From positions 186,001-250,000 of the forward strand of contig NZ_FOBW01000002.1 in NCBI RefSeq assembly GCF_900109925.1: DNA of 64,000 nt, written 5' to 3'. The notes below the pieces were generated by a model that worked only from the letters and a program-made list of their open reading frames with translations, ran no database searches and had not been told where the DNA came from. Made by a program: the position numbers and the translations under genes. The DNA comes from Mesobacillus persicus (lineage in GTDB: Bacteria > Bacillota > Bacilli > Bacillales > Cytobacillaceae). Within the stretch, counting starts at the first letter, position 1, and the number at the start of each line of letters is the position of its first letter. Below, piece by piece: positions 1 to 64,000 of the stretch.

Positions 1-329
1 AGATCAGTGATTAATTTTTTCATCTGCTCAGGTTCAACAGCAGTTTTATCTGTCGTCTGTGCTGCCGGCAACAGATACAACTTGTCATCAAAGCGCTTAT
101 CTTTAACGAGCGCCTGATGAACCTTACATCTACCTTGAATCACATCTACCAAATCATAGATAATTCGGTTCTCCAACCCCATTACAACGTCTAAATTCCG
201 TAGACCTATATCCGTATCGACTAGACAGACTCTTTTACCTTGAAGGGCCAAAGCTGTCCCAATATTGGCTGAAGTTGTTGTCTTACCGACCCCGCCTTTT
301 CCAGATGTAATTACAATTGCTTCTCCCAC
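1..329 (-). CDS. minD: MinD septum-site ATPase, N-terminal part (runs off window)
   Basis: MinD is a membrane-associated ParA/MinD-type ATPase that works with MinC to block FtsZ assembly at cell poles. Reading leftward from a GTG at 329, the protein begins VGEAIVITSGKGGVGKTT, a typical MinD start with the deviant Walker A motif KGGVGKT. The ribosome site AAGGAGG lies about 8 bases upstream, inside the end of minC. About 109 residues are visible, up to around the ELTP/MKKLITD region; the rest is outside the window. It follows minC with no gap, the standard minCD pair. Identity is secure from motif and neighbour. Confidence 0.95.
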   Translation of the reverse strand, partial: MGEAIVITSGKGGVGKTTTSANIGTALALQGKRVCLVDTDIGLRNLDVVMGLENRIIYDLVDVIQGRCKVHQALVKDKRFDDKLYLLPAAQTTDKTAVEPEQMKKLITD

Positions 330-330
330 T

Positions 331-1011
331 CTAGCGGCCTCCTTCGAATCTAGTTAAATTTGGTCTTTGCTGAATTAAAACTTGTAGTCTATCAACAATA
401 ATTTGATGATTTTCGGATATATAAGCACACTCCATAGGTTTGCCTTCTTCATCGGTACCTTGGTCAGGAGCACGATTGATGCAATCGCTAATACGGAGCT
501 GCGACGGTTTCATGATCGATGCGGCAATCACCGCTTCATCGTTCCCAGTACACCCAGCATGGGCGATTCCTTTTAAGGCACCCATGATGAAAATATTTCC
601 ACTCGCCTTCACGGTTCCACCCGGGTTGACATCACCAATTAATAGCAAGTCCCCCGTTACTTCAACCACTTGGCCTGAGCGGATCATTCGAGCCAACGAG
701 ACAATTTCACCGTCTTGTTTAAGCCGTTCCGCTTCTTCCTTAGTCAACACGTTTGTCTCAACTTCTTCAACAATGAGGTTGCGCTTTTGGCGGATTAAAT
801 CCTTTAGCTCCTCTTGTTGTTCATCCGTTAAATAACGGTTTCCAACCTTGACCTTAACAGATAAAAGTTTACTTTCTTCCTGTACGCGGGTCGAGTTGGA
901 GAGTTTGCGATCTAGCTCCTGTTTAAGCTCCTGATATGAGCAAGTATCATCGAGATGGAGTGTTAATCCGTCTTTAGTCCCTTTAATTGTCACATTTTGT
1001 GTCTTTTTCAT
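331..1011 (-). CDS. minC: Septum-site inhibitor MinC
   Basis: MinC is the FtsZ antagonist partnered with MinD. I place the start at the ATG at 1011 ([11 protein letters not shown]), giving 226 residues, the usual Bacillus length. A GAGGTGA ribosome site lies just upstream, and the longer upstream frame lacks family similarity. The N-terminal half (residues 1-100) is the FtsZ-inhibiting domain. The C-terminal half contains the beta-helix signature ([21 protein letters not shown], then GIAHAG) that binds MinD. Its stop codon is followed immediately by minD. It lies downstream of mreBCD, as in B. subtilis. Confidence 0.95.
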
Positions 1012-1184
1012 AAAGATGTTCACCTCAATGATAAAAGAAATTCGACATCGACGCCCGAATTCCTTTATTAGAATAGCAGAGGAATGATATTTCTTCCGCA
1101 AAGCGCTTCTATGGGCCTTAAGGACGACCTCAAGGCACGCATCCAATCTGCATAGGTCATTATCCCGATATACACGAGATTTTT

Positions 1185-1703
1185 TTAATCATTCCGTAAT
1201 TCTTCGGCAAATTTCTCAAATTGTCGTTTAAACGGGTACGCAGCGATTATGATAAAAATAAGATTTAAAATTAAAGTTGGAACAAGGCGAATCTCTGAAA
1301 AGCTTGTAAAGTCCAAATCTGTAATATGGATCAACAAGTTCATAAAGTAAACGCTACCCTCAAGAAAAGCAATACTTAGTAAAGATACAAACGAAACAAG
1401 AACAATGTTTGTTTGAATCACTTTCATAATCGTTATAAAAAGATAAGTAGCCAGCGGGAACAAGAACAAGTAAATCCCAATAACCTCTGTATAGACCATA
1501 TCGAAAACTAATCCGAACAAAAATCCATAGATGATGCCATGTTTAACACTTCCATAGATTGCTAAAAAAAAGATGCTAATAATCAAGAAGCGCGGAACAA
1601 AGATATAATCTCCATTAAACAAATCCGCAGGGAAAAGCTGCGTAAATAAGCCTTCAAAAATGAACAGAAAAATGAGTAAAAGAGGAATTAAATAACGCTT
1701 CAC
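1185..1703 (-). CDS. mreD: Rod-shape determining protein MreD
   Basis: A 172-residue, highly hydrophobic protein with about five predicted transmembrane segments and a short charged C-terminus ([13 protein letters not shown]). MreD is the membrane partner of MreC and MreB in the elongasome that directs lateral wall synthesis. The start overlaps the end of mreC by four bases, so the two are translationally coupled. Sequence conservation in this family is low; identification rests on size, hydrophobicity and position between mreC and minC. Confidence 0.9.
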
Positions 1704-2587
1704 AAATCCTCCCCCTCATTTTCTTCATCATTTTCAATTTGCTCTGGAATCGCCATGCCTCTCGTTAAAATCATCACATGCTCGATATTGTAAAAATCAG
1801 CCTCTGGCTTAATATAGGCCGTCTGGTTTAATCCAAACTGATCTGGGACAACTTCAACGACTTTTCCAACCGGTACATCGCCAGGGAAAACGCCACCAAG
1901 TCCAGATGTGACGACCATTTGGTCTGGCTCGATTTCGGCATCAACAGGTAATCCTTTTAATAAAAGCCATTCATTTTCTTTATCATAGCCTTCGATGGTT
2001 CCGAAAAGCTTTTTATCGCCCTGTAACGCCGCTGAAATCCGATTCGTCGGATCAAGTGCACTTAAAAGTTGAATCGTTGAGGTGAATGGCGTGGTACTTT
2101 TTACTTTCCCAATCAATCCCCTCGCTGTCATAACAGCCATATTCTTTTCAACTCCATGTGAGGAGCCTTTATTGACGATAATCATCTCATGCCAGAGTCG
2201 GTCAGGACTACGAGAAATAACCGTAGCCTGCATCGGGTCATAATCCCCAATTGAGCCTTCAATTTCGAGGATCTCCGCTAGCTCGGCATTTTCTTTTTCA
2301 AGCGAGTATACTTTCGCTTCAAGGCGCGCCATATCTTCAAGATGTTTCTTCAACTCTTTGTTTTCTTCATATGTATTTTGCAAATCTTTCATATTCTCAA
2401 AGATGCCAATCACATATTGTGTCGGTGTCGCTACAAGTGACTGAGCAAAACCAGTTGTATCTTTAACAAACTTTTCCGCCCAGCTTAATTCATCCCGCTC
2501 CCTAATCGAAAAACCAATCAATGCCACGAGGATAATAATGCTCACAAGCAAAATTATAAGTCGTTTATTCAGAAAGAACTGTGGCAT
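1700..2587 (-). CDS. mreC: Rod-shape determining protein MreC
   Basis: MreC is a 295-residue bitopic protein. It has one N-terminal transmembrane helix (residues about 8-26), a coiled coil (about 65-110, with heptads such as NTYEENKELKKHLEDMARLEAKV), and then the extracytoplasmic beta-barrel pair with the family motifs NKGSSHGV, MAVMTARGLIGKV and VTSGLGGVFPGDVPVGKV. It links cytoplasmic MreB filaments to the wall-synthesis enzymes. The C-terminal tail is very acidic ([11 protein letters not shown]). It is coupled to mreD by overlap. Confidence 0.95.
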   Translation of the reverse strand: MPQFFLNKRLIILLVSIIILVALIGFSIRERDELSWAEKFVKDTTGFAQSLVATPTQYVIGIFENMKDLQNTYEENKELKKHLEDMARLEAKVYSLEKENAELAEILEIEGSIGDYDPMQATVISRSPDRLWHEMIIVNKGSSHGVEKNMAVMTARGLIGKVKSTTPFTSTIQLLSALDPTNRISAALQGDKKLFGTIEGYDKENEWLLLKGLPVDAEIEPDQMVVTSGLGGVFPGDVPVGKVVEVVPDQFGLNQTAYIKPEADFYNIEHVMILTRGMAIPEQIENDEENEGEDL

Positions 2588-2640
2588 TTTTTACACCTCA
2601 AATTTCTATAAAAAAGTAAGATCATTTCATTCGATGCATC

Positions 2641-2673
2641 AGCGCCTTGTCCAATTTAATGGAACAAGGCGCT
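2641..2673. repeat. Inverted repeat between mreB and mreC
   Basis: AGCGCCTTGT...ACAAGGCGCT forms a near-perfect 10-bp-plus stem around an AT loop. The T-run (ccttttttt) follows it on the plus strand, opposite to mre transcription, so on the mre transcript it is a hairpin without a U-tract. It may act in mRNA processing or partial termination, or be a remnant of the adjacent repeat at 2694-2760. Confidence 0.5.
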
Positions 2674-2693
2674 AATCCTTTTTTTGATGTTTT

Positions 2694-2760
2694 GCTTCAG
2701 CGGCTAGCGGCTAGTGGAATTCTCCCTACGTTGTTAAACCGGTCGCTTTCGCTTTTCGTT
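2694..2760. repeat. Truncated copy of palindromic repeat family B
   Basis: GCTTCAGCGGCTAGCGGCTAGTG followed by TTCTCCCTACG resembles the reverse complement of the right half of the repeat at 26046-26188. This copy is shorter and degenerate and abuts the mreB stop. It appears to be a decayed intergenic repeat rather than a gene. Confidence 0.45.
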
Positions 2761-3783
2761 TTATCTAGATTCTTTTGCTCTGTTTTTAAATAAATCAATA
2801 TTATCTAGTGCTTTACCCGTACCAATCGCAACGCAGTCTAGTGGATCTTCAGCAATAAGAACAGGCATCTTTGTTTCTTCAGCAATGACTTTGTCAAGAT
2901 TACGAAGCAATGCTCCACCACCTGTTAAAACAATCCCACGGTCCATGATATCAGCCGCAAGTTCTGGTGGTGTGTTTTCAAGGGTTAGTTTTACAGCATC
3001 GACAATCGAATAAACGGTATCATGAAGCGCACCTGAAATCTCATCGGCAGTGATTTCGATGGTTTTCGGTAGACCGGTTAACAAGTCGCGGCCACGAATT
3101 TCCATGTTTTCAATGCCTTCTGCTTCACCTGCAGCACCAATTTCCATTTTAATCGCTTCGGCTGTGCGCTCACCAATCATCAGATTGTAATTTTTACGAA
3201 TATAATTGATGATGGCATCATCCATTTCGTCACCGGCAATGCGAATCGATTGAGATGTAACGATTCCTCCAAGGGAAATAATCGCTACTTCCGTCGTACC
3301 GCCACCGATATCAACAACCATGCTACCAGTTGGTTCCCATACAGGAAGGTTCGCACCAATCGCTGCAGCAAATGGTTCTTCAATCGTAAAGGCATCACGT
3401 GCTCCAGCTTGACGGGTTGCATCAACAACCGCACGTTCTTCAACCGCGGTAATCCCTGATGGCACACAGACCATCACATACGGCTTGCCAGCTAACCAGC
3501 CTTTATTCCGGGTTGCTTGCTTAATATAGTACTTCATCATTGTTTCGGTTGTTTCGTAGTCAGCGATGACACCGTCCTTCATTGGGCGGAGGGCAACGAC
3601 ATTTCCTGGTGTTCGGCCAATCATGTTTTCCGCGTCATTCCCGACGGCAACAATCGATTTCGTATCCGTCTGGAACGCCACAACTGACGGCTCCCTAAGG
3701 ACGATTCCTTTTCCTTTTACATAAATCAGAGTATTAGCGGTCCCTAAGTCGATCCCCAGGTCCCTTGTCCCAATTCCTAGCAT
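2761..3783 (-). CDS. mreB: Actin-like cell-shape protein MreB
   Basis: A 340-residue actin-fold ATPase that forms membrane-bound filaments guiding peptidoglycan synthesis. Visible motifs are the phosphate-1 loop DLGTANT (residues 12-18), the phosphate-2 region DIGGGTTE (158-165) and the adenosine motif [12 protein letters not shown] near residue 290. GGGAGA ribosome site a few bases upstream. It leads the mreBCD-minCD run. Three copies of MreB-like genes exist in B. subtilis (mreB, mbl, mreBH); gene order with mreC and radC makes this the mreB copy. Confidence 0.97.
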
Positions 3784-3941
3784 AGTTTGTATCTCCCTTT
3801 CTCAACAAAATGCATTTAAAACCGGTTATCTATATTCACAGCGATGTCGTTTTATTAGGCCATATTAATGGTATAACAGCTTCATCCTCGTGCAAAAACC
3901 ATAAGATATATTATAGCGTAACCAAATTTAAAATCCTAGTA

Positions 3942-4090
3942 TCAAACATACCCTTTTTCCTTCAAACTAACATATTTATTATCGCCAATGATCAAGTGAT
4001 CCAACAAGTCAATTCCCAGCATTTTCCCACATTCAACCAAACGCTTGGTAACTTCAATATCCTCTCGACTTGGTGAACAATCGCCGGAAG
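3942..4090 (-). CDS. radC: RadC, 3' exon (C-terminal 49 residues)
   Basis: This segment encodes [18 protein letters not shown] and onward to SLKEKGYV, the C-terminal end of RadC (JAB/MPN-like DNA-repair-associated protein). It starts at the predicted 3' splice site, where C|CT completes a proline codon. Joined to the 5' exon it gives a continuous 230-residue RadC, close to the usual Bacillus length. In the unspliced DNA this part is preceded by the group II intron, so it could not be translated as part of RadC without splicing. The JAMM motif HxHPSGDxxPSxxD is split with H-N-H in exon 1 and the rest here. Confidence 0.93.
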
Positions 4091-4935
4091 ATAGCAATAG
4101 GTAAGGCTTTGAATTGATCTCCACCTTTTCCCCTGCTCCACACCGTGCATGCAACTTTCATCGCACACGGCATTCCATCGTTTGTATTCTATTTCACTTA
4201 CCTCAATCTGTTAAATTTAATTAGAATCCCTAATTCCTTTTTAGTCACACAAGAATCCTTGAGATGATTGAGTTGAAATAGTTTAGACGAAACGACTTGA
4301 GGCTATTGCTCAGTTTCCATTACAGAAACTTCAACGCTCCTGCCTCTACTCTCACTACCATAAAAGGAAGTTATAGACGAATCCTTTTCTTCCCACCATT
4401 TCATCGTGTGTGCACACTCCATGTTGATAGCTTTCCACGTTCCCTTAACTCTATCTATACTTAACTTAGGTGCTAGCTCTTGCCTGGCGCCCTCTCCATC
4501 GCCTTTAACGATGCATGGAGCTTTCGAAACCACCATAATTACTCGCCCACGGAACGCACTTGAATTTTCATCAAGTCTACTCATTTCTGAGTAGTCCCAC
4601 TTGCAGACATTTCGTTCGCTAGTTCGTCAGTGTTTTACCACATTCTCACCATATTAAGTTTTAACGACTCCCGACCTATCAGTTACACCAACTACCTCTA
4701 GTTAGCTTTCGGTTACCAATTAGATTGGCACTACGGCAACATTCAGCCGACTTCACCGAGCTTCACACCACATTCTTATACACATTCGAATATCGCATGT
4801 CGGAGTATTAGAGCAGGCATTTCAAGGCGTTACCCTATCATTCTACCTATCGAGTTAAGAGTTCACGACTCTCTTACTTGTCAAATTGACGTTCGGACAG
4901 CGTGCATAACCTTTTCAGTTATGAACGTGTCGCAC
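4091..4935 (-). mobile_element. ORF-less group II intron inside radC (845 nt)
   Basis: On the minus strand the element begins GTGCGAC, the canonical group II 5' end, and ends in AT (consensus AY). Near its 3' end, at about 4130-4170, is a domain V hairpin (GCCGTGTGCGATGAAAGTTGCATGCACGGTG) with an AGC-type catalytic stem, followed by a short domain VI with a candidate bulged A. The stretch around 4440-4490 (AGCACCTAAGTTAAG, GGGAACGTGGAAAGC) resembles domain III. Removing exactly 4091-4935 restores RadC in frame. No reverse transcriptase/maturase is encoded: domain IV is short, and the one long frame (4303-4584) lacks RT motifs. Mobility or efficient splicing would therefore need a maturase supplied from elsewhere. 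EBS/IBS pairings were not resolved. Confidence 0.92.
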
Positions 4936-5479
4936 GATGGTTATGGGCACATATAATGGAAGCAGCTGAGCGGCGAACGGCTTCTTTGTAGACCTCGCGT
5001 GGGTGAACTATCGAGGCATTTAGGCTACCGATAAAAACTGTCTGACGATGAATGATCTGATTCTTCGTATTCAAATACAAGCAAACGAAGTGCTCCTGCG
5101 AAAGGTATTTCAAATCATTCATTAAAAATTTAGCACCATCTTCCGGTGAACGAATCACGTAGCGATCCTCATGGGTATGACTTGCAAGTCGCCGACCAAT
5201 CTCAACGGCAGCAAGTAAATGAATCGCTTTTGCTTGACCGATTCCCTTTATTTTCGTTAGCTCTTCAAGCGTGGCGTCTTTCAGTAATCGTAGGCCTTCA
5301 AATTCTGCTAGCAGTCTGTTAGCAAGTTGTAGCACTGATTCTTCTTTTGTGCCCGTACCTAAAATAATTGCAACCAACTCGTGGTTCGATAAACTTTGGG
5401 GACCATTAATAATAAACCGTTCCCGCGGACGTTCATTTTGTGGGTAATCCTTGATCATAATCGATTGAGTAGTCAACAT
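4936..5479 (-). CDS. radC: RadC, 5' exon (N-terminal 181 residues)
   Basis: Encodes RadC from the start through ICAHNH. It has an N-terminal UPF0758 helix-hairpin-helix-like part (SLSNHELVAIILGTGT, IKGIGQAKAIHLLAA) and then the JAB/MPN-like domain (SPEDGAKF, LSQEHFVCLYLNTKN, SIVHPREVYKEAVRRSAASIICAHNH). Without splicing, translation runs five codons into the intron (RATRS) and stops, giving a 186-residue protein lacking part of its metal-binding motif. Start at ATG 5479; an internal ATG at residue 8 (MIKDYPQNERPRER) matches the usual family N-terminus and is a credible alternative. Located between mreB and maf, as in B. subtilis. Confidence 0.95.
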
Positions 5480-5544
5480 CTTTCCTCCCTATCGGATTGT
5501 GACAGGGAGCAGTTTTTAGAAGAATGATGTCTTGTTACCTACTG

Positions 5545-6117
5545 TTAATACGGAAGGACATATCCGATTTTTCTTAATTCGCGTACCGTTCTGGAAACAG
5601 GCAGCCCGACAACGGAGAAATAATCTCCTGTAATTCCACGGACAAGAAAGCTACCAAATCCTTGAATCCCGTAGCCTCCTGCTTTATCAAACGGTTCACC
5701 ACTGCGGATATACGCGTCCATTTCTTCCTGTGACAGCTCCCAGAATGTCACATCTGTTTTTTCATAAAACTGGGTTTCTGTTTCTGGGGCAATAATCGAT
5801 ACTCCGGTATAGACGGAATGAGTTTTCCCGGAAAGCTTTTTCAACATCGATAAAGCTTCAGCCTCATCGGTTGGCTTTCCAAGAATTTCTCCGTCATGAA
5901 CCACCACCGTATCAGAGCCAATCACAAACGCATCTTGTTCTTTCTCAGCGATAAAACTCGCTTTTCGCGATGCCAGCTCCATTACGGCGTCTTCTGGTGT
6001 CAATTCCGGACTAAAACTCTCATCGACATTACTGCTGGAAATTTCAAAGTGTAAGTGGAGATTTTCAAGAAGTTCTTTTCGTCGTGGAGAGGATGAGGCT
6101 AAAATAAGTCGCTGCAT
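5545..6117 (-). CDS. maf: Maf nucleotide pyrophosphatase
   Basis: A 190-residue Maf/HAM1-like nucleoside triphosphate pyrophosphatase, thought to hydrolyse modified or non-canonical (d)NTPs and linked to septum inhibition in Bacillus. Hallmarks are the N-terminal LILASSSPRRKELL (phosphate-binding S/R motif), the central VIGSDTVVVHDGEILGKP with the catalytic Asp, and DKAGGYGIQGFG. An AAAGGTGA ribosome site lies upstream. It sits between spoIIB and radC, the usual location. Confidence 0.95.
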   Translation of the reverse strand: MQRLILASSSPRRKELLENLHLHFEISSSNVDESFSPELTPEDAVMELASRKASFIAEKEQDAFVIGSDTVVVHDGEILGKPTDEAEALSMLKKLSGKTHSVYTGVSIIAPETETQFYEKTDVTFWELSQEEMDAYIRSGEPFDKAGGYGIQGFGSFLVRGITGDYFSVVGLPVSRTVRELRKIGYVLPY

Positions 6118-6212
6118 ACAATCACCTTTCTAACTATTTGCATTTTAGGGAGATACATCATCATCGTATCAAACTTACAACCTTCTCACAATCTTTAGTC
6201 ACCTAAAAGCAG

Positions 6213-6252
6213 AGAAAAAAATCAGGGCCTGTCGAATGCTACGACAGACCCT
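6213..6252 (-). terminator. Rho-independent terminator after spoIIB
   Basis: On the minus strand AGGGTCTGTCG-TAGCATT-CGACAGGCCCT is followed by GATTTTTTTCTC. It ends the spoIIB transcript and separates it from maf. Confidence 0.85.
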
Positions 6253-6318
6253 GTTATTTTGTTGTATTTCCCAGAAAATATACTCGTATAGAATGAGGAA
6301 AACACGCTGCATTTGTCA

Positions 6319-7341
6319 TTATTTCCCTAACGATTGCCAAGCAGCAAGAAAAGCTAGATTGGCTTTTTCTAGTGTAGTCTTATCGCTAGATTGAAATGCA
6401 GTTGCTGCTGATTCTAAACTTTTCTTAGCAGAGAGAACCTCTTTATTGTTAATTTTCTTTTCATCAATTTCTTTTAGCTGGTTTAGCTGAGCGCTAATCG
6501 TATCGGCATTCCCGTTCCCACTTGATAGGTTCGCAAATAGCTCCGGCGCTAGTTTTAACACTGAACTTTCTTCCGTCGTCAAGCCTGCAACGCTAAATCC
6601 GGCAAGTTCCAGGGGTTTTGCAAACACTTCTGCCCCTTTGCTTTCAAGCTCGTCTCCTGCTGCTTTCGCTTCTTCGATGGACCCTGCCGTTGCAAGCAGT
6701 AAAGCAAATTTCCCGTCCACTGGGACAGCGGCAGCAAAGATTCCTTGTCCCCCGAGACCTTTCGCCGCGGTGTCGGCTGAGTCCTTCGTTGAGAATACTC
6801 CACCTTGAACAACGAATGTTGAAATCGCTGGGAGCTCTGCTACTTGTGTTCCAGCTGTTGCGTGTTGATCTTTTTCCTCAGCAGGAGGCGTCACACTCTG
6901 CTCGGCGGTTTGTACCTGATCCGATTTAACGATATTAAGAATAATCATCCCAAACCCTAATCCTACAGCTACCGCTAAAAAAATATTCAATGCAACTCCT
7001 GGGATGATTGGCGAGTGCTTCCGTGACTTTTTAGTATTTGTTGGCAAACCAGGTAAGCGCAGCCCCCTTTGTTTCGCCGGCTTAGGTTTAAGTACTGATT
7101 TATTCCCGGTTACCTCTGTGTCCTTTACTGTCTCTGGTAAAATCCAATCAAAGCTATCTTCAACAGGTTCCTTTGCCGCCGCTGTTTCGTTCCACGCTCT
7201 AATCTTTGTTTTGGGGACCACTTGAGCACCTTTGTCTTGGTTATCTTCCTTGATAACCTTTACTTCTTTCTTCCGTTCAACATCCTTATGTGGGCGATCC
7301 TTGCCGTTAATCTTGATGGTAATCATTTTGTGCTTGTCCAA
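6319..7341 (-). CDS. spoIIB: SpoIIB-like sporulation protein with SPOR domain
   Basis: A bitopic membrane protein of about 340 residues. A basic cytoplasmic N-terminus begins with MITIKINGKDRP, a transmembrane helix lies near residues 120-145 (IIPGVALNIFLAVAVGLGFG), and an extracytoplasmic SPOR-type domain (STFVVQGGVFSTKDSADTAAKGL and following) is followed by a helical C-terminal region. SpoIIB helps engulfment and septal wall thinning during sporulation in B. subtilis. A GGGAGGGG ribosome site precedes a TTG at 7341, chosen as start; the ATG at 7326 is possible. Position between maf and the prepilin peptidase gene region matches B. subtilis. Overall similarity outside SPOR is weak. Confidence 0.82.
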   Translation of the reverse strand: MDKHKMITIKINGKDRPHKDVERKKEVKVIKEDNQDKGAQVVPKTKIRAWNETAAAKEPVEDSFDWILPETVKDTEVTGNKSVLKPKPAKQRGLRLPGLPTNTKKSRKHSPIIPGVALNIFLAVAVGLGFGMIILNIVKSDQVQTAEQSVTPPAEEKDQHATAGTQVAELPAISTFVVQGGVFSTKDSADTAAKGLGGQGIFAAAVPVDGKFALLLATAGSIEEAKAAGDELESKGAEVFAKPLELAGFSVAGLTTEESSVLKLAPELFANLSSGNGNADTISAQLNQLKEIDEKKINNKEVLSAKKSLESAATAFQSSDKTTLEKANLAFLAAWQSLGK

Positions 7342-7396
7342 TGTCAGCCCCTCCCGTTCTTTGCACATAAAATTGGTTTAATCCTATCATATGCAC

Positions 7397-7428
7397 AAAA
7401 AAAAAGAACAAGACTTTTGTCGTCTTGT
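7397..7428 (-). terminator. Terminator after pilO
   Basis: Minus strand: ACAAGAC-GACAAAA-GTCTTGT followed by TCTTTTTTTTT. It closes the main pilus operon before spoIIB. Confidence 0.88.
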
Positions 7429-7470
7429 CCGGGAAGTATTTCGTCAAATTTTTTACAAGAGTTAGAAGCC

Positions 7471-8256
7471 TTAGTCTGTAGCTGTTAAATCAGCGGAACT
7501 AGCAAACGGATTCGATTTATTCCCAGGAGCTGGTACTTCAAGCTCTGGAAGCTGATCTTCCAAGTCTTCAAGCTCAGGCATATAAAACGCCGCAAGCGTG
7601 ATCGAGTATGAAAATTCTTGCTGTTCAACTTCGACATTTGTCAATTCAGTTGTACCAGAAAACGCGACAGACTCAATGACAATTCGGCGATTTAAGCCTT
7701 CCAGCGCATCTAAAAACTTCATTAGTTCCTTATAACCAGGCGAAGTCACTGACAAATTAACAGACAGCTTTTTAATTCCTTCTGGGAGCGGAATCGGTTG
7801 GTACTGTTGTTCGTCAGCAACTGGCTCGACAGTTTCAGCTTCAACTGTAGTTTCTTCTGTTCCTTCGGTTGTTGCTGGGGTCTCAGCCGTTGCGGGTTCT
7901 GTACCAGCCCTAGCTGCTACATCCCCTTCAGCAAAGGACATATTTGCAATAAAACTTTTCGACATGACTTCAGCTTTATTTAAATCTAGGATTAACTGTT
8001 CAAGTTGCTGTTTAACCGGAACCTTCTTTTGCAGTTCAGCAACGGTTCCCTCCAATGGGGCCGTTGCTCCAGCAATCTTTGTTTGGATAGCTGCAAGCAA
8101 TTGCTCTTCTGTCTTAAGTTGGTCCTGCTTATTGCTAACCTCTTGTTTTTTGGGGTTAAGATATAAATAATACGTCCCAAGTATAAAGCCCACCACAACA
8201 AGAATGGATGCAAGAAGAATTAACAGTTCTTTTTTCGATAGTCGGAGACTCATCAC
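7471..8256 (-). CDS. pilO: Type IV pilus inner-membrane alignment protein PilO-like
   Basis: A 261-residue protein with one N-terminal transmembrane helix (ELLILLASILVVVGFILGTYYLYL), a coiled-coil stretch (NKQDQLKTEEQLLAAIQTKI), a low-complexity Thr/Glu/Ala segment (about 120-150) and a ferredoxin-like C-terminal domain (SVTSPGYKELMKFLDALEGLNRRIVIESVAFSG), the typical PilO layout. PilO pairs with PilN to bridge the cytoplasmic PilM ring to the pilus base. It overlaps pilN by four bases. Last gene of the operon, followed by a terminator. Confidence 0.88.
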   Translation of the reverse strand: MMSLRLSKKELLILLASILVVVGFILGTYYLYLNPKKQEVSNKQDQLKTEEQLLAAIQTKIAGATAPLEGTVAELQKKVPVKQQLEQLILDLNKAEVMSKSFIANMSFAEGDVAARAGTEPATAETPATTEGTEETTVEAETVEPVADEQQYQPIPLPEGIKKLSVNLSVTSPGYKELMKFLDALEGLNRRIVIESVAFSGTTELTNVEVEQQEFSYSITLAAFYMPELEDLEDQLPELEVPAPGNKSNPFASSADLTATD

Positions 8257-9002
8257 TCTTCCCCTCCTTCGCTGCTGGCAACTTTACTAGCATTGTTTTG
8301 TTGGGCATTGATGAAATCACGGCTTAGCGTAAGTTGGTATTGGCCAATATATCTGGGAACTATTTTATTATTGGCGTCATTTTTCTGTTTAACAACGGTT
8401 TGCTCAGTAGATGTAGCTTCAGTATCCTCATCCTGAGAGTCTGAATCAGTTGATTCTTGTTTCTCAGCATCAGTGGACTCAGTTGTTTGCTGGCCATCTT
8501 GATTAGTAGACTCTTCAGATTCAAGTTGGTTAGCTGAAACGGAACTTAATTTCACATCCGCGAACCATTCAGAATCGATCAAAGTTTTTAAGTAATATGC
8601 AGCTTCTTTACTTGTATCAAATTGAACAGTCATATCGACTGAGCCTATTTCAGAATAAGAAATAGTCTGAATGAATCCACGATTTGGTAGAAGTGCGATA
8701 ACATGTTCAATAATTGGTACGGTTTTAAGCCGGTCTTCACTTGCCCAGACGACAGCAGACTCAAGCACAGCCACTGAATTAGAAACCTGTCCATCCATCA
8801 CCTTTGCCTGTTCGAGCTGTGCAATTTGTTGTGTTGTCGAGATTTGATTATCTAAAGTAGCAATTTCACGATTATAGTTCTTCCCTTGGAAAAGGAGATA
8901 AGACCCTGTCACCACAATGAGAAAAAGAGCCGTGAGCAGTATCGCAATCATTTTAATATTCTTCTTTTCTTTTTTCGGTAACAGATTGATTTCGACAAGC
9001 AT
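8253..9002 (-). CDS. pilN: Type IV pilus protein PilN-like
   Basis: A 249-residue bitopic protein starting MLVEINLLPKKEKK, the PilN signature whose INLLP peptide binds PilM. A transmembrane helix (about 19-40) and a coiled coil (NREIATLDNQISTTQQIAQLEQ) follow, then a PilN-type domain. A Ser/Thr/Glu/Asp-rich low-complexity region (about 170-215) is an insertion of unknown role. It lies between pilM and pilO, in the usual order. Confidence 0.9.
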   Translation of the reverse strand: MLVEINLLPKKEKKNIKMIAILLTALFLIVVTGSYLLFQGKNYNREIATLDNQISTTQQIAQLEQAKVMDGQVSNSVAVLESAVVWASEDRLKTVPIIEHVIALLPNRGFIQTISYSEIGSVDMTVQFDTSKEAAYYLKTLIDSEWFADVKLSSVSANQLESEESTNQDGQQTTESTDAEKQESTDSDSQDEDTEATSTEQTVVKQKNDANNKIVPRYIGQYQLTLSRDFINAQQNNASKVASSEGGEE

Positions 9003-9005
9003 GGC

Positions 9006-9998
9006 TTACACCTCTTTTAAAGCAAGTCCCAAAGCTAGATAATGCGAGGATGGCAATGGTCTATTTTTTTCGGTTGAAATGTTACTAGAATCGAGAATCT
9101 CAATTGGGAAATCAAACTGCTTTTGCAATTCCCCCAGAATCGTATCTAAAAATGGATGATCACCCGTCAGAAGAATTTTCGTCAATTCATTTTTCCCTTG
9201 ATTAAGAGAAAACTGATAGAAGTCAATCATCATATTAATTTCTTTTGTTACCTCTTCAAACTGGAGAACCAACTCTTGCATATCACCTTTGTAGGTCAAT
9301 TGCTGGAACCCCGTACGACCAACGGTTGTCTCCCATTGTTTATGATCAAACGGAAGATCTTGATGCCGGGTGAAGAACGGAATTTCATTTTCAAAAATAC
9401 TCATATTCACATGATCTAGATCAAATTGAATAATTAATAGGTTCTCGTTTGAAGACTTCTTAGCTAAGTGATGATAGAGCCGGTAAAGCGCAAGCGAAGA
9501 TAAATCAGCAGCCACTGGCTTTAACTTTACACTTGAAAAAAGTTCAGAATACGCCATTACGTGCTCCCGATGGGCAGCAAATAACAGAATCTCACGCTTT
9601 TCGTCTTGCTCCGGAAGAACAATATAATCGAAAATAGGATCTTCAAATGGAAGATGGATGGTATCGCCAATCTCCATGTACAGATACCCTTGTATTTCAT
9701 CTATACTAAGATCTGCAGGAACTGGTAGCTTCCGAATCGTAACCGATGGATCCGGAACAAGAAACCGTACCTTGCGTCGCTTAATTTTCCAAACATCAAT
9801 ACATTCCTCAAGAATGATTGCTAGTGTTTCTCGGTCAACGATTTTTCCTTCGTTCACAATTCCAGTTGGTAAATACCGCTCCCCCCATCTTAATGGAGTC
9901 GGTTCATCACCACTCTTTAATTCGATATAACGAATACAATGGTCATTCACCACGATATCAACCGGTCGGTTATTGAACAAAAAGAGGGTTGATGCCAT
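9006..9998 (-). CDS. pilM: Type IV pilus assembly actin-like ATPase PilM
   Basis: A 330-residue cytoplasmic protein of the PilM/FtsA-like fold that binds the PilN N-terminal peptide and scaffolds the assembly ATPase. Recognisable parts are the early beta strands VDIVVNDHCIRYIELKSG, the segment RRKVRFLVPDPSVTIRKLPVPADLS (PilM family: fire-like, rises to KxxxP), and KPVAADLSSLALYRL. Sequence is divergent from proteobacterial PilM; the pilMNO order supports the call. Confidence 0.87.
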   Translation of the reverse strand: MASTLFLFNNRPVDIVVNDHCIRYIELKSGDEPTPLRWGERYLPTGIVNEGKIVDRETLAIILEECIDVWKIKRRKVRFLVPDPSVTIRKLPVPADLSIDEIQGYLYMEIGDTIHLPFEDPIFDYIVLPEQDEKREILLFAAHREHVMAYSELFSSVKLKPVAADLSSLALYRLYHHLAKKSSNENLLIIQFDLDHVNMSIFENEIPFFTRHQDLPFDHKQWETTVGRTGFQQLTYKGDMQELVLQFEEVTKEINMMIDFYQFSLNQGKNELTKILLTGDHPFLDTILGELQKQFDFPIEILDSSNISTEKNRPLPSSHYLALGLALKEV

Positions 9999-10015
9999 TT
10001 GTTTACCCCCTCCAA

Positions 10016-10762
10016 TTAACTGTAGAATAAATTAAGATAGGTAGAAATGAGTGTATCACCAAAATAGTAGGCTACTAGTGTTCCAGCAGCAATAAACGGA
10101 CCAAAAGGAATCGGCTTCCCCTTTTTTACAACTCCGATTGCCATTAAAATCAGACCAACCACAGCACCTAATAGAGTTGAAAAGAAAAAAGATAATAATA
10201 GTGTTTTCGTACCAGCGACAAAGCCAATGACGGCAAACAACTTTATATCACCGCCACCCATACCGCCCTTACTAATGAGGGTAATCACGAGCAAAAGGAC
10301 AAAGCCAATCGCTGCCCCTAAGAGAGAATCCCACCAAGGAGTCAATGGAATAAAAATCCGTTCCAATAAAAAAAGCCCTGCAAAAAACAACAACACTTTA
10401 TCAGGGATAATCATATAAGCTAAATCGGATACAAAAATAATAATAAATAAAGATATTAGTGTTAGTGCGATAATCAGTTCATAGTTCCAACCGACAACAA
10501 GTGGCGCTGTCGCAAACAGCACACCTGTCAAAAACTCAATACTTGGATAAATAGGAGAAATCCGCGACTGACAGCCGCGGCATTTTCCCTTTTGCAAGAA
10601 ATATGATAGAACCGGTATAAGTTCCCAAGCTCTTAGTTTGTGACCACAAGTTGGGCAGGAAGAACCAGGATAAACGATTGATTTTCCTGCAGGGATTCGG
10701 AGACCGACTACGATGTAGAAGGAGCCTAATATCACACCATATAAAAATAAAGCACTTAACAT
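10016..10762 (-). CDS. pilD: Prepilin peptidase / N-methyltransferase (PilD/ComC)
   Basis: An eight-segment membrane aspartyl protease of 248 residues that removes prepilin leader peptides and methylates the new N-terminus. The N-terminal part carries the two CxxC pairs (CPTC, CRGC) of the methyltransferase domain. The two catalytic aspartates are in VSDLAYMIIPD and in the GGGDIKL motif. No strong ribosome site is visible before the ATG, which lies 14 bases after the pilin stop, so translation may be coupled. It occupies the position of B. subtilis comC, so it probably serves both the pilus and any competence pseudopilus. Confidence 0.95.
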   Translation of the reverse strand: MLSALFLYGVILGSFYIVVGLRIPAGKSIVYPGSSCPTCGHKLRAWELIPVLSYFLQKGKCRGCQSRISPIYPSIEFLTGVLFATAPLVVGWNYELIIALTLISLFIIIFVSDLAYMIIPDKVLLFFAGLFLLERIFIPLTPWWDSLLGAAIGFVLLLVITLISKGGMGGGDIKLFAVIGFVAGTKTLLLSFFFSTLLGAVVGLILMAIGVVKKGKPIPFGPFIAAGTLVAYYFGDTLISTYLNLFYS

Positions 10763-10776
10763 ATTTTAATTAGCCA

Positions 10777-11199
10777 TTAATATGCTAGTAACTCAGTTTC
10801 TGTAGCAGGAGTAGTCTTGTCACCAACTAGTGTTTCTGAATCATGACTAGCCACTTCGTACGTGTATTTTCCAGTTGTTGTATCTTTTTTCACATTAACT
10901 GTAAAACCTGATGCTGCATTATCTAAGTAAGCAGATAGATCAGTGTCACTTAGCACCATAATACCTGGCTTTGTGGCATCCGTGACTTTATGTTGATGTG
11001 CAGACATATACATTTTTGCAGAGTTAACAATTTGAATACCTTCAGAAACTTTCGCATCTTTTTCAGTTTTGTTAATTATACCCCCAATTGCAGGTACAGC
11101 AATAGCAGCAATAATACCTAAAATTACAATAACTGCTAATAGTTCGATTAGCGTTAAACCCTTCTGATTTTTAAGATGATTTTTTACCATTTTTAACAT
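10777..11199 (-). CDS. Major type IV pilin (ComGC-like prepilin)
   Basis: A 140-residue class III-signal prepilin. A short basic leader (MLKMVKNHLKNQKG) is followed by the cleavage site G|LTLIELLAVIVILGIIAAIAVPA, with Glu at mature position 5, and the hydrophobic helix. The globular part carries TEKDAKVSEGIQIVNSAKMYM and a Thr-rich C-terminus with no cysteines. It has its own upstream promoter-like region and a GGGAGAG ribosome site, as expected for an abundant pilin. I call it the major pilin from size and position; ComGC-type pseudopilins look similar. Confidence 0.9.
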   Translation of the reverse strand: MLKMVKNHLKNQKGLTLIELLAVIVILGIIAAIAVPAIGGIINKTEKDAKVSEGIQIVNSAKMYMSAHQHKVTDATKPGIMVLSDTDLSAYLDNAASGFTVNVKKDTTTGKYTYEVASHDSETLVGDKTTPATETELLAY

Positions 11200-11234
11200 T
11201 TTTTTCTCTCCCTTTTAAAAGTATTTTTTTGTAC

Positions 11235-11250
11235 GTTCAATATATTGAAC
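11235..11250. promoter_or_regulatory. 16-bp perfect palindrome in pilin leader region
   Basis: GTTCAATATATTGAAC is a perfect dyad 36-51 bases upstream of the pilin start, just downstream of a TATAAT-like -10 (11259-11264, minus strand). It could be a regulator binding site or an mRNA hairpin. A TTGACA at 11276-11281 lies only 11 bp from that -10, so the exact promoter is uncertain. Confidence 0.4.
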
Positions 11251-11315
11251 TTAGTTCTATTATACTATGAGTAATTGTCAAATAAAAAGCATATTTTACA
11301 AAATCCAACAAATTC

Positions 11316-12521
11316 CTAACCAATATGATTGAACATATCGAACATGGGCACCATTATAGCCAATACAATAACGCCAACGATTCCTGCTAAGAATACTATC
11401 ATCAATGGCTCTATCAAGGACTTTAGCTTATCAGTACTATTGTCGACCTCTTTTTCATAGAATTCAGCTACTTTTGAAAGCATCGCATCTAAAGACCCGG
11501 TTTCTTCTCCAATAGAAATCATTTGCGTTGTCAAGGGAGGAAAGGCCCAATGTTCCATCATAGGCCCTGTTAAAGACCGTCCACGCGATAATTCTTCTCG
11601 TGAATACCTAATCACACGTGAAATCACTTCATTTTCAACAACATTTTCAACAATTAAAAGGGCCTGTAAAATTGGCACACCTGAGGAAAATAATGAACTT
11701 AATGTTCTTGTCATTCTCGCCAAGGCAGCTTTTTGAAGCATTTTCCCAAATAACGGGAGCTTCAGTTTTATTAAATCCATGTGATACTTTGTGCGTTTAT
11801 CGTTATTTAACAACTTTATGCCAACAATGATACCAATTACTAATAATAAGATTAGCCACCAATATGCTTGAGTGAATTCACTAGAGTCTAAGACAAATTG
11901 GGTTATTGCTGGTAATTCAGCTCCAAAATCTTCAAACATCCCAACAAATGTTGGAACAACAGATACAAGCAAAAAGATTATAACAGAAATTGCAATCACC
12001 CCAACAACAACAGGGTATGCCATTGCTGACTGTATTTTTTGTCTAGTATGATGCTGTTTCTCAAAATGCTCAGCTAGTCTTTCTAATGTCTCCTCCATAT
12101 TCCCGCCAGCTTCACCAGCACGAACCATATTAATAAACATTGGTTCAAAAATCTTTTTATGCTTCTCGGCTGCATCTGAAAAGGGTTGACCCTGTCGTAA
12201 CTCGTTTTCAATATCTTTCAAGGCAGCTGATAGTTTTTTACTATCTGTTTGCATCGCAAGGATATTTGTAGCATCAACAATTGTAACCCCAGCTTTAATT
12301 AAAGTTGAAAATTGCCGCAAATAAATAACGATGTCCTGGAGCTTGACAGGATTGCCAATCGCCAAATCTTTCGTCATTATCGTTTCCGCAATTTCCTTTA
12401 TCTCGACAACCTTAATACCATCACCACGAAGCTGTAAAATCGCCTCTCTTTTTGAGGATGCATTAATTACTCCGGATTTTTTCCCTTTACGAGTCCGGCC
12501 CGAATATTTAAACCTTGCCAT
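11316..12521 (-). CDS. pilC: Type IV pilus platform protein PilC (GspF family)
   Basis: A 401-residue polytopic inner-membrane protein with two GspF domains. A short N-terminal stretch (ARFKYSGRTRKGKKSGVI) is followed by the first helical domain (QDIVIYLRQFSTLIKAGV), a transmembrane pair (about 170-240), the second domain (MTRTLSSLFSSGVPILQALLIVENVV) and a C-terminal membrane helix. PilC is the rotating platform acted on by PilB and PilT. It lies immediately after pilT, by one base. Confidence 0.95.
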   Translation of the reverse strand: MARFKYSGRTRKGKKSGVINASSKREAILQLRGDGIKVVEIKEIAETIMTKDLAIGNPVKLQDIVIYLRQFSTLIKAGVTIVDATNILAMQTDSKKLSAALKDIENELRQGQPFSDAAEKHKKIFEPMFINMVRAGEAGGNMEETLERLAEHFEKQHHTRQKIQSAMAYPVVVGVIAISVIIFLLVSVVPTFVGMFEDFGAELPAITQFVLDSSEFTQAYWWLILLLVIGIIVGIKLLNNDKRTKYHMDLIKLKLPLFGKMLQKAALARMTRTLSSLFSSGVPILQALLIVENVVENEVISRVIRYSREELSRGRSLTGPMMEHWAFPPLTTQMISIGEETGSLDAMLSKVAEFYEKEVDNSTDKLKSLIEPLMIVFLAGIVGVIVLAIMVPMFDMFNHIG

Positions 12522-12522
12522 A

Positions 12523-13563
12523 TTAGCTCACCGACTCTTTTAAGAATGGTTGGCCTGCTTCTTTTGATATAACTCCTGTTTGAATTAACTCTTTAATGCT
12601 TGTTTCAAGCGTGATCATTCCCTGATTTCTTGAAGTTTGGATCACTGTTTCAATTTGGTGAATTTTATCATTACGAATTAGGTTGGCAATCGCTGCATTA
12701 TTCATCATAATCTCCGTTGCGGCCCGACGCCCAGAATTATCAATCGTTTTAAACAAACGTTGTGAAATTATTGCTAATAAAACACCTGCCAACTGGGTCC
12801 TAATCTGCGGCTGCTGACCTGGGTCAAAAACGTCGATGATACGTTCAACTGATGCAGGTGCACTTTGAGTATGAAGGGTACCGAAAACCAAGTGCCCCGT
12901 TTCAGCTGCTGTTATCGCCGTTTGAATCGTTTCAAGGTCACGCATCTCCCCAACGAGAATGGCATCAGGATCCTGACGCAACGCAGCTCTTAATGCATTG
13001 GCGAAGCTTTTTGTATCTGCACCAATTTCACGTTGGTCAATGATACAATTCCCGTGTTTATGCAAGTACTCAATCGGGTCCTCTAGAGTGATGATATGCT
13101 TGCGCATATTCGCATTCATATAACCGATCATTGATGCTAGAGTCGTAGATTTCCCACTACCTGTTGGTCCGGTTACTAACACAAGCCCCTGCGGCTTTTC
13201 AGTAATATGCTTCAAAACTGCTGGCATTTTTAAATCATCAATCGAAGGAATACTGGTTGAAATAATCCGGATGGCAATCGCAACAACCGCACGTTGCATG
13301 AAAGCATTGACCCGGAATCTAGATACTCCTGGGATAGAATAACTAAGGTCAATTTCTCCGGTGTCCTTAAAATCGTCCCATTTATCCTCGGGAATGATAG
13401 ATTTTGCTAACCCTTCCGTATCGTCTGCCATCAGTACTTCTTTCCCATACCTTTTCAACTCTCCATGAATACGAAACATCGGCGGGACACCGACTGTTAT
13501 ATGAATATCAGATGCCTTCAACTCATGCGCTGCTCTTAAAATTCGATCGATTCTCTCTCTCAA
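12523..13563 (-). CDS. pilT: Pilus retraction ATPase PilT
   Basis: A 346-residue hexameric AAA-like ATPase. Motifs are KASDIHITVGVPP near the N-terminus, Walker A GPTGSGKST (132-140), the Asp box, the Walker B region (DPDAILVGEMRD) and the HTQSAPASVERIIDVF histidine box. PilT-specific AIRL-like features are replaced by a more divergent C-terminal region (TLETSIKELIQTGVIS). Presence of PilT indicates a retractile pilus, not only a ComG pseudopilus, which has no PilT. Confidence 0.95.
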   Translation of the reverse strand: MRERIDRILRAAHELKASDIHITVGVPPMFRIHGELKRYGKEVLMADDTEGLAKSIIPEDKWDDFKDTGEIDLSYSIPGVSRFRVNAFMQRAVVAIAIRIISTSIPSIDDLKMPAVLKHITEKPQGLVLVTGPTGSGKSTTLASMIGYMNANMRKHIITLEDPIEYLHKHGNCIIDQREIGADTKSFANALRAALRQDPDAILVGEMRDLETIQTAITAAETGHLVFGTLHTQSAPASVERIIDVFDPGQQPQIRTQLAGVLLAIISQRLFKTIDNSGRRAATEIMMNNAAIANLIRNDKIHQIETVIQTSRNQGMITLETSIKELIQTGVISKEAGQPFLKESVS

Positions 13564-13575
13564 TTTTTTACACCT

Positions 13576-15243
13576 CTACTCAGGAATGGCAACACGTAGT
13601 ACTTCTTCCGTCGTTGTCATCCCTTGTTTTACTTTTAATAATCCGTCATCAACAAGGAAAATCGTTTTATTTTGGACGGCCACTTGTCTAAGCTTCGAAA
13701 CAGATTCCCCGTTCATGACCAAACGTCTAATTTCATCATCAACAACAACCACTTCTTGAATCGCCACCCGGCCTTTATAGCCAGACATATTACAGGAAGC
13801 ACAGCCTTTGCCTCTCATGATTCTCTCAATCTTCAAGCCTCTTTTCGCAAACATTTCAAGTTCACGGTTTGAAGGCTCATGAGCTTCAGCACAATCTCGG
13901 CAAACCTTCCTAACTAGACGCTGGGCGACAACACCCGTGAGTGCCGTAGCTACTAGGAATGGTTCCACTCCCATATCTATCAAGCGGTTAATACTACTTA
14001 TCGCGTCATTGGTATGCAGTGTGCTTAAAACAAGATGTCCAGTAAGTGAGGCACGAACAGCAGTCTCAGCTGTTTCACGGTCACGTATTTCCCCGACCAT
14101 AACAATATCAGGGTCTTGTCTTAAAATTGCTCGAAGCCCGGCTGCAAAGGTCATTCCTACATTTGAATTTACTTGAATCTGACTAATCCCCTCAAGTCGA
14201 TACTCAACAGGATCTTCAACGGTAATAATGTTGACACTTTCATTGTTCATCTTATTAAGTGCAGCGTAGAGGGTCGAGGATTTCCCCGAACCCGTTGGAC
14301 CTGTTATAAGCACAATCCCATTGGGTTTTTCAATTAGTTGTTTAAAGCGAGCAAGATTGACCTTATTGAAGCTTAGCTTTTCAATATCTGTTAAACTACT
14401 AGATAGATCGAGGATACGCATAACGACTTTCTCGCCATAAACCGTTGGCAAAGTAGAAACACGTAGATCAATCGGGTAGTATTCGACATTTACTTTGATT
14501 CTACCATCCTGCGGCACACGATGCTCCGTGATATCAAGATTGGCTAGGATCTTGATCCTCGCCGTTAAAACACTTTGCATATTCTTCGGCAAGGTCCTTT
14601 CTACCCTCAAAATACCGTCCACGCGGTAACGCACAACGACTTTTGTTTCCTGAGGATCGACATGAATATCACTAGCCTTTTGGGTCACGGCGCTTAAAAG
14701 AATCTGGTTTACTAGTTTAACAATCGGAGAAGATTCATCCGTTAAGCTCTCCTCTTGATTGGAATCACCGTTTTTCGGCTTCTCCATCATCTCCTCAAAA
14801 TCTTCATCGACATCATAAAACTTATTAATCGTCCGGACAATATCATCTCTAGTTGCGATAACTTTTTCGATTTGAAAGCCAGTCGATAAGCGTAAATCAT
14901 CAATCGCAAAGAAATCCATCGGATCGGCCATAGCAACAAGAAGCTTATCTCCATCTTTCCTTAAGGGAACAACAAGATTCCGGCTTGCTGTGTCTCTTGA
15001 AATAAGGGAGAAGAGGTTTGTTTCAAAGGGATATCCGTATAAACTGATATGGGGAACCCCAAGCTGAACCTCAAGTACCTCTATGAGCTGCTGTTCAGTT
15101 ATTAATCCTTTTTGTAATAGCGCATCGCCTAGCTTTTGATTAGGTAATTTATCTTGCAAAGCCATTTGAAGCTGTTCTTCTGTAATTAATCCTGCTTCAA
15201 CAATCAAATCACCGAGTCGTTTTCTAGTTTGCTTTTGCTTCAT
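13576..15243 (-). CDS. pilB: Pilus assembly ATPase PilB
   Basis: A 555-residue extension ATPase of the GspE/PilB family. Residues about 5-150 form an MshEN-type domain (RLGDLIVEAGLITEEQL; a comparable KLGDALLQKGLITEQQL repeat), a type known to bind c-di-GMP in other PilB/MshE proteins. The ATPase domain has Walker A GPTGSGKS (315-322) and a tetracysteine zinc motif (CRDC ... CASC, about 445-490). The MshEN match suggests nucleotide second-messenger control, which is inference. It follows the VanW/G5 gene. Confidence 0.95.
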   Translation of the reverse strand: MKQKQTRKRLGDLIVEAGLITEEQLQMALQDKLPNQKLGDALLQKGLITEQQLIEVLEVQLGVPHISLYGYPFETNLFSLISRDTASRNLVVPLRKDGDKLLVAMADPMDFFAIDDLRLSTGFQIEKVIATRDDIVRTINKFYDVDEDFEEMMEKPKNGDSNQEESLTDESSPIVKLVNQILLSAVTQKASDIHVDPQETKVVVRYRVDGILRVERTLPKNMQSVLTARIKILANLDITEHRVPQDGRIKVNVEYYPIDLRVSTLPTVYGEKVVMRILDLSSSLTDIEKLSFNKVNLARFKQLIEKPNGIVLITGPTGSGKSSTLYAALNKMNNESVNIITVEDPVEYRLEGISQIQVNSNVGMTFAAGLRAILRQDPDIVMVGEIRDRETAETAVRASLTGHLVLSTLHTNDAISSINRLIDMGVEPFLVATALTGVVAQRLVRKVCRDCAEAHEPSNRELEMFAKRGLKIERIMRGKGCASCNMSGYKGRVAIQEVVVVDDEIRRLVMNGESVSKLRQVAVQNKTIFLVDDGLLKVKQGMTTTEEVLRVAIPE

Positions 15244-15266
15244 ACAGAATCACCGCTTCATTCTGA

Positions 15267-16577
15267 TTATTTTTCCGTTTCGTTTGGTTTCCCATAAATG
15301 ATTTTCCCATCAGATGTTTCATCTTTAAGGGAAGTAGTATCCTCAACTGATTCAGTTTGGGAAGCTGAATCAGTTGTCGTTTCCGTTCCTGCTCCGTCAT
15401 CTCCCGTTGAGGTTCCGGTTGTAGTTGATGATTTTAGACCATGAACTTCAATTCGCTCAACAGGCGCGTAAAAATCTTCAGAAATGAATTCTTCAGATAA
15501 AAATTCATCGTTTTCACCGTATACCTTTCTGATAACATTCGTTAACAAACCATTTCGACCCACTTCCTTCACAGTTTTTTGCGATGGATGAAGCTGGGGA
15601 CTATATTGAATGATGGTCTTCGGATCAAATTCCTGTTTTCCGGTTTGTTCAACCACATATTTATAGAGCAGAGAACTTCCCTTTAATTGTACGGTCAGAG
15701 TAGGATACACCCACTTCAATTCAATCGTGTACTCCGACTTATTCGGATTGGTAAATGCCAAATCTAGATTATTCTTTTGATTTATTTTTGCTTCAAATCC
15801 TAATTCGATATAGTTTGGAAGCTGCTGTCCAATATGTCTTTGTATAACTACAAAATTAGTCGGCAAAACAGTTTTATATATGGCCGTTGCAATCATACTT
15901 TTATTTGCTGCCGGCATAGAGGTCAGCTTGTTTTCTTCAATTGTTTTTAAGAAAGAAAACTGTGATTCAGCTGGAATCGTAATTGGTGATAACGCAGCTA
16001 CCCAATCCATCATTGCGACACTAACCTCTTCAAATTCCAAAATCGTTTCACTAATCACAACGGAAGAATCATCAGTTGCCAGGAGTTTACCAACCGCTAT
16101 ATGATGTTCTCCTGATTTCAAAAGATGAGCATAAGAAAGAAGTTCGTTATTAACTTTAGTAAGTTCTTCTTCACCAATGGCTAATTTCGAAGAAAGTTGT
16201 TGCAACATAGCCTTCAATTCCTGTGAAGGAATTGAAACTATCATTGGGTTTGCTTGCCCACTTTGAGCAGCAACTACTGATTCTTGCACATCAATCTCAA
16301 ATATATCTAAATTCACTTGTATTGTTTTCTCTTTGTACATCAGATTAAGTATTGTTCCGTTCTGCCAACTTTGCAAATCATCTGTGACCGACGAAAGTGC
16401 CTCATTTCTCGTTTTACCAGAAACATCAACAGAACCAATACTTGTGCCAGGTAAGAACATGTCATCTTCACTCGTCATTGCATTGTATGTCATAGCCCCA
16501 AAATGAGAGAAACTATAAATAAATAGGGTACTGACTAGTAATACAACGAACAATTTAATTCCTTGTTGCTTCTTCAC
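15267..16577 (-). CDS. VanW-like protein with G5 domain, in pilus operon
   Basis: A 436-residue protein with an N-terminal signal-anchor helix (IKLFVVLLVSTLFIYSFSHFG), a peptidoglycan-binding-4-like region (GSVDVSGKTRNEALSSV), a degenerate VanW-type segment (SQFSFLKTIEENKLT ... IATAIYKTVLPTNFVVIQRHIGQQLPNYIELGFEA), a G5-like domain (QKTVKEVGRNGLLTNVIRKVYGENDE) and a Ser/Thr/Asp-rich tail. Such proteins act at the cell wall. In this locus it could help the pilus pass through or anchor in peptidoglycan, which is inference from position. Conserved VanW motifs are weak here. Confidence 0.72.
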   Translation of the reverse strand: MKKQQGIKLFVVLLVSTLFIYSFSHFGAMTYNAMTSEDDMFLPGTSIGSVDVSGKTRNEALSSVTDDLQSWQNGTILNLMYKEKTIQVNLDIFEIDVQESVVAAQSGQANPMIVSIPSQELKAMLQQLSSKLAIGEEELTKVNNELLSYAHLLKSGEHHIAVGKLLATDDSSVVISETILEFEEVSVAMMDWVAALSPITIPAESQFSFLKTIEENKLTSMPAANKSMIATAIYKTVLPTNFVVIQRHIGQQLPNYIELGFEAKINQKNNLDLAFTNPNKSEYTIELKWVYPTLTVQLKGSSLLYKYVVEQTGKQEFDPKTIIQYSPQLHPSQKTVKEVGRNGLLTNVIRKVYGENDEFLSEEFISEDFYAPVERIEVHGLKSSTTTGTSTGDDGAGTETTTDSASQTESVEDTTSLKDETSDGKIIYGKPNETEK

Positions 16578-16685
16578 CTATGTTTCCTCCCAGACAAGCG
16601 GTCTATCCTTATATTAAGCTCTTTTATTTTAGTAGAATCTATGTTAAAAAAACATCGGGAATAAAAGGGAATATAAGACTGCCGA

Positions 16686-17531
16686 TTATTTAATATCTGC
16701 TAATTCTTTTTTCTCCTCGATAACTTCTAGTTCATCGTCATCTTCAAGTAGACTATTCCAAAATTCCTCGTCCGAATCAGTAGTTTCCGTTGAGTCGCCC
16801 TTACTAATTGTGAAATCATCAAAGTCTAACTCCTCGAGGTCATCTAAATCACTCAGACTGTTAAGGGTATTTCCAGCTTCAATATCAGGCTCACCCAGTT
16901 CTGAATCGCTCGATACTGGTAATTTATCTTTATCTTCATCTTCACCTTCACCTTCAACGACCAGCATCTCTTCCACATCTCCAAGGTAAGCATGATCTGA
17001 TGACTGTGTTGCTACATCAATCTGTTGCTCTTCTGTAACTGCTACCTCAGTAAATGTGGTGAGCCCTAACTCTGTAAAATCTGTATTTTCTTCAACTTCT
17101 TGACTAGTGATAAGCGCGTTAGTCCGAGGTTTACCCGCATTTCTCATTGCTTTTTCTAATAATCCCTCTTCCTCTTGATAGAAACCTTCCTTGTAGTCAG
17201 AAGTAGCAATATGGTTATATACATTCGGAATATCGCCAAGTACTTGTACACTAGATTCTTCCGAAAGCTCAAATTCATCTTCTTCTGTTACTGGATCTAC
17301 CACTGGTATTTTCCCAGTTAAAAGATAACTGGAAACCCCAATTAGTAAAACAACGATTAAAATTGTTTGCCACAATGGCATGATTGGTGTAGCGAATAAT
17401 CCCAACAAAGCAATAACTGATGCCGCCAATAATAACACTAATTTTCCATGAAAGGAAAACCCAAGTGGCAAAAAGTACATCACTGGAATCAAGATTACTA
17501 AGGCGATGCTAGCAAATATTAAACTCTCCAC
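16686..17531 (-). CDS. Unknown membrane protein with long acidic cytoplasmic tail
   Basis: A 281-residue protein starting at a GTG with GGGGTGTAGGA upstream. Residues 1-75 hold three hydrophobic segments (SLIFASIALVILIPVMYFL; LVLLLAASVIALLGLFATP; WQTILIVVLLIGVSSYLL). The remaining roughly 200 residues are strongly acidic and probably disordered (EDEDKD, LSDLDDLEELDFDD, LLEDDDELEVIEEKKEL), with no domain I recognise. It is the first gene of the minus-strand pilus operon, divergent from the minor prepilins. Function unknown; association with pilus assembly is inferred from place alone. Confidence 0.75.
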   Translation of the reverse strand: MESLIFASIALVILIPVMYFLPLGFSFHGKLVLLLAASVIALLGLFATPIMPLWQTILIVVLLIGVSSYLLTGKIPVVDPVTEEDEFELSEESSVQVLGDIPNVYNHIATSDYKEGFYQEEEGLLEKAMRNAGKPRTNALITSQEVEENTDFTELGLTTFTEVAVTEEQQIDVATQSSDHAYLGDVEEMLVVEGEGEDEDKDKLPVSSDSELGEPDIEAGNTLNSLSDLDDLEELDFDDFTISKGDSTETTDSDEEFWNSLLEDDDELEVIEEKKELADIK

Positions 17532-17785
17532 TCCTACACCCCTAACAAAATTTTATATATTTCTACTTAATACTATTATATTTAACAAAATTAGACATCC
17601 TATTTACTTATTGTATAATAGCGAATTCTATTTTTAAAGAAAATTTAATACTAAAGTAATGGTAAATCTGCTCTATAATTGGAAAAACTTCTTTAAACTT
17701 GCGTTGATAGGAGGCTATTTATTGATATAATTCATGATATGATAGATAACAATATAGTGAAGATTACCCGGAAGGGATGGAATAT

Positions 17786-18271
17786 ATGAAACAAATCAGT
17801 AATGAAAAAGGTGTGACATTACTAGAAGTTGTGCTAGCCATGGCGATTCTATCAATTATTCTTATTTCGTTTCTAAATATTTTCCCTCAGATGGGAATGA
17901 TGAACAATTTTAACGAAGAGAAAACACAAGGTATAAATACTGCAAAAGAGTTGCTAGTTGAATGGCAAAATTACCCAGAGATGGCGAACTTTCCTAGTAA
18001 TTCTATTAAAGCTGATATTGAAGTGGACCAAGCAAATTTCTCTAAGATAGGGGAATATAAAGATCATCATGAAGGTGACTATTATTTTTTTGAATATGAT
18101 CATGAAGTCTCACCAAGTAATACAAAGTATGCTGTAAAAGTTAGAATCCTTGTTGATGAGGAAGTTGACTCAGAACAGACAAAGGCCCATCGGATCTATA
18201 TAGAGCTCTTAAACAAGGATAGAGGAACTAAGGTCAGTGAGACGTATGGATATATTTTAAGTGACAAATAG
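17786..18271 (+). CDS. Minor prepilin, PilV/ComGD-like
   Basis: A 161-residue prepilin from the ATG at 17786, preferred over 17777 because GGAAGG sits at normal spacing to the second ATG. The leader MKQISNEKG precedes V-T-L-L-E-V and a hydrophobic helix (VVLAMAILSIILISFLNIF), so the cleavage is after Gly9 with Glu at position 5. The C-terminal part (KYAVKVRILVDEEVDSEQT, IYIELLNKDRG) looks like a small beta-rich pilin head. First of three plus-strand pilin-like genes. Confidence 0.85.
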   Translation: MKQISNEKGVTLLEVVLAMAILSIILISFLNIFPQMGMMNNFNEEKTQGINTAKELLVEWQNYPEMANFPSNSIKADIEVDQANFSKIGEYKDHHEGDYYFFEYDHEVSPSNTKYAVKVRILVDEEVDSEQTKAHRIYIELLNKDRGTKVSETYGYILSDK

Positions 18272-18274
18272 GAG

Positions 18275-18790
18275 ATGAAGCTATTGATTAATAACCAGCG
18301 CGGAATATCTCTAGTTGAGGTACTCGCAACTCTAGTCATTTTATCAATTATCGGGGGTACAATTTGGAGTATCTTTTTCCAAGGACATAGTTACTCACAA
18401 AATGCCATTTCTAAAAATGCTATGCAACAGGAAGCAAATATTATTTTAACAAGTCTAAAAAACGTTCATCAAACAAATGATAAATATACAATTTCCACAA
18501 TATCTGATTCTAGCTGTGACAGTGTTGATGGCAAAATTGGTGGCAGAATAGAAATTACTGGTATCGAAGATCATAATGGAACTGGTACAATTTCTAACGA
18601 GCAAGATAAGGTTTTTAGTAATACCCGTCTTTGTTTCATATCGAGTTTAGAAGAAACTATTAATATAGCAAATAAAAATAATGTACCCTTGACACTAACT
18701 ATTTATGAAAAACAAAATCCAACTAACATATTAAAAATTAACACGTTACTTTTTCGAATAAAGGAGGAGAAGGTAGATGTCCAAGGTTAG
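18275..18790 (+). CDS. Minor prepilin, PilW/ComGF-like
   Basis: A 171-residue prepilin with leader MKLLINNQRG and mature start ISLVEVLATLVILSIIGGTIW (Glu at position 5). The head has two cysteines (SSCDSVDGKI and RLCFISS) that might form a disulphide. It begins three bases after the previous gene's stop and overlaps the next by 14 bases, so the three are one translational unit. Sequence-specific function is not assignable; it is placed with the minor pilins of the tip complex. Confidence 0.82.
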   Translation: MKLLINNQRGISLVEVLATLVILSIIGGTIWSIFFQGHSYSQNAISKNAMQQEANIILTSLKNVHQTNDKYTISTISDSSCDSVDGKIGGRIEITGIEDHNGTGTISNEQDKVFSNTRLCFISSLEETINIANKNNVPLTLTIYEKQNPTNILKINTLLFRIKEEKVDVQG

Positions 18791-20096
18791 TAATGAGAAG
18801 GGATACGCACTTGTAACAGTATTACTTATAATAGTAGTATTTATGATTGTTTTTGTGTCTTTTACCGGCCTGGCATTTAACAGTGTTAAACAAAACGATG
18901 TAATTGAGACAACTGCACAATCTATCGATTTAGCTGAAATGGGGGTATCTTATTATCATGTCGCCATTCAAGGAGCATTCGAAGAGGCAAAACAAGAAAT
19001 CGACAACAACATTGAGAATTATGCCACTGTCGAAGAGGTTAAAGCTGCATTAGTGACTTCTTTACAATCCAAAATAAATATTTTATTTTCCGCCCCTATT
19101 GAAGTAAAGGAGGGAGAAGAAGCTGAATTCGTCATTAAAACTACCGAAGGTAAACAACTTGTTGATGGTACTAAGGATAAAATAATAGAAATTAATTATT
19201 CTGTTGAGGGTCAAAAAAATGGTGAAACTCCTAAAAAACTCGATGCAGAAGTAGTACTTAATTTACAAGACCTTGTGTTTCAACCTGGAGACCCTGAGAC
19301 TACAGATGAACCTCCGTTTGTATATACAGTAAACAAGCCTGAGGTACCTATGGATTGTAACTTTAATTATCTACTAGATGAGGGTGACTCCATTCAATGC
19401 GAAGGAGTAGTCATAAATACCCCACCCAATTCAGTAAGTTATCCCAAAAACAATACTATAAATGTGTCAACAATTTATGCACCTGATGTTCATTTTACCT
19501 TTGACGGTAACATCAATAAGGCTAGTCAATTAACAATTTATGCAGAGTCCCTTACGTTAGGAATGAATTTTAATAGCGGATCAGATTTTATAATAAAAAC
19601 GGACCAAAATTTAACTATGGAAAGCAATATGAACAATCTTACTAATTCGGAACTTTACATCGGACAAGACTTAATAATGAAATCAAACATGAAGAACTTG
19701 GATAATTCAAATTTAAGAATTGCTGGCCATTTAAAAGCTGAAAGTAATGTCGAACTACAAAACACCTCCAAAATATTCATTTACAGTAGAAGTGAAGGCT
19801 TTTTACCAGCAGGTAGTTCCGAAAAATCATCTATCGTTGATCAAGGATTAACCATTCAAGAAGATTCAGTGATGTGTGTTGATGGAAATATATTTCTTGG
19901 TGGTACACCTCATATTTTAGGTAAATTAATCGTGAGTGGAAACGTCAATCGGACGGGAACTAACATTATCCAACTTGATAGTGAAGAAGAACGTGTTCTC
20001 TACAATTCAGAGGATTATTGTGATGGTTTCTTTAATTTTTCTAACCTTAATTGGGGAAATGCGAATACAGCAATAACTGATGTTACTTATAATTAA
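18777..20096 (+). CDS. Large prepilin-like protein (PilX-type N-terminus, beta-repeat C-terminus)
   Basis: A 439-residue protein with a prepilin-like start MSKVSNEKG|YALVTVLLIIVVFMIVFVSF, lacking Glu at position 5 as in PilX/GspK-type minor pilins. Residues about 45-160 are helical (AEMGVSYYHVAIQGAFEEAKQEI). From about 200 to 400 comes a repeated pattern of strands (LTIYAESLTLGMNFNSGS, NLTMESNMNNLTNSELYIGQDLIMKSNMKNLDNSNLRIAGHL) that reads like a parallel beta-helix. It may be a tip subunit or adhesin. Four cysteines lie in the second half. The overlap with the upstream gene and the terminator after it show it is the last gene. Confidence 0.75.
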   Translation: MSKVSNEKGYALVTVLLIIVVFMIVFVSFTGLAFNSVKQNDVIETTAQSIDLAEMGVSYYHVAIQGAFEEAKQEIDNNIENYATVEEVKAALVTSLQSKINILFSAPIEVKEGEEAEFVIKTTEGKQLVDGTKDKIIEINYSVEGQKNGETPKKLDAEVVLNLQDLVFQPGDPETTDEPPFVYTVNKPEVPMDCNFNYLLDEGDSIQCEGVVINTPPNSVSYPKNNTINVSTIYAPDVHFTFDGNINKASQLTIYAESLTLGMNFNSGSDFIIKTDQNLTMESNMNNLTNSELYIGQDLIMKSNMKNLDNSNLRIAGHLKAESNVELQNTSKIFIYSRSEGFLPAGSSEKSSIVDQGLTIQEDSVMCVDGNIFLGGTPHILGKLIVSGNVNRTGTNIIQLDSEEERVLYNSEDYCDGFFNFSNLNWGNANTAITDVTYN

Positions 20097-20110
20097 TTTA
20101 GTTGACAAAA

Positions 20111-20160
20111 AAGGATGGGATATGGTGCCTTTGCACTTAGCCCATCCTTCTTTATTTATT
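20111..20160 (+). terminator. Terminator after the minor pilin operon
   Basis: AAGGATGGG-(loop)-CCCATCCTT followed by CTTTATTTATTT on the plus strand. It ends the 17786-20096 transcription unit. Confidence 0.85.
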
Positions 20161-20242
20161 TGGCTTTGTTATTTAATGTACTCCACCAACCGATTTATTT
20201 CTTCGAAGTCCAGCAAGGAGTCTATTAAAATAACACTAATTA

Positions 20243-21562
20243 TTATATTGAGATTTTTTCTTCACTTAATACTTTTTGCAAAAACGGCTTTACTTCAGAA
20301 ATGAAATAAAGAGAACCAGTAATAACAAGCACTTCGTCCCTAAGTTTAACTACCTCTTCAGAAAGATAGGAACGCCATTCTTCTACACCCATTTTATTTT
20401 CCGATTTACTCAACTTCACCAAATCCCCCGCGGCCGCGGCACGTGGGAAATCAAACGAAACAAAACTAATCTGATCTGCCACTTGATCTAGCTGAGCTAT
20501 CATTTTATCTAGCTTTTTGTCTTTTAAAGCTGCAAATACGATATAAATTGAACGATTGGCATACCGTGTAGACAATGCCTGCACTAATGTTGAGACACCT
20601 TCATCATTATGTGCCCCGTCAATGATGACTAAAGGCTGGTCTGAAAGAACTTCTAACCTTCCTGGCCAATAGCCGGCGCGCAATCCGTTTCTAATTGCTT
20701 GTTCATTGACGGAAAGATGTTTTTGTTCGTTCAGGTATTGTAGCGCAACGACCGCTAAACTAGCATTCTCCGTCTGATGTTTGCCAAGCATTGCAATCTC
20801 TAAATCTGCAAAATTGCCAAACTTACTATCCACGGAAAACTGTTCACCTTTAGTTAAGGACTGATAACTAGGAATTGAAAAATCCCCATTCAACACAAAA
20901 ATTGGCGCATTTTTTTCGGTTGCTTGCTTCTTGATGACCTGTAGCGCTCCTTCATGCTGAACCGCGGTAAACACTGGTGTGTTGTCTTTAATAATCCCTG
21001 CTTTTTCAAAAGCAATTTTTTCATACGTATCTCCAAGGATATTTGTATGATCCAAGCCAATGCTTGTAATGATTGACGCCAAAGGCTGAATGATATTTGT
21101 TGAGTCAAATCTTCCGCCTAAGCCAACCTCAAAGAGAACAACATCAACAGGGCGAACTTCGGCAAAATAATAAAATGCCATTGCGGTAATAACCTCAAAC
21201 TCTGTTGGTCCGCCTAACTCGGTTTCCCCTAATTCATCTGCCAATGGTCGAATGACATTTACAAGCCTCACTAAATCTTCATCATTGATACTCTGTCCAT
21301 TTACACTAATGCGTTCATTAAATTGTTCAATATATGGTGAAGTAAAAGTGCCAACAGTATAGCCACTGTTTTCAAGAACCGTCCGCAGATAGGTGACGGT
21401 AGACCCTTTCCCATTCGTACCGCCAACATGAATCGCTTTAAGTTTTTTATCAGGAGACTCAAGCCTTTCCATCATCCATTCCATCCGCTTTAACCCTGGC
21501 TTTATCCCTAACCTTAACCTTGCATGAATCCAGTCAAGGGCTTGTTTGTAAGTAGTAAACAT
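20243..21562 (-). CDS. folC: Folylpolyglutamate/dihydrofolate synthase FolC
   Basis: A 439-residue Mur-ligase-fold enzyme that adds glutamate to folates and, in bacteria, often also to dihydropteroate. The P-loop is GGTNGKGS (47-54). Other family marks are TSPYIEQFNERISVNG, EVGLGGRFDSTN, HTNILGDT and DGAHNDEGV. Directly downstream of valS, as in B. subtilis. Its ORF ends beyond the 3' end of the plus-strand minor-pilin operon without overlap. Confidence 0.95.
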   Translation of the reverse strand: MFTTYKQALDWIHARLRLGIKPGLKRMEWMMERLESPDKKLKAIHVGGTNGKGSTVTYLRTVLENSGYTVGTFTSPYIEQFNERISVNGQSINDEDLVRLVNVIRPLADELGETELGGPTEFEVITAMAFYYFAEVRPVDVVLFEVGLGGRFDSTNIIQPLASIITSIGLDHTNILGDTYEKIAFEKAGIIKDNTPVFTAVQHEGALQVIKKQATEKNAPIFVLNGDFSIPSYQSLTKGEQFSVDSKFGNFADLEIAMLGKHQTENASLAVVALQYLNEQKHLSVNEQAIRNGLRAGYWPGRLEVLSDQPLVIIDGAHNDEGVSTLVQALSTRYANRSIYIVFAALKDKKLDKMIAQLDQVADQISFVSFDFPRAAAAGDLVKLSKSENKMGVEEWRSYLSEEVVKLRDEVLVITGSLYFISEVKPFLQKVLSEEKISI

Positions 21563-21583
21563 TCATGACACCCCATCCTATTA

Positions 21584-21620
21584 AAATAAAGAGGAGACGG
21601 TCCACTGGACACGTCTCCCC
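21584..21620 (-). terminator. Terminator after valS
   Basis: Minus strand: GGGGAGACG-TGTCCAGTGGAC-CGTCTCCTC followed by TTTATTTT. It separates valS from folC; read-through may still supply folC. Confidence 0.75.
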
Positions 21621-21635
21621 TATTATACATGGTAT

Positions 21636-24275
21636 TTATCCTCTTAGCTCTTGAATTCTTGCTTCAACAGCGGAACGTTTTTCCATATAATCCTTTTCTT
21701 TCGCACGTTCTTCTTCAATAACTTTTCCCGGTGCTTTTTTAACAAAACCTTCATTGCTTAATTTCTTTTGAACGCGTTCTACTTCTTTGTTCAGCTTTTC
21801 GCGTTCTTTTTCAAGACGTGCGATCTCTTCGTCAATATTAAGTAAACCTTCGAGTGGAAGAATGATTTCAAGCCCAGTAACAACGGCTGTCATTGCTTTA
21901 TCTGGGGCCTCCACATTCGTTCCCATTTCTAAAGTTTCAGGATTACAGAAGCGCTCAAGATAGGCGCGGTTCTTCTCAACAATCGCAAGAACTTGTTCAT
22001 CCTTTACTTTTAGGAACATCTTAATCTTCTTGCTTAATGGCGTGTTTACTTCAGCACGGATATTACGTACGGAACGAATGATTTCAACGAGCAACTTCAT
22101 TTCGGCTGCTGCACTTTCATCTGTCAGACTTGAATCAACTTTTGGCCACTCTGCAACCGTAATTGACTCGCCTTGATGCGGTAGGTTCTGCCAAATTTCT
22201 TCAGTGATAAACGGCATGAATGGATGAAGCAAACGCATTGTATTATCTAGTACATAGGCAAGAATCGATCTTGTTGTTTTCTTCGCTGCTTCGTCTTCTC
22301 CATATAGAGGAAGCTTTGCCATCTCAATATACCAGTCACAGAAATCATCCCAGATGAAATTGTAAAGGACACGGCCAACTTCACCAAACTCATAGCGGTC
22401 AGATAATCTTGTTACGGTTTCAATCGTTTCGTTTAGTCTCGTTAAAATCCACTTGTCAGCAACAGACTTTTCACCTGACAAATCGATTTCTTCATATTTA
22501 AGTCCATCCATATTCATCAATGCAAAACGAGAGGCATTCCAAATTTTATTAGCAAAATTCCAAGTGGACTCTACTTTTTCATAAGAGAAACGTAAGTCTT
22601 GACCTGGCGAACTTCCAGTAGAAAGGAAATAACGAAGAGAGTCGGCACCATATTGGTCGATAACATCCATCGGGTCAACGCCGTTACCAAGGGACTTACT
22701 CATCTTGCGTCCTTCAGAATCACGAACTAGGCCATGAATCAAAACATCTTTGAATGGTCGCTCTCCAGTGAACTCTATTCCTGAGAAAATCATTCGTGAT
22801 ACCCAGAAGAAGATAATATCGTAACCCGTTACAAGGGCAGCGGTTGGGTAATAGCGTTTGAAATCAGCAGCTTCTGTATCAGGCCAGCCCATTGTTGAGA
22901 ACGGCCATAATGCTGAACTGAACCATGTATCTAGAACATCTTTATCTTGCTCCCAATTCTCAATATCTGCAGGTGGTTCGTGGTCAACATGGACTTCGCC
23001 TGTTTCTTTATGATACCAAGCTGGGATGCGGTGTCCCCACCATAGCTGTCTTGAAATACACCAATCACGGATGTTTTCCATCCAGTGAAGATACGTTCTC
23101 TCAAAACGGTCTGGCACAAAGTTAACTTTGTCTTCTTTTTCCTGAAGTGCGATGGCTTCATCCGCTAGCGGCTGCATTTTAACGAACCATTGTGTAGAAA
23201 GATACGGTTCAACAACGGCTCCACTACGCTCAGAGTGACCAACAGAATGCATATGCTCTTCAATTTTAAACAGAACATCCTGCTCTTGAAGGTCTTTGAC
23301 AATCTGTTTGCGGCATTCGAAACGATCCATGCCTTGATATTTTGCAGCTTGCGCGTTCATCGTACCGTCTTCATTCATCACAAGAATTCTCTCAAGATTA
23401 TGGCGGTTACCGATTTCAAAGTCATTCGGGTCATGAGCTGGCGTGATTTTAACTGCCCCAGAACCGAACTCCATATCCACATAATCATCGCCAACAATCG
23501 GAATTTCGCGTCCTACGATTGGGAGAGTAACCGTCTTGCCGATTAGATGCTTGTAACGTTCGTCTTCAGGATGAACGGCAACTGCTGTGTCACCAAGCAT
23601 CGTTTCAGGACGTGTTGTTGCCACTTCGATATGTCCGGAACCGTCTGCAAGCGGGTATCTCATGTGATAGAAAGCACCTTGGACATCCTTATAGATAACC
23701 TCTATATCAGATAGAGCGGTTTTCGTGGATGGATCCCAGTTGATGATATATTCGCCGCGGTAGATGAGTCCTTTTTTATATAAAGAGACAAATACTTCAC
23801 GTACTGCTTTGGATAACCCTTCATCAAGTGTGAAACGCTCACGGCTATAATCTAGTCCGAGGCCAAGCTTTGACCATTGCTGGCGGATAAAGCCTGCATA
23901 TTCTTCTTTCCACTTCCAGGTTTCTTCAACGAATGCCTCACGCCCAAGGTCATAACGGCTCTTGCCTTCTTCTTTGAGCTTTGCTTCAACTTTTGCTTGA
24001 GTGGCGATTCCGGCATGATCCATACCTGGTAGCCAGAGTACATCATAGCCTTGCATCCGCTTCATTCTAGTTAAAATATCTTGTAATGTCGTATCCCATG
24101 CATGACCTAGATGCAAGCGCCCCGTTACATTTGGTGGTGGGATAACAATTGTGTATGGTTGTTTCTGCTTATCGTTTTTCGCTTCAAAAAACTTCCCTTT
24201 TGTCCACCAGTCGTAGCGACCTTTTTCGATGGATGCCGGGTCATATTTTGTTGGCATCGTTAAATTTTCTTCCAT
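21636..24275 (-). CDS. valS: Valyl-tRNA synthetase
   Basis: A class I aminoacyl-tRNA synthetase of 879 residues charging tRNA-Val. Motifs are [15 protein letters not shown] (HIGH-type) near the N-terminus, the editing domain ([17 protein letters not shown]), KMSKSLGNG (KMSKS loop), the anticodon-binding region and a C-terminal coiled-coil arm ([24 protein letters not shown]). I use the ATG at 24275 ([13 protein letters not shown]) because AGGAGG sits just upstream; the longer frame adds eight residues. Controlled by the upstream T-box. Confidence 0.97.
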
Positions 24276-24307
24276 GTGCTTTCCTCCTGATTTTTTCAAA
24301 TAAACAC

Positions 24308-24580
24308 AAAAAACTCCATTCGCCTAATAAAAGGACGAATGGAGTGCGATTCGCGGTACCACCTTTTTTCCAGACAGAAATAACCCTGACTGGCTCTCAA
24401 CAAGATAACGGACTTTTCCGTCTCCGACTACTAGGACAAACGTCCGTTGGCGGGAGAAGCTCGAGGGCGACCTTCCAATGTACCAAACTTAGAAAACCTC
24501 GCAGCAATTGGTTTTCCTCTCTTGAAGATGGTAAGCACTGTACTCTTCCCTGTCTAAGCTTTAAACGATTTATTAATATA
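24308..24580 (-). promoter_or_regulatory. T-box riboswitch (Val) upstream of valS
   Basis: Minus strand: the T-box sequence GGTGGTACCGCG (24353-24363 region) pairs with the tRNA acceptor end and forms the antiterminator. The competing terminator is ACTCCATTCG-(loop)-CGAATGGAGT followed by TTTTTTG (24308-24346). The specifier codon is most likely GTC (24469-24471, context GGAAGGTCGCCC), aligned with the leucine T-box of the ilv operon. This means valS is induced by uncharged tRNA-Val. Stem I is not fully drawn here. Confidence 0.9.
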
Positions 24581-24586
24581 TTAGAT

Positions 24587-24615
24587 ATAGTACATATAAA
24601 GGAGATTATCGTCAA
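24587..24615 (-). promoter_or_regulatory. Sigma-A-type promoter for valS T-box
   Basis: Minus strand -35 TTGACG (24610-24615), 17-bp spacer, -10 TACTAT (24587-24592), placing the start at about 24580, the expected 5' end of the T-box leader. Confidence 0.7.
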
Positions 24616-24737
24616 TATTCATTTCCTATTTTTCAATATTTTATACCGACCTTTCTTTTTAAGTGCATACTTTAGGCACTTAATAACTTCTAAGTACATA
24701 CCATAAAAATAAAAAGCAGCCGAGGAGGACCATTAAA

Positions 24738-24929
24738 ATGAGGAAAAGGTATAATCCCTACACATACCCGCGGTGGTTGAAAAACATTAGGGGTGTATGT
24801 GCACAGTTTGCAATCCCGATTTCGGTGTTTCAGGGAATCCGGACGATTTTGTTTCCAACGGGTTTTGATGTGTTGTTACTTGCGTTAGTGATTCTTGGGG
24901 CCGTTGCTCTTCATCTCCAAATTATATAA
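24738..24929 (+). CDS. Small unknown protein with one hydrophobic helix
   Basis: A 63-residue protein. Basic, aromatic N-terminus (MRKRYNPYTYPRWLKNIRG), then ARGININE-poor hydrophobic segments (AQFAIPISVFQGIRTILFP, GFDVLLLALVILGAVALHL). A strong GAGGAGG ribosome site (CCGAGGAGGACCATTAAAATG) and a terminator right after it argue it is real. I do not recognise the family. It lies alone on the plus strand between valS and ysxE. Confidence 0.7.
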   Translation: MRKRYNPYTYPRWLKNIRGVCAQFAIPISVFQGIRTILFPTGFDVLLLALVILGAVALHLQII

Positions 24930-24932
24930 AAT

Positions 24933-24962
24933 GAGCCCAAGTTGCTTTTTAACTTTGGGCTC
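24933..24962. terminator. Bidirectional terminator between small ORF and ysxE
   Basis: GAGCCCAAGTT-GCTTTTT-AACTTTGGGCTC, with a CTTCTTGTT tail on the plus strand. It overlaps the ysxE stop region and serves the convergent genes. Confidence 0.75.
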
Positions 24963-26019
24963 CTTCTTGTTCTGCTTGTCGCTTTGCTTCTGCAATAGCG
25001 GCTTGTTTTTGTTGTTCAATTTCCTCGAGCCTCATGGCAACATATTCGGTATTTTTTAAATGCCAGTAATGTCTTTGTAGCCTTTGGACATATTTTCGCT
25101 CATCTAGTTTCGTATTTTGCATATGGTAGGCCTCCGCTGTTCGTAGCAATCCCGTTGGGTAGGCGAAATAGCTTAAGAACAGTAAGCGTTCATCCTCCTT
25201 TAATGGAAAATAGTTTAAATACATGCTAACCCAATCAACTGCTTCCTCCGACCTTTTTGGTCTTGTTTTTAGATGCCTCGAAAGGTAGGGGAGAAGATCT
25301 TGTATCGGTGAGCCAAGTCTTGATTTCTCAAAATTGGTAAAATAGCCATACCCTTTTTCGTCATATAAAAAATGCTCGGTTGAAAGATAGCCATGGAGTT
25401 GAACCATGCGGGCCTTCTTTTGATCTTTCGTCTTTTCCCGCCAGCTTTCAAGCTTTTGTTTCGCAAAGCCCATGGCCTGCCGAATGCTATGGTAGTACAA
25501 GCAAAACGTTAGCTGAAAAGGAGACATATAGACCTCGTTTTCACAGGCTTCGATAAAACCATCTAAAAACTCTTCGTCCTTTTCCCATTGCTTGATCATA
25601 TTTTCATAGTGTTCTTCACGAGATTCTTGGCTGATCTCGACTTCTCTTCCTGATAAGGTGTGCATCCGCGCTAATTCGCGGAACATTTGAACTGGCCGTT
25701 CATCTCGGTTTTCTTTTTCTTCATTTGGAAGCCACGGCATTAAGTAATACAAGCCACTCCGCTCGTAAACCGCATACCGTCCATCGTTTGTGGGGAAAAT
25801 TGGGACAATCCGGTTATAGCCTTTCTGATATAAAAAATGAACCTGACGGATGAAATCAATTCCGTGATGCGGATCGATTCTTTTGAGAGCAAACGTGCCT
25901 GATTGCGCGTACACCTTTTTTACATTGCCAAAATCCTCGACAAAATGAGGTCTAATCTCATAGTTTTTAAGGATACCCGCTGCTTCTGACAGTGCATTTT
26001 CGTTATCCATCTCTTTCAC
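24949..26019 (-). CDS. ysxE: YsxE, CotS/kinase-like spore coat protein
   Basis: A 356-residue protein of the CotS/YsxE family, which has an aminoglycoside-phosphotransferase (kinase-like) fold. Visible marks are an N-terminal lobe (YAQSGTFALKRIDPHHGIDFIRQVHFL), a hinge PWLPNEEKENRDE, and a catalytic-loop-like stretch HGYLSTEHFLYDEKGYGYFTNFEKSRLGSP in which the usual DF metal-binding motif is altered to NFE, so phosphotransfer activity is doubtful. The C-terminus is charged and Ala/Gln-rich (IEQQKQAAIAEAKRQAEQEG). YsxE is a coat protein needed with spoVID for coat encasement in B. subtilis. Start GTG at 26019 or ATG at 26010. Confidence 0.88.
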   Translation of the reverse strand: MKEMDNENALSEAAGILKNYEIRPHFVEDFGNVKKVYAQSGTFALKRIDPHHGIDFIRQVHFLYQKGYNRIVPIFPTNDGRYAVYERSGLYYLMPWLPNEEKENRDERPVQMFRELARMHTLSGREVEISQESREEHYENMIKQWEKDEEFLDGFIEACENEVYMSPFQLTFCLYYHSIRQAMGFAKQKLESWREKTKDQKKARMVQLHGYLSTEHFLYDEKGYGYFTNFEKSRLGSPIQDLLPYLSRHLKTRPKRSEEAVDWVSMYLNYFPLKEDERLLFLSYFAYPTGLLRTAEAYHMQNTKLDERKYVQRLQRHYWHLKNTEYVAMRLEEIEQQKQAAIAEAKRQAEQEGAQS

Positions 26020-26045
26020 TCACTTTCACAGCATCTGAGAAAAGC

Positions 26046-26188
26046 ATAAGCGCCCGGTAAGCGACGTATGGACTGGAGCGCTTCGACTGATGAGATAAAG
26101 GAAACACGAAGAGCGTTAGCGCATTCGTGCTTGACTTATCGTAGGGAGAAGCGTGAAGTACACTAGTCGCTGGGCGCTGAAGCTGGAC
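26046..26188. repeat. Intergenic palindromic repeat, family B
   Basis: AGCGCCC-GGTA-AGCGAC near 26049-26064 pairs with GTCGCT-GGGCGCT at 26166-26178. Between them is a second stem-rich region (GAGCGCTTCGACTGATGAG ... CTTATCGTAGGGAGAAGC). Similar sequence lies at 2694-2760. It sits between spoVID and ysxE and codes for nothing convincing. Confidence 0.6.
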
Positions 26189-26224
26189 ATTTCTCAAAAT
26201 GAAAACTTATACATTCTTGGCTAC

Positions 26225-26256
26225 AAAAAGAGTTGAGCAGGTTAAATAACCTGCTC
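26225..26256 (-). terminator. Terminator after spoVID
   Basis: Minus strand: GAGCAGGTTA-TT-TAACCTGCTC perfect stem followed by AACTCTTTTTG. Confidence 0.8.
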
Positions 26257-26287
26257 CGCTCGACTGCATTTTTATTACTCAATCTTT

Positions 26288-27574
26288 TTAATGCTTAATG
26301 TATTCTGCAGGAACATATAATACCTGGCCTTCTGCTACATCTTGATCCAATCCAAGGTGATTGAGACTCAAGATTTGTTGAACGGAAACTTCATAGCGGT
26401 CAGCTATTTCCTGAATGCTATCGCCTTGTTGAACGATACAAACGCGAAGCTTTGCGACCTCCGACTCCTCTTTACGTGCAAGGAATTCGGCAATCGAAAG
26501 ACCTTTTTTCTTTGAAGCTTTCTTGCTTTTAGGCTTTTCTTCAGAAGATGACGATGAGCTGGAGCTTTCTTCGACTTCTTCCACAACCGCTTCAACCTGT
26601 GCCTTTTGATTGATAATCGGTACTTGCTGCACCTCAGGCTCAACTGTTTCTTCTGCTCTTTCAACTAATTCCGGTTCATTTTCCTCGACTGCCGACGGGG
26701 TTGACTCCGCCTCAGCAACAGGGAACGGGGTTACGTTTGAGTTCGATTCTTCCTCTTGTGTAGAGGCAGATTGTTCTAACCCCTGTGACCATAAAGAAGC
26801 TGGCTCTTGGGCCTGATTGTTCACATTTTGTGCAGACTCCGCCTTTTCCTCAGTGGCTAGCTGAGGTTCTTTTTTAGCTTCTGCTCTGAAAGGTTCATAG
26901 AGACTTGAAGCCTCTTGATTCGCATTTTCTGTTTGAGCTTCTGGTTGAGGGACAAACGAGTATTGCTGGTATTCAGGAACATCAGGCTCTATCTGTTCCG
27001 CCTTCCCAAATGATGTTTCAACCTCTTGTTCTTGTTGAATCTCTGCCTCCGCTGTTGCTGTTTGACGATACAACGGCTCGAGATCCTCCACTTCTACTGC
27101 AGATGAAGATGGTGCTTCTTCCTCTTCTTCACTTCCATGCTGTTGCTCGCCGTATAAACCGGTGATGGCAAGTTCTGCCGTCAGCTTCATGCTGTTTTGT
27201 TCTGGAAAGTCATAATCGAATGTTTCGACCGCAATGTCGATATCGTCAATGCTCTGAATCCGGTTTTGAGGAATGGTGATGTCGACTGGAAACTGATGAA
27301 GAAATTCTAAAGCTCCTTCTTCTCTTTCCGTTACCGAGTGGACCACTCTTCCGTTTAACGGAGGTCCAGCCTCTCCCTCCCCCGTTTGTTCCGGGCATTT
27401 ATATTCGCCGCTCAACGCTAACGAACCTTTAATCGTCACATATTGATCGTTTTCTTGGATGGTGATATCTGGGTCTAGTGAAATGGAGATAAGCTCCGCG
27501 ACTTCCTGTCCTCTTTGGAACCAAACTGATTCCTCAAGGGAAAAGCGCAGGCATGATTGATTTCCCGTAGACAA
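26288..27574 (-). CDS. spoVID: Spore coat morphogenetic protein SpoVID
   Basis: A 428-residue coat-encasement protein. The N-terminal domain (about 1-150, LRFSLEESVWFQRGQEVAELISISLDPDI and related) is the SpoVID morphogenetic region that interacts with other coat proteins. The middle (about 160-375) is a long Glu/Ser/Ala/Gln low-complexity stretch, probably disordered. The C-terminus is a LysM domain (VCIVQQGDSIQEIADRYEVSVQQILSLNHL, about 380-425). The adjoining ysxE is its usual partner. Start ATG or an alternative near 27574. Confidence 0.93.
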   Translation of the reverse strand: MSTGNQSCLRFSLEESVWFQRGQEVAELISISLDPDITIQENDQYVTIKGSLALSGEYKCPEQTGEGEAGPPLNGRVVHSVTEREEGALEFLHQFPVDITIPQNRIQSIDDIDIAVETFDYDFPEQNSMKLTAELAITGLYGEQQHGSEEEEEAPSSSAVEVEDLEPLYRQTATAEAEIQQEQEVETSFGKAEQIEPDVPEYQQYSFVPQPEAQTENANQEASSLYEPFRAEAKKEPQLATEEKAESAQNVNNQAQEPASLWSQGLEQSASTQEEESNSNVTPFPVAEAESTPSAVEENEPELVERAEETVEPEVQQVPIINQKAQVEAVVEEVEESSSSSSSSEEKPKSKKASKKKGLSIAEFLARKEESEVAKLRVCIVQQGDSIQEIADRYEVSVQQILSLNHLGLDQDVAEGQVLYVPAEYIKH

Positions 27575-27725
27575 AGCGACTCCTCCTTTCGTTTCACAAG
27601 CATAAAATCACTATGTCAATTACACTTTATGAGGCGTGGATTGGTTTTATGATAAAAAAGGGAACATGAGTTGATTGGAGGGCACTGAAAATCCTTCAGA
27701 TTTTTGAAAAAGTAATCTCTTCAAT

Positions 27726-27771
27726 AAAAAAAACGACTCTAAAATTCAAATTTGAATCTAGATTCGTTTTT
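27726..27771. repeat. AT-rich palindrome, possible bidirectional terminator
   Basis: AAAACGA, TCTA, ATTCAAATTTGAAT, TAGA, TCGTTTT pair symmetrically around ATTCAAATTTGAAT. A long imperfect hairpin with A-run and T-run on either side, in the gap upstream of spoVID. No gene clearly uses it. Confidence 0.4.
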
Positions 27772-27825
27772 ATGTTTCATAAACAAATGGGAAAGCCTAT
27801 TGAATTAACCAAAGTATAGGACACT

Positions 27826-27958
27826 GTTGATTGGAGTGGAAGGCGGCGAAGACTCCTGCGGGAGTACGGGGCAGGGGAGACCCCACAGGTGCCTAAGGCA
27901 CCGAGGAGGCTCCCCGGCACGCCCGCGGAAAGCGAAGCCGCCTGGAACGGAAATCAAC
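27826..27958. repeat. Intergenic palindromic repeat family A, copy 1
   Basis: Begins GTTGATTGGAGTGGAAGGC and ends GCCTGGAACGGAAATCAAC, complementary ends, with an internal GGGGCAGGGGAGACCCC...CCCGCGGAAAGCG core. It lies in the gap between spoVID and hemL (27575-28100) and codes for nothing convincing. Other copies: 29433-29624, 35441-35569, 44930-45119, 51163-51291, 55330-55457. Confidence 0.8.
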
Positions 27959-28042
27959 AACTATGTTTTAGTACATTACTAAATTCCAAGGGACTTTTTC
28001 AGTGACCTCAGTTGATTGAGGTGTATTTTTTTCAAACAAACT

Positions 28043-28078
28043 AAAAAAACCCACATCTCCAAAACGGAAATGTGGGTT
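28043..28078 (-). terminator. Terminator after hemL
   Basis: Minus strand: AACCCACATTTCC-GTTTT-GGAGATGTGGGTT followed by TTTTTTA. It ends the hem operon. Confidence 0.9.
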
Positions 28079-28100
28079 GATCGCAATTTTAACTATAAAA

Positions 28101-29390
28101 CTAACCTTTCAGCCGCGAAAATGCCTTCTCGACCGCTGCAATGGTTTTAACAATATCCTCATCGCTATGCTCAGTGGACAAGAATAAGCCTTCAAATTGT
28201 GATGGTGGCAAGAATACACCTTCATTGGCCATTTCACGATAATAATTCGCGAAATACTCAAGGTTTGAGGTCTTTGCAACATCATAGTTGATGACATTTT
28301 CATCGGTAAAGAAGAAGCCAATCATCGAACCTGCACGATTAAATGAAACTGGGATCTCATACTTCTCCGCAGCTGCTTTAATTCCAGCTTCCAATAGATC
28401 TGCTTTCCTCTGAAACTCTACATAAGATTCTGGAGTAAGCTGACTTAATGTTTCATAACCAGCCGTCATTGCAAGTGGGTTCCCTGATAGGGTTCCAGCT
28501 TGGTAAATCGGACCGCTTGGTGCGATTTGTTCCATGATTTCCTTTTTACCACCATAAGCACCTACTGGAAGACCACCGCCGATGACCTTTCCTAGGCAAG
28601 TTAGGTCAGGAGTAACATTGAAATGGCCTTGCGCACAGTTGTAGCCGACGCGGAAGCCGGTCATAACCTCGTCAAAGATCAGAAGAGACCCGGACTCGCT
28701 GGTAACCTCACGTAAGCCCTCTAGGAAGCCTGGAAGCGGTGGGACAACGCCCATGTTTCCAGCAACCGGTTCAACAATCACACAAGCGATGTCATCTCCA
28801 AATTGTTCAAACGCATAGCGAACACTCTCTAAGTCATTGTAGGCAACCGTAATCGTGTTTTTAGCGACACTTTCAGGAACCCCTGGGCTATCAGGCAAAC
28901 CAAGCGTAGCGACGCCAGAACCGGCTTTAATCAACAATGAATCACCATGGCCATGATAGCAGCCTTCAAACTTAAGAATCTTGTTACGCCCGGTGTATCC
29001 ACGAGCAAGACGAAGCGCACTCATCGTCGCTTCTGTACCGGATGAAACCATCCGCACTACTTCAATTGATGGCACACGCTCGATGACAAGCTCAGCCATT
29101 TTATTTTCCATCTCGGTTGGAGCACCAAAGCTTGTACCCATTTCAGCTACCTTTTTAAGCGCTTCAACGACACGGTCGTTCGAATGGCCAAGGATTAATG
29201 GTCCCCATGAAAGAACGTAGTCGATATATTCATTGCCATCGATATCGTAAATTTTCGAACCTTTGCCTCGTTCCATAAAAATCGGGTCCATATTGACAGA
29301 TTTAAATGCACGGACAGGGCTGTTTACGCCGCCAGGCATTAACTTTTTTGCTTGTTCAAATGCTGCAACTGATTTTTCATATGATCGCAT
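28101..29390 (-). CDS. hemL: Glutamate-1-semialdehyde 2,1-aminomutase
   Basis: A 429-residue PLP enzyme converting glutamate-1-semialdehyde to 5-aminolevulinate. Family marks: [16 protein letters not shown] at the N-terminus, [36 protein letters not shown], and the PLP lysine in [16 protein letters not shown]. Last gene of the haem operon, separated from hemB by a repeat element. B. subtilis also has a second copy, gsaB; this one is hemL by operon position. Confidence 0.97.
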
Positions 29391-29432
29391 CTATGATCCC
29401 TCTCTTTATTAGTAGCACTGTTAAAAAAGTCA

Positions 29433-29624
29433 GTTGATTTCCACTCCAGGCACTCGCTTTCCGCGGGCGTGCCGGTGAGCCTCCTCGGAGCTTAACGCGC
29501 CTGTGGGGTCTCACCCGCCCCGTACTCCCGCAGGACATTGAATTTTGCATCATTGAACCCGCCCACGCACAGAAAATGCGTTTTTTCATTTTCGAGGAGT
29601 CGAGTGCCTTCCGTTCCAATCAAC
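29433..29624. repeat. Intergenic palindromic repeat family A, copy 2 (longer variant)
   Basis: GTTGATTTCCACTCCAGGC ... GCCTTCCGTTCCAATCAAC with an extra roughly 60-bp segment containing ACGCACAGAAAATGCG and ATTTTCGAGGAGTCGAG. The same kind of insert is in copy 4 (44930-45119). It occupies most of the hemB-hemL gap (29391-29707), inside a likely operon. Confidence 0.8.
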
Positions 29625-29707
29625 TGTTTCCTTTAACAGAGCCTATTTTTTAAGCCGAAGCACTTTGGACTTGGACGCGCTTCACCTAAGAATCATCAAG
29701 CTATATT

Positions 29708-30688
29708 TTATTGTCCCTTAAGCCAACGAGCGGCATCCTTTGCATGGTAAGTGATGATTAAATCGGCACCGGCACGTTTCATGCCTGTTAGCATTTCCAT
29801 GACGATTCGTTCTTCGTCGATCCAATCATTCGCAGCGGCCGCTTTCACCATGGAGTACTCACCGCTGACGTTATAAATAACGACAGGAACGTTAAAGTTA
29901 TTCTTCACATCACGAACGATATCTAGGTATGGCATTCCTGGTTTTACAATCAGGAAGTCTGCGCCTTCATCCACATCTGACTCTGCTTCGCGCATCGCTT
30001 CTAGGCGGTTCGCTGGGTCCATTTGATAGGTTTTACGATCACCAAATTGCGGTGTGCTATCGGCAGCATCACGGAATGGACCGTAAAAAGCAGAAGCATA
30101 TTTAACTGCATAAGACATGATTGGAATATTTTCAAAACCTGCTTCATCCAATCCAGCACGAATTGCCGCAACAAAACCATCCATCATATTAGAAGGAGCA
30201 ATAATATCCGCACCTGCTTGCGCCTGGCTTACAGCCGTTTGCACCAATAAGTCAAGTGAAGAATCATTATGTACATCGCCGTTTTCAATCAAGCCGCAAT
30301 GCCCATGGCTTGTATATTCACAAAGGCATGTATCAGCTACTACAATTACCTCTGGATAGTTTTCTTTAATGAAACGAGTGGCGACCTGAACGATTCCGTG
30401 GTCATGGTAGGCCTGTGTTCCACATTCGTCCTTTTCATCAGGAACGCCGAATAATAATACGGACTTAATCCCTAGACCCACAACTTCGTCCATTTCAGCC
30501 TTAAGGTTATCCATCGAAAGCTGATAAACACCAGGCATAGACTTTACTTCATTTTTTTTATTTTCCCCTTCAAGGATAAACAACGGATAGATAAAATCTT
30601 CAGTGCGAAGATGAGTTTCGCGTACAAGTGATCGCATAGTTGCACTGCTGCGCAGGCGACGATGACGGGAAAATTGGAGATCTTTCAT
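29708..30688 (-). CDS. hemB: Porphobilinogen synthase (ALA dehydratase)
   Basis: A 326-residue enzyme joining two 5-aminolevulinate molecules to porphobilinogen. The zinc-binding cysteines appear in [14 protein letters not shown], and the Schiff-base lysines are in [18 protein letters not shown] and [11 protein letters not shown]-terminal [18 protein letters not shown] is typical. It follows hemD with an 11-base gap. Confidence 0.97.
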
Positions 30689-30699
30689 TCTAGCTCCTC

Positions 30700-31473
30700 C
30701 TATTCATTCTTCAAATATTCAATCACACTATTCATCATTTCTTCGACGGTGTACGTTTTTGGACAAGCGTGAACCGTTAAGCCATATTCTTCTGCTTTAC
30801 GCTTCGAGACCGGGCCAATACAAGCGACAATACAGTCAGCTATTTTATCTTCTAATTGATAGTCTCTCACAGTTTCCATAAAATGATTGATGGTCGATGG
30901 ACTCGTAAACGCGAGAATATCAAGTTTTTCCTTAGACACCATTTCTGCAAGCTGGCTGCGGCTTTCCTCCGGCATATAGGTTTCATAGATAACTAACTCA
31001 TCCACCAATACGCCGTGTTTTTTTAACGAAGAGGAAATATACTCTCTCGCTAGATTCCCTTTTGGGATCAGCACGCGCATTCCTTCGCTGACATGGGGAA
31101 GGAATTCCTCTACAAAACCTTCAGCTACATACTCTTTTGGCGTAAAACTAGCTTGATAATTCTTTTCTTCTAGCACTTCTCTCGTCTTCGATCCAATTAC
31201 CGCAATTTTAGGAAAAGGCTTCCCATTATTTTTGTAGTAGGAAAAGAATGTTTCAACTGTGACATTACTAGTAAAAACAATCCAGTCGTATTTATGTATT
31301 TCTTTTAATATGTAAAATAATTCTTCAGACATAGCAACAGGGCGAAAAGCAATTAGAGGGATTTCAGCAGGAATCCCTCCAAGCCTTTCGACCAATTCTG
31401 AAAAAGCTTTCGCCTGTTTTGCTCCTCTTGGAATCAAGACGTGTTTATTTTGCAGAGGAGGAGCGGAAATCAT
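30700..31473 (-). CDS. hemD: Uroporphyrinogen-III synthase
   Basis: A 257-residue enzyme cyclising hydroxymethylbilane with ring-D inversion. This family is poorly conserved; recognisable points are [22 protein letters not shown] at the start, [12 protein letters not shown], and [13 protein letters not shown]. Overlaps hemC by four bases and precedes hemB, which fixes the call. Confidence 0.93.
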
Positions 31474-32405
31474 TCCGAATCTAGCTCCGCTTTTACCGAA
31501 TCAATAAGGTCTTTAGCGCCTTGACTAATTAACTGATCAGCGGCACGATTTCCTACTTCAACAGGATTTGTTCCTGTCACGATTTCTTTATAGATGACTT
31601 TTCCATCTGGTGAACCAACAAGAGCCGTTAACACGATTTCGTTTTTGTCATTTAGGTCTGCATAACCTGCAATCGGTACCTGACAGCCACCTTCCATTTT
31701 TGCAAGGAAAGCACGTTCGGCAATGACCGTGTCAGACGTTTTCATGTCAGTGAACTTACCTAACCACTCAAGAAGCTCTTTATCGTCCTCACGACACTCG
31801 ATTGAGAGCGCGCCTTGACCAACAGCAGGAACACAGATGTCTTGGTCGATGAACTCTGTTACTGTATCTTCTGCCCAGCCCATACGTTTCAAACCAGAAG
31901 CAGCAAGAATAATTCCATCGTACTCACCAGACTCTAGCTTCGCCATCCGTGTATCAATGTTTCCACGAATCCACTTAATCTCTAAATCAGGGCGTCTAGC
32001 AAGAATTTGCGCGCTACGGCGAAGGCTGCTAGTTCCAATCACGGCGCCACTCGGAAGATCATTTAAAAGAACATCTCCGTTGGAAATTAACACATCACGT
32101 GGGTCTTCTCGTTCTGGAATTGAACCGATGACTAGTCCTTCTGGAAGAACAGCTGGCATATCCTTCATGCTGTGGACGGCCATATCAATTCTTTTATCAA
32201 ACATAGCTTGTTCAATCTCTTTAACGAATAACCCTTTGCCGCCAACTTTAGAAAGTGTCACATCGAGGATTTTATCCCCTTTTGTTACGATTTCTTCGAC
32301 GCGGAACTCAAATGGTGCACCTAGCGCCTTCAACTGGTTAATCACCCAGTTTGTTTGTGTTAAAGCTAACTTACTTCTTCTCGAGCCTACTACGATTGTT
32401 CTCAT
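31470..32405 (-). CDS. hemC: Porphobilinogen deaminase (hydroxymethylbilane synthase)
   Basis: A 311-residue enzyme assembling four porphobilinogens into hydroxymethylbilane. Start chosen at ATG 32405 ([17 protein letters not shown]), with AGGAGGA just upstream; the longer frame adds 16 unrelated residues. Motifs are [47 protein letters not shown], and the dipyrromethane cofactor cysteine in [13 protein letters not shown]. Confidence 0.96.
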
Positions 32406-32415
32406 GAAGATCCTC

Positions 32416-33267
32416 CTATTCGTACCAGAAATGGAACGATGATAATTGACCAAATAAGAAAAAATTAATTAATACGATTAAAAATGAACCTATATTCCAA
32501 AGCGCGAGCGATCGACCATGTTTCCCTTGTGCGACGCGCAAATATAAATAAATACTAAAGACTAATAAGACAAAAAACGAGCCGATAACCTTTGAATCAT
32601 ACCAGACAAAATCGTGAATTTTAATCCAGGCCCACTGCAATCCAAGGATTAGACTAAGCAGAAGGAGTGGCACTCCAATCACATTCAAAATATAGGACAT
32701 CTTCTCTAGTTTTGTTAAATCGGCAATTCGCCATAAAAGCTTGCCCCATTTCTTCCGTTTCAGCAATTCGTATTGCAGCAAATAGAGCAGGGAAAATACG
32801 AACGAAATCGAAAAGGCACCATATGAAAGAATCGCCAAGATGATATGAATAAGCAATAGTTCAGAGACCATTTGCTCCGCGATAAGATTGGATTCCAAAT
32901 GTTGCGGGGCGAAAGTGTGAATACACATAATAATGAAACCAAGTATATTCGTAAAAAAAACGATAAAATCAACCTTCATCAAACGGTTAATAATTAGTGA
33001 AAGGGAAACTAGTATCCAGGTATAAAAGTACAACCCCTCAAACAGGGTCAGCACTGGAAATCTCCCAGTTTCAAACATATACAACAACAGAAAAAGCGTT
33101 TGCAAAAGCCATACAAATGCAAGTAACCAGAAGGCAATTTTGTTTGCCTTCCGGTTACGGTTAAGGAAGTCAATAAAATATAAGAGCACGCTTGCGCAGT
33201 AAACTAAAATCGTCAGCTCATGCATGCGGGTCATAAAAAGATCGGACATAGCCAAGACCTCGCTCAC
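32416..33267 (-). CDS. hemX: HemX membrane protein (CcsA-like)
   Basis: A 283-residue polytopic protein with about eight transmembrane segments and a CcsA/cytochrome-c-assembly-like core ([20 protein letters not shown]; the usual WxWD-type motif is only partly kept). In B. subtilis HemX sits in the haem operon and modulates HemA (glutamyl-tRNA reductase) levels. It overlaps the end of hemA by four bases. Start site uncertain; several nearby Met residues (1, 7, 12, 15). Confidence 0.9.
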
Positions 33268-34610
33268 GATTGAAATGAAGCTTGAGGGACTTGAACAACA
33301 GTCTGTTTAGCTTCAGTCGGTTTCAATCCTTTTTGTTCAGCTACTTGCTGCTCAATATTAAATATTTTCACAAACAATTCTAGCGCTTCATCCGCATCGC
33401 GACGTGACGGGATCTCCTTTGCTTGGAGAATTGGATCTTTTAAAAGTTGATTAATAATACTCTTTGTATGCTTATTAATCACCTTCATGTCACGCTCAGA
33501 AAGATGGGACAGCTTGCGCTCAATACTGTTCATTGTCTCTTGCTGAATGTCTAGTGCTTTCACACGTAGTGCTGAAATAACAGGGACAACACCAAGTGTA
33601 TTAATCCACTGTTTGAAGAGAACAATTTCCTCTTCAATCGTCAGCATAATTTTCTGCGCTGCCTTTTTGCGTTCTTGAAGGTTGGCTTCAACGATTCCTT
33701 CAAGATCATCAATATCATAAAGGAACATATTTTCAAGAGAAGCGATACCAGGGTCAAGATCACGAGGAACAGCAATATCAACCATGAACAATGGCTTGCC
33801 CTTTCTGAGGCCACCAACCATTGCCATCATTTCCTTCGTGACAACGAAGTCCTTTGCGCCCGTAGAACTAATCAGAATATCGGCATCAACTAGCGCGCAT
33901 TGCAGCTCTTTTAGCGTTTTAGCAACGCCAGAGAAACGGCTTGCTAAATCCTCTGCCTTTTGATAAGTCCTGTTAATAACAGTTACCTTTTTAGCTCCAT
34001 TGGCATGAAGATTTTGAATCGCTAATTCACCCATCTTACCCGCACCGAGGATTAAGACATGCTTGTTCTCTAATGAACCGAAAATCTTCTTCGCTAGTTC
34101 GACGGCAGCATAACTGATTGAAACGGCATTCGCGCCAATTTCTGTTTCAGAGTGAGCACGTTTAGCTACAGTGACTGCTTGCTTAAACAAATGATTAAAC
34201 ACTGTGCCTGTCGTCTTCTCTTCTTGTCCAATTAAAAAGCTTGATCGGACTTGTCCGAGAATCTGAGTTTCCCCAAGAACCATTGAATCCAATCCACATG
34301 CTACTTTAAACAAATGCTCAACCGCACCGTCTTGTTCATAAACAAACAAATACGGAGAGAACTCATTTTGTTCCATTCCGAACCATTCGGCTAAAAATTC
34401 TTTTATATAATAGCGGCCTGTATGAAGCTGGTCTACAACAGCATAAATCTCTGTTCGGTTACAAGTTGATATGATGATATTTTCAAGGATGCTCTTTTTG
34501 TTTTGAAGCGTCTGCATCGCATCCCTTAAGTTTTTCTCATCAAATGTTAACTTTTCCCGAATCTCTACAGGGGCTGTTCGATAGTTTAATCCTACGACCA
34601 TGATATGCAT
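33264..34610 (-). CDS. hemA: Glutamyl-tRNA reductase
   Basis: A 448-residue NADPH enzyme reducing glutamyl-tRNA to glutamate-1-semialdehyde, the committed step of C5-pathway haem synthesis. Start taken at ATG 34610 ([21 protein letters not shown]) with a GGGGGTG ribosome site. The catalytic Cys is in [14 protein letters not shown]. The NADP-binding motif [10 protein letters not shown] and the helical dimerisation C-terminus are present. First gene of the hem operon. Confidence 0.97.
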
Positions 34611-34868
34611 TGAATAAGACACCCCCAAACAAAAATTACCCTCGATTACTTTTTTAATTATAACATCATAAATTTAATAAACTTTTAAGAATTGTGAACA
34701 TCCACCGAAAATCTCATTTATAAAATATCCCATTTCACAGCTTTACCATGATGAGAAATGATGGTTAAATAATAAGATAAGACAATACTTAAATTCTTTA
34801 TATCTCCTTATGTACCCTACCAAAAATTCGACAATAATTCAAGTATCCTTAACTGAAGGTGGTGAAGT

Positions 34869-35354
34869 ATGAAAAGTCAAAACACGATTCCGGGAATTAT
34901 CTTAATTGGTTTTGGAGTATATTATTATCTTCAGCAAACGAATATCATCCTGTTTGATCAATTTTATACGTGGCCGACCTTGATGCTGATTGTTGGACTT
35001 GCCTTTTTAGTTCAGGCATACCGCGGGAACGATTATGACTCGATTCTCCCTGGTGTCATTCTCTTCGGATTCGGCATCCATCTTCACATCGTCGGGAGAC
35101 TTTCGATTTGGCCAGATCACTTAGGTGCGTTTATTTTAATCATCGCTTTGGCGTTTCTGTTGCGCTATCAAAAAACTGGCACAGGCTTATTCCACGGCAT
35201 TCTCTTTCTTATTCTTGCCGCGCTGTTGCTATTTTATGAGCAAATTTCCAATTGGCTGGCAACATTGGAAACAGGACTTGCGGTTGTTTGGAAGTTTTGG
35301 CCCATTGCACTTATTTTAATTGGAATTTATTTGTTGTTTTTTAAGCGGAAATAA
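34869..35354 (+). CDS. ysxD: YsxD-like membrane protein (LiaI/LiaF-type segment)
   Basis: A 161-residue hydrophobic protein with about six transmembrane segments (IPGIILIGFGVYYYLQQ, WPTLMLIVGLAFLVQ, ILPGVILFGFGIHLHIVG, GAFILIIALAFLLR and others). The repeated pattern of short helices resembles LiaI/LiaF-TM domains. It sits on the plus strand between hemA and ysxC as ysxD does in B. subtilis. A GGTGGTG ribosome site is upstream. Function unknown. Confidence 0.78.
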   Translation: MKSQNTIPGIILIGFGVYYYLQQTNIILFDQFYTWPTLMLIVGLAFLVQAYRGNDYDSILPGVILFGFGIHLHIVGRLSIWPDHLGAFILIIALAFLLRYQKTGTGLFHGILFLILAALLLFYEQISNWLATLETGLAVVWKFWPIALILIGIYLLFFKRK

Positions 35355-35382
35355 ACATTTTACATAGTGTCTTGTTGACAGT

Positions 35383-35417
35383 AAAAAACCTGATGCACCT
35401 TGAGCATCAGGTTTTTA
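35383..35417. terminator. Terminator after ysxD (bidirectional)
   Basis: AAAAAACCTGATGC-ACCTTGA-GCATCAGGTTTTTAT; usable from either strand. Confidence 0.85.
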
Positions 35418-35440
35418 TGTTTTCTCTCTTAACCAAGGAT

Positions 35441-35569
35441 GTTGATTTCCGCTCCAGGCGCTTGCTTTCCGCGGGGCGTGCGGTGAGCCTCCTCGTCGCT
35501 TTCGCTCCTGCGGGGTCTCACCTGTCCCACTACTCCCGCAGGAGTCAAGCGCCTTCCGCTCCAATCAAC
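35441..35569. repeat. Intergenic palindromic repeat family A, copy 3
   Basis: GTTGATTTCCGCTCCAGGCGC ... GCGCCTTCCGCTCCAATCAAC with core CCGCGGGGCG and GGGTCTCACC. In the ysxD-ysxC convergent gap. Confidence 0.8.
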
Positions 35570-35610
35570 GGTTAGCAAACAAAATCAACATTCCCTCTAA
35601 CAGAGTTCAA

Positions 35611-36198
35611 CTATTTATTCGCATATGCCTGAAGAATGCTCCAGGCTTTGTCTTTCCCTTCTCCTGTTTCGGAAGAGAAGAGGATGAGTGCATCTTCTTC
35701 GTCGAATTCTAATGTTTCCTTGACGATTTTGATGTGCTTTTGCCATTTCGATTTCGGGATTTTATCCGCTTTCGTGGCAACGACAATCACTGGGATATTG
35801 TAGTGTTTCAGAAAGTCATACATTGTTCGATCATCAACCGATGGAGGATGACGAAGATCAACTAATAAGATAACGGCCTTGAGCTGTTCTCTTGAGGTAA
35901 TATAGGTTTCAATCATTCTTCCCCATGCGGCACGTTCCGTTTTCGACACTTTGGCATAACCGTAACCTGGGACATCAACAAAATAAAGGATTTCATTGAT
36001 TAAAAAGAAGTTTAACGTTTGTGTTTTCCCAGGCTTTGAAGACGTTCTTGCCAATGCCTTACGATTTAACATTTTATTGATAAAAGACGACTTGCCGACG
36101 TTTGATCGGCCGGCAAGCGCAAACTCCGGTAGGTCCCCTTCTGGATACTGGGCGGGCCTAACCGCACTGATGACTATATCTGCAGATGTTACTTTCAT
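35611..36198 (-). CDS. ysxC: Ribosome-biogenesis GTPase YsxC (EngB)
   Basis: A 195-residue EngB-type GTPase required for 50S assembly. G1 is GRSNVGKSS (about 30-38), G3 is DVPGYG, and G4 is TKADK. Switch region: [15 protein letters not shown]. It overlaps the 3' end of lonA by four bases and is translated with it. Confidence 0.95.
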
Positions 36199-38516
36199 TG
36201 TTTAACTCCCTCAGCAAGGGCATGAACGAGAACTTCGTCTACATGCGAAACGAGTACAAACTCAAGTTGATTACGAACGCTTTCTGGAATATCATCAATA
36301 TCCTTTTCGTTATCTTTCGGTAGAATGATTTTCGTTAATCCAGCCCTATGAGCACTTAATGTTTTTTCTTTTAATCCACCAATTGGAAGTACACGGCCAC
36401 GTAGCGTGATTTCACCGGTCATACCGACTTCTCGGCGAATTGGTCTTCCAGACAGAGCAGACACGAGGGCCGTAGCAATCGTGATCCCTGCCGAAGGGCC
36501 ATCCTTTGGAGTTGCCCCTTCTGGTACGTGAATATGGATATCCAGTTTTTCATGGAAATCTTCATCGATTCCGAGTTCCTTCGTTTTTGAACGAACGTAG
36601 CTAAACGCCGCTTGCGCTGACTCTTTCATGACGTCGCCTAATTTCCCTGTTAAAACAAGTTTGCCTTTACCAGGAGATAGCGATACTTCAATTTGCAATG
36701 TATCCCCGCCAACCGTTGTGTAAGCAAGGCCGGTTGCAACCCCGATTTGATCTTCCATTTCCGCTTCACCATAACGGAATTTCGGTTTGCCGAGGAAATC
36801 AACAACGTTCTTTTCGTTAACGACAACGCGCTTTTTCGATTCAGATACAATAATTCTTGCGGTTTTACGGCAAATCGTCGCTAGCTGGCGTTCAAGAGAA
36901 CGCACCCCTGCTTCTCGTGTGTAGTGGCGAATAATTTCCAATAACGCCTCTTCACGTATTTGCAATTGTGCTTTTGATAAACCATGGTCCTCAATTTGCC
37001 TTTGGAGCAAGTGATCCTTGGCAATATGAACTTTTTCAAGCTCTGTATAGCCAGCAATTGTGATGATTTCCATCCGATCAAGTAACGGACCTGGGACAGT
37101 GCTTAGGTTATTCGCTGTCGCAATAAACATAACCTTCGATAAATCATATGTTTCTTCAATATAATGATCGCTAAAGTTATGGTTTTGTTCCGGGTCTAAA
37201 ACTTCGAGCATCGCGGAAGATGGATCACCACGGAAATCGCTAGACATTTTATCAATTTCATCTAAAAGAAAGACTGGGTTGACGGTTCCAGCTTTTTTCA
37301 TACCTTGAATAATACGTCCTGGCATCGCACCGACATATGTACGACGATGACCGCGGATTTCCGATTCATCACGAACGCCACCAAGAGAAATCCGAACAAA
37401 ATTCCTGTTTAAGGATTTGGCAATTGAACGTGCTAGACTCGTTTTCCCGACCCCTGGAGGTCCAGCTAGACAAAGAATCGGTCCTTTTAAGGAATTCGTT
37501 AGCTTTTGAACAGCAAGGTATTCCAAGACACGTTCTTTCACCTTTTCAAGACCGTAGTGGTCCTCATTTAAAATATTCTCAGCTTTTTTGATGTTCAAGT
37601 CATCATCGGTTGCTTTTGACCAAGGTAGCGCAACTAGCCAGTCGATATAATTCCGAATGACCGCACTTTCTGCAGAAGTAGACGGAACCTTTTCATACCG
37701 ATCAAGCTCTTTTAACGCCGTTTCCTTTATGTGGTCAGGCATTCCTGCTTTTTCGATTTTTTCCGTTAGCTCTGAAACTTCCCCAGTTTTCCCTTCTTTA
37801 TCACCAAGTTCTTTCTGGATAGCTTTCATTTGCTCACGAAGATAGTATTCCTTTTGCGTCCTTTCCATGGAGCGCTTCACTCGTTGGCCGATTTTCTTTT
37901 CGAGATTCAGTACTTCTTTTTCATTATGAATAATTTCAACCACGCGATTCATGCGTTCTTTTTCATCAATTGTTTCTAATATCTCTTGCTTTTCTTTCAG
38001 CTTTAATGGCAAATGGGAGGAAATAATATCAGCCATTCTTCCTGGTTCTTCGATATCAGTAACCGAAGAATGGGTTTCAGCTGAAATTTTCTTAGACATT
38101 TTTATGTACTGTTCAAAATACTCGAGCATCGTTCTCATTAATGCTTCGTCTTCTACATCCTTCGTGTCACGATCCTCGTATGTTTTTAAGGTTGCAGAAT
38201 AATGGCCTTCATCGTCATAGAAGTCAACAATTTCTGCCCGCTTTAGTCCTTCTACAAGCACACGAATCGTTCCATTTGGAAGCTTCAACATTTGCTTTAC
38301 CTTTGTGAGCGTACCCATTCGATAAAGCTCGTCTTCCGTCGGCTCGTCTATTGAGACGTCCTTTTGAGTAGTAAGAAAGATCATATGGTCATCGACCATT
38401 GCCTTTTCTAGCGCCTGGACTGACTTTTCACGGCCTACATCTAGATGAAGTACCATCGTTGGATAGACCAAAAGTCCCCGAAGCGGTAATAATGGGACGG
38501 TTTTATTTTCCCCCAT
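36195..38516 (-). CDS. lonA: ATP-dependent protease LonA
   Basis: A 773-residue AAA+ serine-lysine protease of the Lon family. It has an N-terminal substrate domain, Walker [10 protein letters not shown], Walker [10 protein letters not shown], and the protease domain with catalytic Ser in KDGPSAGIT and Lys in GLKEKTL. The ATG at 38516 follows GGAGGTG, and [19 protein letters not shown] matches other Lon starts. Degrades unfolded and regulatory proteins, including sporulation regulators in Bacillus. Followed by ysxC. Confidence 0.97.
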
Positions 38517-38540
38517 GTTATGCACCTCCACATGTATCAT

Positions 38541-38826
38541 CAGTTGTACATGGATTCTTTGTTCAATTTTATCTTATTTACCTTCTAGTGTCTAATAACA
38601 CAGTTTGAAGGTCCTAATACAGAAACGTTCATCCCTCATTAGTATCTGATTTCAGGTGGAAAATATGTCATGATTTTAGGGCGTTTTTCTAAAGATCATG
38701 TGTTTTATATGAAATTCTCTGTTGTAGAGCAGAGGTGATGGAGTGTTTTGTGCATGGGTCGTGCGTCTTTCTACATGAAAAACCTCTCTTTCTACATCAC
38801 ACAAAATACATTCTACACACACAAAG
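38541..38826. other. Non-coding gap upstream of lonA
   Basis: About 290 bases between lonA and the lonB terminator without a convincing gene. A possible lonA promoter (minus strand TTAGAC, 18 bp, TAAAAT) lies near 38560-38595; weak. A pair of TCTTTCTACAT words (about 38766 and 38787) is the only notable pattern. Confidence 0.4.
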
Positions 38827-38868
38827 AAAAAGCCCCGTCCCCTCATACAAACCAAGGGAGACAGGACT
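38827..38868 (-). terminator. Terminator after lonB
   Basis: Minus strand: AGTCCTGTCTCCCT-(loop)-AGGGGACGGGGCT followed by TTTTTCTTTG. Confidence 0.8.
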
Positions 38869-38879
38869 CACACACTCTC

Positions 38880-40577
38880 TTACACACTTTCTTTTTTATC
38901 AATATCCTCTGAAGAGTTGGAGAAGATGCTCTCTGCAACAGAGGAGATAACTTCATCCTTATTGGTTTCTTCTCTTACTAGCGCCAAGTCAAATACTTCG
39001 CTTAGATGGCTGACAGGTACGATGTCAATCCCTTTAATTTCCTGAAGGATGGACTGGACATTTTCCTTTGGAATGATGACACGCTTTGCTCCTGCTTTCA
39101 TCGCTGCTTTGACCTTTGGATACACGCCACCAATTGGTTTTACATTACCGTGGATGCTTATTTCACCTGTCATCGCAACGGTATGATCGGCTGGAATTTT
39201 ATAAATAGCTGAATAAATTCCTGTTGCCATCGCAATCCCTGCTGATGGGCCATCAATCGGAACGCCCCCAGGGAAGTTGACGTGAATATCATATTTATCC
39301 GCTGGAACACCCATGGAGCGCAAGACAGTAATGACATTTTCGATTGAGCCTTTGGCCATACTCTTTCTTCTAATCGATTTACCTTGACCGCCGATGCTTT
39401 CTTCTTCAACAATCCCAGTAATATTAATGCTGCCTTTGTCTTTTGCTTCAATCACGGTAACCTCAATCTCCAGGAGAGCGCCTGTGTTTGGTCCGTGTAC
39501 GGCTAACCCATTTATCAGACCGATAGCTGCTTTTTCGTTGATCTTCCGTTCCATTCTCGGTGTCAATTGGCTTGCATGAACAACCCATTCGATTTCCTCT
39601 TCTTTAATATAATCTCGGTCCTCTGTGATTGCTAATCCGGCCGCGATTTGAACCATATTTACCGCTTCACGCCCATTGCGGCAATAAGAAGATAAGACAG
39701 CAATTGCCTCATCACTCATGTTAAGGTTAACTTTTTCTGCTGCATTCTTTGCTACATCAGAAATTTCTTCTTGCGTCAATTCTCTAAAAAATACTTCCAT
39801 ACATCTAGACCTGATTGCTGGTGGGATTTCACTAGGGGTTCTAGTGGTGGCACCGACTAAGCGGAAATCAGCTGGAAGTCCATTTTTAAAAATATCATGG
39901 ATATGTAATGGGATTTGGGTGTTTTCTTCACTGTAATAGGCGCTTTCTAGATACACTTTCCGATCCTCGAGTACTTTTAAAAGCTTATTCATTTGGATCG
40001 AATGTAACTCACCAATTTCATCAATAAATAACACGCCGCCATGAGCATTTGTAACCGCCCCCTGTTTTGGCTGAGGGATACCAGCTTGGCCCATTGCACC
40101 GGCACCCTGGTAAATAGGATCATGTACCGAACCGATTAACGGGTCGGCGATGCCACGCTCATCAAATCTTGCTGTTGTCGCATCAAGCTCCACGAAGACT
40201 GAAGATTGTTTAAAGGGAGACTTCATATTTTTCTTTGATTCCTCGAGCACAAGTCTTGCTGCCGCTGTCTTCCCTACCCCTGGAGGTCCATAAATAATGA
40301 CATGCTGTGGATTTGGCCCACATAGTGCCGCTTTTAATGCTTTGATGCCATCCTCCTGACCAACGATGTCCTTAAAACTGGCTGGTCTAACTCTTTCTGA
40401 AAGGGGCTCACTGAGAGAGATTGATCGCATTTTTCTCAACTGTTCCATTTCTTTTTTTGACTCACGGTCTATAGATACTTTTTGTGTGCGTTGATTTTTT
40501 AGTAAATTCCAGAAATACAGCCCGATGATGATTCCAAAGAAAAGCTGTACGAATAAAGCGATCCCTGTCCAATTCAA
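38880..40577 (-). CDS. lonB: Membrane-anchored forespore protease LonB
   Basis: A 565-residue Lon-family AAA+ protease, the sigma-F-dependent forespore copy in B. subtilis. N-terminal transmembrane helix (IALFVQLFFGIIIGLYFWNLL), Walker [11 protein letters not shown], Walker B VLFIDEIGEL, and the protease dyad Ser in IDGPSAGIA and Lys in GGVYPKVKAA. The protein is slightly longer than the B. subtilis one. Standard position between lonA and clpX. Confidence 0.96.
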   Translation of the reverse strand: MNWTGIALFVQLFFGIIIGLYFWNLLKNQRTQKVSIDRESKKEMEQLRKMRSISLSEPLSERVRPASFKDIVGQEDGIKALKAALCGPNPQHVIIYGPPGVGKTAAARLVLEESKKNMKSPFKQSSVFVELDATTARFDERGIADPLIGSVHDPIYQGAGAMGQAGIPQPKQGAVTNAHGGVLFIDEIGELHSIQMNKLLKVLEDRKVYLESAYYSEENTQIPLHIHDIFKNGLPADFRLVGATTRTPSEIPPAIRSRCMEVFFRELTQEEISDVAKNAAEKVNLNMSDEAIAVLSSYCRNGREAVNMVQIAAGLAITEDRDYIKEEEIEWVVHASQLTPRMERKINEKAAIGLINGLAVHGPNTGALLEIEVTVIEAKDKGSINITGIVEEESIGGQGKSIRRKSMAKGSIENVITVLRSMGVPADKYDIHVNFPGGVPIDGPSAGIAMATGIYSAIYKIPADHTVAMTGEISIHGNVKPIGGVYPKVKAAMKAGAKRVIIPKENVQSILQEIKGIDIVPVSHLSEVFDLALVREETNKDEVISSVAESIFSNSSEDIDKKESV

Positions 40578-40722
40578 AACAGATTCCCTCCTGACTTAAT
40601 CCTTATGACTTTCCATTAGTATCTCCCTCAACTAGTTGGAATAAACAAGAATTTAAGTCAAAAATATCTTCTCATAGTGAAAACCTAACAATCTGTTTCG
40701 CAAACAAATTTGAACAAAACGC

Positions 40723-40753
40723 AAAAAAACCTGGTATAAAAATACCAGGTTTT
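40723..40753 (-). terminator. Terminator after clpX
   Basis: Minus strand: AAAACCTGGTAT-TTTT-ATACCAGGTTTTTTTGC. Confidence 0.9.
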
Positions 40754-40770
40754 CTCATTCAAGCTAGTTA

Positions 40771-42033
40771 TCACGCAGAGTTCCGTTCTCCTTTATCTAC
40801 AGAACCATCTTCAAGTACAAGCTGTGGTGGAGTTGATTCTAGGACTGTATCCTTTGTGATGATACATTTTACGATTTCTTCGCGAGAAGGAAGATCGAAC
40901 ATTACATCTAGCATGATGCCTTCAATAATGGAGCGAAGTCCACGGGCACCGGTTTTGCGTTCGATGGCTTTTTTAGCGATTTCGACCAATGCATCTTCTT
41001 CAAATTCAAGCTCAACATTATCAAGCTCGAGCATCTTCTGGTACTGCTTTACCAAAGCATTCTTTGGCTTAGTTAAAATTTCAACTAGAGCTTCCTCGTC
41101 AAGCTGAATAAGGCTCGCAGTAACTGGAAGACGACCGATGAATTCAGGGATTAGACCAAATCTTAACAAGTCTTCAGGTAAAACCTTCCCAAGTAATTCT
41201 TTTTGATCAATATCGTCTTTTTTCGTATCAGAACCAAAACCGATGACCTTTTGGCCAAGACGGCGCTTGATGATTGATTCAATTCCATCAAATGCTCCAC
41301 CACAGATGAACAAGATATTTCCTGTGTCGATTTGAATGAATTCTTGATGAGGGTGTTTTCTTCCACCTTGTGGAGGAACGCTAGCAACCGTTCCTTCAAG
41401 AATTTTCAGCAAGGCTTGCTGCACACCTTCACCAGAAACATCTCTCGTAATCGATGGATTTTCTGATTTTCTAGCAACTTTATCAATCTCATCAATGTAA
41501 ATAATGCCTTTTTCCGCTTTTTCAACATCATAATCTGCCGCTTGGATTAGCTTAAGCAGGATGTTTTCCACGTCTTCACCAACATATCCAGCTTCTGTTA
41601 GCGAAGTTGCATCTGCGATTGCAAATGGAACATTTAGAATACGCGCAAGCGTCTGAGCAAGAAGAGTTTTCCCGCTACCAGTTGGCCCAATCATAACAAT
41701 ATTACTTTTTGAAAGCTCAACATCATCGATTTTACTATTAGAGTTGATACGCTTGTAATGATTGTAAACGGCTACAGAAAGATTCTTCTTCGCCTGGTCT
41801 TGACCAATGACATATTCATCAAGAATTCCACGAATTTCACGCGGTTTTGGAACGTCCTTAAATTCAACTTCTTCTTCTGTGCCTAATTCTTCTTCGACGA
41901 TTTCAGTACAAAGCTCGATGCACTCATCACATATGTAAACACCTGGTCCTGCAACGAGTTTACGGACTTGATCCTGAGTCTTGCCGCAGAAAGAACATTT
42001 CAATTGCCCTTTTTCATCATTAAATTTGAACAT
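40771..42033 (-). CDS. clpX: ATP-dependent Clp protease ATPase subunit ClpX
   Basis: A 420-residue AAA+ unfoldase that feeds ClpP. The N-terminal zinc domain is CSFCGK ... CDECIELC (about 10-40). Walker A GPTGSGKT, Walker [11 protein letters not shown], and the pore loop GYVGEDVE are present, and the C-terminal [19 protein letters not shown] is characteristic. Start at ATG 42033 ([12 protein letters not shown]) with AGGGGTG upstream; the longer frame adds 16 residues not in the family. Confidence 0.97.
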
Positions 42034-42343
42034 TTTTTTCACCCCTTGGAAACTTCTAACGTATATAAAATGGCGGATCATACACGAACATTCATTTTGG
42101 TTTGTAAACGTTAAAACTGGTTATGTACTGGATTGTAACACAATATTCTAAGTGACAGGAAATAATAACTCTTCGCGCCTGAAAAGTTGGTAAGCTGATC
42201 CGCAAAAAAAGATATGTACTCAATTAAGCTTAACCAAAATGATGCCGATTCAGTCGGCCGTTCGCCAAATACTAAGAAATTCTAGGTTTGGCCTCCGCTA
42301 GCCGCACCCATTTCACTTATGTAAAAAAAGGCTCATGATGGTA
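42034..42343. other. Non-coding gap between tig and clpX
   Basis: About 310 bases with no gene. It should hold the clpX promoter, but I do not find a clear -35/-10 pair; TATGAT near 42080 (minus strand) is one candidate -10. The right end is the trigger factor terminator. Confidence 0.35.
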
Positions 42344-42376
42344 CAAAACAAGGCACGATGTAATCGCGCCTTGTTC
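42344..42376 (-). terminator. Terminator after tig
   Basis: Minus strand: AACAAGGCGCGATTACATCGTGCCTTGTT followed by TTGTACC. A good stem; the T-run is short. Confidence 0.75.
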
Positions 42377-42393
42377 TTATCTGGTTACTTCTA

Positions 42394-43683
42394 TTATGCA
42401 ACAGTTTTACTATTTTCCACAAGGAATTCGACTGCTTTTTTTAGTTGAAGGTCACCTTTGACAGAATCAAGGTTTCCAGCAAGCGCCGCTTTGATTTGGT
42501 CTACAGTCATATTGTATGAAGAAGCCATGTTTTCTAGTTCAGCATTAACATCTTCTTCCGTTACTTCGATGTTTTCCGCTTTAACAATTGCTTCAAGCGT
42601 TAAGTTTACGCGCACACGATTTCCTGCATCTTCTTGCATTTGACCACGAAGAGCTGCTTCATCTTGTCCAGAGAACTGGAAGTAAAGCTCAAGATTCATA
42701 CCTTGCATTTGCAGGCGCTGTTCGAATTCTTGTAGCATACGGTCAACTTCATTGTTAACCATTACTTCAGGAACATCAATTTCAGCATTTGCAGCTGCTT
42801 TTTCTACAACAGCGTCTTGAATCGCATGCTCTTTTTGGTGTTCTTTGTCATGCTTCAAGCGGTCTAGAGTTTTAGCTTTTAATGCTTCAAGAGTTTCGAC
42901 TTCTTCGTCTACATCTTTCGCAAATTCATCATCTAACTCAGGAAGTTGTTTTCCTTTGATTTCATGAACTTTTACTTTAAATACTGCAGGCTTTCCAGCA
43001 AGCTCAGCTGCATGGTACTCTTCTGGGAAAGTGACTTCAACGTCTTTTTCTTCTCCAGCTTTTACACCTACAAGCTGCTCTTCAAAGCCAGGAATGAAGC
43101 TTCCTGAACCAATTTCAAGTGAGTGGTTCTCAGCTTGTCCACCTTCGAATGCTTCACCATCAACAAAGCCTTCAAAGTCAAGAACAACTGTGTCGCCATT
43201 TTCTGCTGGAGCATCTTCTTTAACAACTAGCTCAGCATGACGCTCTTGTAGAGCTTTCAATTCAGCTGCTACATCTTCGTCTGTTACTTCTGTATCAAAC
43301 GCTTCAACTTCAAGACCTTTGTATTCGCCAAGCTTTACTTCTGGCTTCACTGTAACAGTTGCCTTGAACACTAGGCTTTGGCCTCTTTCGATTTGATCAA
43401 CATCAATTTCAGGACGATCAACTGGCTCAATTCCAGCTTCGTCGATTGCATTTGAGTAAGCTTCTGGAAGAAGAATATCAATTGCATCCTGATATAATGA
43501 CTCAACGCCAAAACGCTTTTCAAACATTTGACGTGGCATTTTTCCTTTACGGAAACCAGGAACACTAACTGTTTTTACTACCTTTTTGAATGCAGCGTCT
43601 AAACCTTCGTTAAACTTTTCTGCATCTACTTCAAATGTAAGAACCCCTTGGTTCCCTTCTTGTTTTTCCCATTTTGCAGACAT
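42394..43683 (-). CDS. tig: Trigger factor (ribosome-associated chaperone)
   Basis: A 429-residue chaperone and peptidyl-prolyl isomerase at the ribosome exit tunnel. The N-terminal ribosome-binding signature is [19 protein letters not shown]. The FKBP-type domain ([20 protein letters not shown], about 160-245) is followed by the helical C-terminal chaperone arms. Start at ATG 43683 ([10 protein letters not shown]) with GGAGGGAAA; the longer frame adds 23 unlike residues. Has a clear own promoter upstream. Confidence 0.97.
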
Positions 43684-43804
43684 ACATTTCCCTCCAACAA
43701 ATCTATTATCATGACCATTTCGGCGATGAATATCTCTTGAACGTGCAAGCAATATTCCAGTTTAAATGTAAAATAGATTAATTTTTACATAATACAACCA
43801 CTAC

Positions 43805-43832
43805 ATTATAACACAGGATTATTTTGTTTCAA
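43805..43832 (-). promoter_or_regulatory. Sigma-A-type promoter for tig
   Basis: Minus strand -35 TTGAAA (43827-43832), 16-bp spacer, extended -10 TGTTATAAT (TATAAT at 43805-43810), 122 bases upstream of the tig ATG. Confidence 0.7.
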
Positions 43833-43839
43833 CAGCCTG

Positions 43840-44862
43840 CTAGATGATAGGATAAGAAATTTCTTCTATCTTCTTGATGAAATCTAGCGCTGCCGTTGTT
43901 TCTTCGGCTGATACCTCATATTTTTCGCAATAATCATCTAGTGTTCCATTTAGGCCGTAATAGGCTTCTGCTAGATATTGATAGGCAGCTGCCCATGCCG
44001 ATGCACCCTCTGGCTGGGGGTCAAATGGATACATTAGAAAAAAGTTTCGTTCGAGTAAGCTTTTAATATTTTCATACAACACGGGATCATCACTTTCAAG
44101 CTGAGATTCAAGCAGACTGGAGATTTCTTGTAGTTTTTTAATTTCATGAATTTCTGGTAGTGTTGCTGGAATAAATTCACCCTTCATCCCAAGTTTCTCC
44201 ACTTCGACTTCTCGGTCGTATTCCTGCTCCCGTAAAATATTTAAAAGCATCGATTTCTGAAAAGGATGTCCATCCTTAGAACTTAGGTATAGTTTAATTT
44301 CATGTATGTATGGACGAACATTCTCTTTCGCGAGCCTTGCCGCAATCAGCATTTGATCTTTTGGGTCCTGATAAGCGAATAGACTTAATCGCTCTATTTT
44401 GGACTCTGCTACGTTGGCTTCAGTACTACTAGTATCCGTGTGGTTCTCAGCCATGTTCCGACTAAATTGAAGCATTTTAGAGAAGTGCTCATATTTGTCT
44501 ACAGGAATTTCTTTCTCTTCAAGCAGCGCTTCAATCGTTGCGATGATTTCCTTATACTCGTTAAGTTGAACCATGATCATAATATAAAGGTCCATGACCT
44601 GTATATATTCCCCTAGGCCTTCCTTTAGCATTTCTGCTGCTAGTCTTTTCGCTTCTTGAGTATGGCCCGATTCAAAATTAGCAAGCACGAGGCCGATATA
44701 TACCTCACTATTATCAGGGTCAAGATCCCGAGCCTGCTCTAAATAGTCAATCGCTTGACGATATTTTTTCTCGTGAAGATATTCGAGTCCCTTTTCTAAA
44801 AGTCGCTGCTCTAGGCCGGGAAACAAAACAATATTATCTTTTTCGGAATCCTGTTTCTTCAT
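43840..44862 (-). CDS. ysoA: TPR-repeat protein YsoA-like
   Basis: A 340-residue cytoplasmic protein with at least two tetratricopeptide motifs at the N-terminus (KGLEYLHEKKYRQAIDYLEQARDLDPDNSEVYIGLVLANFESGHTQEA). The rest is helical and acidic, without catalytic motifs. It lies between leuD and tig exactly as ysoA does in B. subtilis, and its length matches. Role unknown; TPRs suggest protein binding. Confidence 0.85.
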   Translation of the reverse strand: MKKQDSEKDNIVLFPGLEQRLLEKGLEYLHEKKYRQAIDYLEQARDLDPDNSEVYIGLVLANFESGHTQEAKRLAAEMLKEGLGEYIQVMDLYIMIMVQLNEYKEIIATIEALLEEKEIPVDKYEHFSKMLQFSRNMAENHTDTSSTEANVAESKIERLSLFAYQDPKDQMLIAARLAKENVRPYIHEIKLYLSSKDGHPFQKSMLLNILREQEYDREVEVEKLGMKGEFIPATLPEIHEIKKLQEISSLLESQLESDDPVLYENIKSLLERNFFLMYPFDPQPEGASAWAAAYQYLAEAYYGLNGTLDDYCEKYEVSAEETTAALDFIKKIEEISYPII

Positions 44863-44929
44863 GCCTTTACCGCCCTTATTATTTCTTTGACTGTTTTCGA
44901 ATACCTTGTTGCTATTTATATAGTGGGTA

Positions 44930-45119
44930 GTTGATTTACGCTCCAGGCGCTTGCTTTCCGCGGGGCGGGCGGTGAGCCTCCTCGGCGCTTTAGCGCCTGT
45001 GGGGTCTCACCTGTCCCGCTGCTCCCGCAGGACACTGAATGGCATCCTCGAATCTACCCACGCACGAGAAAATGCGTACTTCATTTTCGAGGAGTCAAGC
45101 GCCTTCCGCTCCAATCAAC
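44930..45119. repeat. Intergenic palindromic repeat family A, copy 4 (longer variant)
   Basis: GTTGATTTACGCTCCAGGCGC ... GCGCCTTCCGCTCCAATCAAC with an insert containing CACGCACGAGAAAATGCG and CATTTTCGAGGAGTCAAG, shared with copy 2. Occupies the leuD-ysoA gap (44863-45256). Confidence 0.8.
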
Positions 45120-45223
45120 CGGTTTTCATCAAGTTCTAATTCATAAAAATAATGAAAGTTTACGAAAACAGCCTTCACATTTAATTTTATTGTCGTTAGT
45201 TTAGCACGGAATGGTCGAAAAAC

Positions 45224-45258
45224 AAAAAGATTCACAGCCTCGGGCCGTGAATCTTTTT
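45224..45258 (-). terminator. Terminator of the ilv-leu operon
   Basis: Minus strand: AAAAAGATTCACGGCCCGAGGCTGTGAATCTTTTTGTTTTT, overlapping the leuD stop. Confidence 0.9.
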
Positions 45259-45841
45259 AACCTATTGACTCTTCGTATTTTCTAATTTGTTCATCCATCT
45301 GCATGGTTAAGTCGATTTCATCCCAACCGTTCATTAACATTGTTTGCCAGTAGGAGCTGATTGGGAATGATGCTTTAAACCCTTCGGCATCAGAAACGGT
45401 TTTATCATCTAATGAAACAATTAATTCGTAGGATGGGCTTTTTGCTTTTTCAAGCAAGTATTCAACCTCTTCAGCTTTTAATACGACCGGAAGCATCCCG
45501 TTTTTCAAACAGTTCTGATGAAAGATATCGGCAAATGATGGCGCGATAACCACTTGAATGCCGTAATCAAGCAATGCCCATGGTGCGTGTTCTCTGGATG
45601 AGCCACAGCCGAAATTCTCATTGGCTACCAGAATTGTAGCCCCTGCGTTTTCTTGGCGGTTTAATTCAAATTCAGGATTAGGCGAACCGTCTGCCTGAAA
45701 GCGCCAATCGTAAAAGAGATATTGACCAAAACCGGTTTTCTCTGTTCGTTTCAAAAACTGCTTTGGAATGATCTGGTCTGTATCGACATTTACTCGGTCC
45801 ATCCCAGCTGCTTTCCCACGAAATGTAGTTAGTCCTGCCAT
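45257..45841 (-). CDS. leuD: 3-isopropylmalate dehydratase small subunit
   Basis: A 194-residue aconitase-type swivel subunit that pairs with LeuC to isomerise 2- to 3-isopropylmalate. Motifs: DTDQIIPKQFLKR near the N-terminus and NFGCGSSREHAPWALLDYGI. Last gene of the leu operon. Confidence 0.96.
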   Translation of the reverse strand: MAGLTTFRGKAAGMDRVNVDTDQIIPKQFLKRTEKTGFGQYLFYDWRFQADGSPNPEFELNRQENAGATILVANENFGCGSSREHAPWALLDYGIQVVIAPSFADIFHQNCLKNGMLPVVLKAEEVEYLLEKAKSPSYELIVSLDDKTVSDAEGFKASFPISSYWQTMLMNGWDEIDLTMQMDEQIRKYEESIG

Positions 45842-45878
45842 TTTCTAATCTCCTTTCCCTGTCCTGTCCGCTAATTCA

Positions 45879-47294
45879 CTAGTGAACGGCTTCGGCACTT
45901 TCTAGATTTCTTACATCAACGAAATAGCCATGAACAGCCGCTGCTGCTGCCATCGCTGGGCTGACAAGATGTGTTCTTGACCCAGCACCTTGACGTCCCT
46001 CAAAGTTACGATTGGAGGTGGATGCACAATGCTCACCAGCTGGGACAATGTCCGCATTCATACTTAGGCACATACTACAGCCCGATTCTCTCCATTCGAA
46101 GCCTGCTTCAATAAAAATCTGATCCAGTCCTTCCGCTTCCGCTAAGACCTTGACGTTTTGTGAACCTGGTACAACAATGGCCTGAACCCCTTGCTGAACC
46201 TTTCTCCCTTTAGCTACTTCAGCAGCTAAGCGAAGGTCTTCTAAGCGCGAGTTCGTACAGGACCCGATAAACACTTTTTGGACTTTGATATCGCTGATTT
46301 TCTGCCCTTCAGAAAAGCCCATATAACCAAGCGCACTTGCCACTGATCTTCTTTCATTTTCATTGGCACACTCGTTCAAAAACGGAACTCTTCCTGTCAC
46401 AGGTGCTGTTTGGGAAGGATTCGTTCCCCAGCTCACCATCGGAGCAATCTCACTAGCTTCAATATGAATTTCCTTGTCATACGTTGCATCCTCATCGGAA
46501 GCAAGCGCCTTCCATTGTTCTGCCGCCTGATCGAATTCCTGACCTGAAGGAACATGCTTGCGGCCACGTAAGTATTCAATCGTGGTATCATCTGGTGCAA
46601 CTAAACCTGCGCGCGCACCACCCTCAATGGACATATTGCAGACCGTCATCCGCTCCTCCATTGACATGTTGCGAATCACTTCACCGCAATATTCAATAAT
46701 ATGGCCGGTTCCGAAATTTACTCCATGCTTGGATAAGACATACAGGATAACATCCTTTGCAAGCACGCCTTGACCGAGCTTGCCATCGATTTGTACTTTT
46801 AATGACTTAGGCTTTGACTGCCACAATGTTTGCGTTGCAAGCGTATGTTCAACCTCACTCGTTCCAATTCCAAATGCAAGCGAACCGAAAGCGCCGTGCG
46901 TGGATGTATGACTGTCTCCACAAACAATCGTCATTCCCGGCTGAGTTAACCCAAGCTCAGGACCGATTACGTGGACAATGCCCTGCTCTGGGCTATTGAT
47001 ATCGGCTAAAGGAATCCCAAACTCCTCACAGTTTTTCCTCAATGTTTCCATTTGTTTTTTAGCAACAGGATCGGTAATGTTAAACCGGTTCACGGTCGGT
47101 ACATTATGATCCACCGTTGCAAACGTGCGATCAGGCCTTCTAACTGGGCGATTTTTCATTCTCAAACCTGAAAACGCCTGAGGTGAGGTTACTTCATGGA
47201 CAAGATGAAGGTCAATATAGATGAGGTCAGGTTTTCCCTCTTCCTGATGGACAATATGTTTATCCCATAGCTTATCGATAATCGTTTTCCCCAT
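45879..47294 (-). CDS. leuC: 3-isopropylmalate dehydratase large subunit
   Basis: A 471-residue [4Fe-4S] dehydratase. The cluster cysteines are in [11 protein letters not shown] and in [10 protein letters not shown], and the substrate-binding [13 protein letters not shown] is present. Sits between leuB and leuD with short gaps. Works with LeuD. Confidence 0.97.
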
Positions 47295-47310
47295 TCTTCA
47301 CCCTCCTTTT

Positions 47311-48423
47311 CTAGGCATATAAGTTCATAATATTTAAGATAGCTTGATTGTCTAAAATCGTTGCTTTGATTTCTTCAATCATTTCTTCCGTACCAATCGT
47401 TGACTGGCCTTCACCAGCGATATCACTTGTTTTCACACCAGATTCTAAAACTTGTTTCACCGCATTCTCAACGGCTTCCGCTTCTTCCTCAAGACCGAAA
47501 GAGGTTCTTAGCATCATTGCAGCTGATAGGATCATTGCCACTGGATTCGCAAGGTTTTTCCCTTCAATATCTGGTGCAGATCCATGAATAGGTTCATAAA
47601 GATTCGGTCCATCTTCCGAAATACTTGCGGAAGGGAGCATACCCAATGATCCGGTTAACACAGATGCTTCATCACTTAAAATATCGCCAAACATATTTTC
47701 CGTAACAAGAACGTCAAACTGTTTTGGATTTTTAATTAATTGCATCGCAGCATTGTCAACAAGCATATGCTCAAGTTTTACTTCTGGGAAATCCTTCGCT
47801 ACTGCCTCAGCGGTTTCTCTCCATACTCGGCTTGATTCAAGAACGTTTGCTTTATCAACAGATGTCACTTTTTTACTCCGCTTTTCAGCGAGTTCAAAGG
47901 CTAAGCGAATAATGCGTTCAATTTCGGACTTTTTATAAAAAAGGGTATCAACAACTGAATCTTCGCCGTCTGTTTTTGTTCGTTCACTTGGTTTTCCAAA
48001 GTATAATCCACCTGTAAGCTCTCTGACGACCAATAGGTCAGCGCCTTCAATGATTTCTGGGCGTAGTGGTGAATTTGCCGCCGTTGCTGCGAAATAGCTT
48101 ACCGGCCTTAAATTAGCATAGAGGTTCAACTCTTTTCTGATCCGAAGAAGACCCTTCTCTGGACGAAGATGTCCAGGAAGAGTTTCCCACTTCGGACCAC
48201 CTACCGCTCCCAGTAGTACAGCATCACTTTGTTGGCACAATTCAATCGTCTCTTCAGGAAGCGGGGTTCCGAGCGCATCAATAGCCCCTCCACCAATACT
48301 TCCATATGTGAAAGTAAATTGATGCCCATAGCGCTCTCCAATTGCCTGTAGAACACTTACTGCACCTCGGGCTACCTCCTTGCCAATGCCATCACCAGGC
48401 AGGACTGCGATCGTTTTTTTCAT
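47311..48423 (-). CDS. leuB: 3-isopropylmalate dehydrogenase
   Basis: A 370-residue NAD-dependent oxidative decarboxylase. Start at ATG 48423 (MKKTIAVLPGDGIGKEV) with GGAGGGG upstream; the longer frame adds 21 residues. Marks: LLGAVGGPKW, VVRELTGGLYFGKP, and the metal-binding NMFGDILSDEASVLTGSLGMLPSAS. Third step-specific enzyme of leucine synthesis. Confidence 0.97.
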   Translation of the reverse strand: MKKTIAVLPGDGIGKEVARGAVSVLQAIGERYGHQFTFTYGSIGGGAIDALGTPLPEETIELCQQSDAVLLGAVGGPKWETLPGHLRPEKGLLRIRKELNLYANLRPVSYFAATAANSPLRPEIIEGADLLVVRELTGGLYFGKPSERTKTDGEDSVVDTLFYKKSEIERIIRLAFELAEKRSKKVTSVDKANVLESSRVWRETAEAVAKDFPEVKLEHMLVDNAAMQLIKNPKQFDVLVTENMFGDILSDEASVLTGSLGMLPSASISEDGPNLYEPIHGSAPDIEGKNLANPVAMILSAAMMLRTSFGLEEEAEAVENAVKQVLESGVKTSDIAGEGQSTIGTEEMIEEIKATILDNQAILNIMNLYA

Positions 48424-48554
48424 GAGTTTCCCCTCCATTTTTTTATAAGGCTTTTTCGTATACTCGTCGTAAAAATCTAATTTCACCTTAAAACACAGGC
48501 CCTTTCCACAACCTTCTTTGGTAACAAAGATTGAGAAAAGAGCCTTTTAAAAAA

Positions 48555-51117
<2,563 letters not shown>

Positions 51118-51162
51118 TTAATTGGTATAGTTTTTTGGTATTTAGCTTTGTTAAACGGGGAT

Positions 51163-51291
51163 GTTGATTTCCACTCCAGGCGCTTGCTTTCCGCGGGGCG
51201 GGCGGTGAGCCTCCTCGTCGCTTTCGCTCCTGTGGGGTCTCACCTGTCCCGCTGCCCCCGCAGGAGTCAAGCGCCTTCCGTTCCAATCAAC
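51163..51291. repeat. Intergenic palindromic repeat family A, copy 5
   Basis: GTTGATTTCCACTCCAGGCGC ... GCGCCTTCCGTTCCAATCAAC. Between ilvH and ilvC, that is, within the ilv-leu operon; presumably transcribed. Confidence 0.8.
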
Positions 51292-51347
51292 GGTTAGTAA
51301 ACCAACAATTCCTTTAACACAGCCTTGGTTTTAATAGAGTAAGATTT

Positions 51348-51863
51348 TTATACTATTGAATAGTTGGTTTTATGGTTTGAACGCTGGCTGCTACGTGGGA
51401 AAGCTGTTGTTCCTGTTCGCGCTAGCTCTTTAATTCCATAAGGCTTAATTAGCTCGATGAAAGCTTCAATTTTTTCTGACTCACCGGTAATTTGAATAAT
51501 CAGACTGTCTTTGCCAACATCGATGACAGAGGCCCGGAACGGTTCAATTAATGAATAAATTTCATTGCGATTTTGCGGTGTCGATTGCACTTTAATCAGT
51601 GCTAGTTCACGGGCAACAACCGCCTGATCACTGATATCCGCTACCTTTAAAACGTCAATTTGCTTATTTACCTGCTTGGTAATCTGTTCAATCACTCGGT
51701 CGTTATCGACATTAACAACGCAGGTAATTCTTGAAATACCTTCTTGCTCTGTTTCTCCAACCGAAATGCTTTCAATATTGTAGTTTCGTTTCGAAAACAA
51801 ATTAGTGATTCGATTTAAAACACCTGGCCTATTCAGTACGGTTAGAGTTATAATTCTTTTCAT
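51348..51863 (-). CDS. ilvH: Acetolactate synthase regulatory subunit
   Basis: A 171-residue ACT-domain protein that binds branched-chain amino acids and regulates IlvB. N-terminal [34 protein letters not shown] is the ACT core. Overlaps the 3' end of ilvB by four bases. Confidence 0.96.
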
Positions 51864-53578
51864 TTTTTCACCCCTACCATTTCATGTAGCCCTTTTCCTG
51901 GAGCAATCATCGGATAAACATTTTCATTTTCAGCTACTCGAAAGTCTAGTAATACCGGTTCTTTATCTTTCATTACTTCTGCAAGAATCTTTTCCGCTTC
52001 CTGTTCAGAATTAATTTCATAAGCCTTAATGTCATAGGCATCCGCAAGTTTAACGAAGGAAGGCTGGGATGGAATTTTACTATGAGAATATCTTTCCTGA
52101 TAGAAAATTTGCTGCCACTGCCTTACCATTCCTAACGAGCGATTGTTAAAGATGGCAATTTTAATTGGAAGATTCATTTCTCTAATAACCGCTAATTCCT
52201 GTGTTGACATTTGGAACCCGGCATCACCTAGAATCGCAATTACGGTAGCTGACGGGTCAGCTATTTGTGCTCCTATTGCGGCAGGAAGACCAAAGCCCAT
52301 CGTTCCAAGTCCACCTGAAGTTACCCAACGATCTGGGTTCTTCAGTGGATAATACTGCGCTGCCCACATTTGGTGCTGTCCAACATCCGTAACCACAATG
52401 CCTTCACCATTTGTTTTCTCATACAGCATCTCTGTCACGCGCTGCGGTTTAAGCGGTGAATCTGAATTTTCGTACCAATATGGATTCTCTTTTTTATAGC
52501 CTTCTAAGGTCTGCATCCATTCACTATGTTCAGGCGGCTTGCCTTCTTGTTTCACTAGCATGGTGAGTGCTTCCTTTGCATCTCCAACCACCGGAATTGC
52601 AGTTGGTACATTTTTACCAATTTCAGCAGGATCAATATCGATATGAGCAACGGTTGCGTTTGGAGCAAAATGAGCGAGATTACCGGTTAATCGGTCATCA
52701 AATCTTGCCCCGATATTGACGAGTAAATCACATTCATAAAGCGCCATATTTGCTGTGTAACAACCATGCATCCCGGCTAAACCAAGGAATAATGGATGGT
52801 CGGCTGGAAACCCGCCTAACCCGAGAAGAGTGTGGACAACCGGAACCTTTTGCTGTTCTACATACTCGAGCAGTAGGTCGGACGCCTTTGAGAAAAGAAT
52901 CCCAGCTCCTGCTAGAATTACTGGACGCTTCGCACTGCTTACGGCCTCAGTTAACTTTCTAATTTGCAAATAATTAGGTTCAATTGTCGGTTGATAGCCT
53001 GGTAGCGAGATTTCTGGCTCTGCTGGTCTTTCAACTAAGCCAGCAGCAATATCCTTAGGGAAGTCAATCAATACCGGACCCGGTCGCCCGGTTGTCGCAA
53101 TATGGAAAGCTTCTTTTATAATTCTCGGAATCTCTTCAATGTTGCGAATTTGACAGTTATACTTCGTGATTGGTGTGGTAATTCCGAGAATATCCGCTTC
53201 CTGGAAAGCATCTGTTCCAATAACCCCAGTTGCTACCTGACCAGTAAATACGACTAATGGCAAGGAATCCATCATTGCATCTGCTAGACCAGTGACAACA
53301 TTGGTTGCGCCTGGACCCGAAGTCGCAATCACGACACCCGCCTTACCGCTTACTCTTGCATAACCTTCTGCGGCATGGATTCCACCTTGTTCATGACGAG
53401 GCAGGACATGCATGATATCACAATCGTAAATCTTGTCGTAAATCGGAAGGACTGCCCCGCCTGGGTATCCAAAAATGACTTCTACTTCTTCCTTTTTTAA
53501 AGCTTCTAGTAAAAGATCTGCTCCAGTTACAGTTTTCTTCTCAGCTTCTACTTTTGTAAAAGCGGCTTGTTGCAGCAT
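51860..53578 (-). CDS. ilvB: Acetolactate synthase large subunit
   Basis: A 572-residue ThDP-dependent enzyme making acetolactate from two pyruvates. N-terminal [21 protein letters not shown], catalytic Glu in [21 protein letters not shown]/ThDP region [17 protein letters not shown]. First gene after the leucine T-box, so under tRNA-Leu control. Start at ATG 53578. Confidence 0.97.
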
Positions 53579-53645
53579 TATTCCAGCCTCCTATCATTTG
53601 GAAAACTCAAGCCGGCATTCTTTAAAGGTCTGCCTGCTTTTTTAC

Positions 53646-53945
53646 AATAAAAATAGCCTTCTCATCTCCAAATGCCCACATCAAACTGTTAGGCAAAGGG
53701 ATGAAAAAGGCTATTGTTCACCTGTTCCACGGTACCACCCTCATTCACGCAAATCTGTTGATTCGCGTGCACTCTAGGACTATGTTCAGTCCGTTTTGAT
53801 AACGGGTGTCAGGCACCCGACCGGTTTTACTAGTTACCTTTCAAACCGGCGCTCCGAGGTGAGTTCATCCTTTGCGCCAACGCCGGTTCTCAGCACTACC
53901 GGCTCTCTGGAGATGGCCTACAAAAAATTACTTGTCCTCGTCCAC
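53646..53945 (-). promoter_or_regulatory. T-box riboswitch (Leu) upstream of ilvB
   Basis: Minus strand: T-box sequence GGTGGTACCGTGG (53728-53740 region). The terminator is AATAGCCTT...GGCATTTGGAGATGAGAAGGCTATT followed by TTTATTG (53646-53715). The specifier codon is CTC for leucine (53861-53863, context GATGAACTCACC), as in B. subtilis ilv-leu. Uncharged tRNA-Leu should switch on the whole ilvB-to-leuD operon. The start of transcription is not clearly visible and may be read-through from ilvE. Confidence 0.92.
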
Positions 53946-53960
53946 ACTTTCACTTATTCT

Positions 53961-54866
53961 TTAGCTCACATTTGACTCACTAGTTAAAGAGTATACTTTG
54001 ACACCTTCTTGAATGACTCGTTTTCTGAATTCCTCAAGAATTTTATTTGTATGAATACCCGGTTGACCTTCACCAATGACCCTGCCATCTACTTTCACTA
54101 CGGCAATGACTTCAGCGGCCGTCCCGGTTAAAAATACTTCATCAGCTGTATAAACATCATGTCTTGTAAATGGTTCTTCCTTCACTTCATAGCCTAGCTC
54201 TTTGGCAAAATCCATAACTGCGTTTCTCGTAATTCCTTCAAGCGCACCGATATAACCTGGTGGTGTATAGAAGGTCGTTCCTTTTACGATAAAAACATTA
54301 TCCGCAGATCCTTCAGCTACATAACCTTGGTCATTAAGCATCAACGCTTCATTTACATTGGCGAGCTGTGCTTCCATTCGAACGAGAATGTTATTAAGGT
54401 AATTTAAAGATTTTACTTTCGGACTTAATACATCCGGACGGTTTCTTCTTGTTGGGACCGTCACAATTTCAAGTCCTGTTTCATATAGTTCCTTAGGGAA
54501 AATCGATAAAGGCTCAACTATGATGACCACATTGGCACTAACGCAATTCCTTGGGTCTAAGCCAAGATCCCCGACACCTCTTGAAACCACGGCCCGAATA
54601 TAGGCATTTTCAAGTTGGTTCTTTTCTACTGTTTCAGCAATCAAGTTTGTAAGTTCTTCCTGACTATGAGGAATGTCTAGCATGATGGATTTTGCCGAGC
54701 GATAAAGGCGATCCATATGTTCTTCCATTCTGAAGATATTTCCGCTGTATACGCGAATCCCTTCAAACACGCCGTCCCCATATAGGAACCCATGGTCATA
54801 AACGGAAATTTTTGCGTTTTCTTTCGTGACGAATTCACCGTTTAAATAAATCCATTGATCGGGCAC
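53961..54866 (-). CDS. ilvE: Branched-chain amino-acid aminotransferase
   Basis: A PLP fold-type IV aminotransferase of 301 residues. Start chosen at a GTG at 54866 (VPDQWIYLNGEFV) with AAAGGAGATG upstream; the longer frame to 54905 is less likely. The PLP lysine is in SPKVKSLNYLNNILV, and the phosphate site GLDPRN and TRNAVMDFAKELGYEV are typical. It lies upstream of the leucine T-box, a different layout from B. subtilis, where ilvE-type genes are elsewhere. Confidence 0.92.
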   Translation of the reverse strand: MPDQWIYLNGEFVTKENAKISVYDHGFLYGDGVFEGIRVYSGNIFRMEEHMDRLYRSAKSIMLDIPHSQEELTNLIAETVEKNQLENAYIRAVVSRGVGDLGLDPRNCVSANVVIIVEPLSIFPKELYETGLEIVTVPTRRNRPDVLSPKVKSLNYLNNILVRMEAQLANVNEALMLNDQGYVAEGSADNVFIVKGTTFYTPPGYIGALEGITRNAVMDFAKELGYEVKEEPFTRHDVYTADEVFLTGTAAEVIAVVKVDGRVIGEGQPGIHTNKILEEFRKRVIQEGVKVYSLTSESNVS

Positions 54867-55009
54867 CGTAAAACATCTCCTTTTTCCATTAAACGCTTTA
54901 AACAATTAAATTTAAAAGGTGTGAAGATTCTGACAAATTAAATCAACCTTAAAATTCACTTGCCCGCTTGGTAGATAATCTGACTTAGAAAATCATTTAA
55001 TTGAGGACT

Positions 55010-55038
55010 ATCTTACGCCGAATTTAAGCCTGCGTCAA
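55010..55038 (-). promoter_or_regulatory. Sigma-A-type promoter for ilvE
   Basis: Minus strand -35 TTGACG (55033-55038), 17-bp spacer, -10 TAAGAT (55010-55015), about 140 bases upstream of the ilvE start. Confidence 0.65.
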
Positions 55039-55329
55039 CGGGTTTTACTAAAATTTTTGACAATTTTGATATATTATTTTTTTGAATCCGCTTCCAATGT
55101 TGTTAGGTCCACATTTTGGAATAAATATTTTTTTTGAAGAATGAGTTTATTTATATTTGCAAGAGGGAAATGAGAGTAAATTGTGGGGTTATACATTTAA
55201 AGGAGGATTTGTTCTTTGGAGGGAACTGTAGGACTGATGGCTAAGGGAGATGCCCTTTTGCTAATGCTCGTCTGCAAAATTGTTTACAGTTTGGTCTCTG
55301 ATAAAGGACATTGTTGATTTTGGGTAACC

Positions 55330-55457
55330 GTTGATTGGAGCGGAAGGCGCTTGACTCCTGCGGGAGCAGCGGGACAGGTGAGACCCCACAGGAGCAAAGC
55401 GACGAGGAGGCTCAGCTTCCGCCCCGCGGAAAGCAAGCGCCTGGAGCGGAGATCAAC
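55330..55457. repeat. Intergenic palindromic repeat family A, copy 6
   Basis: GTTGATTGGAGCGGAAGGCGC ... GCGCCTGGAGCGGAGATCAAC, inverted relative to copies 2-5. It fills much of the ilvE-tRNA gap (54867-55522); nothing else coding is seen in it. Confidence 0.8.
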
Positions 55458-55522
55458 CTACTTGTGTTTAAAGAACAAAAAAACTCACCCTGGTGAAGGT
55501 GAGTTAATATGTAGTGTAATGG

Positions 55523-55596
<74 letters not shown>

Positions 55597-55680
55597 ATGT
55601 AAAATTTTAAGTGAAAATTAACCCTCATAATGCTACTCGATTAGTACGCTGAAGTAAATACTCCGAAGGCTATTCGGGCG

Positions 55681-55699
55681 TGCTGAGCTATTGGGACAT
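55681..55699 (-). repeat. Duplicated 5' fragment of tRNA-Arg
   Basis: A 19-bp copy of the tRNA 5' end (ATGTCCCAATAGCTCAGCA) lies 101 bp upstream of the true tRNA, differing at one base. No full tRNA can be drawn from it. It looks like a relic of a tRNA gene or an attachment-site duplication. Confidence 0.6.
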
Positions 55700-55820
55700 T
55701 TTCAAAGACAATATTTATTATATTACCCTAACAAACAAAAGTCAACATATACCTTTGATTTTTTTTAACCAGAGGAAGAAAAGACTCCTTCCTCCGATTA
55801 TTATTATATACAGTTTAGCC

Positions 55821-56339
55821 CTATCTTGATACAGAAAACTCCTGTGTTAGGGCGTCCATTTTTCCATGATCATAGTCATAAACATGAAGAACCGCTTTCT
55901 CGTCCTTAAGCTCAAGAATGATATAGGTCCTTTCGCGGCGGCCACGTGGGAGTCGAATACTACCTGGGTTAATAAACAGCACATCACCAATTTTCTCTGC
56001 CCCAAGAAGGTGGGAGTGACCAAAACAGACGATAGTAGCGCCTGTTTCCTCTGCTCGATAGGATAGACTTAGCAAACTAGATTTAACAGAATACAAATGC
56101 CCATGGACCACGAGAATTTTATAGCCATCGGCCTCTATGAACGCTTCTTCCGGAAAATCTGCGTTAAAGTCACAATTTCCCTTCACAGTTGTAAAGCCGT
56201 TAATGGACTCGTTGTCCACCGAAAGCTCGGAATCTCCACAGTGAATCATCTGACTGACATCTCCAGCGTGTTTTCCCTTGATGTCATCAAGTAACTCAGT
56301 GGAACCGTGACTATCACTGACTATTAAAATTTTAGTCAT
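55821..56339 (-). CDS. ysnB: YsnB-like metallophosphoesterase
   Basis: A 172-residue MJ0936/YfcE-type phosphodiesterase. Metal-binding motifs are VSDSHGS, HCGDSE, KGNCDFN, VVHGH and CFGHSHL, all present in order. Usually of unknown cellular substrate. Overlaps rdgB by four bases, as in B. subtilis ysnB-ysnA. Confidence 0.93.
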
Positions 56340-56941
56340 GATTCCGCTCCGAAATCTAGTGATAGGTTTGCCTCTAGCTTTTGAATCGCCTTCGCCCGGT
56401 GACTAATCTTATTTTTCTCCTCAGGAGCCAACTCTGCCATCGCTTTACCCTTCTCTTCTACGAAAAAGATTGGATCATAGCCAAAGCCATGGGTTCCTCG
56501 GCGTTCCTGCAGAATTCTGCCTTCACATGCACCGGCAAATGTGACGGTTTTTTTCCCAGGCTGGGCAACAGCTAAAACACAGCGGAATCGAGCGGTCCGT
56601 TCACTATCGGGAACACCCTTTAATTCTTCTAACACTTTATCGATATTGGCACTATCACTTTTTTCAGGCCCAGAGTAACGAGCCGAATACACTCCCGGTC
56701 GACCATCAAGCGCATCGACTTCAAGACCAGAATCATCCGAAATGACAATCTTACCAAGTAGGTTAGCAATTGTCTCCGCCTTTAAGATGGCATTTTCTTC
56801 AAAGGTTGTTCCCGTTTCCTCAACATCTTCAATGTCAGGGAAATCGAGTAGCGTTTTCACCTGTAACCCTTTTGCATTAAAAATGCGTTCAAATTCTTTT
56901 GCTTTCCCGGTATTTTTCGTTGCGATTATGACTTGTTCCAT
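56336..56941 (-). CDS. rdgB: Non-canonical purine NTP pyrophosphatase (RdgB/HAM1)
   Basis: A 201-residue enzyme hydrolysing ITP, dITP and XTP. Marks: [40 protein letters not shown] and [10 protein letters not shown]. Known as ysnA in B. subtilis. Downstream of rph and coupled to ysnB. Confidence 0.95.
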
Positions 56942-56950
56942 GTGTGTCCC

Positions 56951-57706
56951 CTACCTTTGTTTTGCTTTGGTGATTATATCTGAAATCTCCTCACCAAGTA
57001 CTTGTTTTTGATAATCAAACAACTCTAGCAGGCCTTCTTGCGCACCTTTTAACAATTCTTGAAGCTGACTGTAAGAGAATGTTGCCTCTTCGCCAGTTCC
57101 TTGAAGTTCAACAAACTCACCATTGCCAGTCATGACTACATTCATATCAACATGAGCAGCCGAATCTTCAACATAGTTTAGGTCAACAACGACTTGTCCA
57201 TCTTTTAAAATTCCAACACTAGTGGCTGCTAAAAAGTCATTGATTGGCAGCGTCTTAATTTTTTTATTTTTATAAAGCTTATGAAAAGCAAGGGTCATTG
57301 CTACAAACGCACCAGTAATCGATGCCGTTCTCGTCCCACCGTCTGCCTGAATAACGTCACAATCAATCCAAACGGTCCGCTCTCCGGTTGCTTCTAGGTT
57401 GACTACCGCTCTTAACGCTCGTCCAATCAACCTCTGAATTTCCATGGTTCTTCCTGTAATTTTCCCTTTAGAGGATTCTCTTATATTCCGCTGATCTGTC
57501 GCTCGAGGGAGCATGGAATATTCCGCGGTGATCCAGCCTTTTCCCTGGTTACGCATAAACGGGGGCACCTTGTCCTCGATGCTAGCTGAGCAAATTACTT
57601 TTGTATCCCCAACGGAAATTAGGACCGATCCCTCTGGGTGTTTTAAATAGTCAATCTCAATATGTACAGGCCTCAATTGCTGCGGTTCTCGTCCATCATA
57701 ACGCAT
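56951..57706 (-). CDS. rph: Ribonuclease PH
   Basis: A 251-residue phosphorolytic exoribonuclease that trims tRNA 3' ends. Start set at ATG 57706 ([16 protein letters not shown]) with GGAGGA upstream; the longer frame to 57769 has 21 unlike residues. Marks: [21 protein letters not shown]-type region [14 protein letters not shown], and [19 protein letters not shown]. Confidence 0.96.
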
Positions 57707-57761
57707 AGCCTTTGTTCCTCCTTCAGTCGTCTTGACTTGTGTAATTGTTATGCAACTAGTC

Positions 57762-57800
57762 AAAAACAAGAAATAAGAGGCAGCTATATGCCTGCCTCTT
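57762..57800 (-). terminator. Terminator after gerM
   Basis: Minus strand: AAGAGGCAGGC-ATATA-GCTGCCTCTT followed by ATTTCTTGTTTTTG. Confidence 0.75.
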
Positions 57801-57833
57801 TACCTTCATCATTAGTATAACAAATTTGGCGAA

Positions 57834-58913
57834 TTAAAAACTACCAGTGTTGACATTTTGTGGACGTGTAACTGGTTTAGTTAGGTCACCGCCATCTTCT
57901 TTTTTAAGTCCAGCTTCACCGTTAACCGTTACAGCAACACTTTCAATTCCTTTTTGTTCAGTGAGTGAAAGGACCAATGTGTTCAGTACATGCTCAGATA
58001 CCATTTTTTCTTCAAAACTTCCGTAAATAGATTCGTTGAAATCTAAAGTGACTTGACCATCTTGCATTTTAGGGTCATCCAATAATTTTACGCCTGTTTG
58101 GAATTGGGAGAGCAAGCCAGTTCCATATCCAGGTCCAGCTGCGAGTTCCTCAACGACTGCTTCAATGTCATTTGATCCGTCATTTGCTACCCTTTTCGTA
58201 ACAGGCACGTAGTAATAGCTCTCAGCTTCCCCACCAAGATAATAAACAGTAACGGGCTTCGTGTTGGTAATATCCACAACTCCGTCTGTGCTTACATTAA
58301 TTCCATTGGCACGTGTTAGCTCTTCACCAATTGGTGTTCCATTTACCGGCATGCTTTCTAGTGCCTTGCCGTTTATTTGAATTTTTACCGTATTAACAGA
58401 ATCAAACTGTGTTAATGTCCATGTTACGGACTCTAGGATTCTTTGTTCGTCTTCTTCGTTATATGTGGCAAACTCGTTTGAAAAGTCAACCGTTGCTACT
58501 CCGTCTTTGATATTGACAGTCATTTGTGTATCCGCAGGTAGTACTGCCCTAAAGTCATTTGGCAACATCTCAGTTACTGGACCATTTACAACGAGATACT
58601 CAAGCGCTTGCTTAGCGACACTCTGCGTTTTTGGAAGGTCCATCGTTTGGGAAACAACATACCCGTTTTTATCAATAAGATAAAGTTCAGTTGAGACAGT
58701 TGTTTCGACGGCTTCCTCGCTACCCTCTGTTTTTGCATCAGTTCCTCCAGATTCTTCAACCATCTCCATTTCACTTTCCTCTAGGTAGGATGCATTCTGC
58801 GGTGGATCGATTTGCTTTTTCTCTTCCCCTCCAAATAAACCACAGCCTGAAAGAAATACCGCCGTTGCTAATGCCGTTGTTGTCACCAAAGTTGCTTTTT
58901 TATTTTTAGACAT
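57834..58913 (-). CDS. gerM: GerM sporulation/germination lipoprotein
   Basis: A 359-residue exported lipoprotein with signal peptide MSKNKKATLVTTTALATAVFLSGCGLF (lipobox LSGC) followed by an acidic linker. It carries two GerMN domains (about 75-200, e.g. TELYLIDKNGYVVSQ and VNGPVTEMLPNDFRAVLP; and about 215-340, VTVYYLGGEAESYYYVPVTKRV). In B. subtilis GerM links SpoIIQ/GerM to the engulfment and forespore channel. Precedes rph. Confidence 0.95.
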   Translation of the reverse strand: MSKNKKATLVTTTALATAVFLSGCGLFGGEEKKQIDPPQNASYLEESEMEMVEESGGTDAKTEGSEEAVETTVSTELYLIDKNGYVVSQTMDLPKTQSVAKQALEYLVVNGPVTEMLPNDFRAVLPADTQMTVNIKDGVATVDFSNEFATYNEEDEQRILESVTWTLTQFDSVNTVKIQINGKALESMPVNGTPIGEELTRANGINVSTDGVVDITNTKPVTVYYLGGEAESYYYVPVTKRVANDGSNDIEAVVEELAAGPGYGTGLLSQFQTGVKLLDDPKMQDGQVTLDFNESIYGSFEEKMVSEHVLNTLVLSLTEQKGIESVAVTVNGEAGLKKEDGGDLTKPVTRPQNVNTGSF

Positions 58914-59079
58914 ATAATCCCCTCCATAAGACAGTTTGTACTATCATTTATACGAGCCCTTTTTAAAATTAGACCAGCTCGGCAATTTTTTTTAGGGAAA
59001 GATTATTTTTAGACATAAAAAGTTCGGTTGAATGTACGGAAAATCTGGATTTATAGTTATAGGAGAAAGGAGTGATAGT

Positions 59080-59997
59080 TTGATAGTAAAATCTAGGCAA
59101 GTATCAGGGGAATTAAAGCTTATGCGAATACTAAATGCTCGAATGGAGTTAGAGGATAAGGACAAACAAAATTATTTTAACCTTGAGAAGGGATTTGAAG
59201 GAGAGTTAAAATTTGATGCTTTAATGACAAATCTTCAGCAAGAAAGGTTGATTCTAAATGACTTGTTGCTCGAAAAAAACACCACAAAGTTCCAGATAGA
59301 TTCCTTCCATATTGCACAAGCTACAGTTTATCATTTTGAAGTTAAAAACTTTGAGGGAGATTACTATATTGAGAAAGATCGTTTTTTTACCTATTCAGGA
59401 AAAGAAGTCCTTAACCCATTGCACCAACTAAGGAGAAGCGAAACCCTACTTCGCCAGGTATTTCAAAATTCAGGATTTTCCTTTCCGATTGAATCGTATT
59501 TAATTTTTGTGAACCCCTCATTCACCTTATATCAAGCCCCAAAAGACCCATATATTATTTTCCCAACTCAATTAGATCGGTTTTTACTAAAGATGAATCG
59601 TGCCCCGTCTTCGAATCTGAATACAAGACACACTAAGCTGGCTGAAAAGTTATTAGCTCTTCATCAGATCGATGACCCTTATAAGCGATTGCCGTTATAT
59701 AGCTTTGAGGGGGTTCGTAAGGGGGTGATGTGTGGTTCTTGTTATTCGTTTGATGTTTCAGTGGGGGAATATTACACAATTTGCAACGATTGTAAATGTA
59801 CCGAAGAAAGTGATAACGCTATATTACGAAGCATTTCGGAATTTCAATTACTGTTTCCTGAAAGAAAAATAACAACTAGTATTATTTATGATTGGTGTGA
59901 AGTGATAAAGTCAGTAAAAACAATTAGAAGAAATCTGGCAAAAAACTTTAAACAAATTGGATATGGGAAATGGGTCTATTATGAAAATCGTAATTAA
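59080..59997 (+). CDS. NERD-domain protein with C-terminal zinc-ribbon-like cysteines
   Basis: A 305-residue protein from a TTG at 59080 that has a good AAAGGAG site; longer reading gives 321. Residues about 35-140 are a NERD (nuclease-related) domain: E-G-E near 40, FQIDSFHI with Asp74 and HFEVKNFEG with Glu87 and Lys89, the conserved D...ExK of restriction-endonuclease-like folds. The C-terminal part holds CGSC and CNDCKC cysteine pairs, then basic residues (RRNLAKNFKQIGYGKW). Function unknown, perhaps DNA processing. On the opposite strand to its neighbours, so possibly inserted. Confidence 0.85.
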   Translation: MIVKSRQVSGELKLMRILNARMELEDKDKQNYFNLEKGFEGELKFDALMTNLQQERLILNDLLLEKNTTKFQIDSFHIAQATVYHFEVKNFEGDYYIEKDRFFTYSGKEVLNPLHQLRRSETLLRQVFQNSGFSFPIESYLIFVNPSFTLYQAPKDPYIIFPTQLDRFLLKMNRAPSSNLNTRHTKLAEKLLALHQIDDPYKRLPLYSFEGVRKGVMCGSCYSFDVSVGEYYTICNDCKCTEESDNAILRSISEFQLLFPERKITTSIIYDWCEVIKSVKTIRRNLAKNFKQIGYGKWVYYENRN

Positions 59998-60057
59998 AAT
60001 ACTTCTTTTAAGCTAGTTTTTTTAGGAGGCGCCTCAGGGGCTGCATGTAGAAGTTAT

Positions 60058-60236
60058 TCTATGTTACCGCTCCTGCCCACTTCCCTCCTCTTACGGGCAC
60101 ATAGAACCCCTCTATTTTACCGCCCCTATCCTTTTCCCTATTCTCACGGGCACATAGAGCCCCTCTATTTTACCGCTCCTACCCTTTTCCCTACTTCTAC
60201 GGGCACATAGAACTCCACTATGTTACCGGTCCTGCC
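60058..60236. repeat. Tandem repeat, 53-bp unit, 3 full copies plus partial
   Basis: Units start at 60058, 60111 and 60164, with a partial fourth at 60217. Each reads about TCTATNTTACCGCNCCT ... TACGGGCACATAGANCCCC. Copies are directly adjacent, with no unique spacers, so it is not a CRISPR array. It fills most of the gap between the NERD gene and murI (59998-60302). Confidence 0.9.
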
Positions 60237-60277
60237 TTTTGGTATCGCACATCGAGCCTGATATTCCGGATAAAAAC

Positions 60278-60301
60278 AAAAAACCCCCATCCAAGGGAGT
60301 T
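60278..60301 (-). terminator. Terminator after murI
   Basis: Minus strand: AACTCCC-TTGGAT-GGGGGTT followed by TTTTG. A short stem. Confidence 0.65.
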
Positions 60302-60302
60302 C

Positions 60303-61100
60303 TTATAGCTTCACCATACTAATATTCGTAATCGGCCGCTCGAGCCATTCTGAGGCGATATCAGAAAATATCGTACTCGAACCTGTCGTGAAAAACTCAT
60401 GAGTCGGCTCTTCGCCACTCGTGTTTAGAATCTGGTTGTGATATAGGAGCGTGCTCACTTCACGTGCGGTCTCTTCGCCGGAACTGATGACATTCACTCC
60501 TTCCCCCATAACCTGCTTCACAAGCGGTTCTAGGAGCGGATAATGAGTGCAGCCAAGAATGAGGGTGTCTAGCTCCTGATCTTTAAGCGGCGCTAACGTT
60601 TCTGCAACTACTCTTTGTGCAAGCAGGCCGTTGTATTCTCCACTCTCAACGAGTGGGACAAACTTCGGGCACGCCAAACTAACAACATTTGTTTTGCGAT
60701 TAATCGATTTTAGCGCCTGTTCATACGCTCTACTTTTTACCGTTCCCACAGTTCCTATGACGCCAATATGATAATTATTCGTGACTTTAATCGCTGTTCG
60801 TGCGCCTGGGTGAATCACCCCGATTACAGGTATTGGTAGCTCTGAGCGAATTTCCTCAAGCGCAACCGCTGTAGCTGTATTGCAGGCAATAACTAGCATT
60901 TTTATTTGTTTTTCCATTAAAAACTGAGTGATCTCCCATGTGAATCTCAGCACCTCTCGTGCAGACCTGGGACCATAGGGGCAACGGGCTGTATCCCCTA
61001 GATAAATTATCTGCTCATGTGGGAGCTGCCGCATAACTTCTTTTGCCACGGTTAGACCACCCACACCTGAATCAATTATTCCTATTGGTCTCTTCAACAA
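60303..61100 (-). CDS. racE: Glutamate racemase
   Basis: A cofactor-free racemase that makes D-glutamate for peptidoglycan. Motifs: [13 protein letters not shown], the catalytic Cys in VIACNTATA and the second in [11 protein letters not shown]. Start at TTG 61100 (or 61097) is preferred, with GAGG upstream and the protein beginning [16 protein letters not shown] longer reading from 61127 exists. It overlaps or abuts the ysmB stop. Confidence 0.93.
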
Positions 61101-61107
61101 TCTCGCC

Positions 61108-61566
61108 TCATTCTCCGCGCATTTCATGATGTAATTTTGAAAGATTTTCCTTTAGCGTGACGATCTCAGTATCAGAGAAATCCACTAAAATATCCTGCAA
61201 ATAGATTTGTCTTTTTTTAATGACTTCATCAATAATCCGCTTACCCTCATCCAACAAGTGGATACGTACAACCCTGCGGTCATTTGGGTCCTTCACCCTA
61301 ACGACAAGTTCGTTTTTTTCCATGCGATCCACAAGGTCTGTCGTCGTACTGAAAGCCAAAAACATTTTATTTGATAATTCGCCTATTGTCATATCGCCGT
61401 CTTCAAATAGCCATTGAAGAGCGACGAATTGCGGCGGCGTGATTGTGTAATTACTTAAAATTTCACGGCCCTTTTGTTTAACGAGTCCAGCAATATACCT
61501 TAAATCCTTTTCAATATCCGCAACCATATCTAAATTTCGTCTATTTTGAGCATCGTCGAGTTTCAT
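61108..61566 (-). CDS. ysmB: MarR-family transcriptional regulator (YsmB-like)
   Basis: A 152-residue winged-helix regulator. The DNA-binding wing is [56 protein letters not shown], typical of MarR. In the same place as B. subtilis ysmB, between racE and gerE. Target genes unknown. Confidence 0.92.
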
Positions 61567-61643
61567 TTTTTATACAACTCCTAAACTCTATCAGTGCTCT
61601 TATTTTCTATGATTTTCGGGATAATTTCAAGAAGAAATGTAGC

Positions 61644-61677
61644 CGGCAAGAAAGAAGGGCTGTATTCTTTCTTGCCG
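61644..61677. terminator. Perfect hairpin upstream of ysmB
   Basis: CGGCAAGAAAGAA-GGGCTGTA-TTCTTTCTTGCCG is a perfect 13-bp stem. It has no clear T-run, so it may be an mRNA end or a regulatory dyad. Confidence 0.5.
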
Positions 61678-61686
61678 AAAATTGAT

Positions 61687-61716
61687 AACCGGCCCTCCTA
61701 AAAGGATGGCCGGCTT
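61687..61716 (-). terminator. Terminator after gerE
   Basis: Minus strand: AGCCGGCC-ATCCTTTTAGGAG-GGCCGGTT followed by ATCAATTTT. It lies directly beyond the gerE stop. Confidence 0.7.
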
Positions 61717-61721
61717 TTTAA

Positions 61722-61817
61722 TCAAAGTTCTAGTTCTCCCATACGAAGGAGTTCTACAACTGCTTGTGAACGCCCCTTTACGCCTAGCTTTTGCATAGCG
61801 TTGGAAATGTGTTTAGG
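61722..61817 (-). pseudogene. gerE: 3' end of gerE, rest displaced by inserted element
   Basis: Minus strand codes for HISNAMQKLGVKGRSQAVVELLRMGELEL and a stop. That is the C-terminal LuxR-type helix-turn-helix tail of GerE, the late mother-cell sporulation regulator. Only these last roughly 30 codons are here, and upstream sequence turns into the recombinase gene instead of the expected TVRN of GerE. GerE belongs after ysmB in this gene order. The 5' part must lie beyond the right edge of the window if the gene is intact except for the insertion. Whether excision restores it is not shown here. Confidence 0.9.
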
Positions 61818-61831
61818 GAGTATAAAAAAGG

Positions 61832-63397
61832 CTACAATTTTCCAAGTGGAGTAAAGACATCAATGTTTCCATCTTTATCAATTTCCACTTTATGAAGAAG
61901 TTGTTGGAGAATCATTTGCAATTCTTTGACATCTTTATAATCAAGGTTTTGTAATTTTGTCAGTCCTGTTCTAATCTGTTCTTTGATTTCATTATCTGAT
62001 ACAATGGGTCGTTTTTTATCGACCTTAATGCCACGGAGTTTATCTTGAAGGTTTTCAATTTCTTTTTCATATTCATTCTTTTCGAACTGATATTGGTCTT
62101 CATCGATTTCTCCAAGTTTCCTATCTTTACGTAGTTCAAATAGAAGCTTTCGGTTTTCCTGAATCATTCTTTCGTATTTATCTTTGTCCTTCTCCTTCGT
62201 TTCTACATGATTATATGTAGGGATTTTTACACGTTCAGTGATTTCATCTACTTTAATTGCATCCTGAAGGAAAAGAGTGAGTTCGTTTAAAAGTTCATCA
62301 CGGAAAGATTCATACGGAATCCACAGCCCATTTTCGCACCCAACAGTTCCAATCCGTCTTCTTCTGGAACAAATCAAATACCGATATTCTTTTTTTCCTT
62401 TTTTACTTGTTTTCATCGAAACAAAGTTACTATCACAATGGGCACACTTTGCTATTCCAGCAAAGGCATTAACCGCTATCCCTCTTACACCTCCCCGTTT
62501 TCCACCTCCACGAAGAAGTCTCATCTCTTGAGCTTTTTGAAATGTTTCATCATCTATAATTGGTTCCCAATTTTGTTCTTCGTTTCTCAACCATTTTTCC
62601 TTTTCTTTTTGAACAAATTTATTACGTCTGTTTTGCATGTCATCCACATCATCGTAATGTTTTTCTACCGTATATTTATTGAAGACGTTCCTACCTGTAT
62701 AGGCTTCGTTTTGCAACATTCTTTGAACGGTTGTAATTCCCCAGAGCCCTCCTTTAGGACTTGGTATTCCTCTCTTGTTTAATTCTTCAATGATGGATTT
62801 CTCACCCATGTTCTGATAACAGTACCATTCAAATATTTGTTTCACGATAAGAGCATGGTCTTCCGATATCTCAAGTGTTTTTAAGTTACCTGTTTTTACT
62901 TTCTTATACCCAAAGGGTGCAAAACTTCCTGTAAAGTTTCCACTTCGAGCAGACTCACGAATTCCCCGTCTAGATGAAAGAGAAATTTGTTCGGAAAGTT
63001 TTTGGTTCACAGCAGAGATAATCGTAAAAATCATTTCATCATCTTTCTCTTGTGAATCATACGTATCATCAATGGAAATTAATCGAATCCCCAAAGCGTT
63101 TACTAATTTCCTTTTTAGAGTAACAGCATCCAGCGCATCACGGGAGAAACGGGAAAGAGAAGCAAATATTATCGTCTGGAAATATCCTTTTTTGGCATCT
63201 TCCAGTAACTCTTTAATTTCATCTCGAACAACAATACTTGTTCCTGATGATTTATCTTCATAAAAGAACTGTGGATCTAACTCTTCCATCCTTGCTTTTT
63301 CTAAACAAACCGCCTTTTGATGTTCGGGTGAATCTTTTTGTGATGCTTTTAATGTAGAAACCCGAACATAAATCGCAGCAATGTTTTCATTACTCAT
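61832..63397 (-). CDS. Large serine recombinase of integrated element
   Basis: A 521-residue large serine recombinase (same superfamily as SpoIVCA and phage integrases). The catalytic domain begins MSNENIAAIYVRVSTL with Arg12 and Ser14, and includes SLSRFSRDALDAVTLKRKL. It is followed by the recombinase DNA-binding domain (SARSGNFTGSFAPFGYKK ... NKRGIPSPKGGLWGITTVQRML), a zinc-ribbon-like cysteine set (CAHC ... C ... C) and a coiled coil. Start ATG 63397 with GGAGGTT upstream. Its stop is 15 bases from the gerE remnant, so it defines the element end. Confidence 0.95.
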   Translation of the reverse strand: MSNENIAAIYVRVSTLKASQKDSPEHQKAVCLEKARMEELDPQFFYEDKSSGTSIVVRDEIKELLEDAKKGYFQTIIFASLSRFSRDALDAVTLKRKLVNALGIRLISIDDTYDSQEKDDEMIFTIISAVNQKLSEQISLSSRRGIRESARSGNFTGSFAPFGYKKVKTGNLKTLEISEDHALIVKQIFEWYCYQNMGEKSIIEELNKRGIPSPKGGLWGITTVQRMLQNEAYTGRNVFNKYTVEKHYDDVDDMQNRRNKFVQKEKEKWLRNEEQNWEPIIDDETFQKAQEMRLLRGGGKRGGVRGIAVNAFAGIAKCAHCDSNFVSMKTSKKGKKEYRYLICSRRRRIGTVGCENGLWIPYESFRDELLNELTLFLQDAIKVDEITERVKIPTYNHVETKEKDKDKYERMIQENRKLLFELRKDRKLGEIDEDQYQFEKNEYEKEIENLQDKLRGIKVDKKRPIVSDNEIKEQIRTGLTKLQNLDYKDVKELQMILQQLLHKVEIDKDGNIDVFTPLGKL

Positions 63398-63419
63398 GTT
63401 AGATAACCTCCATCTAAAC

Positions 63420-63448
63420 AAAAAAACCTCTTAGTTCATCCTAAGAGG
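63420..63448 (-). terminator. Terminator after 51-aa ORF
   Basis: Minus strand: CCTCTTAG-GATGAA-CTAAGAGG followed by TTTTTTTG. It overlaps the end of the small gene and lies just before the recombinase gene. Confidence 0.88.
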
Positions 63449-63596
63449 TGTATTCTTTAAAACTATTATAATATTTTTTGTCATAGTCCGTTAAGACTTT
63501 TTTAATGGTGTTATCAACCAGTGCTTGAATTATTTCATCGGGTGTTTTATCGCTAGTGGATTTATGAAATCTAAAGTTGAACTTTTTTCCCTTCAT
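63441..63596 (-). CDS. Small unknown protein of the element (51 aa)
   Basis: ATG at 63596 with GGGGGAGA about 6 bases upstream, then MKGKKFNFRFHKSTSDKT... ending YYNSFKEYTS. Basic N-terminus, no motifs I recognise, too short for ordinary ORF calls. Strong ribosome site and a terminator after the stop support it as a real gene. Between recombinase and regulator, so possibly a recombination directionality factor or accessory protein, which is unproven. Confidence 0.7.
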   Translation of the reverse strand: MKGKKFNFRFHKSTSDKTPDEIIQALVDNTIKKVLTDYDKKYYNSFKEYTS

Positions 63597-63769
63597 AAAG
63601 TATCTCCCCCAATACCTTATCTATATGTGATGACCAGATTGTCCTATGTATCTATCAGTTAAAATCACTTACTAATCACTAATCATTTAGCAACTTGTAA
63701 GTAGTATACAATCGATGTATAATGAAACCAAATTTATTTTCAAATTTTTTTAGAAAAGGTGAATCTTTT

Positions 63770-64000
63770 ATGGAATTTGGGGCATTTTTAAAACGGAAAC
63801 GGCTGGAGATGAACATTTCAGCACGAGAAATGTGCAGGTTGATTGATGTAAGTAATGGATATATGTCACAAGTGGAAAATGGGAAGATTGAGACGCCTAG
63901 ACGTGAATTGTTGTTAAAAATCATGGATGTCTTACATATTGAACCTTCTGAATTAGAACCCTTTGGTTTTCAATTTCGAGAAAATGAAGATATCCAATCG
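63770..64000 (+). CDS. XRE-family regulator, N-terminal part (runs off window)
   Basis: ATG at 63770 with AAAAGGTGA upstream. The protein starts MEFGAFLKRKRLEMNISAREMCRLIDVSNGYMSQVENGK, a classic helix-turn-helix XRE domain (about 5-60), then IETPRRELLLKIMDVLHIEPSELEPFGF. Only 77 residues are visible. Divergent from the recombinase and the small gene; phage repressors often sit this way. Confidence 0.88.
   Translation, partial: MEFGAFLKRKRLEMNISAREMCRLIDVSNGYMSQVENGKIETPRRELLLKIMDVLHIEPSELEPFGFQFRENEDIQS

What the first reader, a model, noticed from the sequence alone, without database searches (positions are those of the whole stretch)
61722..64000. Recombinase-bearing element inserted into sporulation gene gerE
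The last about 30 GerE codons sit between ysmB and the stop of a large serine recombinase, while the expected upstream half of gerE is absent from the window. This is the layout of the skin element in sigK: a serine recombinase next to one end of an interrupted sporulation gene. It would provide developmentally controlled repair of gerE if excision happens in the mother cell.
Basis: partly seen in the sequence, partly recalled or inferred. Interest (0 to 1): 0.85.

Follow-up and report, generated by a model that had tools for sequence, protein, structure and literature searches.

The report
Prophage splitting spore gene gerE
A 39.5-kb virus-derived DNA element sits exactly inside a small gene that spores need and carries the enzyme that can cut it out and rejoin the gene; this trick is already known, but related elements turn out to use the same spot in many spore-forming bacteria.

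Summary
The window ends inside a 39,483-bp siphovirus-like prophage that splits gerE at the AA of codon 49. The 5' half lies 37.3 kb beyond the right edge on the same contig. Searches found no other gerE in the genome, and 6 of 6 congeners carry an intact copy. The host flanks rejoin to an exact gerE; the element's ends rejoin to an AA-centred inverted repeat (22 of 27 positions). The kind is known: gin in B. cereus gerE uses the same codons (2017), and phage Xeni_IDv2 entered P. larvae gerE in the laboratory (2025) at the base predicted here. New is the breadth: a gerE piece flanks 49 of 63 distinct recombinases of this clade and 11 of 15 of a second clade, in Bacillaceae and Paenibacillaceae; some elements are only 2.6-3.2 kb. 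All 63 of the first clade have a member of one small-protein family encoded upstream of the recombinase (60 within 500 bp), in the window a 51-aa ORF; I propose it as the directionality factor. Best mechanism: recombinase plus small protein excise the prophage in the mother cell, restoring gerE, while the spore keeps it. Excision and its timing are inferred, not shown.

The parts
61722..61802 (-). 3' piece of gerE, codons 49-74 plus stop (NAMQKLGVKGRSQAVVELLRMGELEL). The 5' piece, codons 1-48, is outside the window at C16:287286-287429 (-).
61801..61802 (-). Predicted crossover dinucleotide AA of codon Asn49; its partner is at C16:287284-287285, 39,483 bp away.
61803..61829 (-). 27-bp attP arm on the element side; matches the arm at the other end of the element in 22 of 27 positions.
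61832..63397 (-). Large serine recombinase, 521 aa (Resolvase, Recombinase and zinc ribbon domains); start ATG chosen by its ribosome-binding site.
63426..63449 (-). Terminator-like hairpin between the small ORF and the recombinase (2 such sites found in the scanned stretch, 1.6 expected from shuffles, so weak).
63441..63596 (-). 51-aa ORF, member of the small-protein family found upstream of clade-1 recombinases; candidate recombination directionality factor.
63619..63648 (-). Conserved promoter-like motif CATAGGACAA-N11-CATA upstream of the small ORF.
63770..64000 (+). Cro/CI-type HTH regulator, divergent from the recombinase module; the gene ends at C16:250225, beyond the window.
61803..64000 (.). 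The part of the prophage that lies in the window; it continues to C16:287283.

Best explanation
A temperate siphovirus-like phage was inserted by its own large serine recombinase at the AA of gerE codon 49 and splits the gene into two halves. Seen in the sequence: both junctions, exact rejoining of gerE on paper, a symmetric attP, an open recombinase frame, phage structural genes, and a conserved small gene just upstream of the recombinase. Inferred: that small protein is the directionality factor that turns the recombinase from integration to excision; both are made in the mother cell during sporulation, the prophage leaves as a circle, and gerE is rejoined and transcribed by sigma-K there, while the forespore chromosome keeps the prophage. 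The same reaction would serve phage induction in growing cells.
For: Junctions, empty site and attP symmetry. Phage genes. Same site in relatives: gerE piece in 49 of 63 clade-1 and 11 of 15 clade-2 recombinase loci. Reported integration of P. larvae phage Xeni_IDv2 into gerE at phage base 38,418, which is where the predicted 9-base core begins in the Xenia record. Small-protein family upstream of the recombinase: 60 of 63 by leave-one-out profile within 500 bp, 0 of 63 in each control, the other 3 further upstream. Minimal elements of 2.6-3.2 kb keep the recombinase, the small ORF and both gerE halves in frame. Host has an open sigK and spoIIID. Precedents: GirC and GirX on gin, seen; SprA and SprB on SPbeta, passages.
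Against: No excision was observed; everything on timing is inference. Complete sigma-E or sigma-K consensus sites are not significantly enriched upstream of the small ORF, and the motif there was found after looking and is absent from many loci. The small protein has no known function or solved relative, and its models are not informative. A recent insertion would leave gerE just as well conserved.
Confidence: 0.8

Rival explanations
1. An ordinary prophage that uses gerE as its attachment site. It excises only on phage induction, and lysogens sporulate without GerE.
For: The element looks like a complete phage with a regulator and lysis gene. The P. larvae lysogens were described simply as lysogens. 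Full mother-cell promoter consensus sites are not enriched.
Against: Minimal elements without phage genes keep recombinase, small ORF and both gerE halves. Recombinases of related elements are under purifying selection, dN/dS 0.04-0.11 in the 5 of 11 pairs where dS was not saturated. gin and SPbeta, which work alike, do excise in sporulation.
Confidence: 0.17
2. A dead insertion: the prophage can no longer leave and gerE is lost in this strain.
For: No excision data; the genome has no second gerE to compensate, which a strain under relaxed selection for sporulation could tolerate.
Against: The recombinase frame is open with its conserved residues, both att arms are intact and symmetric, the tape-measure gap is an intron and not damage, and gerE differs from congeners by 15-28 synonymous and only 1-3 nonsynonymous codons.
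Confidence: 0.02
3. Assembly artefact that joins phage DNA to gerE.
For: The genome is a draft of 40 contigs.
Against: Both junctions lie in one 498-kb contig, share the AA and give a symmetric attP, and the arrangement recurs in many other genomes.
Confidence: 0.01

Closest known systems
gin element of Bacillus cereus ATCC10987 (Abe et al. 2017, PMC5595907; parts 1-4 of 6 of the text read)
   Same: Splits gerE at the same codons 47-49, with the crossover predicted at AA and a 27-bp imperfect inverted repeat; serine recombinase plus a small directionality factor (GirX, 42 aa).
   Different: gin is 28.6 kb with no phage genes and three serine recombinases; here a phage-like element with one recombinase found.
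Paenibacillus larvae phage Xeni_IDv2 integrated in gerE (PMC12453123; passages and section 14)
   Same: Tailed temperate phage entering gerE. The Xenia record has a clade-1 recombinase 50% identical to the window's and an upstream small ORF of the same family; the junction base agrees with the prediction.
   Different: Laboratory lysogens; rejoining of gerE in sporulation was not among the passages seen. That paper and record share numbering is assumed.
Prophage in gerE of Bacillus glycinifermentans, mentioned in PMC5595907
   Same: A prophage in gerE; its integrase is said to be 52% identical to GirC.
   Different: Only mentioned there, rearrangement not verified; its sequence was not examined here.
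SPbeta prophage in spsM of B. subtilis (PMC4191935, passages)
   Same: Active phage in a mother-cell gene; serine recombinase SprA and small factor SprB excise it in sporulation.
   Different: Other target gene and other recombinase; the best solved relative of our clade is the SPbeta recombinase YokA, at remote similarity.
skin element in sigK (recalled; passages)
   Same: Serine recombinase beside one half of a split mother-cell gene.
   Different: Other gene; sigK is one open frame in this host.

Membership tests
Sporulation-gene intervening element (general kind) | Element splits a sporulation gene, and exact removal restores the frame | tested here: met
Sporulation-gene intervening element (general kind) | Carries its own site-specific recombinase | tested here: met
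Sporulation-gene intervening element (general kind) | Excised during sporulation in the mother cell | not testable with these tools
   Needs DNA from sporulating cells; the promoter evidence is mixed
gin element | Inserted in gerE at codons 47-49 | tested here: met
gin element | No phage genes | tested here: not met
gin element | Three serine recombinase genes | tested here: not met
   One place found by tblastn with two recombinase queries; very divergent ones could be missed
gin element | Recombinase and factor homologous to GirC and GirX | not tested
   No GirC or GirX sequence was obtained
Tailed-phage prophage (siphovirus-like) | Terminase, portal, capsid, tail and lysis genes in one block | tested here: met
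Tailed-phage prophage (siphovirus-like) | Makes infectious particles | not testable with these tools
   Needs induction of the strain
skin element | Interrupts sigK | tested here: not met
Recombination directionality factor (the 51-aa ORF) | Small protein encoded with the integrase and conserved with it | tested here: met
Recombination directionality factor (the 51-aa ORF) | Binds the integrase and drives attL x attR recombination | not testable with these tools
   Needs biochemistry or a reporter assay

The most novel reading that the evidence does not exclude
Codon 49 of gerE is the dedicated home of an old recombinase-plus-directionality-factor module that spans Bacillaceae and Paenibacillaceae. 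Temperate phages spread it; in some hosts the phage has been lost and only about 2.6 kb is left, a DNA-level counterpart of an intein made of recombinase, one small factor and a mother-cell promoter, which must be cut out each time a spore is made. The small-protein family described here would be the directionality factor of the whole clade.
Probability: 0.55. Interest if true: 0.75.

Novelty: new member of a known kind. Interest (0 to 1): 0.6.

Why it matters
It turns scattered reports of gerE insertions into a pattern: recombinases of two clades, from many genera, cut the same two bases of one 74-codon regulator gene. That offers many natural attB/attP pairs, a candidate directionality factor for every clade-1 recombinase found, and minimal elements in which the complete developmental switch can be tested. 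It also makes testable why mobile elements settle in mother-cell genes: the mother cell dies anyway, so excision there costs the element nothing.

Tried and rejected
A genome-contig scan with the single protein gave no relative; the scan with the alignment gave 46 loci. Scans with complete sigma-E and sigma-K consensus (recalled) gave 0 of 63 (shuffle mean 0.4) and 2 of 63 (mean 0.7, reached in 29 of 200 shuffles); CATANNNTA alone was in excess, 14 of 63 against 5.2. AC-N16/17-CATA gave 14 of 63 (mean 6.5, maximum 15 of 100 shuffles) and a SpoIIID-like box (recalled) 15 of 63 (mean 7.0, maximum 14). The motif was first noticed by eye, so its statistics are post hoc; outside the 17 rows that built the matrix, 8 of 46 loci pass a 1% null, several of them weakly. 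Models of the 51-aa ORF were not informative, so no fold search was run; no solved structure is a relative. PHROGs matched 1 of 20 small proteins, with a family that carries no function, and Pfam and NCBIfam 0 of 20. I first took the gap in the tape-measure gene for damage; it is a group I intron. Whether both recombinase clades share one origin of gerE targeting is open: two outgroup phages fall between them with weak support (81/48) and long branches. GirC and GirX were not obtained. No tool named the host species; its family also holds genomes whose recombinase equals that of Neobacillus niacini and Mesobacillus subterraneus records.

Full report
WHAT IS THERE. The window is C16:186001-250000 of a 4.64-Mb genome in 40 contigs. 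gerE was found only as two pieces on that contig: codons 1-48 at C16:287286-287429 (-) and codons 49-74 plus stop at window 61722-61802 (-). The six congeners held all have an intact 74-codon gene at 95-97% identity. From crossover to crossover the element measures 39,483 bp. The 5' junction reads CATATTTCT|AA|GGAAATATG and the 3' junction CACATTTCC|AA|CGCTATGC. Joined in a script, the host flanks give CATATTTCT|AA|CGCTATGC, the same letters as in congeners L020, L021 and L024, reading His-Ile-Ser-Asn-Ala-Met. The element's own ends give an inverted repeat around AA with 22 of 27 arm positions matching; over 39,421 centres inside the element the maximum is 20 and the mean 7.1, and attB has 8 of 27. 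Among nearby centres, AA is the best symmetry centre in this element and in 8 of 8 other elements whose two ends were held. The crossover is thus predicted at the AA of Asn49, where Abe et al. predicted it for gin.

THE ELEMENT IS A PROPHAGE. Of the 66 ORFs that my simple caller lists inside it, 20 were scanned against PHROGs (18 matched) and 10 proteins, partly the same, against Pfam (9 matched): integrase, endolysin, tail proteins, distal tail protein, tape measure, major tail protein, head-tail adaptor, capsid, maturation protease, portal, both terminase subunits, Erf, a C5 methyltransferase with an NgoFVII-type restriction enzyme, two sigma-factor-like proteins and a Cro/CI-type regulator. 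The capsid is 58-60% identical to the seven Geobacillus phages at the top of the list. The gap in the tape-measure gene is a full-length group I intron, 63.3 bits. An IMG/VR contig of 38,505 bp begins at the recombinase, and the 7,566 bp fetched from it are identical to this element; the rest was not compared.

THE RECOMBINASE BELONGS TO A gerE-BOUND FAMILY. In the window's family 8 of 193 genomes, this one included, have a relative at E <= 1e-50, and in 8 of 8 a gerE 3' piece follows. An alignment of ten gave 46 loci in named genomes, 20 in viral contigs and 18 of 397 genomes sampled from the order. Of the 46 named loci (labelled Bacillus, Neobacillus, Mesobacillus, Metabacillus, Peribacillus, Calidifontibacillus, Paenibacillus, Cohnella, Fontibacillus and Aneurinibacillus), 42 have a gerE piece in the fetched stretch; of the four without, L081 and L088 end within 50 bp of the recombinase, L095 ends 2.3 kb on, and L092 has 8 kb on both sides. 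After removal of near-copies 83 distinct recombinases remain: 63 in clade 1 with the window, 15 in a second clade about 30% identical to ours, and 5 other phage recombinases as outgroup. Four short sequences were dropped for the tree of 79 rows, in which both clades have support 100/100. A gerE piece is present in 49 of 63 and in 11 of 15. The 14 clade-1 misses are two free phages (L053, L054), seven stretches that end within 50 bp of the recombinase (L081, L088, L115, L117, L118, L119, L121), L095, and four with kilobases on both sides but no gerE (L092, L103, L110, L120). The four clade-2 misses are phage CBP1 (L144), a stretch that ends 55 bp on (L134), L136 and the viral contig L142. In 44 loci the gerE piece lies within 150 bp of the recombinase: the 3' piece in 38, the 5' piece, pointing the other way, in six (L062, L066, L076, L112, L129, L135). 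Whether the clades share one origin of gerE targeting is open. That these genomes lack a second, intact gerE was tested only for the window's genome.

INDEPENDENT EXPERIMENT. A 2025 study of phage resistance in P. larvae reports phage Xeni_IDv2 integrated in gerE in three isolates, with nine duplicated bases and the phage opened at base 38,418 (PMC12453123, passages, section 14). The Xenia record KT361652 has a clade-1 recombinase, and the 9-mer ATCTCCAAT, which contains the predicted AA, begins at base 38,418 of that record. That the paper and the record share one numbering is my assumption.

THE SMALL PROTEIN. Just upstream of the recombinase the window holds a 51-aa ORF. Minimal elements suggest its role: L063, L084 and L067 have 2,578, 2,872 and 3,164 bp between the gerE halves, and each has a 47-64-aa ORF right before the recombinase; besides these there is little, though L067 also has a 399-aa methyltransferase-like ORF (judged by eye). 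A profile of such ORFs, each time leaving out the tested locus and its kin of 60% identity or more, finds a member on the same strand within 500 bp upstream in 60 of 63 clade-1 loci at E <= 1e-3; the antisense strand, the downstream 530 bp and five shuffles each give 0 of 63, and clade 2 gives 0 of 15, one of which has no upstream DNA. The three misses (L048, L057, L100) have a member further upstream, behind what looks like a second or broken recombinase. I propose that it is the directionality factor, as GirX is for GirC and SprB for SprA (passages). No library gives it a function.

REGULATION. Upstream of the small ORF, in the window and in 14 of 63 loci in all, stands ACA-N12-CATA (shuffle mean 1.4, maximum 5 in 300), part of a longer mATRGKACAA-N11-CATA. 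CATA is typical of sigma-E and sigma-K -10 boxes, and TAGGACAATC fits the SpoIIID box WWRRACARNY (both recalled). Against this: complete sigma-E or sigma-K sites are not significantly enriched; the spacing differs from the AC-N17-CATAAGATA site upstream of this genome's own gerE (read by eye, located); many loci lack the motif, among them the group around phage Xenia, whose records have an ArpU-like gene upstream. Mother-cell expression is plausible, not shown. The host has sigK and spoIIID in open frames.

IS gerE STILL USED? Between this genome and its six congeners the joined halves differ in 15-28 codons synonymously and 1-3 nonsynonymously, none of the latter in the 3' half. In L063, L067 and L084 both gerE pieces are free of stops. 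Recombinases of related elements give dN/dS 0.04-0.11 in 5 of 11 pairs; in the other 6, the window's pair with L046 among them, dS was saturated. This fits elements that are kept because they can be removed, but a recent insertion in this strain would also leave gerE conserved.

PLACE IN WHAT IS KNOWN. gin (2017) established the rejoining of gerE in B. cereus by GirC and GirX and mentioned an unverified prophage in B. glycinifermentans gerE. Eight searches of the held open-access library listed no paper that by title or by the passages I read surveys gerE insertions or describes this small-protein family; subscription papers and supplements could not be searched, and most listed papers were seen as listings only. 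The window element is therefore a new member of a known kind. The breadth, the candidate directionality-factor family and the 2.6-kb elements are what I did not find in print.

Noticed in passing
L009:13169-13418 (-), that is C16:258169-258418: Group I intron (RF00028, 63.3 bits, full length) inside the prophage's tape-measure gene, with no room for a homing endonuclease ORF.
   Followed up: partly
L010:9326-11137 (-) and L010:11302-12258 (-): Two sigma-factor-like phage proteins; the longer (603 aa as called, open frame 666) appears to fuse two sigma factors in one chain, and 0 of 124 matching phage records cover 80% of it.
   Followed up: partly
L083:5758-11486: Two tandem copies of a small gerE element (2717 of 2800 bases identical) with an attP-like site between them.
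   Followed up: partly
L078 and L093, downstream of the recombinase: Two copies of the gerE 3' end 1.6 and 1.9 kb apart; stacked elements or a carried spare end. Unexplained.
   Followed up: no
L010:14425-16785, that is C16:279425-281785: C5 methyltransferase with a divergent NgoFVII-type restriction enzyme gene on the prophage; gin also carries a restriction-modification system.
   Followed up: partly
L010:17614-17776 (-), that is C16:282614-282776: EGFOA RNA family match (57.6 bits) in the prophage.
   Followed up: no
L131 and L133, upstream of the recombinase: Clade-2 recombinases have their own small ORFs of 45 and 41 aa that look alike by eye, close in size to GirX (42 aa).
   Followed up: no
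L011:1445-2134 (-): HNH-AP2 gene directly beside the 5' gerE half.
   Followed up: no
L011:9604-9782 (-): Lysine riboswitch in the host flank beyond the prophage (135.9 bits).
   Followed up: no
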